Of a stretch of 28,708 nt of DNA, positions 1-28,708 are shown in pieces; within the stretch, counting starts at the first letter, position 1; every line of letters begins with the position of its first letter. The notes below the pieces were generated by a model. That model searched no databases, was not told the origin of the DNA, and saw only the letters and a program-made list of their open reading frames with translations. This DNA comes from a virus, in the IMG/VR virus record IMGVR_UViG_3300007542_000127, positions 1 to 28,708 of that record. One strand, written 5' to 3'. Both the position numbers and the translations under genes were made by a program.

Positions 1-376
1 GAAGCTTAAAGATCTCATCGAAGAACGCATTACGCAACGCGGTTATCTTACTGGTATTGACGGAAGAAGGTTACAAATTCGCTATAAACATTCGGCACTC
101 AACCAACTCCTCCAATCCACTGGAGCAATTGCAGTAAAGAAAGCTACTACAATTCTTCATGATGACTTAACAAATAAAGGTTTAGTCTTTGCAAAAGACT
201 GGGGTTTTGTTGCTCACGTACATGATGAATATCAATCTCTAGTTAAACCAGAATATGTAGATCTCTATAAAGAATTAGCTATTGATTCTTTTAGAAAATC
301 AGGTGAGTACTTCCAACTTAAGTGTCCACTAACAGGTGAGGCACGAGTAGGAAAGAACTGGAAAGAAACTCACTGA
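1..376 (+). CDS. DNA polymerase family A, C-terminal fragment
   Basis: The reading frame is open from the left edge and ends in TGA at 374-376, giving the last 124 residues of a larger protein. It carries the family A (Pol I/T7 type) palm motif C as VHDEYQ, with H74-D75-E76 of the fragment, preceded by a typical helix reading ALNQLLQSTGAIAVKKA. The Asp of HDE is a metal-binding catalytic residue in this family. The tail ending GEARVGKNWKETH resembles the T7-like polymerase C-terminus. It would be the replicative polymerase, working with the SSB, exonuclease and PrimPol-helicase encoded nearby on the same strand. The N-terminal part, including any 3'-5' exonuclease domain, lies outside the window, so completeness cannot be judged. 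Confidence 0.93.
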   Translation, partial: KLKDLIEERITQRGYLTGIDGRRLQIRYKHSALNQLLQSTGAIAVKKATTILHDDLTNKGLVFAKDWGFVAHVHDEYQSLVKPEYVDLYKELAIDSFRKSGEYFQLKCPLTGEARVGKNWKETH

Positions 377-408
377 AATAAAATAGAGAGATACATTATC
401 ATATTGCC

Positions 409-1194
409 GTGCATCTTCCTGACAGCATTGATACGGATCATGTTGTCATCTTGCAGAAGATCGACAAGATAATCCTTGCTGCAGAGGAAAAAGAATATGA
501 CATTGGCTTTAGGCGTCGCCTTTATGCTCTAAGAAATCTTGTTGTTCACCACTCAGGTAAAGCACAAGACTTTAAAGATGAGATTGAAAATCTTATCCAT
601 AAAAATAAGAACAAGATTTTGATTGTTGGTGCTTTACTTACAAGCTTAATCTTTATCCCTTATTTTGTACTAACTAGGACAACATGGTTGATGCCAAGAC
701 CAATTACTTGTAGGGAGTTTCCTACTAAAAGTAATCTGTATCCAGGCTCAATTCAGATCTGTATTAACGGTGTTACTAAAGCTTATTCTGTACAGAATGG
801 TGACGTTGAATTAGATTTAACTTTTCTCCAGGCTCCTCGCCAGCGGGTGCAGATGGATGCTGTCTTCTGGATTGCAGATCGGCTTGGTGATAAAACAGTT
901 GATTATAAAGGTGAATACAATGTTGAGCGTATTAGGATCTACCACAATACATTACTTGTGGAAGATAAGGAAGAGAAAGTTAGTGCCTGGTTGAATCCAA
1001 TTGTACCTGTTGATGTACAACTTCCTCTCTGGTATTATGTTCGCTCTCTAAGGAATACTTATAACTTTGATCGTATGCCAGTGGAAGAGAAATTAACCAA
1101 TCACCTCAAGCGTGTAGGTCCTCTACTTGCTGGTGTTGGCAGTATTGCTCTTACGGTTTATCGATTTATACGAGCGGGTCGTACTATGGCTTAA
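409..1194 (+). CDS. hypothetical membrane protein, 261 aa
   Basis: I do not recognise this family. The GTG start gives VHLPDSIDTD; no good ribosome binding site precedes it (a GAGAG lies about 18 bases upstream), so the start is uncertain. Residues 1-65 are charged and probably helical. A clear hydrophobic membrane segment spans about residues 70-88 (ILIVGALLTSLIFIPYFVL). A soluble, beta-looking region follows, and a second weaker hydrophobic stretch (about 236-251, VGPLLAGVGSIALTVY) precedes a basic tail. The predicted topology is one or two membrane passes with a large globular domain. It lies just after the polymerase gene and converges with the holin-like gene on the other strand, overlapping its 3' end by 72 bases. 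A role in lysis or envelope modification is only a guess. Confidence 0.7.
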   Translation: MHLPDSIDTDHVVILQKIDKIILAAEEKEYDIGFRRRLYALRNLVVHHSGKAQDFKDEIENLIHKNKNKILIVGALLTSLIFIPYFVLTRTTWLMPRPITCREFPTKSNLYPGSIQICINGVTKAYSVQNGDVELDLTFLQAPRQRVQMDAVFWIADRLGDKTVDYKGEYNVERIRIYHNTLLVEDKEEKVSAWLNPIVPVDVQLPLWYYVRSLRNTYNFDRMPVEEKLTNHLKRVGPLLAGVGSIALTVYRFIRAGRTMA

Positions 1195-1383
1195 TGAATT
1201 CTTTGCTTGTGCATCAATGCCAAATGATGCAAGCGTTGAAGTAAACACAGCTGCTACAAATGTAGGATCCATCTTTTCTAACTTGCCTGCATAACCTAAG
1301 GTTAATAATGCAGAAGACCAGAACAAGATAAAGATTCTAACAATTGTGTGAGCAGATAAGTTTTTACTTTTTCTTTCCGCCAT
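1123..1383 (-). CDS. holin-like small membrane protein, 86 aa
   Basis: Starting at ATG 1383 the protein begins MAERKSKNLSAHTIVRIF. It has a basic N-terminus, one strong membrane segment (about residues 13-31), a short polar turn (KLEKMD), a second amphipathic or hydrophobic stretch (PTFVAAVFTSTLASFGID) and a charged hydrophilic tail. This two-hairpin design with a polar C-terminus resembles phage holins, which time lysis by opening the inner membrane; the match is architectural only. It is translationally coupled to the preceding basic 37-aa gene: the start lies 20 bases before that gene's stop. Its last 24 codons overlap the 3' end of the + strand membrane protein gene. An ATG further upstream (1428) would place 15 extra residues in front, but that region codes for the 37-aa protein. 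Confidence 0.65.
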   Translation of the reverse strand: MAERKSKNLSAHTIVRIFILFWSSALLTLGYAGKLEKMDPTFVAAVFTSTLASFGIDAQAKNSLSHSTTRSYKSINRKSNTANTSK

Positions 1384-1477
1384 TCTTAGCTTTACGTGCG
1401 GTTGCATTACCGCTGTTTTGCTTGGCATTCTGCCTGGCAGTTGCCTGCTTACCTTTTTTATTTTTGGGTTTGGACAT
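1364..1477 (-). CDS. small Lys/Asn-rich basic protein, 37 aa
   Basis: ATG at 1477 follows a purine-rich GAGAAG ribosome binding site about 11 bases upstream, and the frame ends in TAA at 1364-1366. The product, beginning MSKPKNKKGKQATARQNAK, is almost entirely K, N, Q, A, R and G, with no acidic residue and no hydrophobic core, so it is probably disordered and nucleic-acid binding. Its stop overlaps the start of the holin-like gene by 20 bases, so the two form a coupled pair on the minus strand. No family is recognised. Its composition recalls the KGQGG-type repeats of the large low-complexity protein at 8841-11195 and the 43-aa protein at 4452-4583. Confidence 0.6.
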   Translation of the reverse strand: MSKPKNKKGKQATARQNAKQNSGNATARKAKNGGKKK

Positions 1478-1505
1478 ATTTAATCATTTCTTCTCTTGCT
1501 ATTCT

Positions 1506-1718
1506 ATGGGATCTGAGTACAGTGTTCACGAACTCCACCAACCAATGGAACCCCAGCGCATCCGCGACATCAAAGCCTCCCTTTACGACATGTCAATGGA
1601 GGAACTTCAGGACATGAGTGATGATCTCTCAAATCTCATCTCAGTCTTAATTACACGCCAGGTTGCAGTGGAAGATGCAATCTTGGATCGTCTAGAAGCT
1701 GCTTTTACCAGAAGCTGA
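1506..1718 (+). CDS. hypothetical small helical protein, 70 aa
   Basis: ATG at 1506 gives MGSEYSVHELHQPMEPQRIRD. The rest is acidic and predicted helical (MSMEELQDMSDDLSNLISVLITRQVAVEDAILDRLE), which suggests a two-helix or coiled-coil protein. The stop TGA at 1716-1718 shares its A with the ATG of the dCMP deaminase gene (TGATG), implying translational coupling in one operon with deaminase and SSB. No clear Shine-Dalgarno site precedes the start. The frame is open further upstream to 1344, but that stretch is antisense to the 37-aa basic protein and reads as hydrophobic nonsense, so the internal ATG is preferred. Function unknown. Confidence 0.65.
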   Translation: MGSEYSVHELHQPMEPQRIRDIKASLYDMSMEELQDMSDDLSNLISVLITRQVAVEDAILDRLEAAFTRS

Positions 1719-2182
1719 TGGATGCTACAGAACACCGGTGGCACCAGCGTTTCATGCGATTAGCGCGTGAAGTTTCCACCTGGAGTAAAGATCCTAGTAC
1801 ACAAGTTGGTTGTGTATTAGTTAGAGAAAAGAAAGTATTAAGTACTGGATATAACGGTTTTCCTAAAAACATTAGTGACAACTTAAACCGTCTTATTGAT
1901 CGGGAACAGAAGTATGAAATCACTGTTCATGCTGAAGTTAATGCCGTCACTTCTGCTGCCCTTCACGGTGTCAGTACTGAAGGATCTATTGCTTATGTCA
2001 CTTTCAACCCATGCTCTCGCTGTGCTGCTGTACTTATCAATGCTGGTGTGGTATCCGTCTATAGCGATGGAGCCGCACCAATCCCTAATCGTTGGTTAGA
2101 AAACTTCATACTTGCCAGCAAATTACTTGCTGAAGCTGGCGTACACTACGACACAATCGATCCTCAATCTGAGATTCCCTGA
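1718..2182 (+). CDS. deoxycytidylate (dCMP) deaminase
   Basis: This 154-aa protein has the zinc-dependent cytidine/deoxycytidylate deaminase signature: HAEVNAV with zinc ligand H71 and catalytic E73, and PCSRC with zinc ligands C99 and C102. An N-terminal DPSTQVGCVLV strand and an aromatic glycine turn (GYNGFP) also fit dCMP deaminases. The enzyme converts dCMP to dUMP, the substrate for thymidylate synthase, so it feeds dTTP pools during phage replication. The length matches the family. It is coupled by TGATG overlaps to the small gene upstream and to the SSB gene downstream. A tRNA-type or riboflavin-type deaminase is less likely given the HAEVNA motif and the phage replication context. No thymidylate synthase is visible in the window. 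Confidence 0.9.
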   Translation: MDATEHRWHQRFMRLAREVSTWSKDPSTQVGCVLVREKKVLSTGYNGFPKNISDNLNRLIDREQKYEITVHAEVNAVTSAALHGVSTEGSIAYVTFNPCSRCAAVLINAGVVSVYSDGAAPIPNRWLENFILASKLLAEAGVHYDTIDPQSEIP

Positions 2183-2937
2183 TGAACACCCTACTCGCAA
2201 CAGCTTCTTACGTTGGTGAGAAATTCATGGATAACGGCCTCAGGTTCATGCAAATGAATTTACCTAAGGTAGGTAACTCAGGTGCAATTGCTCCGGTATT
2301 TGTTGTACCTAATAAAGCAGCTGGTGAAACATTTGATGTGTTCCAACCAGGAGCAAACCTTTTAGTCAGTGGTCGTTTATATCCAAATCGCCAGGACTAC
2401 AAGATGTATTTAGTTCCTAATCAGGTCATTCAAGTTGCACCTCCTACTTTGGTTGTTAATCAAGTTAACCTTGCTGGTGGTGTTGGTTTTATTCCTGATC
2501 AAACTAAAGAAGATCTTTTTACATTTTCATTAATGTGCTCAGCTCCTGCACAGCAGATCCTTGGCCACACCTGGGATGACAGCCTGTCCTTCCGCATGGA
2601 AGCGTGGGGTGATGATGCCAAACGTATGAGCGCTAACCTGCATGTCGGTAGACAGATTGCTGTAACAGGCGTTCTTCGTTACAACACCTGGACAACACAA
2701 GATGGCCAACATCGTGGCATCTATCAGGTGCGTGTCAAGAGTGGTACTTATGCTTTCTTTGGAAAGAATAAAAAGAAAGAGGAGGAGAAAGAACTGAGGG
2801 CTATTAACACGGGTAATCGGTTTGAGTCGCCAGCAGCTGTTGTGGCTGAGCCCTATCAGTCTGCAGTTCAGTTGCCACCACTGCAACAGGACACGCCTAT
2901 TACCACAGCTGGTAGCACTGACGACATTCCTTTCTGA
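2182..2937 (+). CDS. ssb: single-stranded DNA-binding protein with two OB-like halves
   Basis: The C-terminus ends STDDIPF, nearly the acidic tip (DDDIPF) through which bacterial SSB proteins recruit replication partners. It is preceded by a disordered Pro/Gln/Ala linker (about residues 208-245) and a Lys/Glu-rich stretch. The body has two similar beta-rich segments: about residues 28-87 (ending in a strand-turn LVSGRLYPNRQDYKMYLV) and about 95-200 (with IAVTGVLRYNTWTTQDG). Both have the hallmark SSB strand hhhxGxLxxxxxxxxxG, so two OB folds in one chain are inferred. Single-domain bacterial SSBs are about 110-180 aa, so this 251-aa form is long. The start overlaps the deaminase stop (TGATG). 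It would coat ssDNA for the polymerase and PrimPol-helicase. Confidence 0.85.
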   Translation: MNTLLATASYVGEKFMDNGLRFMQMNLPKVGNSGAIAPVFVVPNKAAGETFDVFQPGANLLVSGRLYPNRQDYKMYLVPNQVIQVAPPTLVVNQVNLAGGVGFIPDQTKEDLFTFSLMCSAPAQQILGHTWDDSLSFRMEAWGDDAKRMSANLHVGRQIAVTGVLRYNTWTTQDGQHRGIYQVRVKSGTYAFFGKNKKKEEEKELRAINTGNRFESPAAVVAEPYQSAVQLPPLQQDTPITTAGSTDDIPF

Positions 2938-3003
2938 TTACTTTTCTTAATACTCGATGACATTCTGATCTAGCCTTTTCAGACTAGGGTGGGTTGGGAA
3001 CCT

Positions 3004-3028
3004 GGTTGTAGTCACTCCGCCTACAACC
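3004..3028 (+). terminator. hairpin after ssb, possible weak terminator
   Basis: GGTTGTAG (3004-3011) and CTACAACC (3021-3028) form a perfect 8-bp stem with a 9-base loop. Only a short pyrimidine run (CTTTCATCTTC) follows, so termination would be weak or partial; it could also stabilise the ssb mRNA 3' end. It sits in the 171-base gap between ssb and the next + gene, in which no promoter with good consensus boxes was seen. Confidence 0.45.
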
Positions 3029-3108
3029 CTTTCATCTTCAGGCCAGTGCCAGCATTTGCTGTTCAGGTGCAACTCCTGTTCTGAAGACCGTCCCATAACC
3101 TGACTGTA

Positions 3109-4032
3109 ATGTCTGTACTTGATCGTTACCTAAATACTGAAAAGTACCAAGGTGAAATGCGCGATCTGGTTAATGCCCAGATCCTTAATGACAAATCACA
3201 ATGTGGTTTGTTCCTCAAAGATACTGCACTCTCTCGCATTGGTTGGACTGGTAAAGTTAGCCAGTTTCCTAAAGCAGAAGAGTACACCCACACCTATAAC
3301 AATGGTGACAAAAACGATGGAATCTTTTTCAAGACTCCTCGTATGGTCATCCTCCACTGTGGCTTCCGTAAGGACGTAACCTTCATCGAGAACTCTGATA
3401 AGGGTCAGATTGAAGGCATGTATCCCCGTGATGCATCCGTCTATGACGAGTGGGAAGTAGCTAACCCTGGTAAGCCCCACCCTTATCGTCGTCGTCGCCT
3501 CATCCTCATGTTCCTGGTGGATGAGAATGGTGTTGCTGTGCACAAGAAGCCACTGATCCTCTCGATCCATGGCGGTGCATCCAACCTGTTCTGTGATGCT
3601 TACTCCACGTTCATTGAGCAGTTGGAGTCTGCTTTTGCAAATCGCATGGGTCTGAAGTCTGCTGCTGGTTTTGATGCCAAGCAGAGTGCTGCTGCAATCT
3701 TCACTCCGACATTTGGTTCACAGCTGTATGGCGGTGAGCGGGCGAAGAGCTGGATTGCTTACCCTGAGAAGTGGGTTACCCCCACTGCTGAGAAGGTCGA
3801 GGACTTCTTCCCTAAAGATGCATCTGACATTGACTTCATTGAAGATGTTTGGGAGACCTGCCCTCCTACCGTTTATGCAGACAGCTTCTTCAAGCAATGC
3901 GAGAAGGAGATTGGCTACCATGCTATCAAGCCTGGCCTTGATTTCACGCTGCCTCCAGTGGAATCCAGTGGTGCTAGCTCCCGTGTCCTGACCGGTGCAC
4001 GTGATCCAGAGACAGGTGAGATCGAGCTTTGA
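3109..4032 (+). CDS. DUF5895-like hypothetical protein, 307 aa
   Basis: The protein begins MSVLDRYLNTEKYQGEMRD. The pattern of a conserved QILND...CGLFL segment, then HTYNNGDKNDGIFF and TPRMVIL, followed by a long basic-turn region (PYRRRRLILMFLV) and LILSIHGGASNLFCDAY, resembles what I remember of DUF5895, a family of unknown function from cyanobacteria and their plasmids and phages. That link is from memory and is tentative. It is soluble with no membrane segment, and the C-terminus ends acidic. It directly follows ssb and is closed by a strong terminator, so a DNA metabolism role such as ssDNA handling is suggested by position only. The ATG at 3109 lacks an evident Shine-Dalgarno site. Confidence 0.75.
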   Translation: MSVLDRYLNTEKYQGEMRDLVNAQILNDKSQCGLFLKDTALSRIGWTGKVSQFPKAEEYTHTYNNGDKNDGIFFKTPRMVILHCGFRKDVTFIENSDKGQIEGMYPRDASVYDEWEVANPGKPHPYRRRRLILMFLVDENGVAVHKKPLILSIHGGASNLFCDAYSTFIEQLESAFANRMGLKSAAGFDAKQSAAAIFTPTFGSQLYGGERAKSWIAYPEKWVTPTAEKVEDFFPKDASDIDFIEDVWETCPPTVYADSFFKQCEKEIGYHAIKPGLDFTLPPVESSGASSRVLTGARDPETGEIEL

Positions 4033-4059
4033 GCTAGACTCCTAACGTGGATTGTTCAG

Positions 4060-4083
4060 CCGCTCCTTCGGGGGCGGTTTTTT
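4060..4083 (+). terminator. Rho-independent terminator with UUCG tetraloop
   Basis: CCGCTCC (4060-4066) pairs with GGGGCGG (4071-4077), one G-U pair included, closed by the very stable C(UUCG)G tetraloop (4067-4070) and followed by TTTTTT. This is a textbook intrinsic terminator 27 bases after the stop of the DUF5895-like gene. It ends the left + operon just before the convergent minus-strand gene, whose TAA (4082-4084) lies in the T tract. Confidence 0.92.
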
Positions 4084-4336
4084 ATTCTTGATAATATTTC
4101 CTAACTACATCTGCTTCTAAATTTGCTAAACGATTAATCAAACTTCTAATAACTGCCTGGCGTTGTACTGCTAATTGCAAGAGCTTCAATGCACCTGCTC
4201 GTAGTACATCAGGATCCTTTGCTGCTTCTAGTTCCTTCGTTAACTTTGTTAAGAGAAACTCATCTTCTAAAGAAAGATCAAAGTCATCAGGGTCAAACTT
4301 AAATTCAATTAATTCAAAGCCAGACATTATTGACAT
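4082..4336 (-). CDS. hypothetical acidic helical protein, 84 aa
   Basis: The product begins MSIMSGFELIEFKF; the second Met (4327) is an alternative start. After an acidic strand-like N-terminus (FDPDDFDLSLEDEF) the rest is strongly helical and amphipathic (LLTKLTKELEAAKD, LRAGALKLLQLAVQRQAVIRSLINRL), suggesting a small helical bundle or oligomerising protein. I do not recognise the family. It is a single-gene transcription unit on the minus strand, expressed from the promoter candidate at 4349-4376 and converging on the terminator of the left + operon. Its promoter is arranged divergently with the one serving the 43-aa basic protein. Confidence 0.7.
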   Translation of the reverse strand: MSIMSGFELIEFKFDPDDFDLSLEDEFLLTKLTKELEAAKDPDVLRAGALKLLQLAVQRQAVIRSLINRLANLEADVVRKYYQE

Positions 4337-4348
4337 GGCATAATGTTC

Positions 4349-4376
4349 AGTTTAAACATTAAACATTTAACGTCAA
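4349..4376 (-). promoter_or_regulatory. promoter candidate, minus half of a divergent pair
   Basis: On the minus strand TTGACG (4376-4371) and TAAACT (4354-4349) are separated by 16 bases, matching the sigma-70 -35 box 5/6 and the -10 box 4/6. It lies 13 bases upstream of the ATG at 4336, so the leader would be very short. The spacer is made of repeated ATGTTTAA units (AAATGTTTAATGTTTAA), which could bind a regulator. Confidence 0.5.
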
Positions 4377-4395
4377 GTAATTATTGTTACTGCGC

Positions 4396-4423
4396 TTGAC
4401 ACCACAGGCTGAGATCCTAGACT
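4396..4423 (+). promoter_or_regulatory. promoter candidate, plus half of a divergent pair
   Basis: TTGACA (4396-4401) is a perfect -35 box, followed after 16 bases by TAGACT (4418-4423), 4/6 to the -10 consensus. It lies 28 bases before the ATG of the 43-aa basic protein and would drive the + operon running through the SWIM and Gp157-like genes. The spacer length and TARACT -10 box match its divergent partner on the minus strand. Confidence 0.6.
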
Positions 4424-4451
4424 GCTACTGGCTTCTCGGCTCTCAACTACA

Positions 4452-4583
4452 ATGGCAAAGAAATCCTTAAGCGGCAACATTCACAAAGAAGCCGTTCCCA
4501 AGCGCACTTCTATTGGCCATGGCCGTCGCAAGCGCGGATCTTTTAAAAGGTCCAAGCAGTATCGCGGCCAAGGCAAAGGCTAA
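4452..4583 (+). CDS. small Arg/Lys/Gly-rich basic protein, 43 aa
   Basis: ATG at 4452 begins MAKKSLSGNIHKEAVPKRTS and the protein ends with an RGG-like basic tail (RRKRGSFKRSKQYRGQGKG). It has a single acidic residue and no hydrophobic core, so it is probably disordered and binds nucleic acid. It is the first gene after the strongest promoter in this part of the window. The C-terminal RGQGKG echoes the GRGQGRKG motif shared by the two large low-complexity proteins at 6711-7469 and 8841-11195. It has no annotated family that I recognise. The coding call rests on the clean ATG-TAA frame, the promoter spacing and the biased composition. Confidence 0.6.
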   Translation: MAKKSLSGNIHKEAVPKRTSIGHGRRKRGSFKRSKQYRGQGKG

Positions 4584-4637
4584 TTGCCAGACCTGAGTAA
4601 GTCTTAAAACTGCTCTCGCACACACCACCACAACGTA

Positions 4638-5504
4638 ATGACCGTAACGGAAGCCCTTCTCTCAGAAGCTCAGCGTCTCGTTTATGGACGCAAAAGAATT
4701 ATTGATTCCCTGTATCAAGAAGATCCAGATAAGTTCAAACTTTTACAAGCAACTGATATTCAATCGATCTCTCTCCAGGAAGATCTTGTTTGCTTAGATC
4801 TTGCAGATACCCAACTCTATATAGAGCGCTCAAAAATCCTAAAAAATTTCTGGGAGCACCGTACTCGTACACCTTCTTACTTTGATTACAAGATTTGGAG
4901 CCAGGCACTAACCTCTCGGCCCTGGCAAGGCACTCCCATTGCTGCTCTTGATTACGGTCCTTCTACAACTTCAGATGCACTGCAGCCTCTGCTAGGTCGT
5001 CCTCCCCGTATCCAAACAGACAAAGATGGCGTGCAGAAGCTTTACTTTGTCATGGAGAAAGAAGAGATGTGTAGCTGTGGTTCATGGGACCAGCTACACA
5101 CGCAGCGCCAAGAGTTGGAAGAAGAGTTCAAGCGCTATACAACCATTCAGTTCAAGCCCATCTGTAAGCATTTGCAGTGGTGTTCAGCCAACATGATGCT
5201 TCATGCTCTGCGGTTTGAAGCCAGGGAGAAAGAGCGTGAGTACAACCCACGGATCTGTGTCTACTACTTTGATCATCGCCGTGGTCTCCTCCTCTATCGC
5301 ATCACTTACGATGGCCTGAAGGATAAAGGTCAGTGGCTGCCGGTTGCTGGTTGGAAGGAGAAAGCTGTCTATGACAGCAATCACATGCCAACTGGTGCTT
5401 GTTGGGAGATGTTTACCAATGCACTCACACAAGATCCTCCCTTCAAATTGTCTCCGTACTCACAGACCCTTGGCGCTATCATGAGTTCCACCCGCGCTAG
5501 GTAA
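4638..5504 (+). CDS. SWIM-type zinc-finger protein, 288 aa
   Basis: The protein begins [20 protein letters not shown]. Residues 145-178 hold CSCGSW...CKHLQWC, that is C145-x-C147 and C176-x-H178, the CxC...CxH spacing of SWIM zinc fingers, which bind DNA or protein partners in recombination proteins, MULE transposases and SNF2 helicases. The flanking helix (FKRYTTIQF before, [11 protein letters not shown] after) also fits. The N-terminal 130 residues and C-terminal region (with [21 protein letters not shown]) are not recognised. It lies between a basic 43-aa protein and a 32-aa membrane protein in the same operon. A nucleic-acid-binding role is inferred; there is no sign of a catalytic domain. 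Confidence 0.75.
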
Positions 5505-5603
5505 TTGGATTACTTCACCACAGCAGCAATCTGGCTTGTCATGGGTTTCTGCTTTGGTGTTTTGCTTTACGAATTCTTTGCAGGTCCACCACCCCGTTTC
5601 TAA
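5505..5603 (+). CDS. small single-pass membrane protein, 32 aa
   Basis: A TTG start directly after the stop of the SWIM gene (TAA then TTG) gives [20 protein letters not shown] and then [12 protein letters not shown], ending two bases before the ATG of the Gp157-like gene. Nearly the whole chain is one membrane segment (residues 4-24) followed by a short polar proline-rich tail. The exact fit between two genes and the coherent membrane design support a real gene. The non-ATG start, with only AGG four bases away as a ribosome binding site, keeps confidence moderate. Similar tiny membrane proteins act as accessory or antiholin factors in other phages; nothing here shows which. Confidence 0.5.
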
Positions 5604-5605
5604 TC

Positions 5606-6202
5606 ATGGCTGACAAATTGAGCCTCATTCAAATTGCTGAATCCATCCAGCACATCGGCTTTCTTAAGGACATGCCTGACATCCCAGAGGATGAAAGGGC
5701 AATGCTGGAGCAGCATCTCGCTGATCTTGCTTCTCGCCAGGAGTCCAAGTTTGATGCCATCATTGGCATGATCAAAAAGTGTGATGCTTATATCGAAGCA
5801 TTACAAACTGAGCTGAATGAAGTAAAAGAAAACCTTGATGCTTGGAAGAAAAATAGAGAGAAGATGGTTTCTATTATCAAGTTTGCTTACCAGCAAAATC
5901 TCATTGATAACAAACCAACTGGCCTTAAGTATCAAGCTACAATCCGTAAAGTTAAGCCACGTCTAGTGGATAACTTTGATCATTGGGAAGAAGAAGATCG
6001 CCAGGAGTTTGGTCTTCGTAAGACCACAACAATTACACGGATCAAAGACAACACTGTCCTTGATGTAAAGCAAGAAGATCTTCCTGATAAAGATAGGATC
6101 CGCCAGGAGTTAGAAAAAGATTCAGGTGCTGCACCTGGTCCGTCACAACTTGTTCCTGGTTTCTCCTTTGCTTATGAACGTCGTAAGCGCTTAGCAACTT
6201 GA
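5606..6202 (+). CDS. Gp157-like (siphovirus) protein
   Basis: The 198-aa protein, beginning [18 protein letters not shown], has a central helical region [19 protein letters not shown]...[21 protein letters not shown], then a short beta segment ([15 protein letters not shown]) and a Lys/Glu-rich tail. This order, coiled coil then a strand with basic residues near the middle, matches the Siphovirus Gp157 family (first seen with Streptococcus phage Sfi-type early regions). In many phages these genes sit next to SSB, recombinase or exonuclease genes in the recombination module, and a role there is inferred but unproven. It is the last gene of the 4452-6202 operon. The length is typical of the family. 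Confidence 0.75.
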
Positions 6203-6244
6203 TTCAGTAAGCCGTAATGATTGGTTGGGTGTTCTTACTTGTTA

Positions 6245-6277
6245 TTAGCTAAAAACCCTTGCAACAATATAATGTTG
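6245..6277 (+). promoter_or_regulatory. promoter candidate with palindrome over the -10 box
   Basis: TATAAT (6268-6273) is a perfect -10 box, with a weak -35 (TTAGCT, 6245-6250) 17 bases upstream. The -10 is embedded in an inverted repeat, CAACA (6262-6266) and TGTTG (6273-6277), separated by ATATAA. Such an arrangement is expected of a repressor operator. It lies about 20 bases upstream of the ATG at 6297. No other signal is seen in the 94-base gap. Confidence 0.5.
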
Positions 6278-6296
6278 TATGGTTTGATGCTTAACA

Positions 6297-6545
6297 ATGC
6301 TAGTTATTAACCCTATACTTAGAGCACCCAAACAATCTGAAATGGCTCTCTCTGCTCAAGTTAAAGAAGGTATCCAACAATCAGCAGCAACATTGCGAGA
6401 AACTCTTGCTTTTGCTGCACGTACTGAACATCCTGTTGTTATTTCTAGCATTACAGATGTTTTAGTTCGTTTAGAATCCCTAGAATCCGTGGAAGAAATC
6501 ATGGATAAATATGGTAAACCAAGGGAACTTCCAAAGAACATATAG
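6297..6545 (+). CDS. hypothetical helical protein, 82 aa
   Basis: The frame from ATG 6297 gives MLVINPILRAPKQSEMALSA; the second Met at 6342 (MALSAQVKEG) would give a 67-aa product. Most of the chain is amphipathic helix (VKEGIQQSAATLRETLAFAA, DVLVRLESLESVEEIMDKY). Neither start has a Shine-Dalgarno site, but the promoter just upstream suits the first one with a short leader. It is a one-gene transcription unit that ends at the terminator beginning 6615. I do not recognise the family and can assign no function. Confidence 0.6.
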   Translation: MLVINPILRAPKQSEMALSAQVKEGIQQSAATLRETLAFAARTEHPVVISSITDVLVRLESLESVEEIMDKYGKPRELPKNI

Positions 6546-6614
6546 GACCAGGCAAAAGCTTTGGCACCTATGGGCTAAAGCTCTAGGAGAAAAAACAGGA
6601 CGTACAAAATCAGA

Positions 6615-6654
6615 AGCGGATCAAGTTGCCCTGATCCGCTCTGTTATTTTCTTC
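6615..6654 (+). terminator. Rho-independent terminator
   Basis: AGCGGATCA (6615-6623) and TGATCCGCT (6632-6640) form a perfect 9-bp stem with an 8-base loop, followed by CTGTTATTTTCTT. It terminates the single-gene + unit of the 82-aa protein before the convergent low-complexity gene on the minus strand. The rest of the 165-base gap is AT-rich and holds nothing else I can support. Confidence 0.8.
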
Positions 6655-6710
6655 AGTTATTTTTTAACTAATTGTTTCATTGTGGCAGGTGTTATCCGCC
6701 ACTGGAACAA

Positions 6711-7469
6711 TTAACGACCGCGGCTGCCGCCCTTACGACCGCCCATTCCCTTGCGACCATTGCCAGAACTCTTGCGAGTCTGACCGGTTGCTTCCCTCAG
6801 ACCAGAAATACGCTTGGCTGAGATGCCGCCAGGAGTCCTGCGGCTTTTCTTTTTCTCGCCTGATTCACTCTTAGAACCGTACTTTGCCTTAGCAGCTTCA
6901 ATGTACTGTTCGTACTTAGCTTGTGCTTTCTCTTTACGAGCTAACAAACGTTCACGGCGGCGATCAAACGCTTCCTGTTGAGCTGGAGTTAACTCACGCC
7001 GTTCTTTTGAGCCACGCTCAGAACGATTCTCTCTTGCTGCCTTTAAGCGGTCTAATTTTGAACGCCGGGCTTCAGCATTGTCGCCACGGAACATACGCTC
7101 TTCCCCGTTGGCACGACGAGGACCTGCACCGCCTTTACGACCTTGGCCGCGACCGCCCATTCCACGAGGAGTACGTTCCTCTCCATCAGCACGACGAGGA
7201 CCTAAGCCAGCCTTGCGACCTTGGCCACGACCGCCCATTCCACGAGGTGTGCGCTCTTCTCCGTCCATACCACGAGGAGTGCGACCGCCTACACCACGTT
7301 CGCCTGCTGCTTTACGACCAGCACCTTTGCGACCTTGGCCAGGACCACGCGTACCTTCTCCACGTGCTTTACGGCCCTGACCTTTACGGCCTTGGCCCCT
7401 ACCTCCCGTAGAAGGTGCACCGCCGCCTAGAAAATTTTCTGCGGATTCGGTAAGAATAAATTCATTCAT
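6711..7469 (-). CDS. Arg/Gly-rich repeat protein, 252 aa, disordered
   Basis: The start is firm: AAAGGAG (7482-7476) lies six bases before ATG 7469, the best ribosome binding site seen in the window. Residues 1-15 (MNEFILTESAENFLG) are ordinary. Residues 16-130 are Gly/Arg/Lys-rich, with a repeated block near GEERTPRGMGGRGQGRK containing GRGQGRKG. Residues 131-195 are charged and helical (RRSKLDRLKAARENR, AKAKYEQYIEAAKAKYG), and residues 196-252 return to a basic tail ending GRKGMGGRKGGSRGR. The layout suggests RGG-box-like nucleic-acid binding and a disordered protein with a helical core; this is inference. It shares GRGQGRKG with the 784-aa protein. A 12-codon frame (7500-7462) overlaps its start and could couple translation. 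Confidence 0.8.
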   Translation of the reverse strand: MNEFILTESAENFLGGGAPSTGGRGQGRKGQGRKARGEGTRGPGQGRKGAGRKAAGERGVGGRTPRGMDGEERTPRGMGGRGQGRKAGLGPRRADGEERTPRGMGGRGQGRKGGAGPRRANGEERMFRGDNAEARRSKLDRLKAARENRSERGSKERRELTPAQQEAFDRRRERLLARKEKAQAKYEQYIEAAKAKYGSKSESGEKKKSRRTPGGISAKRISGLREATGQTRKSSGNGRKGMGGRKGGSRGR

Positions 7470-7525
7470 GAGAGACTCCTTTGGAAATGGAGCGAGCCAT
7501 TAATCTTTAACTAGATTCAATTTAT

Positions 7526-7531
7526 ATTATA
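7526..7531 (-). promoter_or_regulatory. -10 box of the Arg/Gly-rich protein gene
   Basis: On the minus strand TATAAT (7531-7526) sits in an AT-rich stretch reading AGTATAATATAAATTG, about 57 bases before the ATG at 7469. No good -35 box lies 16-18 bases upstream, so it could be an activator-dependent or phage-specific promoter. With the perfect Shine-Dalgarno site, it points to strong expression. The remainder of the 195-base divergent gap has no other clear feature. Confidence 0.45.
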
Positions 7532-7670
7532 CTATTCTTCTTTTCTTAATCAGTTAGCTATTAGTTCTAAGGTCAGCTGAAGAATACTAAGAACTTTAAC
7601 TGCATACCCACACCTCCCCTAGTCAACAGCAAACCGCCCCGCTAGTCTCGGTGCGCACTTTGCTTTGCCC

Positions 7671-7997
7671 ATGGCTTCTGAATACTACTTCAAGGACTAC
7701 GAGAACTATCTTCTGTTATTTAAACAGCATTCAGCAATGGTTGCTGAAATGATGGGTGCACTCAATGATCGGATCTTTGATCGTGGTTTGTCCCCAGTTG
7801 AAAGTCACAAGTTATTCAGAATGACCTTGGATCTTCTCTATGATGTGAATCGAACTTATAAAGAGCAAAATAAATTACCTGATGAATACGAACTTGTAAC
7901 TTTTCCTAAAGCTGATGAAGTGCTTAATTCAATGCGATCTCTCCTCAAAGAGGAGCTTGATCGGTACCTGGGATCTAGCGATGCAACCAACCAATGA
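7671..7997 (+). CDS. hypothetical helical protein, 108 aa
   Basis: ATG 7671 gives MASEYYFKDYENYLLLFKQH; a TTG two codons upstream is possible but less likely. The chain is almost wholly predicted helix (SAMVAEMMGALNDRIF, ESHKLFRMTLDLLYDVNRTY, EVLNSMRSLLKEELDRYL), suggesting a small helical bundle. Its 3' end overlaps the AbrB-like gene by 17 bases, so the genes from here to 8808 form a tightly overlapping + operon. I do not recognise the family, and no catalytic motif is visible. Confidence 0.65.
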   Translation: MASEYYFKDYENYLLLFKQHSAMVAEMMGALNDRIFDRGLSPVESHKLFRMTLDLLYDVNRTYKEQNKLPDEYELVTFPKADEVLNSMRSLLKEELDRYLGSSDATNQ

Positions 7998-8157
7998 AAC
8001 CACCAAATCCTGGATCTGTGATGTTAATGAGGAAGGTATTCTTATCGTCCCAGACGATCTATGGGAAGAGCTTGATTGGGAGATTGGAGATGAAATTGAA
8101 TTCATTGATAACGAAGATGACACCTTCTCGATGGTTAAAGTAAATGAAACTATCTGA
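7981..8157 (+). CDS. AbrB/SpoVT-like swapped-hairpin protein, 58 aa
   Basis: The 58-aa protein begins MQPTNETTKSWICDVNEEG. It continues ILIVPDDLWEELDWEIGDEI then EFIDNEDDTFSMVKV, the order strand - P-x-x-hydrophobic helix - GDxhxF strand - acidic turn - strand. This is the pattern of SpoVT-AbrB domains, which dimerise through swapped hairpins and usually bind DNA as repressors or antitoxins. Unlike DNA-binding members it is very acidic with few Arg/Lys on the first strand, so DNA binding is doubtful and it may act through protein contacts. It overlaps both its neighbours (17 and 14 bases), which points to coupled translation. No toxin-like partner is apparent. Confidence 0.55.
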   Translation: MQPTNETTKSWICDVNEEGILIVPDDLWEELDWEIGDEIEFIDNEDDTFSMVKVNETI

Positions 8158-8557
8158 ACTCATCAATAAACTCCAGCGTCTTCACGATCTTTATCCAAAC
8201 ATTGATCCTGAAGTTACAATTACTGAAGTTGTCTACAGACCTTTTGATAAAGAAAAAGAAGATCCTGAGTTTTATTGTCGATCAATATATGATCTAACAT
8301 GTTTTGAACTACAAACATTTGTTAACATCCCTTCTGAACAACTCTTCTCTGAACGTGGTCCTTACTTAAATATCTTCTATGAAGGTGAAGTCATTCATCG
8401 ACCTGAAGATTACTGGAAAAACAACTACTTCACGCAACATGCAAACAAACAAACTGGCAGCATTCATTCAAGCAGCTGCACAACAACAGAACCAGGAACT
8501 TCACTGGATCAGCAGTCTCTATCAACAGAGATTGAAGACTCTTACGGAAACAAATAA
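8144..8557 (+). CDS. hypothetical acidic protein, 137 aa
   Basis: The product begins MKLSELINKLQRLHDLYPNI and continues with a beta-looking, acidic body (EVTITEVVYRPF, YLNIFYEGEVIHRPEDY). The first 105 residues look like a compact, well-composed phage protein with an N-terminal helix similar to small DUF-type proteins (hxExIxxLxxhxxxxPxhDxEV). The last 33 residues are Ser/Thr/Gln-rich and look like an out-of-frame reading of the next gene, which shares those 119 bases. This gene may originally have stopped near 8450. It overlaps the AbrB-like gene by 14 bases. Function unknown. Confidence 0.6.
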   Translation: MKLSELINKLQRLHDLYPNIDPEVTITEVVYRPFDKEKEDPEFYCRSIYDLTCFELQTFVNIPSEQLFSERGPYLNIFYEGEVIHRPEDYWKNNYFTQHANKQTGSIHSSSCTTTEPGTSLDQQSLSTEIEDSYGNK

Positions 8558-8627
8558 GAAATATAATGAATGGATAAAGTCTCAATGTAATGAAGACACA
8601 CAAGCCATTAGATCCGAAACAACCTGA
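8439..8627 (+). CDS. hypothetical coiled-coil protein, 62 aa
   Basis: ATG 8439 gives MQTNKLAAFIQAAAQQQNQ and a strongly helical, Gln/Lys-rich chain with heptad-like leucines (ISSLYQQRLKTLTETNKKY). The first 119 bases overlap the preceding gene in another frame and the last 38 bases overlap the next gene. Its composition is natural while the overlapping frame's C-terminus is not, so this frame is favoured as the real code there. No ribosome binding site is seen; translation may be coupled to upstream genes. Function unknown. Confidence 0.5.
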   Translation: MQTNKLAAFIQAAAQQQNQELHWISSLYQQRLKTLTETNKKYNEWIKSQCNEDTQAIRSETT

Positions 8628-8808
8628 TCTAGTGTGTCGTTCTTGCGGTGGTGACTGGGGTTTATGGTGGGACGGTGGTGACTACTCCGGACCACCTACT
8701 AACTGTTCAATATTTGCTCCAGGTAAATGTGGTGTTTGCGGTAAAAATACAGCTGTAACTAAACCAGGTAATTACGGATATTTAAAAGAAGGCTGGCAAA
8801 ATCTTTGA
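8590..8808 (+). CDS. zinc-ribbon-like small protein, 72 aa
   Basis: The product begins MKTHKPLDPKQPDLVCRSCG and has two CxxC knuckles: CRSC at residues 16-19 and CGVC at about 47-50, separated by a Trp/Gly/Asp-rich loop (GDWGLWWDGGDYSG). Two CxxC pairs about 30 residues apart fit a zinc ribbon. A further Cys (NCSIF, residue 39) lies between. Zinc ribbons mediate nucleic-acid or protein contacts; which applies here is unknown. The start overlaps the previous gene by 38 bases. It ends 32 bases before the long low-complexity gene and may share its transcript. Confidence 0.6.
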   Translation: MKTHKPLDPKQPDLVCRSCGGDWGLWWDGGDYSGPPTNCSIFAPGKCGVCGKNTAVTKPGNYGYLKEGWQNL

Positions 8809-8840
8809 TAGAGTAGGTAAGGCAACCATTTATATTTGTT

Positions 8841-11195
8841 ATGCCTACAAGAAACTCAGGTGGTGGAGGTTCTAGATCCGCTCCAGCACCTGCACCAAGG
8901 GCAGCTGCACCTCCTCCCCGTGTATCAGCCCCGGCTCCGCAAACTGCTTTTATCAGTACAGTTGCGTCTTCTCCACAACAGTTTGTACCTCCTAAAACTC
9001 AAGGAGGTGGTAATGCTGCTAACCGAAACCAAGCACCAAAAAATCAAGGTGGCGGTGGTGGCAACCGAAACCAAGGTCCTAAGAACCAAGGTCCTAAGAA
9101 CCAAGGTCCTAAGAACCAAGGTCCTAAAAACCAAGGCGGCGGTGGTGGCAATCGCCAAGGCGGTAACCGCTCAACTCCAACTGCTGCTCCGCCTCCTAGT
9201 GCAGGACAAAATCGCCAAGGTCCTAAAAACCAAGGTCCTAAAAATCAGGGCCAAGGTCGTAAGAATCAAGGTGGTAGAGGACAAGGTGGCAAAGGTCAAG
9301 CCGGTGCTAATCCATTTGTTGACGTAGCAAATAGAACTGGAAACGACGGTCGTCAGCGTGGCCAAGGAGGTGGTCGTGCTGGTCAAGAACGTGGTGGCCA
9401 GGAAATGATGGGTCGTGGTCGCGGCCAGGGCCGTAAAGGCGGTGGCGGTCGTGATGATCGTCAAGGTCAAGGCGGTCGTGGTGGTCGTAACCGCGATGAA
9501 ATGATGGGTCGTGGTCAAGGGCAGGACCGTGGCGGTCGTGGTCAAAGGCAGGACCGTGGCGGTCGTAACCGCGATGAAATGATGGGTGGCGCAGGCGAAA
9601 ACATGCGTGATCGCATGGGTCGTCGTAACCGCAACCGTCGTGATCGTGGTGGCGCAGCCGGTGAAGACCAAGGTTTTGATCAAGGTTCAGAAGATCAAGG
9701 TTTTGACCAAGGTTCAGAAGATCAAGGTTTTGATCAGGGTTCTGATGAAAGCTTTGATCAAGGTTCTGAAGATCAAGGTGGCGCAGAAGAAACTCCTCCT
9801 GATGCCAATGAATTCCTTGATAATTTCATTGAAGAAACTGGTGCAGGACAAGAAGAATCTCCTCAACCTGCCCAAGAAGAAGAGCAACCTACAAGGACTC
9901 AAGAAACAACCTCTACTCAATCGGAAGCACCTGCTTCTGGTGGAGGTGGCTTCGGTATCCAAGGTCTCCTCTCTGCAGAAGAACAGCAAAAAGCTGGCGG
10001 TAGTAATGCTGCTGCTGCATTAGCAGCTGCTCAAGCACGACGCCGCGCTTCTGGTAGCGATGGTGGCGGTTCTACTCCTGCTCCTACACCTGCACCTGCT
10101 CCTACTCCAGGACCTAAAAGAGCTCCTACTCCTCCACCTAAACAAGGCCCCACACGTCAGCCTGGACAACAAGGTGGTCAAGCTGGTGGTCAAGCTGGTT
10201 CACAACCTGCAAGACAGCCTGCAAGACAGCCTGGACAAGGCGCTGCTGGTGGACAAGCTGGTGGCCAGGCTGGTGAAAGTTTTGATCAAGGCGGTACTGA
10301 TCAGACAGGTACTGATCAAACTGGTACTGATCAAACTGGTGGCCAGGAAGAAGCTGGGGGTGGCCGTACCCGTCGTGAACGTCGTCAAGATCGCCGTGAA
10401 GAACGCCAGCAAGATCGTCAAGGTGGCGGTCGTCAAGATCGTCAAAGCGGTCGTGGTGGTCGCGGTGGTCAAGAACGCGGTGGCCAAGAACAAGAAGGCG
10501 GTCGCGGTGGCCGAAACCAAGGCCGTAAAGGTCAAGGTGGTAAAGGCCAAGGCGGTAAAGGACAGGGCGGCAAAGGTCAAGGTGGAAAAGGTCAAGGTGG
10601 AAAAGGACAAGGCGGTAAGGGCCAAGGTGGCAAGAACCGCAACATGCCCTTTAACCCCATGGACCAACCATCTAAAAAACAAGGTGGTAAGGGTCAGGGC
10701 AATAAGGGACAAGGCGGTAAAGGCCAAGGACCTAAAGGCCAAGGTGGCAAGAAACAAGGTGGAAAAGGTCAAGGTGGTAAAAACCAAACGACACAGTTTG
10801 ACTTCTTGCCACAACCCGGTAAAAAACAAGGCGGCAAAAACCAAGGTTCTAAAGGCCAAGGTGGTAAAAACCAAGGTAGTAAAGGCCCTGGACCCAAAAA
10901 TCAACCTGCTAAAAAGCAAGGTGGTAAAGCTCCCGCACCCAAGAACCAACCTCCTAAAAAACAGAGTGGTAAAGGTGGTGTTGGAAGCCAAGCACCTAAG
11001 GGTCAAGGTGGAAAGGGTCAGGGTGGAAAAAACCAAGGACAAAAAGTTCCTTTCATTCCTCCCAAAAACCAGCCTCCTCAAAACCCACCGCCTAAGAGCC
11101 CACCTCCCAAGAGCCCCCCTCCTAAAGGGCAAGGTAACAAGGGCCAAGGTGGTAAAAACCAAGGTGGCAAAGGACAAGGCGGTAAGAAACGTTAA
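8841..11195 (+). CDS. 784-aa low-complexity repeat protein, intrinsically disordered
   Basis: Begins MPTRNSGGGGSRSAPAPAPR, with no good ribosome binding site. Blocks in order (approximate residues): Pro/Ala-rich (10-50); GPKNQ repeats with GGGG spacers (55-155); RGQGG/GRNRDEMMG blocks with GRGRGQGRKG (170-270); acidic EDQGFDQGS repeats (275-312); acidic Gln/Glu segment holding the only ordinary-looking stretch, DANEFLDNFIEET (320-360); Ala/Pro/Gln linkers (390-480); TDQTG repeats (484-500); Arg/Glu/Gln-charged part (508-560); then about 220 residues of KGQGG-type units. Strong alternation of positive and negative blocks suggests a phase-separating or scaffold-like chain; this is inference. 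No cysteines or membrane segments. It could be a virion or nucleic-acid organiser. Long frames in other phases within it are by-products of the repeats. A terminator follows. Confidence 0.85.
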   Translation: MPTRNSGGGGSRSAPAPAPRAAAPPPRVSAPAPQTAFISTVASSPQQFVPPKTQGGGNAANRNQAPKNQGGGGGNRNQGPKNQGPKNQGPKNQGPKNQGGGGGNRQGGNRSTPTAAPPPSAGQNRQGPKNQGPKNQGQGRKNQGGRGQGGKGQAGANPFVDVANRTGNDGRQRGQGGGRAGQERGGQEMMGRGRGQGRKGGGGRDDRQGQGGRGGRNRDEMMGRGQGQDRGGRGQRQDRGGRNRDEMMGGAGENMRDRMGRRNRNRRDRGGAAGEDQGFDQGSEDQGFDQGSEDQGFDQGSDESFDQGSEDQGGAEETPPDANEFLDNFIEETGAGQEESPQPAQEEEQPTRTQETTSTQSEAPASGGGGFGIQGLLSAEEQQKAGGSNAAAALAAAQARRRASGSDGGGSTPAPTPAPAPTPGPKRAPTPPPKQGPTRQPGQQGGQAGGQAGSQPARQPARQPGQGAAGGQAGGQAGESFDQGGTDQTGTDQTGTDQTGGQEEAGGGRTRRERRQDRREERQQDRQGGGRQDRQSGRGGRGGQERGGQEQEGGRGGRNQGRKGQGGKGQGGKGQGGKGQGGKGQGGKGQGGKGQGGKNRNMPFNPMDQPSKKQGGKGQGNKGQGGKGQGPKGQGGKKQGGKGQGGKNQTTQFDFLPQPGKKQGGKNQGSKGQGGKNQGSKGPGPKNQPAKKQGGKAPAPKNQPPKKQSGKGGVGSQAPKGQGGKGQGGKNQGQKVPFIPPKNQPPQNPPPKSPPPKSPPPKGQGNKGQGGKNQGGKGQGGKKR
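9075..9134 (+). repeat. 15-bp tandem repeat, 4 copies (GPKNQ codons)
   Basis: The unit GGTCCTAAGAACCAA occurs four times head to tail, with the last copy carrying one G-to-A change. It encodes GPKNQ. Near identity at DNA level, including third positions, points to recent expansion by slippage or unequal recombination rather than selection on protein alone. Confidence 0.95.
9663..9767 (+). repeat. 27-bp tandem repeat encoding EDQGFDQGS
   Basis: Three 27-base units (9663-9689, 9690-9716, 9717-9743) encode EDQGFDQGS with few silent changes, followed by a shortened 24-base unit (DESFDQGS). They form the acidic block of the low-complexity protein. A single FDQGG remnant recurs near 10281, so the block may have been copied within the gene. 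Confidence 0.9.
10293..10337 (+). repeat. 15-bp tandem repeat, 3 copies (GTDQT codons)
   Basis: The unit GGTACTGATCARACW is present three times in a row, encoding GTDQT. Silent differences are limited to two positions. It separates a neutral Ala/Gln linker from the charged Arg/Glu/Gln part of the same protein. Confidence 0.9.
10524..10635 (+). repeat. degenerate 15-bp repeats encoding KGQGG
   Basis: Seven or more units of the form GGHAARGGHCARGGH encode KGQGG in tandem, and similar but interrupted copies continue to the end of the gene (KNQGG, KKQGG, KGQGP). Third positions vary widely (GGT, GGC, GGA; AAA, AAG), unlike the GPKNQ block, so this array looks older, with selection keeping the amino acid pattern. 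Confidence 0.85.
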
Positions 11196-11225
11196 TTTCT
11201 TATTCGTTTAACCTTTAGTTAAATG

Positions 11226-11262
11226 GGCAGATCGACTAGGTTTCTTAGTTGATCTGCCTTTA
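11226..11262 (+). terminator. Rho-independent terminator after the repeat protein gene
   Basis: GGCAGATC (11226-11233) pairs with GATCTGCC (11251-11258), extended by a G-U pair and ACTA/TAGT to a 13-bp stem with the loop GGTTTCT, followed by TTTAAAATTT. It ends the transcript of the 784-aa protein gene. Confidence 0.9.
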
Positions 11263-11276
11263 AAATTTGCTACCTT
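11249..11276 (+). promoter_or_regulatory. promoter candidate for the 11297-12333 operon
   Basis: TTGATC (11249-11254) and TACCTT (11271-11276) are separated by 16 bases, with TTTGC directly before the -10. The -35 lies in the downstream arm of the terminator. The same layout (TTGCAC, 16 bases, TTTGC then TACGTT) is found upstream of the exonuclease gene, which raises confidence slightly despite the weak -10. Confidence 0.3.
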
Positions 11277-11296
11277 GATGTTGTTGAATACTTCTT

Positions 11297-11536
11297 ATGG
11301 CTCGCAACACTAAAATCCGCTTTCGTGGTAAACCATCTGAAATCCTGGAGCCTATTGACTTCCAGGGTTATTCCATTCAGTCCCTACGCCACGGCAACAC
11401 CGGTCACATCCTCTACCGCTATCCCTCTAAAGAATACAATTGGGAACCATGCTGGGGTATGGACCTGGAGACTGCTAAAAAATCTATTACTCGCTACCAA
11501 GAAAAACTAGAACTACAATCAGAAACAGAGTCATAA
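11297..11536 (+). CDS. hypothetical small basic protein, 79 aa
   Basis: The product begins MARNTKIRFRGKPSEILEPI and reads as a small alpha/beta protein: basic strand, then FQGYSIQSLRHGNTGHILYRY, then a Trp-containing turn (EYNWEPCWGMDLETAKKSI) leading into a C-terminal helix. I do not recognise it. It is the first gene of a tight four-gene operon: its TAA shares the A with the next ATG (TAATG), and all the following junctions also overlap. Confidence 0.65.
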   Translation: MARNTKIRFRGKPSEILEPIDFQGYSIQSLRHGNTGHILYRYPSKEYNWEPCWGMDLETAKKSITRYQEKLELQSETES

Positions 11537-11802
11537 TGCATATGGGACCAACGAAGAATGAACTGATGGATGATCTTGCATTGTCCATCTATGAATACCT
11601 TCATAAGGAGGCAACTTCCTATCAAGGTTCTTTGTTGGTCCTAATGCCCATTACAAAAATTGCTAAAGAGTTTGATCGCAATCATCGGACTATCACCCGT
11701 CGCATCAGTGCTCTTAAAGCTGAAGGGTTGATCCAACCTATTATCAAAAAAGATTACGTTACCCTCTATAGTATTGTTGACTGGGAAGAATCTGATGAAT
11801 GA
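11536..11802 (+). CDS. winged helix-turn-helix DNA-binding protein, 88 aa
   Basis: After an N-terminal helix (NELMDDLALSIYEYLHKEA) the protein has a helix-turn-helix of the form PITKIAKEFDRNHRTITRRI, then SALKAEGLIQPIIKKDYVTLYSI, which fits recognition helix, GLI wing turn and wing strands. This is the usual layout of winged-helix regulators such as MarR- or replication-initiator-like domains. A role as phage transcription regulator is inferred. Nothing shows its operator, though the palindrome over the -10 at 6262-6277 is one candidate. It overlaps the upstream gene (TAATG) and the downstream gene by 8 bases. Confidence 0.65.
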   Translation: MHMGPTKNELMDDLALSIYEYLHKEATSYQGSLLVLMPITKIAKEFDRNHRTITRRISALKAEGLIQPIIKKDYVTLYSIVDWEESDE

Positions 11803-12088
11803 AAAAGGTCACAATCCGGTATCTGATCTTACTTTTCTGCTCGGTAGCTTTACCGATAACGGCAGGTCTCTACGTTCCTTTGTGAGTCACCCTCAAGAGC
11901 TTGCTATTACTATCCTTGTTTCTGGATTACTCGCTAACTCCAGGTGGGCCATGGATCCAGATGATGCAATTAAAACTGCTTTCATCATCCATGAAAAAAT
12001 TCAAAAGGAAGTTCAGAACTATCAGTCCCTCAAATTTGTTAACAACGTTGAGGGTTGCTTCCGTCGCCCAGAGCTCACAGAAGAATGA
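11795..12088 (+). CDS. hypothetical protein, 97 aa
   Basis: ATG 11795 overlaps the end of the winged-helix gene by 8 bases and gives MNEKGHNPVSDLTFLLGSFT. The middle is helical and hydrophobic (ELAITILVSGLLANS), though too short and mixed for a confident membrane segment, followed by DPDDAIKTAFIIHEKIQKEV. It ends in TGA at 12086-12088, overlapping the next ATG by four bases (ATGA). I do not recognise the family. Its tight coupling to the regulator suggests co-expression, but no function can be named. Confidence 0.6.
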   Translation: MNEKGHNPVSDLTFLLGSFTDNGRSLRSFVSHPQELAITILVSGLLANSRWAMDPDDAIKTAFIIHEKIQKEVQNYQSLKFVNNVEGCFRRPELTEE

Positions 12089-12333
12089 AGAACCAGCCCC
12101 TCTACTACTTTGATGTAGACATTGAATGGGGCCATCTTCGAGTCGGTCCACTCCTTGTGCACTGGTTCAACTCCAGTACGGAGTACGACTCTTGGGGAAG
12201 CGTGGATATCACCTGGGATCTTAAGCATTCCTTCCTTTTTTGTTTTAATCAGGCTAGGAAGCGCTTTGAATTCAACCACCGCGTCCTTGATCCAGACATC
12301 CGCCGTGTCATGAAAGGGGTCAAGCACTTCTAA
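12085..12333 (+). CDS. hypothetical beta-rich protein, 82 aa
   Basis: The product begins MKNQPLYYFDVDIEWGHLRV. It is rich in aromatics and strands (LLVHWFNSS, WGSVDITWDLKHSFLFCF) with a short basic C-terminal helix (LDPDIRRVMKGVKHF). It is the last of the four overlapping genes from 11297 (ATGA junction with its predecessor). I do not recognise it, and it has no catalytic or metal-binding motif that I can see. Confidence 0.6.
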   Translation: MKNQPLYYFDVDIEWGHLRVGPLLVHWFNSSTEYDSWGSVDITWDLKHSFLFCFNQARKRFEFNHRVLDPDIRRVMKGVKHF

Positions 12334-12338
12334 ATTGC

Positions 12339-12366
12339 TTGCACAGACTGGGTTTTTTGCTACGTT
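12339..12366 (+). promoter_or_regulatory. promoter candidate before the exonuclease gene
   Basis: TTGCAC (12339-12344), a 16-base spacer ending in TTTTTTGC, and TACGTT (12361-12366) resemble the weak promoter candidate at 11249-11276. It is 21 bases upstream of the GTG start of the exonuclease gene. The run of T in the spacer could alternatively mark transcription ending from upstream, but no stem precedes it. Confidence 0.3.
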
Positions 12367-12387
12367 ACAGCTACTTGAGCTGCGTCT

Positions 12388-13320
12388 GTGCCTGCTGTAC
12401 TGGATGAAATCCGCGTAGATGCTCAGCTACTTGAAGAACTAGAGCGCAAGATTTATACCCCGTACTCTAAAACTGCATCGTATGAGCAGTTTTTGGACTA
12501 TCGCTCTGAAGGAGATACTCGTTTAACGATTAACGGTAGTCGCCACTACAAGACGCCTTACGGTGCACTGCCTTCTGTCACCACAATCCTCTCAGCAACT
12601 GGTGGTAACAAAGCTGCCTTAGAACGTTGGGCTAAGAAAAATCCGGGTGGACGTGAGGCTGCTGCTGCTCGTGGTACCCGCGTTCACTCCCTTATGGAGG
12701 AGTATCTTCTTGGCATCAACAAGGATCCTGTCATTGACGATGAAGAAATTGCTGAGTTCTGGAAGGGCCTTCCTGAAAAACTTGACAAGCTGGATCGGAT
12801 TGTCTGGGCAGAGAACCCTGCCAATCCTGATGATTTTAGTTGGACGATGGGTGGTGATGGTATCTCCCGAGTCTGGCATCCAGGTGTTCACGAGGAAGAA
12901 ACCTGGGGTTGGGCTGGTGCTCCTGACATCGTGGCAGAGTACAAAGGAAAGGTGGTTCTTGGCGATCTTAAAACCAGCAATGGTCTTTACTACAGTAAGT
13001 GGCCGGGACCTGAAACCCTCCGCAGTGAGTATGGAATGAAGCGTGCAGGCTTCATGAAGTATCAAAAATGCATGATGCAGATGGGTGCCTATGCCATGGC
13101 ACTGGAGCACACCATTGGGATCATCCCTGAAATCCTGATGATTTTTGTTGCAACTCGTGAGCGCTCTCAGGTTTTTGCGGTACAAGGCGGCACCATCGAG
13201 AAATACAAGAACAAGTGGCTAGAAGCTGTTAACAAGTATTACTCTGAGATCCTGCCAGCTCAAAATAAAACCGACATAGATATGGATGTGGTGGACGCGG
13301 ATGCCGAAAAAACCGACTGA
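12388..13320 (+). CDS. PD-(D/E)XK (RecB/Cas4-like) exonuclease
   Basis: The 310-aa protein has the ordered motifs of phage PD-(D/E)XK exonucleases. These are a helix with RGTRVHSLMEEYL (H100), IVWAEN (E142), AGAPDIVAEY (D180), the catalytic GDLKTS (D193, K195) and the downstream Q231 in MMQMGAYAMALE. The GTPDhh...DhKTS...Q layout matches RecB-family nucleases, which resect dsDNA for recombination or degrade host DNA. Cyanopodoviruses carry comparable genes in place of T7 gp6. The GTG start (12388) has no Shine-Dalgarno site but the frame has no better start before the conserved region. Its 3' end overlaps a 40-aa gene, and the PrimPol-helicase follows. Confidence 0.85.
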   Translation: MPAVLDEIRVDAQLLEELERKIYTPYSKTASYEQFLDYRSEGDTRLTINGSRHYKTPYGALPSVTTILSATGGNKAALERWAKKNPGGREAAAARGTRVHSLMEEYLLGINKDPVIDDEEIAEFWKGLPEKLDKLDRIVWAENPANPDDFSWTMGGDGISRVWHPGVHEEETWGWAGAPDIVAEYKGKVVLGDLKTSNGLYYSKWPGPETLRSEYGMKRAGFMKYQKCMMQMGAYAMALEHTIGIIPEILMIFVATRERSQVFAVQGGTIEKYKNKWLEAVNKYYSEILPAQNKTDIDMDVVDADAEKTD

Positions 13321-13423
13321 GTGCAGGTGTCTGCCTCGTAAATTAAAGATACGAAGAAAAACGGTGGATCCACTGGGCTACCTCATTAATACTGGCTACG
13401 CTGGCTCCGTCGTCTTCCCTTGA
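13301..13423 (+). CDS. small basic protein, 40 aa
   Basis: ATG 13301 lies 20 bases before the exonuclease stop and gives MPKKPTECRCLPRKLKIRRK followed by TVDPLGYLINTGYAGSVVFP. It fills the gap before the PrimPol-helicase gene almost exactly. The N-terminal half is Lys/Arg-rich with a CxC pair; the C-terminal half is hydrophobic and looks like a beta-hairpin with a hydrophobic C-terminus. The composition is orderly, supporting real coding, but no family is recognised. Without it the 119-base gap would hold only weak promoter-like sequence. Confidence 0.5.
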   Translation: MPKKPTECRCLPRKLKIRRKTVDPLGYLINTGYAGSVVFP

Positions 13424-13439
13424 CCTGCAATAAAAAACT

Positions 13440-16058
13440 GTGACGACCGCTACCCCAGAGCCCAAGCCACCTCATAAGCACCTCTCACCAGGGCAAATTA
13501 ACCTTGATTTCATTCCGGTTGATTTCCCCCTAACGCCCCTGCAGGGCAAGAAAGCTTATCTTCCGGGCTGGACTCAGGATCCAAAAACAATATCTGAAAT
13601 CCGTAAAGAACTAGAAGACGGTAGAGCAACAGGTGTTGGCCTCCTCTGTGGGCAGTGGAGCAACGACCTTGCTCTTATTTTTGTTGATGTTGATGGGGAA
13701 GATGCCATCCCTGCTATTGAAAAACTAGGTGGTGGACCTATTGCAGATATCTTCCCACCAACACTGACGATCACTAGTGGGAAACCCGGTAAATTCCGGA
13801 TGCTTTTCCGTGTTCCGCCGGATCGAATCCAGGAACTTCCGGATAAAGCAACTATCAAAGTTGATAAGGCGCCATGGGAAATCCTTTGGCGGTCTCGTCA
13901 AGGTGCACTCATGGGTGCTCACCCTGATACAGACGGCTATTCCACGACTGCTCACGGCGGTTTTGAATACGCTAAACAACTTCCTGAAATGCCAGAATGG
14001 CTTTATCAAGCCATCTCTCGTGCTTATCCCAGTAGTCGCTACCGTAAACGCACATCTCCTGCTGGTGCTGTTGTAACTCAAAGCATCACAATTAATTACG
14101 ATAACGATTCCAAGTTCTATCTTGATTCTGCTATTGAAGAAGCTGTTTTATATCTTCAAGTTTTAGATCCTCAACGTGCTGATGATTATGAAGAGTGGCT
14201 TGCTGTTGGCATGTCACTCCATCAAATTGACGAAAGCCTTCTTCCTTCCTGGATTGAATGGTCTTCTCAATCTGATCACTTTGAAGACGGCGCTTGTGAA
14301 AAGAAATGGGAAAGCTTTGAACGTCTCCCAGGTGGACCTAATCCAGAAGGTGCACGTGGTTTAAAAACACTACGTGCTAAAGCAAAAGAAGATGGCTATA
14401 TCGACATGGGAGGCTTTGTTGTTCCTTCCATTGACACAATTCGTAAGCAAGTTGGCGGAGATGAAAACGCCATTGCTATCCAAGCTGATCAAAACGCACT
14501 CTTTCAGGAACTGTTTGGTGGTCAGTTTGATGAAAAAGACTTTGTTGACTTCCCGCCAGAACTAGATCTCCCTGGTTTTGCTGGGCAGCCACTCCTACCT
14601 GGAAGCAAAAAACAGAAACAACCTGTAAGAAATCCACCCGCTTCTGAAATTGCCAACTTCATCTCACCCATGTTCAACAAGAACGGGTGGCGTTATGACC
14701 CTAGATTTGATAGGTTCATGAAGTATGACAAGAATAGGGGTGTATGGAATGAGCAAGATCATACGAAAGATTTTAAACATGAGGTACAGTTTGTCCTCGG
14801 AAATACTTCTCTCCCTAATGGGTACACTTCTCATCTCGTTGCTGATGTGTGTGCTCTCTTGGAAGGGCACCTCACCGAGTACCAATGGAATGATGATCCC
14901 TCCCGTCTTGCATTCCGTAACGGTGTCTTCGATCTCGATACAAAAGAATTCCTAGAACATAACCCTGAGCACTTTATTATCTGGGGTCTGGACATTGATT
15001 TCATTCCAGAAGCTGATCCAGGTCCTATCACCGAATGGTTATATCGTACTCAATACGGTGATGAATCCCGTGTCAATGTTCTTCGTGCTTGGTTGCGTGC
15101 CTGTTTAGTGGGACGTGGCAACGAAATTCAACGTTTCTTTGAAGTGATTGGACCAGGTGGCCGTGGTAAATCCACCTTTGCCAACCTCTGCTGTGCTTTA
15201 GTTGGTAGTGGCAACTACGCCAGTACAACTCTCAACCAGTTGGAGCAGAGCCGTTTTGAACTTTCTTCCATTAAAGGGAAGCGCTTAACACTAATCAATG
15301 ACTCTGAACGATACGGTGGTTCTGCTCAAACCTTTAAGGCTCTCACTGGTGGTGACTCCCTCCGCTATGAAGAGAAGCTAAAGCCCATCGGTGAACCCTT
15401 TGTGTACACCGGTATGGTCATGGTTGTTGCTAACGAGCCTATTCAAACCACCGATAACACCAGTGGTTTGAGCCGCCGTCGCTTAACAATTGAGTTCAAT
15501 AGGCCCCTCTATGAACGTAATAGTGAAGCAAAGGACATGATCAAGATTGAACATGGTCGTGTTTCTGGTATCTGGAAGGACTACCTACCAGGTCTTGTTA
15601 ACTGGGTGCTCGAAATGGATGAGCAAACCATGCGTCAGTACCTGCTAGATACCAATGAAATGGTGCCTGCACTGCGCCGCGTCCGCAATAACATCCTCCT
15701 CAACAGCAATAACCTGATTGAATGGTTGCAATCAGAAGTGGTTAGGGCAGATCATGTTACTGCTGTTGGTAAGAAGATTCCTAATGGCAATAAGGAAAGC
15801 AATGAACGTTATGTCAACAGCACTTATCATCTGTATCCCAGTTACTGTGAGTACTGCGAAGCAACAGGTTCTAAAGCTGTTGGCCAAAAGCGTTTCATCA
15901 ACCTCTTGCTTGATTGCTGCAAGAACCAGCTAAACCTTGATGACGTTCGTACCTTTAGCAAAGGTGGTAAACCTTTTGTGAAAGGTCTTGCAATTCGTAA
16001 TTCTGATCAGAAGTTTAAAGATCTTCCTACTATCCTTCCAGAAGGTAAAGACGAGTAA
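13440..16058 (+). CDS. PrimPol-helicase (AEP primase with D5-type SF3 helicase)
   Basis: The 872-aa GTG-start protein combines three parts. Residues about 20-205 form a primase-polymerase (AEP-like) domain with the acidic metal motif FVDVDG (D83, D85), a TSGKPGKFRMLF strand and a GAHPDTDGY turn. This follows the cyanobacterial variant of the fold, where the usual His after the Gly loop is not obvious. Residues about 222-325 resemble a PriCT domain (DDYEEWLAVGMSLHQID, GPNPEGARGLKTLRAKAK). Residues about 400-790 form a D5_N/SF3 helicase with Walker A GPGGRGKST (571-579), RLTLINDSE as a Walker B-like strand and NTSGLSRRRLTIEF as the arginine motif. It would unwind and prime DNA for the family A polymerase. 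No ribosome binding site precedes the GTG. Confidence 0.9.
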   Translation: MTTATPEPKPPHKHLSPGQINLDFIPVDFPLTPLQGKKAYLPGWTQDPKTISEIRKELEDGRATGVGLLCGQWSNDLALIFVDVDGEDAIPAIEKLGGGPIADIFPPTLTITSGKPGKFRMLFRVPPDRIQELPDKATIKVDKAPWEILWRSRQGALMGAHPDTDGYSTTAHGGFEYAKQLPEMPEWLYQAISRAYPSSRYRKRTSPAGAVVTQSITINYDNDSKFYLDSAIEEAVLYLQVLDPQRADDYEEWLAVGMSLHQIDESLLPSWIEWSSQSDHFEDGACEKKWESFERLPGGPNPEGARGLKTLRAKAKEDGYIDMGGFVVPSIDTIRKQVGGDENAIAIQADQNALFQELFGGQFDEKDFVDFPPELDLPGFAGQPLLPGSKKQKQPVRNPPASEIANFISPMFNKNGWRYDPRFDRFMKYDKNRGVWNEQDHTKDFKHEVQFVLGNTSLPNGYTSHLVADVCALLEGHLTEYQWNDDPSRLAFRNGVFDLDTKEFLEHNPEHFIIWGLDIDFIPEADPGPITEWLYRTQYGDESRVNVLRAWLRACLVGRGNEIQRFFEVIGPGGRGKSTFANLCCALVGSGNYASTTLNQLEQSRFELSSIKGKRLTLINDSERYGGSAQTFKALTGGDSLRYEEKLKPIGEPFVYTGMVMVVANEPIQTTDNTSGLSRRRLTIEFNRPLYERNSEAKDMIKIEHGRVSGIWKDYLPGLVNWVLEMDEQTMRQYLLDTNEMVPALRRVRNNILLNSNNLIEWLQSEVVRADHVTAVGKKIPNGNKESNERYVNSTYHLYPSYCEYCEATGSKAVGQKRFINLLLDCCKNQLNLDDVRTFSKGGKPFVKGLAIRNSDQKFKDLPTILPEGKDE

Positions 16059-16205
16059 TTATTTCTTGTCCTGTTTAGGTTTCTTGCACCAGGTTTTATC
16101 GCCAGGGATGACTTCAGTTCCGTACTCGAAGTCATCGTAATCCTTTTGATTTCTTAACCAACGACCAAACTCTTCAATATATCTTTTGATGAGTTGTGTC
16201 GGCAC
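16059..16205 (-). CDS. small basic protein, 48 aa, GTG start
   Basis: GTG 16205 is preceded by AAGGAG six bases upstream, within the end of the preceding gene, a strong ribosome binding site. The product begins with residues PTQLIKRYIEEFGRWLRNQK after the initiator and continues KDYDDFEYGTEVIPGDKTW and CKKPKQDKK. An amphipathic helix is followed by an acidic turn, a WC pair and a Lys-rich tail. It directly abuts the stop of the convergent PrimPol-helicase gene (16058). It is the third gene of a compact minus-strand unit (17166 to 16059). The family is not recognised. Confidence 0.65.
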   Translation of the reverse strand: MPTQLIKRYIEEFGRWLRNQKDYDDFEYGTEVIPGDKTWCKKPKQDKK

Positions 16206-16207
16206 AC

Positions 16208-16456
16208 CTATACTCCTTGAACAACTCCATACTTGTTCATTAAATTAGGTACTGCCATCTTGCGCCGTTGCTCATAACCTGGATACAACCGCTCCATCTC
16301 TAATCGAAACATCTCTGGTGTAACAGCTGGTCCATACCCTGGCTTCTCAATTTCAAAACTAGGTGAACCAGCAATTAAAACTTCCTCAACGATTGGGCTT
16401 TTGCTATAGCTCTTTAAAAAGCCCAAGGCGTTAGGGAAATCATTATCCATCATCAT
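16208..16456 (-). CDS. hypothetical protein, 82 aa
   Basis: The product begins MMMDNDFPNALGFLKSYSKS; three adjacent ATG codons leave the exact start open within two codons. It continues IVEEVLIAGSPSFEIEKPGY and ends with a basic, Tyr-rich part (EMERLYPGYEQRRKM). The stop overlaps no gene but its 3' end carries the Shine-Dalgarno site of the 48-aa gene, so translation is probably coupled. Repeated short peptides and Pro/Gly turns recall virion-associated small proteins; that is a guess. I do not recognise the family. Confidence 0.6.
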   Translation of the reverse strand: MMMDNDFPNALGFLKSYSKSPIVEEVLIAGSPSFEIEKPGYGPAVTPEMFRLEMERLYPGYEQRRKMAVPNLMNKYGVVQGV

Positions 16457-16458
16457 AA

Positions 16459-17166
16459 TTAGATGCCGCCGTAAAGGAACTGCTGTACCCGATTACGGAT
16501 GGGTAACTTAACAGTCGTTGCTTTGTCTGCTTGCTGTGCAGTAGCTGCCTGTTGTGCAGCTTGTGCCGCCACGGGATTCAAAGTTTCCATCGTGTAGCCG
16601 CCTTCACCTTGAGCACGGGTACCGAGATCGCCCATCTGCACTTCTTCTACAGGTTGCGTACCAGCAGCAAAACCACCGGTTTGCGGGAACATGTTCGCAA
16701 GCAGCGGGTTGTAGGCACCAATTGCACCACCGGCTTGGCCCATAGGAGTCTGGCCGTACTTCTGCATCCAGATCTGCATACCAAGATCTTTTGCTTCTTG
16801 AGTCTTCTTTTGTCCAATCAGGTTTCCGTATTGCGCAAGCTGAGAACGATACTCATCACTCCCGCTACGGTCAACAGTACCTTGAGGAGTTAAACCGGTA
16901 ACAATTGTTGTATTAGGTGCAACTGTACCAGCAGACAATACTTGAACTGGTTTTGGATCAGTTAAGGGACCTTTTAATGGTTCAACTAAAGGACGATAAC
17001 CTTCTGCACGTAATTGCGCATCAGTAGGTGCAAGTGTTGCTGCATTAGCACCACGACCAGCAAAGAAAGCGCCAGGACCAAACAAGAATCCAGCACCTGG
17101 AAAACTTGGGTTCCACTGAGCTTTTTGTGCACGTTTGGAACCGCGCTGGCCGCCTTGATATGCCAT
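16459..17166 (-). CDS. hypothetical, probably virion-associated protein, 235 aa
   Basis: The protein begins MAYQGGQRGSKRAQKAQWNP, basic and Gly/Gln-rich, followed by a Gly/Phe segment (GAGFLFGPGAFFAGRG). It then has an Ala/Thr/Pro-rich body with many Q and G and no cysteine or membrane segment, and ends VKLPIRNRVQQFLYGGI. A short helical part (LGMQIWMQKYGQTP) sits in the middle. This low-complexity yet foldable composition is common in phage structural or scaffold proteins, but no motif proves it. A GAAAGGA sequence lies about 15 bases before the ATG. It is the first gene of the three-gene minus unit. Confidence 0.65.
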   Translation of the reverse strand: MAYQGGQRGSKRAQKAQWNPSFPGAGFLFGPGAFFAGRGANAATLAPTDAQLRAEGYRPLVEPLKGPLTDPKPVQVLSAGTVAPNTTIVTGLTPQGTVDRSGSDEYRSQLAQYGNLIGQKKTQEAKDLGMQIWMQKYGQTPMGQAGGAIGAYNPLLANMFPQTGGFAAGTQPVEEVQMGDLGTRAQGEGGYTMETLNPVAAQAAQQAATAQQADKATTVKLPIRNRVQQFLYGGI

Positions 17167-17220
17167 TGTTTATAAGAAATCCTTTCATACAATAGTAACA
17201 CTGGGAAATAGAAATTCCTT

Positions 17221-17406
17221 ATGTCACTTATTCAAACTCTGCCGCACGGTACAACTATTGAATTGCTGGACGATAAACACGGTAACCAAGTACATCGTGT
17301 TTGTACTCCAGGGGGTTCGATGTGTCGCTACGTGGAACCTTATCACTGCGCTATCACCTACGCAGAGCAATATGATCAATACTATGTAGAAGGTCCCAAG
17401 GAATAG
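17221..17406 (+). CDS. hypothetical protein, 61 aa
   Basis: The product begins MSLIQTLPHGTTIELLDDKH and continues with short strands (HGNQVHRVCTPGGSMCRYVE) and an aromatic, acidic C-terminus (YHCAITYAEQYDQYYVEGP). Three cysteines (C28, C35, C43 approximately) could bind metal but lack CxxC spacing. It is a single + gene between divergent minus genes and the structured non-coding stretch that follows. No Shine-Dalgarno site precedes the ATG. I do not recognise the family. Confidence 0.55.
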   Translation: MSLIQTLPHGTTIELLDDKHGNQVHRVCTPGGSMCRYVEPYHCAITYAEQYDQYYVEGPKE

Positions 17407-17432
17407 GGCTTCGTTTGCTTTAGTTGGATTAT

Positions 17433-17648
17433 GGGGTACAGATGTTCTGCTCAGTACCCCGTCAAATCCATTGCGCCCCAGGGGTTCTCAAGGGTGGCCT
17501 GCGCACGAACGAGTATGTCTTTTTTTTCATGGTTTCACTTAAGACGTAGTGGTAAGTGGTTATTAGGTGACAGTCACATCTACTCGTTCATGTGACGGAC
17601 AGCTAAGAACCACTTAGAACTCCTTATAGAGTGATATAGGCTTTTTTT
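17433..17648 (+). ncRNA. structured non-coding stretch, candidate RNA
   Basis: The 262-base gap 17407-17668 is packed with inverted repeats. GGGGTAC (17433-17439) pairs with GTACCCC (17454-17460). ACGAACGAGT (17505-17514) is complementary to ACTCGTTCGT (17655-17664), and GAACGAGTA (17507-17515) is also complementary to TACTCGTTC (17581-17589). AAGTGGTT (17554-17561) pairs with AACCACTT (17608-17615), with GTCAC/GTGAC nested inside. T8 (17520-17527) and T7 (17642-17648) tracts could be termination sites. The two partners of GAACGAGT are mutually exclusive, like a switch. A 54-codon open frame at 17431-17595 is an alternative reading, but it has no ribosome binding site and atypical composition. 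The call rests on base-pairing seen by eye only. Confidence 0.4.
17622..17648 (+). terminator. weak Rho-independent terminator
   Basis: CCT(T)ATA (17622-17628) pairs with TATAGG (17635-17640), with one bulged T and a six-base loop, followed by CTTTTTTT. The stem is AU-rich and weak, but the seven-T tract is clear. It would end a transcript through the structured region 20 bases before the TTG start of the next gene. Confidence 0.5.
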
Positions 17649-17668
17649 GAACGCACTCGTTCGTTCGT

Positions 17669-18250
17669 TTGCCTTCCCTGAAAACCCTTGACCTGCAAGG
17701 GATCTCAGCCTATCCTGAAGCCCTCTTCTCATCCCCTAACTTGGATTACTTCAAATTCTTTAGAGATGAGTACCTAACTGGAGAAGATCTCCTCTCATTT
17801 GCTACCAGTCTTAGGTTGTGTCAAGACGAACTCGGAATCACTTCATGTTGGTGCATTAAGCGGATCAACCACCCCTCACTGAAGTACTTCACCAGTTCAC
17901 ACCCCTCACGCCCCCTCTTCAAAGGGAAAGATGCCCGCCTCCTGGCAATGGCACTGGCCAACAAGTACGCTCCAGCTGATGGCCCTGACATGGTGGTGCG
18001 CTATTCGTTTTGCAACTCACAGCACTGCATCAATCCCACCCACTACTTCTTTGGCAGTACTCAGGACGTGTGGATGCAGAATGCAAAACGCAAAGGACGT
18101 GAAATCAATTCATCCATTGTGGAGGCCATTAAGCAACAAAGAACCAGTAACAGAAGTGAGTGGACCTATGAGAAGCTAAGTAAACACTACAAGCTTCCAT
18201 ATCATGTCATTAGAAGAATCTGCAATGAAGGAGCCTACTCCAATGATTGA
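17669..18250 (+). CDS. His-Me finger (HNH-type) homing-endonuclease-like protein, 193 aa
   Basis: The only available start is a TTG at 17669, giving MPSLKTLDLQGISAYPEALF. The motif SFCNSQHCINPTHYFFGS (about residues 113-130) is the zinc-loop/finger signature of phage His-Me endonucleases, usually written hHxCxNxxCxNPxHLxxGT. The first His, which activates water, is Tyr here (Y112), while N122, P123 and H125 remain. A zinc pair may be formed by C60 and C62 with C115 and C120. The C-terminal 55 residues look like the DNA-binding helices often found after such nuclease domains (TYEKLSKHYKLPYHVIRRI). It may therefore bind DNA without cutting. The next gene encodes a related protein with an intact His. 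Confidence 0.65.
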   Translation: MPSLKTLDLQGISAYPEALFSSPNLDYFKFFRDEYLTGEDLLSFATSLRLCQDELGITSCWCIKRINHPSLKYFTSSHPSRPLFKGKDARLLAMALANKYAPADGPDMVVRYSFCNSQHCINPTHYFFGSTQDVWMQNAKRKGREINSSIVEAIKQQRTSNRSEWTYEKLSKHYKLPYHVIRRICNEGAYSND

Positions 18251-18857
18251 AGAAGAGAATAAGGCGCTAACCGAAAACTTAGATCACATCTTTAATTGCA
18301 ATACAAAAAACTATGAGGACAAAGTAAAAGAATTAAAAGAAGAAAACGTTAATCGCTATTGTCTATGGCATAAGAAAGGTCATCCAGGACACCACAACAA
18401 CTTTGGTTTGATGGGTGAATGCAAGGACTGCATGGCAGAAATTGAGAAAGGGCGTTGCTCTGTTGACGTTTGTAACTTTGACATGGACATTTACTGGACA
18501 GTCCGTAACTTTTGGTTGAAGGTCGATGTCAAAGGTCCTGATGAATGCTGGAAATGGCTGGGAGGTACGAAGAAAAACGGACAAGAAACGGTTGCTTACA
18601 TGCCAAGTCCCTTTCACTCCGCTAAAACACAGTCAGCTTCTCGCGTCGCATTCTGGTTAAGCCGTGGTTACACGGGTCGTTATCGCATCTTCCACCAGGA
18701 AGGCTGTGATATTACCTGCTGTAACCCCTTACATTTGCGTATAAAGGAGTTAACATTAACATCTCAACCCACTGACATAGAGACAGTCAATCTGAGTTAT
18801 GGCAACATCTTCGACCACGCAAAAGCCAACCTCGAAAAGAAGTCAAGTTATTTCTAG
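18243..18857 (+). CDS. His-Me finger (HNH-type) endonuclease, 204 aa
   Basis: ATG 18243 is chosen because AAGGAG lies nine bases upstream (18228-18233), inside the end of the previous gene, whose stop overlaps the start by eight bases. The core from residue 90 reads FWLKVDVKGPDECWKWLGG, then SASRVAFWLSRG, then IFHQEGCDITCCNPLHLRI. This is the full His-Me finger order of phage homing endonucleases, with H151, D156, zinc cysteines, N161 and H164. The N-terminal part holds an extra Cys/His cluster (CLWHKKGHPGHH and CKDC), perhaps a second zinc site. It would cut dsDNA at a specific site, usually to spread itself or exclude related phages. The two adjacent family members suggest duplication or co-inheritance. 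Confidence 0.75.
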   Translation: MIEEENKALTENLDHIFNCNTKNYEDKVKELKEENVNRYCLWHKKGHPGHHNNFGLMGECKDCMAEIEKGRCSVDVCNFDMDIYWTVRNFWLKVDVKGPDECWKWLGGTKKNGQETVAYMPSPFHSAKTQSASRVAFWLSRGYTGRYRIFHQEGCDITCCNPLHLRIKELTLTSQPTDIETVNLSYGNIFDHAKANLEKKSSYF

Positions 18858-19116
18858 TAACCACCACTTAACTACAAAAAGTTACGCTGGTTTTGTATTC
18901 ATTGATGGCAAGAATCATACAACAGAATGGTTTGATACCATCGAAGAAGCAACGTTAGAACTACGTTGTTTAGAGAAGAAACTGAATTATGAGTTGATTG
19001 AAACTATTGAGATGGAAGGTTTCTATCCAGAACGCGCTAAAATTATTGAAGAGCGTTACCAAGCCAGTGGCCGTACAAACGGTTTGTATACTGGTTTATG
19101 TTTAAAAGATGGCTAG
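18799..19116 (+). CDS. hypothetical protein, 105 aa
   Basis: ATG 18799 lies 59 bases inside the endonuclease 3' end, and no later Met is suitable. The first 28 residues are Ser/Thr/Lys-rich and probably disordered; then come KSYAGFVFIDGKNHTTEWFD (strands) and a helix TIEEATLELRCLEKKLNYEL. The strand-helix pattern resembles small single-domain phage proteins with an ssDNA/RNA-like alpha/beta fold, but I do not recognise the family. The stop overlaps the next ATG by eight bases, so the gene is in one operon with the endonucleases and the beta protein downstream. Confidence 0.55.
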   Translation: MATSSTTQKPTSKRSQVISSNHHLTTKSYAGFVFIDGKNHTTEWFDTIEEATLELRCLEKKLNYELIETIEMEGFYPERAKIIEERYQASGRTNGLYTGLCLKDG

Positions 19117-19792
19117 GTTTCTTACAACATTACCCGTTAACTTAGGTTTTGTAAATCTTGGTACTGTCGAAGCTTATCCAACTGGGGGTAGTGGACCTAC
19201 TGCATACGGTCCGACTTCCTACTACGGTAGCGATCCGTTGCCTCCGTACGTGGGAGATTCTGTTAATAACCCTCTTAATCTGGGCGATTTCACGCCTGTA
19301 TACAAAGCGATAAGGATCTCAAATACACATGGTGGTTTGTCACGTCGTCAAACCACCTTTTATTCTTTCAAATTAATCAAACGACGTTCAATCAAATTAA
19401 CGCAGAATTTTAGCCAGTTTGCTACAACTCAAAAGACAAATCGTAATACACTGGTTGCATTTTATAAAGTAGAAGATGGTAACAATCGTCGTGAATTAGT
19501 TGTTAATGATGATGGATATGTAGTACCAGAAGCATCAGTTATTGATGGCGGAGATGGTGATCAGTTTCCAGAATTTAGACCTGACTACCCAACATTAATG
19601 TTGGATCCAGGTGAATATGTCTTCTTAATTACAAATGATATTCGTTATTTAGAAACAACTTACTCTATTACCCTAGAAGGTTTTGTTACCGACTGGCGTT
19701 ACGTTGCTGAAGATGTAGAAGACTCCTTAGAATTTGGTCTGCTAACTGAAGGTGTAGAGAGTACGTTTGATTTTGGTACTCTTACAACTTGA
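19109..19792 (+). CDS. beta-rich (PPC-like) protein, probably structural, 227 aa
   Basis: The N-terminus is Gly/Pro/Tyr-rich (PTGGSGPTAYGPTSYYG), as in secreted or virion proteins. From about residue 75 a beta-sandwich pattern appears: TTFYSFKLIKRRSIKLTQNF, then VAFYKVEDGNN, then LMLDPGEYVFLITND and TYSITLEGF. This resembles pre-peptidase C-terminal (PPC) domains, with their YSF.L, LxPGxYxhhV and YsLxh strands. The last 30 residues are acidic with repeated F/L (EFGLLTEG, TFDFGTLTT). Such domains often mediate surface or polysaccharide binding; a virion role is inferred. The gene overlaps its predecessor by 8 bases. No catalytic motif is visible. Confidence 0.6.
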   Translation: MARFLTTLPVNLGFVNLGTVEAYPTGGSGPTAYGPTSYYGSDPLPPYVGDSVNNPLNLGDFTPVYKAIRISNTHGGLSRRQTTFYSFKLIKRRSIKLTQNFSQFATTQKTNRNTLVAFYKVEDGNNRRELVVNDDGYVVPEASVIDGGDGDQFPEFRPDYPTLMLDPGEYVFLITNDIRYLETTYSITLEGFVTDWRYVAEDVEDSLEFGLLTEGVESTFDFGTLTT

Positions 19793-19837
19793 CCAGAATC
19801 AGAAATCTGCTAAGGTATTGTTAATTGCACAGCTCTC

Positions 19838-20047
19838 ATGAAAACTGTAACCTACAAGGAACTTGAGGAAAGGTTTGATGAGATCTTCGAGGATGTAGTT
19901 GAGAACCACATCCACTACAAAATAATAACAGAAAATAACAAAGCAGTTATGCTTATTCCCTACCAAGAATATAGCGTTTTAATGGATACCTATACCCAGT
20001 GGGTAGAGCAGAAAGAAGAAATCTTATCAGAAGATAATCTATTCTAA
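19838..20047 (+). CDS. Phd/YefM-type antitoxin, solitary, 69 aa
   Basis: The protein begins MKTVTYKELEERFDEIFEDV and continues HYKIITENNKAVMLIPYQEY then SVLMDTYTQ. The strand MKTVTY, helix, ITxxNxxxVMLxPYxEYxxL pattern matches the N-terminal DNA-binding domain of Phd/YefM antitoxins. These neutralise Doc, YoeB or related toxins and autoregulate their operon. The length (69 aa) is near the lower end for the family; the C-terminal toxin-binding tail is short and acidic (EEILSEDNLF). No toxin gene is adjacent: the flanks are a structural-like gene upstream and a convergent minus-strand gene. It may neutralise a host toxin or act as a regulator. No ribosome binding site is evident. Confidence 0.75.
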   Translation: MKTVTYKELEERFDEIFEDVVENHIHYKIITENNKAVMLIPYQEYSVLMDTYTQWVEQKEEILSEDNLF

Positions 20048-20497
20048 TTATTTATTTAGCCGTACTCTGTTAATTGCATCAAGATACTTATCACGCGACA
20101 TGCCAAAGATTGTATCTTCCTCTTCTTGCTGCCTCATCATCCTACGTTCTGCACGACGTTCCTTTTGTTTTTCAATTCGCCTTTTACCTAATTCTGCTTC
20201 AGCTGCAAAATACGGATTCCTTTCAGGATCAAACGCATAGGTAATATCAAATGGTGCTGGCGAACGAGTTGGATCAATCTTTTCGCCTTCAAAATTAAAC
20301 GTACCAGTGTAAGGTTGATTTAACAAACCTGCAGTAGCTTGATCGCGCCGCGCTGCTTCATAATCAGACCGTTGCTGCTGGATGCGGTTGGCTTCGCCAT
20401 AGGCAGCAAGAACTGATAAAGGAGTATACTCTTTAAAAATCTGTGAAGGTGGGGTTTTGACTTCCTGAACTTGCGGCTGTTGACTGCCTTTAGCCAT
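20048..20497 (-). CDS. hypothetical, probably virion-associated protein, 149 aa
   Basis: The protein begins MAKGSQQPQVQEVKTPPSQI, Gln/Pro-rich, then has short helices (PLSVLAAYGEANRIQQQRSD) and an aromatic middle. A strongly basic helix follows (AAEAELGKRRIEKQKERRAE), then RRMMRQQEEEDTIFGMSRD and a terminal helix. The long charged helix could bind nucleic acid or drive oligomerisation. Its stop abuts the antitoxin stop (20047/20048) with no spacer. It follows the 42-aa membrane protein gene on the same strand by four bases, so the two form a pair. I do not recognise the family. Confidence 0.65.
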   Translation of the reverse strand: MAKGSQQPQVQEVKTPPSQIFKEYTPLSVLAAYGEANRIQQQRSDYEAARRDQATAGLLNQPYTGTFNFEGEKIDPTRSPAPFDITYAFDPERNPYFAAEAELGKRRIEKQKERRAERRMMRQQEEEDTIFGMSRDKYLDAINRVRLNK

Positions 20498-20501
20498 CGC
20501 T

Positions 20502-20630
20502 CTACTTGAACTTAACCTCTATACTCACTCTATCTGAAACAAACCTATACAGGTGGGGGACCAGCTGGAAGCCGCCGATGGCCAACAAGGCAATCAAGAT
20601 CAGCTCAGCGTAAGTAATGGGGCGACGCAT
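20502..20630 (-). CDS. small single-pass membrane protein, 42 aa
   Basis: ATG 20630 gives MRRPITYAELILIALLAIGG followed by FQLVPHLYRFVSDRVSIEVKFK. Residues 8-28 form a clear membrane segment between a basic N-terminus and a basic tail, which predicts N-terminus in the cytoplasm. The stop (20502-20504) is four bases before the ATG of the 149-aa gene, typical of an operon. It overlaps in antisense the extended reading of the next + gene, which argues that the + gene starts further downstream. No family is recognised; small basic membrane proteins of this kind often affect lysis or superinfection, but nothing here decides that. Confidence 0.6.
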   Translation of the reverse strand: MRRPITYAELILIALLAIGGFQLVPHLYRFVSDRVSIEVKFK

Positions 20631-20675
20631 TCGTGTAGTCCTTTTACAGAGGATTTTAAAGACTTGCTCAAAGCA

Positions 20676-20891
20676 ATGTCAACTAAAACGATGTTATCAC
20701 TAATGTCAACCCAACAGAAAAACTTCGCAAACTCTTTATGGGAAGCCTCTAACTTTGGAGGTAGGCCTAAACCAGGGGATTATAAAGAGCTGGAGCCAAA
20801 GCGTGACTACTACGAACTGGTTTTAATGATGGATCATCAACGCCAGTGGGAAGAGCGTATGCGCTATTGCAAACAAGCAAAAAATGGTTAG
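20676..20891 (+). CDS. hypothetical protein, 71 aa, start uncertain
   Basis: The frame is open from a GTG at 20553, but that stretch is antisense to the 42-aa membrane protein, so ATG 20676 (MSTKTMLSLMSTQQKNFANS) is preferred. A TTG at 20664, 12 bases after AGAGG, is another option. The rest reads LWEASNFGGRPKPGDYKELE followed by a charged helix (PKRDYYELVLMMDHQRQWEE). I do not recognise the family. It ends 23 bases before the next + gene and is probably its operon partner. Confidence 0.5.
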   Translation: MSTKTMLSLMSTQQKNFANSLWEASNFGGRPKPGDYKELEPKRDYYELVLMMDHQRQWEERMRYCKQAKNG

Positions 20892-20914
20892 GCTATAGAA
20901 AATAATCACTATTG

Positions 20915-21496
20915 ATGAGCTATCGTTTTACGGATCTAGACATTAGTTTAGTTACCGTTGAGAACTACCACGAGGTTTTAAAAGCTTCATTGGCAGCTCA
21001 AGTGCAACCGTTCATACCTCCTGAAGGTTCATTTGAAACCCTGGACCTTCAGCGTTATCTGGAACTTGTAAAGAGTTACGAGGTAACAAGTACAGATTTA
21101 ATTCATGGATTGTCGCTAGCGGATCAGATTCGTATTACGTTTAGTGACATGAAAGCAGCCACAATCTGTGAGAAGTTTCCCGATATTGACTTGGCAACAA
21201 AACGACGGTATCGTTGTGTAGCTGAATATTTAATTAGACAGGGTGAATTAACCAAGTTAAAAGATGAGAAAAATAAACTCATCAAAAAACTAGGCAACAT
21301 GGGAAAGATGGTTGTCATTTACCAACCATTACCTAAGCTCTGTAAAACATTACACCAAACAGGTCTCGGACAATTTATTAAAGATGAGCAACAGGCGGCA
21401 AAGGTTAATCAACGGAATGCTCTCCAACGTGAAGACTGGTGGGGAGAAACAGATGACCCAACTTGTGATCGAGAGGGTCTGTGCGGACATGTGTGA
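20915..21496 (+). CDS. hypothetical protein, 193 aa
   Basis: ATG 20915 gives MSYRFTDLDISLVTVENYHE. The chain is mostly helical. One region resembles a helix-turn-helix (SDMKAATICEKFPDIDLAT followed by KRRYRCVAEYLIRQGE), and a Lys-rich coiled region follows (LTKLKDEKNKLIKKLGNMGK). A DNA-binding or replication-accessory role is possible but not demonstrated. The 3' end overlaps the next gene by 44 bases. I do not recognise the family. Confidence 0.6.
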   Translation: MSYRFTDLDISLVTVENYHEVLKASLAAQVQPFIPPEGSFETLDLQRYLELVKSYEVTSTDLIHGLSLADQIRITFSDMKAATICEKFPDIDLATKRRYRCVAEYLIRQGELTKLKDEKNKLIKKLGNMGKMVVIYQPLPKLCKTLHQTGLGQFIKDEQQAAKVNQRNALQREDWWGETDDPTCDREGLCGHV

Positions 21497-21791
21497 CTTC
21501 TATGAGAAGTTCTACGCAAATGAAGGTCCTGGCGCCATGGTTTATTTGCCACGGGTGGAAGATCCCACTAACTCAATGTTCTATTTAACGGTTGCTGCCT
21601 TGATGGAAGCGCAATCTGATCTCAGGAATCGTGAAATGGAAGGACCTGCTGATGTAATGCAGAAAGCTATTGCCAGGGCAGAATCTATTAATCCAAAAAC
21701 TGCAGGACTATTTATTATTCAAGATGAAAAAGAAATGTCCTTAGTTTGCTATCAACGTGATCAACCTTTGGCATTTAGTGATACTGAATAA
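21453..21791 (+). CDS. hypothetical protein, 112 aa
   Basis: ATG 21453 is preceded by GGGGAGAAAC, a good purine-rich ribosome binding site, and gives MTQLVIERVCADMCDFYEKF. The middle is helical (FYLTVAALMEAQSDLRNREM) and the C-terminus has a strand-like segment (AGLFIIQDEKEMSLVCYQRD). It overlaps its predecessor by 44 bases and its TAA shares the A with the methyltransferase ATG (TAATG). I do not recognise the family. Co-transcription with the methyltransferase is likely. Confidence 0.6.
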   Translation: MTQLVIERVCADMCDFYEKFYANEGPGAMVYLPRVEDPTNSMFYLTVAALMEAQSDLRNREMEGPADVMQKAIARAESINPKTAGLFIIQDEKEMSLVCYQRDQPLAFSDTE

Positions 21792-22417
21792 TGCATAAAC
21801 AAGGTGGTGCACGTGCACGCAATTATCACACTCTCTATAGAATTTATCGACTAGAAGATGATTGGTGCACCCCTGTTTCTTACCTACCTCTTATTTATCA
21901 CACGTTAGATTATATTGATTTAGATCCAGGTTCTACAGAAAAAGTAAACCAAGAGTTTATTCAAGCAGAAAAAATCTTTTCTAAAAAAGATGATGCTTTA
22001 AATAAACAAGAGCCATGGAGTGGGAATGTTTATTGTTTCCCTCCAACGTATGGTCGCTGCTCATTTAATAAGCAGCGTGGATCCTGGCGCTGGTCCACAC
22101 GTGGTGGATTCGGTGGTATGTCTCCAGCGGTAGCTTGGTTCCGGCGCCTGGAGAAAGATTGGAAGATGGGTTTTGTTAACTCTGCATTGTTTTTTACAAC
22201 AGCACATGAAACACTGCGGAAGCAACAAAGCATCTGGGATTATCCAATCTGTATACCAAAAGAACGACCTAAGTTACTACATGGCCGTAACTTTTACCAG
22301 CTGGATAATCCCTTGAAGTGGGGATTCTTTGTATTCCTTCCGCCTAAAGAACTAGGTTTTACCAGGCTTGATAAATTTGAAGAAGCTTTTTCAACGATTG
22401 GCCGAGTTATCCTTTGA
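21791..22417 (+). CDS. phage Dam-type N6-adenine DNA methyltransferase
   Basis: The 208-aa protein follows the phage Dam (PF05869-like) plan: DDWCTPVSYLPLIYHTLDYI then DLDPGS (substrate and cofactor region, usually fDLDPcAs). W-SGNVYCFPPTYGR is in the place of the catalytic NPPY motif, and later a strand VNSALFFTTAHETLR and a WDYPICIPKER turn follow. The motif reads FPPT-Y instead of NPPY, so Asn is Phe and an extra residue separates the Pro-Pro and the Tyr. Activity cannot be assumed. Phage Dam enzymes methylate adenine in the phage genome and can protect it from host restriction. The start overlaps the previous stop (TAATG). The gene converges with a minus-strand gene. Confidence 0.7.
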   Translation: MHKQGGARARNYHTLYRIYRLEDDWCTPVSYLPLIYHTLDYIDLDPGSTEKVNQEFIQAEKIFSKKDDALNKQEPWSGNVYCFPPTYGRCSFNKQRGSWRWSTRGGFGGMSPAVAWFRRLEKDWKMGFVNSALFFTTAHETLRKQQSIWDYPICIPKERPKLLHGRNFYQLDNPLKWGFFVFLPPKELGFTRLDKFEEAFSTIGRVIL

Positions 22418-22424
22418 TGTTAAA

Positions 22425-22715
22425 TTATCGAGCCCTAAAAGTATTACGGAAAGAAGCAGACCCGTCAGTATTGCCGACACTGGAAGAACCGCGTGGCTCA
22501 AAAGGTAATGCACCGACGGGGACAGTGCCAGTAAGTGCGGGGAAAATAAACCGGTCATCCTCAGCACGTTCACTTGTTATAGGCAGTTTAGAGTTATTTT
22601 TTCGCGTCTGGATATATTCATTAAGAAAGCTCAGCGCAGAATCGTTGTCTGCAACATCACGTGCTTGGGAGTACCGGTTATCAACCCGGTAAGATTGACT
22701 CTTTGCAAATGCCAT
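22425..22715 (-). CDS. hypothetical protein, 96 aa
   Basis: The product begins MAFAKSQSYRVDNRYSQARD and continues VADNDSALSFLNEYIQTRKN then SERAEDDRFIFPALTGTVPV, ending in a Gly/Ser/Arg tail. It is hydrophilic with a short helix and Pro/Gly loops, in the style of small virion or scaffold proteins. A competing frame on the + strand (22414-22692) reads less naturally and would overlap the methyltransferase, so the minus frame is preferred. It converges with the methyltransferase gene (8 bases apart). No family is recognised. Confidence 0.5.
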   Translation of the reverse strand: MAFAKSQSYRVDNRYSQARDVADNDSALSFLNEYIQTRKNNSKLPITSERAEDDRFIFPALTGTVPVGALPFEPRGSSSVGNTDGSASFRNTFRAR

Positions 22716-22744
22716 ACTAATATTCTTGCAGAACTAAACACTCC

Positions 22745-22966
22745 ATGGAAGACGACAAAGTAAATCATCCTTCGCACTATACGTTCGGTCCAATAGAGTG
22801 CATTGACGCTATCGACTCCTCTTCAACAACAGAGGCATATCGTGGTTATTTAAAGGGATGCATCATGAAATATATCTGGCGATACGAAGCAAAAGAGAAT
22901 CCAATTCAAGATCTACGCAAGGCAAACTGGTATTTAAACCGGTTAATTAATACTTATGGAACCTAA
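22745..22966 (+). CDS. DUF3310-like protein, 73 aa
   Basis: The protein begins MEDDKVNHPSHYTFGPIECI and continues YLKGCIMKYIWRYEAKENP then QDLRKANWYLNRLI. This is the characteristic DUF3310 pattern: DxVNHPxHYxxGxIExIDxI, then a conserved GNxxKYxxRxxxKxNxxxDLxKAxxYLxxLI helix pair. The family is widespread in phages, and its biochemical function is not established, though it is often annotated near nucleotide-metabolism genes. The start lies 29 bases downstream of the divergent minus gene start. The 3' end overlaps a 47-aa frame by 11 bases. Confidence 0.85.
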   Translation: MEDDKVNHPSHYTFGPIECIDAIDSSSTTEAYRGYLKGCIMKYIWRYEAKENPIQDLRKANWYLNRLINTYGT

Positions 22967-23099
22967 TTATCCAGTGATTGATCTAACTCCAGAGGAATTA
23001 AACTACTTGCAAATCTTAGAGCTTCAAGCTGCTCTAGATCATCTTGAGAATAAAGTGAACGAGATCCAGTTGACTTTGGACGTTGATTCCAGAGCCTAA
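22956..23099 (+). CDS. candidate small coiled-coil protein, 47 aa, antisense overlap
   Basis: ATG 22956 gives MEPNYPVIDLTPEELNYLQI and a leucine-rich helix LELQAALDHLENKVNEIQ, with leucines and isoleucines at coiled-coil spacing, ending at TAA 23097-23099. The start overlaps the DUF3310 stop by 11 bases. It runs antisense to the last 137 bases of the lysozyme-like gene, so one of the two may be longer than real. Its composition is that of a genuine small protein. No ribosome binding site is visible. Confidence 0.4.
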   Translation: MEPNYPVIDLTPEELNYLQILELQAALDHLENKVNEIQLTLDVDSRA

Positions 23100-23703
23100 A
23101 AAACTCATCAATAATTTCATGTTTAGGATCAAGCCTAAGCAAGTGTTCTTCTAAAAATTCAATAGCTTTAACTTGAGTTGGAGAACCATTAAAGTTCTCT
23201 GCAATATTAAGCAGACACTTTGGTAACTTACAGTTGTGCTTCACCAGTAGGGGCACATCTGTATCTGGTTGTAAATAAACATCTAATTCACTGCGTCTAC
23301 GCTCTAGTAAGCGTTGATTACGTAGACATTCTTTATTGATATAAGGAGACCATTCTTTTATAATCTCTTCTCGATTTGCACCACTATTAATTAACTGGAG
23401 TAACCTGCAGTCTTTAAACTTAGTGATGCCAATACTGTAGGCATAACTTAAAATTGCACCTTTCTTCTTTTCATTTAAAGGCATAAAGATAAGGTCCTGC
23501 AGGATAAAAACAAACTCCTCCAGGTCTTTCTCCAGCTGGATTTCAATCTGTTTACGTGTGCAACGCAAGAAGGGCGTGACAGCACTGCGCCCTATTCGCT
23601 TACTACCGTAACCAATCATCCACGGACCGTCTTCCTTGGCCCGATATGGAGAGTACTGCTCCATGCCAGTGTGGATCCGACAGGGTGTGTACCGCCGGAT
23701 CAA
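22963..23703 (-). CDS. lysozyme-like protein with degenerate active site, 246 aa
   Basis: From about residue 28, WMIGYGS, then QIEIQLEKDLEEFVFILQDL, then KKKGAILSYAYSIG and SPYINKECLRNQRLLERRRS follow the helical order of GH24 (T4/lambda-type) lysozymes. By eye LIRRYTPCRIHT at the start aligns with LIKEFEGLRLKS of the intact endolysin at 26938-28182, placing Thr where the catalytic Glu belongs and Met where the catalytic Thr belongs (WMIGYG versus WTIGWG). Homologous residues INEYSLQ continue upstream of the first standard start (TTG 23703) to CTG 23731-23733, so a non-standard start is possible. The C-terminal 100 residues are unrecognised. A binding or structural role is more likely than hydrolysis. 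Confidence 0.65.
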   Translation of the reverse strand: MIRRYTPCRIHTGMEQYSPYRAKEDGPWMIGYGSKRIGRSAVTPFLRCTRKQIEIQLEKDLEEFVFILQDLIFMPLNEKKKGAILSYAYSIGITKFKDCRLLQLINSGANREEIIKEWSPYINKECLRNQRLLERRRSELDVYLQPDTDVPLLVKHNCKLPKCLLNIAENFNGSPTQVKAIEFLEEHLLRLDPKHEIIDEFFRLWNQRPKSTGSRSLYSQDDLEQLEALRFASSLIPLELDQSLDN

Positions 23704-23738
23704 CTGGAGGCTGTACTCATTGATATAAGACAGAAGTC

Positions 23739-24128
23739 TTACGGAACAACAACAGAACCGTTATAGCTGATTTCGCTGTAGGCGTCAGGTGTGGTCAGGA
23801 TCACCACGTAGTTTTTGCTGGCATCTGTTACGTTAACTGCAACAACACCTTTGCTCTTACCAGCTTTAGCAATGTTGAAGAACTTCTGATAGCCGGTTGG
23901 AGGGTTGCCTGCCGTGAAGTCGTCTTCTTGGAAGATCTGGATGGTGTCAACACCAACACTGCTATCAACTTTAACAATCAAGTCGCCAGTGCTAGCGGGG
24001 TTAACAAGGAAAGCACGTTGGCAAAGGTCGCCACTCGCATCATTAGGAAGACCATCGCCTTTGTAGGTGATTTCAGAACCAGAAGCGGTAAAGGTATCGT
24101 CAGTACCTTGGAATGTAAGGGTAGGCAT
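23739..24128 (-). CDS. beta-rich, probably virion protein, 129 aa
   Basis: The protein begins MPTLTFQGTDDTFTASGSEI and consists of short polar strands and Gly/Asp/Asn turns (DLIVKVDSSVGVDTIQIFQE, KGVVAVNVTDASKNYVVIL). No helix of note, one cysteine and no membrane segment. Such all-beta, Thr/Ser/Gly-rich proteins are typical of head-decoration or tail Ig-like subunits in phages. There is no proof beyond composition and its place in the minus-strand late-type module. A PAC-like GNPPTGYQKF loop is conspicuous. It ends just upstream of the lysozyme-like frame. Confidence 0.6.
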   Translation of the reverse strand: MPTLTFQGTDDTFTASGSEITYKGDGLPNDASGDLCQRAFLVNPASTGDLIVKVDSSVGVDTIQIFQEDDFTAGNPPTGYQKFFNIAKAGKSKGVVAVNVTDASKNYVVILTTPDAYSEISYNGSVVVP

Positions 24129-24130
24129 TA

Positions 24131-24352
24131 TCAGTTGACTTGGTTGTGAGTTTGAAATTGAAAGCTAATGTCGGCATCAATACCATGTTCTTTCAAGATG
24201 CTTAAGAACATTTGCCGATCCATCATCTTCATGTGAAGCATGTCAACAAACGCTTCTTCTAATTCATCTCGATCTAGGTCTTTGATTGCCAGGGCTGCTG
24301 CATGAATTGCGAATTCGCTATCAATTGGCAGATCTAGGGCATTGGCATCCAT
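24131..24352 (-). CDS. NblA-like small helical protein, 73 aa
   Basis: The protein begins MDANALDLPIDSEFAIHAAA and continues LAIKDLDRDELEEAFVDMLH then MKMMDRQMFLSILKEHGID. Compare the pattern of cyanobacterial NblA proteins: EF, then LSREQxxExLVxLYxQMMxRExMxKxLL. The same order F...I..L.R..LE..F...L..MM.R...L..IL.. appears here. NblA binds phycobiliproteins and targets phycobilisomes for degradation, and homologues exist in cyanophages, which may use it to free amino acids or protect against light stress. The similarity is by eye, over 40 residues, and other small helical families could give such a pattern. It lies among virion-type genes on the minus strand. Confidence 0.5.
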   Translation of the reverse strand: MDANALDLPIDSEFAIHAAALAIKDLDRDELEEAFVDMLHMKMMDRQMFLSILKEHGIDADISFQFQTHNQVN

Positions 24353-24408
24353 TGAAAATTTACCAATCCGTCTCTACATCCTAACAGTTGTGCAATTTTT
24401 TGCTACCA

Positions 24409-24576
24409 TCAGATTGTAGTTGTATTTCGTAACGGTATATACCTCTGATCAACGGCAAAGGAAGGGGTCCCCATGTAGCCGAGGTCTTCATCAGAGCCTT
24501 CAACCATTGGCGGTAAGGCCATGGTAACAAGCGTTTTGTAACGCTCAAGCAGCTGTTCCGGAGTAGGGTTCATCAT
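24409..24576 (-). CDS. hypothetical small protein, 55 aa
   Basis: The ATG at 24576 overlaps the stop of the beta-rich gene upstream by four bases (ATGA) and gives MMNPTPEQLLERYKTLVTMA followed by LPPMVEGSDEDLGYMGTPSF and AVDQRYIPLRNTTTI. An N-terminal helix is followed by a Pro/Gly/acidic segment and a basic tail. Position and coupling to the 113-aa gene support coding. No family is recognised. The 57-base gap that follows has no supported feature. Confidence 0.55.
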   Translation of the reverse strand: MMNPTPEQLLERYKTLVTMALPPMVEGSDEDLGYMGTPSFAVDQRYIPLRNTTTI

Positions 24577-24914
24577 GCTGCAGCAACTTGGAAGCTCACA
24601 GTGGCATCAGTACCGCCAGACTCTGTAATAAAAACAGGACGAATCCACTTTACTGGACGCCCAGTTACTGAAAATACAGAAGCGCCATTTGCTGCAACTC
24701 GCTGGCTAGCAATGATAGGAACAAAGTTAGTACCATCAATACTACCATCTAACGAAACATCTACATGGCTATTAACATTAGCAACGATAACAATCAAAGT
24801 ATAACTTTGAGTTGAGAAAGTATTATTAACAGCAACTTGTAATAAATTACCGTTGCCAGGTGCTGTTAATGTTGGGCTGATATCAAAAATTGTATCTTGA
24901 AAGTAAGTAACCAT
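24573..24914 (-). CDS. beta-rich, probably virion protein, 113 aa
   Basis: The protein begins MVTYFQDTIFDISPTLTAPG and continues with alternating strands and turns: SYTLIVIVANVNSHVDVSLDG, SIDGTNFVPIIASQRVAANG, VTGRPVKWIRPVFITESGG and TDATVSFQVAAA. The SLDGSIDGTNFVPI pattern is like small structural or decoration proteins of phage heads or tails (Ig-like beta sandwich). It is another Thr/Ser/Gly-rich all-beta protein of the minus module. The ATG overlaps nothing upstream (4 bases after the Dps stop), and its stop overlaps the 55-aa gene. Confidence 0.6.
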   Translation of the reverse strand: MVTYFQDTIFDISPTLTAPGNGNLLQVAVNNTFSTQSYTLIVIVANVNSHVDVSLDGSIDGTNFVPIIASQRVAANGASVFSVTGRPVKWIRPVFITESGGTDATVSFQVAAA

Positions 24915-24918
24915 GGTG

Positions 24919-25377
24919 TCAGCCTAAGTTAGATTTTAAAAGCCACTGGAATTTTTTATGAGCGCGGCCACGCTCTACAGCTAAGTCTAAGGTCAACTGA
25001 TCTTTTAAAACTTCAGCTTCTTCTGCAAGTTGGTTAAATGATTCTGCCAAACCATTATGGTTAATAGCAAGTGCACGAATCATCCCATCCTGATCAAAGC
25101 AGCTCTCAGGAATGGGAGGCATGGGCGAACTATTGAGATCCTCAACGCTAAGCGGTGTGCTGATATCAAGAGAGCGCAGGTGTTCTGCAATAGTATCTAA
25201 ACCCTCTTGCATTTCTTCATAAATCTCTTGCGTTAATTTATGAATGGAATAAAACTTACTGCCCATCAGATTCCAGTGGACAATATAAGTTTGATTCAAC
25301 AGATGTGATGTATCCCGCAGAAGCTGGACAAGATGGCAGTAACAAACTGCCTTGGGTTCCATTTTTGCTTTAGCCAT
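24919..25377 (-). CDS. Dps-like ferritin family protein, 152 aa
   Basis: The start at ATG 25377 gives MAKAKMEPKAVCYCHLVQLL; a GTG four codons upstream is possible. The key region reads YIVHWNLMGSKFYSIHKLTQ then EIYEEMQEGLDTIAEHLRSL, the Dps pattern HWNxxGxxFxxhHxxhxxhYxEhxxxhDxhAERIRxLG. Numbered from the GTG, H38, H50, D65 and E69 occupy ferroxidase positions, while Q54 stands where many Dps proteins have Asp (E. coli D67), so the iron site may be weakened. Dps dodecamers store iron and bind DNA, protecting it from peroxide. The basic N-terminus (MAKAKMEPK) fits DNA binding. Phage Dps genes are known but uncommon. It lies between a virion-type gene and the DUF6321-like gene. Confidence 0.8.
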   Translation of the reverse strand: MAKAKMEPKAVCYCHLVQLLRDTSHLLNQTYIVHWNLMGSKFYSIHKLTQEIYEEMQEGLDTIAEHLRSLDISTPLSVEDLNSSPMPPIPESCFDQDGMIRALAINHNGLAESFNQLAEEAEVLKDQLTLDLAVERGRAHKKFQWLLKSNLG

Positions 25378-25382
25378 TGGTT

Positions 25383-25670
25383 TTACCACTTAACTTTGTG
25401 GCTCCAGTAACGAGCCGACATCTTATCTGGGTTGGGATCTTGTGCGTTATGTCTAGCATAATATGATTTCTTTCTTGCTTTATCTTTAGCAGTCTTAGGA
25501 TTTTTACCTGCTCCTTGTACTCCCTGCTGACCAAAGCGGATAATCTTTTCTTTACCGCCTTCACATGCTTTAACCACGTGTGATTTGGTCGGGTGGTTAG
25601 GAGTACGCTGTGGTTTGTTGCAAGCCATTCGATCCTTAGCTAGCTTTTGTGCTTTAGCTCGATCTGCCAT
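25383..25670 (-). CDS. DUF6321-like protein, 95 aa
   Basis: The protein begins MADRAKAQKLAKDRMACNKP and continues QRTPNHPTKSHVVKACEGGK then EKIIRFGQQGVQGAGKNPKT and MSARYWSHKVKW. KPxRTPNHPxKSHVVKAxEGGKEKIIRFGxQGVxxAGK with a terminal WxxKVKW is the pattern I recall for DUF6321, common in cyanophages, cyanobacteria and other phages; a virion function is suspected in that family. It is basic and compact. It ends six bases before the Dps gene start and begins a few bases after the 70-aa gene stop, all on one operon. Confidence 0.8.
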   Translation of the reverse strand: MADRAKAQKLAKDRMACNKPQRTPNHPTKSHVVKACEGGKEKIIRFGQQGVQGAGKNPKTAKDKARKKSYYARHNAQDPNPDKMSARYWSHKVKW

Positions 25671-25674
25671 GGCA

Positions 25675-25887
25675 TTAACCGTAATAATTGCGATATCTTT
25701 CTTTGCTGGTAATCTCCATACTTGGGATACCTACACCAATAATTTTGCGGTACTCAGGAATACGTTCTGTTTTTAATTCAGCAATAACAGCATCTGGATC
25801 AGGAGGCGGCATTAAACCCTTCTGTTGCATGAAGTCTTTCAAAAAGACTTCTGGCGTTGGTTCTGCTTCGTCCCCTGGATACATCAT
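25675..25887 (-). CDS. hypothetical protein, 70 aa
   Basis: The protein begins MMYPGDEAEPTPEVFLKDFM and continues QQKGLMPPPDPDAVIAELKT then ERIPEYRKIIGVGIPSMEIT and ends RYRNYYG. It is acidic and Pro-rich in the first half and mixed later. Its ATG overlaps the HNH nuclease stop by four bases (ATGA), so it is translated from the same transcript. I do not recognise the family; the position suggests a role next to the DUF6321-like protein. Confidence 0.6.
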   Translation of the reverse strand: MMYPGDEAEPTPEVFLKDFMQQKGLMPPPDPDAVIAELKTERIPEYRKIIGVGIPSMEITSKERYRNYYG

Positions 25888-26261
25888 GCTGTTACAACAG
25901 AATCAATAAAACTAAATAAAGATACAGTCTGTGGTTTTTGATTAAGCCACTCTTTAATTTTACTTGCTCTCTCCTCAGAATAAAAAGAATGCTTGCTAGT
26001 AAACCAGTTAAATGGTAGCTCAGATGCTTTTGATTTATTACAAGAGGTGCAGCAGCAAACAAGGTTATTGCGTGTGCTGTGACCTCCTTTATGTTTAGGG
26101 ATTACGTGGTCAATGGTTGCAGTGCGATCACAAAGTTGCTTTTCACAGTAAGCACATTTGTAATGCCAGGCTTCAAATATAGATTCTCTGAATTTCTTGC
26201 GTGCACATTTAGGACTAAGAACAATTAAGTTAGCTAGTAAATCGTTCTCACTATGGAACAT
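25884..26261 (-). CDS. HNH endonuclease, 125 aa
   Basis: The protein begins MFHSENDLLANLIVLSPKCA. The nuclease core reads CAYCEKQLCDRTATIDHVIP then KHKGGHSTRNNLVCCCTSCN, with the zinc CxxC pairs (CAYC and CTSCN), catalytic DH, KHKGG and N (NNLV). This is the McrA-type HNH order: D-H, N and a second zinc Cys pair. It cuts DNA; in phages such genes are free-standing homing endonucleases or packaging-linked nucleases. It is the first gene of the minus operon running to 24919, about 70 bases from the tRNA-Leu on the other strand. Homing activity is not shown. Confidence 0.85.
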   Translation of the reverse strand: MFHSENDLLANLIVLSPKCARKKFRESIFEAWHYKCAYCEKQLCDRTATIDHVIPKHKGGHSTRNNLVCCCTSCNKSKASELPFNWFTSKHSFYSEERASKIKEWLNQKPQTVSLFSFIDSVVTA

Positions 26262-26331
26262 GTTTGTTCATAATTCCTAACATCAAATTAGGGCACACAA
26301 ACCTGTACTATCCGCTAAACTATGTTCGTTA

Positions 26332-26413
26332 GGGAGTGTGGCGGAATTGGTCTACGCTGCGGATTTAAAATCCGCTGGTCTTTGACCTTGTGGGTTCGAG
26401 TCCCACCGCTCCT
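26332..26413 (+). tRNA. tRNA-Leu (anticodon UAA)
   Basis: The acceptor stem GGGAGTG pairs with CGCTCCT (26407-26413) including two wobbles, and the T arm GTGGG-TTCGAGT-CCCAC is canonical. The anticodon stem GCGGA/TCCGC encloses the loop TTTAAAA, placing TAA at positions 34-36. A variable arm GGTCTTTGACC is present, as expected for Leu. CCA is not encoded, as usual in cyanobacteria. It decodes TTA (and TTG), frequent in this phage. Confidence 0.93.
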
Positions 26414-26417
26414 ATCT

Positions 26418-26491
26418 CGGGATGTAGCTCAGTTTGGTCAGAGTGCTGCGTTTGGGACGCAGATGCCGCAGGTTCAAATCCTGTCATCCCG
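26418..26491 (+). tRNA. tRNA-Pro (anticodon UGG)
   Basis: The acceptor stem CGGGATG pairs with CATCCCG (26485-26491), followed by discriminator A; the T arm GCAGG-TTCAAAT-CCTGT (one G-U pair) is typical. The anticodon stem CTGCG/CGCAG encloses loop TTTGGGA, giving TGG at 34-36, which reads CCA. It lies four bases after the tRNA-Leu gene, so both are processed from one transcript. CCA is not encoded. Its 3' end overlaps the stop of a minus-strand gene by eight bases. Confidence 0.94.
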
Positions 26492-26693
26492 ATTCTTCAT
26501 CTGCAGGGTCATACTCTGCATCTTCTAATAGTTTCAAAATGAAGTGGTGGATTCGATCCGTCACCCACCGTAGATCTTCATCAGAAATATCACAGATAAT
26601 TGCGTCCAAACGGAGTTCACGCGAGGGTTCTCGAACATGATCTGCAATTAACTCCAGTGCTCGATAACGACCTGGCGTGAACTCTCCCAACAT
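26484..26693 (-). CDS. hypothetical acidic protein, 69 aa
   Basis: ATG 26693 shares one base with the preceding stop (TGATG) and gives MLGEFTPGRYRALELIADHV followed by REPSRELRLDAIICDISDED and LRWVTDRIHHFILKLL. It is acidic and helical with a short C-terminal acidic tail. Its stop lies in the 3' end of the tRNA-Pro gene on the other strand. I do not recognise the family. It is the second gene of a two-gene minus unit downstream of the endolysin side. Confidence 0.6.
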   Translation of the reverse strand: MLGEFTPGRYRALELIADHVREPSRELRLDAIICDISDEDLRWVTDRIHHFILKLLEDAEYDPADEESG

Positions 26694-26911
26694 CAATCTA
26701 GTCCTGCAACAGTCAGCTGATCTTTAGTTTCTTGAGCTGCTTGCTCCAGCTGGCGCTGTTTGATCACCGTAAGAATCTCAAGAGCACCCTGAACTTTAAG
26801 ATAACCTTCTTTATTACGTAAGATCTTTTCTTCCTCTTCTCGAATTGTTTCAGCAAGAGAGGAGAGTTGAACTTGCAGACCAGTTTCTAAATCAGAAATA
26901 ATGGTGTCCAT
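26693..26911 (-). CDS. small coiled-coil protein, 72 aa
   Basis: The protein begins MDTIISDLETGLQVQLSSLA and continues ETIREEEEKILRNKEGYLKV then QGALEILTVIKQRQLEQAAQ. Heptad-spaced Leu/Ile with many Glu/Lys/Gln point to a single long coiled coil. The start follows the endolysin stop by 26 bases. The small size and coiled-coil nature would suit a chaperone, spanin-like or oligomerising partner, but no signal peptide or membrane segment is present, so a lysis role is not supported. Confidence 0.65.
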   Translation of the reverse strand: MDTIISDLETGLQVQLSSLAETIREEEEKILRNKEGYLKVQGALEILTVIKQRQLEQAAQETKDQLTVAGLD

Positions 26912-26937
26912 AGGTACAGATTTTTTGCAATAGTAAT

Positions 26938-28182
26938 TTACTTTAAGTCAATCCACCAGCCCGTACCTTCTCCTTCTACCATCCAGCGCCTATAGAAGAA
27001 GTTGTAGGTATAGAGCACTTCTTTACCATTGGTTGTTTTGTATTCGCCAGTGTAGTTGTCAAGTTGTCCCCAGGGGTCATGGACAATGAACTTCTTGGCT
27101 TCATCCTGGTAACCAATCACACAGATCCAGTGACCACTACCTGTGGGGGCATTGGCAGGGCCTTTGTGGAGGATACCAACTGGACAGGGTACATCTTCAT
27201 CGAGGCGTTGCTTGAGCTCTTCGATGGTGCCATTCTGTTTGAATTTAGGACTAAAGCCAAGGCTTTGGAGAACTTTGAGTTGAGTGGCCACTTCAACAGT
27301 GTCACCAATAGCAAAAACCTTTTTAAGATAATCATTATCAGTACTGATGCAACCAGGGCGTAGGTACATGGCAGCCATGGCGCAAGCAGAGGAGAAGCAA
27401 GTACGGCTTGCATCTCTATAGTTATCACGCTGTGATTGATAGGGAACAGCTAATTTAACGCCATCATATTTAATCTCTGCTTTATCTTTAGGGTGATTAA
27501 GAACACCTTTTAATCCATACCAGTGTTCATCAAAAACCCACCAGGTACCTAGGTTATAAGGGAATACAAGCTGTGTATGTTTATCTTTTTTAGCAATAAC
27601 TTCTACACCTTTATAGCTGCGATCTTCTTTGATGCGCACCTTTTGATCCGGCCTTAGATCACCACTGGGAATTGGTTCTTTTTTAAGAAAGGTATCAACA
27701 GTACATGTAATATCAATTTCATTTTGCTTCTGTTTCTCTGCTCGACCTGAAGTAAACAGTAGAACTTCTTTCTTTCGCCGCTCTACTAAACCTGGGAGAG
27801 TGACACCATGATCACCCTTAACCCACTTAGGTAACTCTTCTTCTGCAACTTTATTAGGATCTTCGTTGTTATTAAGACGCTTCCTTAAGGTAGAACGCTC
27901 TAATGCGCCAGCACCACAGTTGTATGTGAAGGAGACTAAGGCATCAAACTGTGCCTGGTTAATCCTAGCAACAACCAGATCTTGTACGGCCCGTTCAAAC
28001 TGCGCTACATCAGCACGGAGAAACCGATCAGCTTGGTCTTCGCTGATGGTCATATTGGCTTTTACATCAGGGCCAGTGTGTCCCCAGCCAATAGTCCAGA
28101 CGCCAGCTGGACAAAGGTAGCTCTTTAAGCGGAGTCCTTCAAATTCTTTGATAAGTGCTAGGCCAGCATCGGAGATCCGCAT
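26938..28182 (-). CDS. modular endolysin: GH24 lysozyme plus C39-like peptidase, 414 aa
   Basis: Residues 1-145 form a T4/lambda-type GH24 lysozyme: IKEFEGLRLKSYLCPAGVWT then IGWGHTG, with catalytic E15, C24 and T30 at the family spacing (E-8-C-5-T). Residues about 160-235 form an SH3-like linker with strands (YKGVEVIAKKDKHTQLVF). Residues 240-414 resemble a C39-like papain-fold peptidase: VPYQSQRDN, TCFSSACAMA (C262), GHWICVIGYQ (H351) and FIVHDPWG (D369), a Cys-His-Asp set. The lysozyme would cut glycan chains and the peptidase may cut peptide cross-links. No signal peptide or membrane segment, so a holin would be needed. A perfect TATAAT -10 (28211-28206, minus strand) lies 23 bases upstream. 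Confidence 0.9.
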   Translation of the reverse strand: MRISDAGLALIKEFEGLRLKSYLCPAGVWTIGWGHTGPDVKANMTISEDQADRFLRADVAQFERAVQDLVVARINQAQFDALVSFTYNCGAGALERSTLRKRLNNNEDPNKVAEEELPKWVKGDHGVTLPGLVERRKKEVLLFTSGRAEKQKQNEIDITCTVDTFLKKEPIPSGDLRPDQKVRIKEDRSYKGVEVIAKKDKHTQLVFPYNLGTWWVFDEHWYGLKGVLNHPKDKAEIKYDGVKLAVPYQSQRDNYRDASRTCFSSACAMAAMYLRPGCISTDNDYLKKVFAIGDTVEVATQLKVLQSLGFSPKFKQNGTIEELKQRLDEDVPCPVGILHKGPANAPTGSGHWICVIGYQDEAKKFIVHDPWGQLDNYTGEYKTTNGKEVLYTYNFFYRRWMVEGEGTGWWIDLK

Positions 28183-28205
28183 GAGTACATTAAAAAGCTG
28201 TACCC

Positions 28206-28211
28206 ATTATA
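28206..28211 (-). promoter_or_regulatory. -10 box of the endolysin gene
   Basis: On the minus strand TATAAT (28211-28206) lies in an AT-rich stretch (TATTTATTTATAATGGG) 23 bases before the endolysin ATG at 28182. No good -35 box is found 16-18 bases upstream, as for the Arg/Gly-rich protein gene at 7469. A phage-specific or activator-dependent late promoter is possible. Confidence 0.4.
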
Positions 28212-28245
28212 AATAAATACAGCTAAGAAGTAATAATGTAATTAA

Positions 28246-28617
28246 CTACTGAGGTTTAACTGGCCATACAACTGTTTCTGGAAAATTTTGTTGCTGAGGA
28301 ACATCTAGAAGTGCTTGCCTGTAAGTTCGCCAGGAATCCTGTAATTGTGCATTCATTGATTCCCAACGCAAAGGATTAAGCACATCAACCTCTTCTTTTA
28401 AAAGTTGGTTGCGCTGCTCTCTTAAGCTTTTTGCTTTCAAGGCTAATAGCTCTTGCTCTGTTAATGCGTTTGGATTCTTAAAAGCGTTTCCATCGTATTC
28501 CCAGCCAATACCCGCATTGCCTTGAAGCTGGACCCATCCTTGACTATTAGCAAAATCGGCTTCTGCAACTGCGGTATTAACAACGATACCGTTTTCGATA
28601 ATTGCGTAATTAGACAT
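28246..28617 (-). CDS. tail fibre assembly-like / tail-associated protein, 123 aa
   Basis: ATG 28617 (MSNYAIIENGIVVNTAVAEA) is chosen over a start four codons upstream. The N-terminal strands (YAIIENGIVVNTA, GWVQLQGNAGIGWEYDGNAF) and the C-terminal helical part, ending with the YRQALLDVPQQQNFP then ETVVWPVKP motif, match the shape of small proteins linked to phage tail fibres (R-x-x-LL...Y-R-x-x-L-x-x-x...FP...WP). The exact family is not certain. Its start follows the stop of the Gly-rich protein gene to its right with two bases between them, so the two are coupled, supporting a tail role. Confidence 0.65.
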   Translation of the reverse strand: MSNYAIIENGIVVNTAVAEADFANSQGWVQLQGNAGIGWEYDGNAFKNPNALTEQELLALKAKSLREQRNQLLKEEVDVLNPLRWESMNAQLQDSWRTYRQALLDVPQQQNFPETVVWPVKPQ

Positions 28618-28619
28618 GA

Positions 28620-28708
28620 TTACACCCATTGAATACGTACAAGACCGTCTGAGCCAGATTGGGCACTTCCAAGAGCACCTCCTCCTGCACCGCCGCCACC
28701 TGGAGAGC
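28620..28708 (-). CDS. C-terminal fragment of a Gly-rich tail protein
   Basis: The frame ending in TAA at 28620-28622 is open to the right edge and reads SPGGGGAGGGALGSAQSG then SDGLVRIQWV in its 29 complete codons. A Gly-rich stretch ending in a GLVRIxW motif is a common C-terminus of phage tail fibre and tail structural proteins. It lies directly upstream of the tail-associated gene on the same strand. Nothing of its N-terminus is seen, so size and exact identity are open. Confidence 0.6.
   Translation of the reverse strand, partial: SPGGGGAGGGALGSAQSGSDGLVRIQWV

Follow-up and report, generated by a model that had tools for sequence, protein, structure and literature searches.

Dps is a small protein with which bacteria store iron and counter peroxide. 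A gene for a putative Dps-family ferritin in a viral genome raises the question of whether its product is a true Dps, whether a Gln in place of an acidic residue of the ferroxidase centre would disable it, where the virus acquired it and what it would do during infection. The gene studied here lies in a 28.7-kb virus record (IMG/VR record IMGVR_UViG_3300007542_000127, 28,708 nucleotides; this whole stretch of DNA is hereafter called the window), in which no head genes were recognized. An initial annotation, made by inspection of the sequence, had proposed a cyanophage-encoded Dps that would protect or compact DNA and might be packaged.

Identity and predicted fold of the gene product

The open reading frame lies exactly where it had first been placed, and the strand, which had not been given, is the minus strand (Table 1). 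An in-frame GTG at 25389 is an alternative start, yielding a 156-aa form. The protein matches Pfam Ferritin PF00210 (2.7e-13; 50.5 bits, cut-off 24.5) and PHROG 3636 (4.9e-22), and a PDB sequence search gave 71 distinct sequences at E<=1, with Dps proteins at the top (best 1.9e-14). As sequence matches, these are far above chance. The score against the NCBIfam Dps equivalog PRK09448 is 48.8, below the cut-off of 114, and by this measure the protein is outside that exact subfamily. The HWN...H...D...E signature proposed by inspection is present (HWN 34-36, H46, Q50, D61 and E65), with the 51/63/67/78/82 spacing of E. coli Dps.

Structure prediction, which the initial annotation had suggested as a check, gave the Dps layout. 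In the AlphaFold2 model, for which 47 related sequences were used (mean pLDDT 95.8), helices A (8-36), B (42-69), C (96-123) and D (127-148) form a four-helix bundle with a short BC helix (78-81) in a long loop and without a fifth C-terminal helix. The top rows of a Foldseek search with this model are all Dps, and the best solved structures in VIA-align are also Dps, with Z about 20 (~20.7 for the Dps proteins of D. radiodurans and T. elongatus). In VIA-align, mini-bacterioferritin and thioferritin score less than 1 Z unit from Dps, at 13-15% identity; because a few further 12-mer relatives of ferritin thus nearly tie with Dps, the Dps call rests on sequence motifs, not on fold alone. Foldseek, VIA-align and the sequence searches gave no better match to another four-helix family, which is ruled out because the top Foldseek rows are all Dps and the sequence searches name Dps. 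Sequence, predicted fold, ferroxidase residues and the Dps BC helix thus bear out the proposed identity: judged from sequence and model, the product of 24919-25377 is a Dps-family protein.

A separate observation concerns three uncultured-phage proteins in BFVD that are named prohead protease and are longer than Dps (A0A6J7XDU5, A0A6J7WPK9 and A0A6J7WIS1); a Dps-like region in each matches the Dps model nearly over its full length.

Table 1. Coordinates of the Dps gene, its ferroxidase codons and the surrounding genes in the window.
Feature	Position	Strand	Remarks
Lysozyme-family endolysin	22963..23703	-	Pfam Phage_lysozyme 2.1e-14
Conserved ORF, 129 aa	23739..24128	-	no family match; independent synteny probe
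Small conserved ORF, 73 aa	24131..24352	-	most conserved gene of the module
Weak DUF6385-like protein, downstream neighbour	24573..24914	-	4-base gap to the Dps stop; Pfam 0.0035, below cut-off
Dps-family mini-ferritin CDS (sequence and model)	24919..25377	-	152 aa; ATG at 25377, stop 24919-24921; PF00210, PHROG 3636, AF2 model
Glu65 codon (E. coli Glu82 equivalent)	25183..25185	-	invariant in 47 sequences
Asp61 codon (E. coli Asp78 equivalent)	25195..25197	-	invariant in 47 sequences
Gln50 codon CAA (position 67, usually acidic)	25228..25230	-	site varies among homologues
His46 codon (E. coli His63 equivalent)	25240..25242	-	invariant in 47 sequences
His34 codon (E. coli Dps His51 equivalent)	25276..25278	-	invariant in 47 sequences
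PHROG 7595/DUF6321-like basic protein, upstream neighbour	25383..25670	-	5-base gap to the Dps ATG; PHROG 7595 2.3e-31
Small ORF, 70 aa	25675..25887	-	overlaps the HNH gene by 4 bases
HNH endonuclease	25884..26261	-	Pfam HNH_5 1.5e-11
Lysozyme + C39-like peptidase endolysin	26938..28182	-	Phage_lysozyme 5e-46, Peptidase_C39_2 5.2e-8
Tail assembly chaperone-like protein	28246..28629	-	Pfam Phage_tail_APC 5.4e-14

The ferroxidase centre and Gln50

Residue invariance was scored in an alignment of 47 phage and bacterial Dps relatives (alignment A5). Four of the five canonical ferroxidase residues (H34, H46, D61 and E65) never change in it; D126 and D131, located where helix D begins and where the iron pores of Dps lie, are likewise invariant. 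The acidic residue at position 67 of the canonical centre is absent from the window Dps, in which Gln50 stands there. This is the Q54 of the initial annotation, counted from the 156-aa form; the presence of the Gln is confirmed, but not its standing as a special feature. In the phage homologues of the window group, the site is mostly Q, with E in 12 loci and K in 2 (counts that include near-duplicates), and it is G in a diverged sister group (L073, L086, L087, L089 and L110) and in the ferritin-like proteins of phages S-SRM01 and S-EIV1. In a sample of 37 cyanobacterial Dps loci, a few of them overlapping and almost all belonging to the picocyanobacterial order, 33 have Met at this site. This range of Q, E, K and G in phages and Met in cyanobacteria makes Gln50 unremarkable: on these alignments it is chemically noteworthy, not rare.

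The acidic residue 67 normally works at site B via water; in NpDps4, the residue is Asn67, which has no part in the ferroxidase centre, and the protein still oxidizes Fe(II) using O2, but showed no use of H2O2 (PMC6675082). Gln50 would cost site B one weak water-mediated ligand, a loss that Dps proteins with Asn there tolerate, and is probably not disabling. Given this behaviour of NpDps4, a solved Dps with a non-acidic residue 67, peroxide use cannot be assumed for the window Dps. The variation of position 67 within Dps (Met, Asn) also means that an acidic residue there is a mark of the canonical centre and not of the Dps family. The His-type cyanobacterial Dps proteins (NpDps4, TeDpsA and TlDps1) resemble the window Dps in their non-acidic residue 67 (Asn in NpDps4; PMC6675082), but have His78 and His164; the His-type signature at position 78 is absent from the window Dps, where this position is Asp61, invariant in A5.

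Nearly all homologues have Cys near the N-terminus (CYC or CHC), the corresponding region of the window Dps being residues 12-14. Several homologues (L023, L024, L027-L032 and L041) end in a C-terminal Cys-x-Cys (PCGCDH, DCTCQHSS or DCNC), a motif absent from the window Dps. These Cys motifs are possible metal or disulfide sites.

The virus and its probable host

The window primase is 35% identical over 98% to that of Synechococcus phage S-EIV1, and a primase of this type occurs in 10 of the 11 related contigs. A sister contig of 80.8 kb (G001) has a primase and a Dps that are both 89% identical to those of the window. Its TerL (64%), major capsid protein (70%), portal-like protein (52%) and DNA polymerase (41%) have counterparts of the stated identity in S-EIV1, and matches to that phage were obtained for 28 of its 115 called ORFs. 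The proposed cyanophage origin is upheld by this kinship, and assignment of the window virus to an S-EIV1-like cyanophage lineage is well supported at the sequence level. S-EIV1 infects a Synechococcus; because the lineage is related to this phage, we infer a cyanobacterial host, probably Synechococcus-like. A search for psbA in the 11 related contigs found none.

A late-strand module conserved around dps

The gaps of 5 and 4 bases that flank the Dps gene suggest a single transcript. The upstream neighbour had been called DUF6321-like from its sequence; its PHROG 7595 match agrees with this, and Pfam DUF6321 is reached at 0.0036, below the cut-off. This gene adjoins Dps throughout the phage Dps family; the DUF6385-like neighbour was detected in only part of the family.

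In about 50 IMG/VR contigs, the Dps gene has the same location, next to lysis genes on the late strand. In those with enough flank, the kept order is tail chaperone, lysozyme-C39 endolysin, small ORF, HNH, small ORF, DUF6321-like, Dps, (DUF6385-like), two small ORFs and lysozyme; in the diverged sister group, it is HNH-Dps-DUF6321. A search with the 129-aa ORF as probe, which picks up close relatives only, gave 17 loci, of which 14 extend as far as the Dps site; all 14 carry Dps. Two contigs of more distant kinship, L108 and L126, share the backbone but lack Dps at that site. In the Dps-less module of L108, an unrelated 193-aa ORF (3417-3998), without a Pfam match, lies between HNH and DUF6321.

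In G001, the strand that carries Dps also holds the TerL, portal-like and major capsid genes, with the genes for DNA polymerase and primase lying on the opposite one. This layout supports the late-type operon proposed initially and, as far as gene order can tell, the assignment of Dps to a late/lysis module. In the window, adjacent tRNA genes for Leu (TAA) and Pro (TGG) lie at 26332-26493 on the plus strand, opposite the late genes.

Selection and origin of the phage gene

Comparison of the window Dps with nine homologues gave dN/dS of 0.025-0.10, with dS of about 0.75-2.2; the gene is under strong purifying selection. In trees, one of them on a smaller set, the phage Dps proteins form one clade (100/100) whose stem is almost 3 changes per site long. 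It lies outside the picocyanobacterial clade, itself well supported, and closest to alphaproteobacterial Dps. Score comparisons point the same way: the window Dps reached at most 72 bits in searches covering 150 genomes from the picocyanobacterial order and 292 from the phylum, and the best alphaproteobacterium gave 86 bits. A contig search of genomes with the window Dps (P0001) alone found no relative, and a genome search with a mixed alignment gave 80 loci, the best of which were alphaproteobacterial.

Comparison with cyanobacterial Dps had been suggested as a way to trace transfer from the host, and no such transfer is seen. Recent capture from a cyanobacterial host is rejected, as the phage proteins branch outside picocyanobacterial Dps in a clade that is old and long-stemmed. 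The AU test did not reject a grouping of the phage proteins with picocyanobacterial Dps (p-AU 0.26), which leaves room for a cyanobacterial sister relation. We conclude from the trees that phage Dps would be an old acquisition, not a recent host copy.

Proposed function and alternatives

The explanation that we favour, and consider probable, is that the gene encodes a Dps mini-ferritin, a stable component of S-EIV1-like cyanophages, which would act as a dodecameric ferroxidase and, late in infection, clear the cell of Fe(II) together with peroxide. Twelve copies would form a hollow shell, which Fe(II) would enter through acid-lined three-fold pores. At the dimer interface, Fe(II) would be bound by H34 and H46 of one subunit and D61 and E65 of the next, oxidized with H2O2 or O2 and stored as ferric mineral. 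Joint removal of iron and peroxide would suppress hydroxyl radicals in infected cells exposed to light, thereby protecting the replicated phage DNA and machinery until lysis. The late timing of this action would be in keeping with the position of the gene.

E. coli Dps coats and condenses DNA through lysines of its N-terminal tail. Coating or condensing of phage or host DNA might likewise be the main job of the window Dps, with iron oxidation secondary. Most close members have two to three lysines before helix A, with a net charge of about +2 (K3, K5 and K9, net +2, in the window Dps), and the label of PHROG 3636 is 'DNA binding protein'. However, the window protein is acidic (pI 5.4; 14 K/R against 21 D/E) and its tail is only about 9 residues long. 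The basic charge is lost in the sister group, diverged members having a net tail charge of 0 or -1 and an acidic C-terminal tail instead, whereas the metal ligands never change. We regard a primarily DNA-condensing role as rather unlikely; of the two roles first proposed, protection and compaction, the latter is thus the less supported, and protection through iron and peroxide removal would be favoured. The metal ligands also bear on the converse idea that Gln50 marks a decaying centre, leaving a dead or metal-free Dps that is retained purely as a scaffold or represents a host gene in transit. One of the five canonical residues is indeed non-acidic, but the other four are invariant family-wide, dN/dS is 0.02-0.10 and most of the cyanobacterial loci sampled (33/37) have Met at the same site, so that this idea is scarcely credible.

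Two further possibilities accept an active shell but place it elsewhere or give it another use. Dps packaged in the capsid might guard the packaged DNA or bring ferroxidase into the next host; the gene shares its strand with capsid, portal and terminase genes, and the prohead-protease-named BFVD proteins with a Dps-like region provide a lead only. Against this, Dps lies between lysis genes and small ORFs, outside the head genes, and no fusion or head-binding element is seen in it, and we give packaging little probability. The shell might instead gather iron from host photosystems for metallo-enzymes or virion iron sites, a use consistent with the conserved ferroxidase and helix-D acidic residues needed for mineralization. 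Among the neighbours of Dps, however, neither an iron-release partner nor a gene for an iron enzyme was found, and late timing would leave little time for re-use; a phage iron store is accordingly very improbable. Protective removal of iron and peroxide remains the preferred reading. Within the Dps family, a more specific proposal, which we hold to be doubtful, is that of a long-established phage-specific subfamily with a non-acidic site-B residue, forming a virion-borne or late-tuned antioxidant shell whose chemistry would be unlike that of host Dps.

Relation to known Dps proteins

Bacterial Dps proteins (P. aeruginosa PA0962, 8ff9; T. elongatus Dps, 2c41; C. jejuni, 3kwo; H. pylori NAP, 1ji4) resemble the window Dps in fold, including the BC helix, over nearly the full chain (Z about 20, TM 0.83-0.89) and in the HWN/H/D/E ligands. 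The window copy differs from them by Gln for Asp/Glu 67, by an identity of only 24-29% and by being phage-borne in an old, separate clade. Picocyanobacterial Dps proteins (the order of G013) belong to the same family and mostly have the non-acidic Met at the Gln50 site, but are about 30-33% identical and form a separate clade.

Phage Dps genes have been published, and a role against oxidative stress has been proposed for those of Lactobacillus and Bacteroides 'Gratiaviridae' phages (PMC6669764, PMC8008677). The Dps proteins of these phages and of Streptomyces phages are phage-borne like that of the window, but are 24-30% identical to it and belong to unrelated lineages and hosts. In cyanophages, Dps is annotated in S-SRM01 (QPX48251) and, as a 'DNA-binding ferritin-like protein', in S-EIV1 (AHV82153), both with Gly at the Gln50 site. 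Phage Dps is thus already known, also from cyanophages, and the window gene adds one well-supported member. The S-SRM01 protein is 31% identical to the window Dps and is encoded at a different genome position. The S-EIV1 gene (L163, 18619-19173, minus strand) has no tblastn match to the window Dps at E 0.01; it is diverged, with HLN for HWN, and adjoins sulfate adenylyltransferase, a place other than that of the window gene.

Cyanophage Dps is therefore no one-off: an S-EIV1-related lineage maintains the gene at a fixed site, with strong purifying selection acting on it, and distant Dps-like copies are found elsewhere in the S-EIV1 and S-SRM01 genomes. This recurrence points to control of iron and peroxide as a repeated need in infection of cyanobacteria, and the small gene is open to direct testing.

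Other features of the window

An ORF for a Phd/YefM-like antitoxin at 19838-20047 on the plus strand falls slightly short of the Pfam cut-off (7.7e-7); it stands alone, no adjacent toxin having been noticed. Two low-complexity basic proteins were also observed. One, of 252 aa (6711-7469, minus strand), contains RGQGRKG repeats; the other, of 784 aa (8841-11195, plus strand), contains many similar short G/Q/K/N repeats (GKGQGGKGQGG), which are underlain by 15-base tandem units at 9069-11190.
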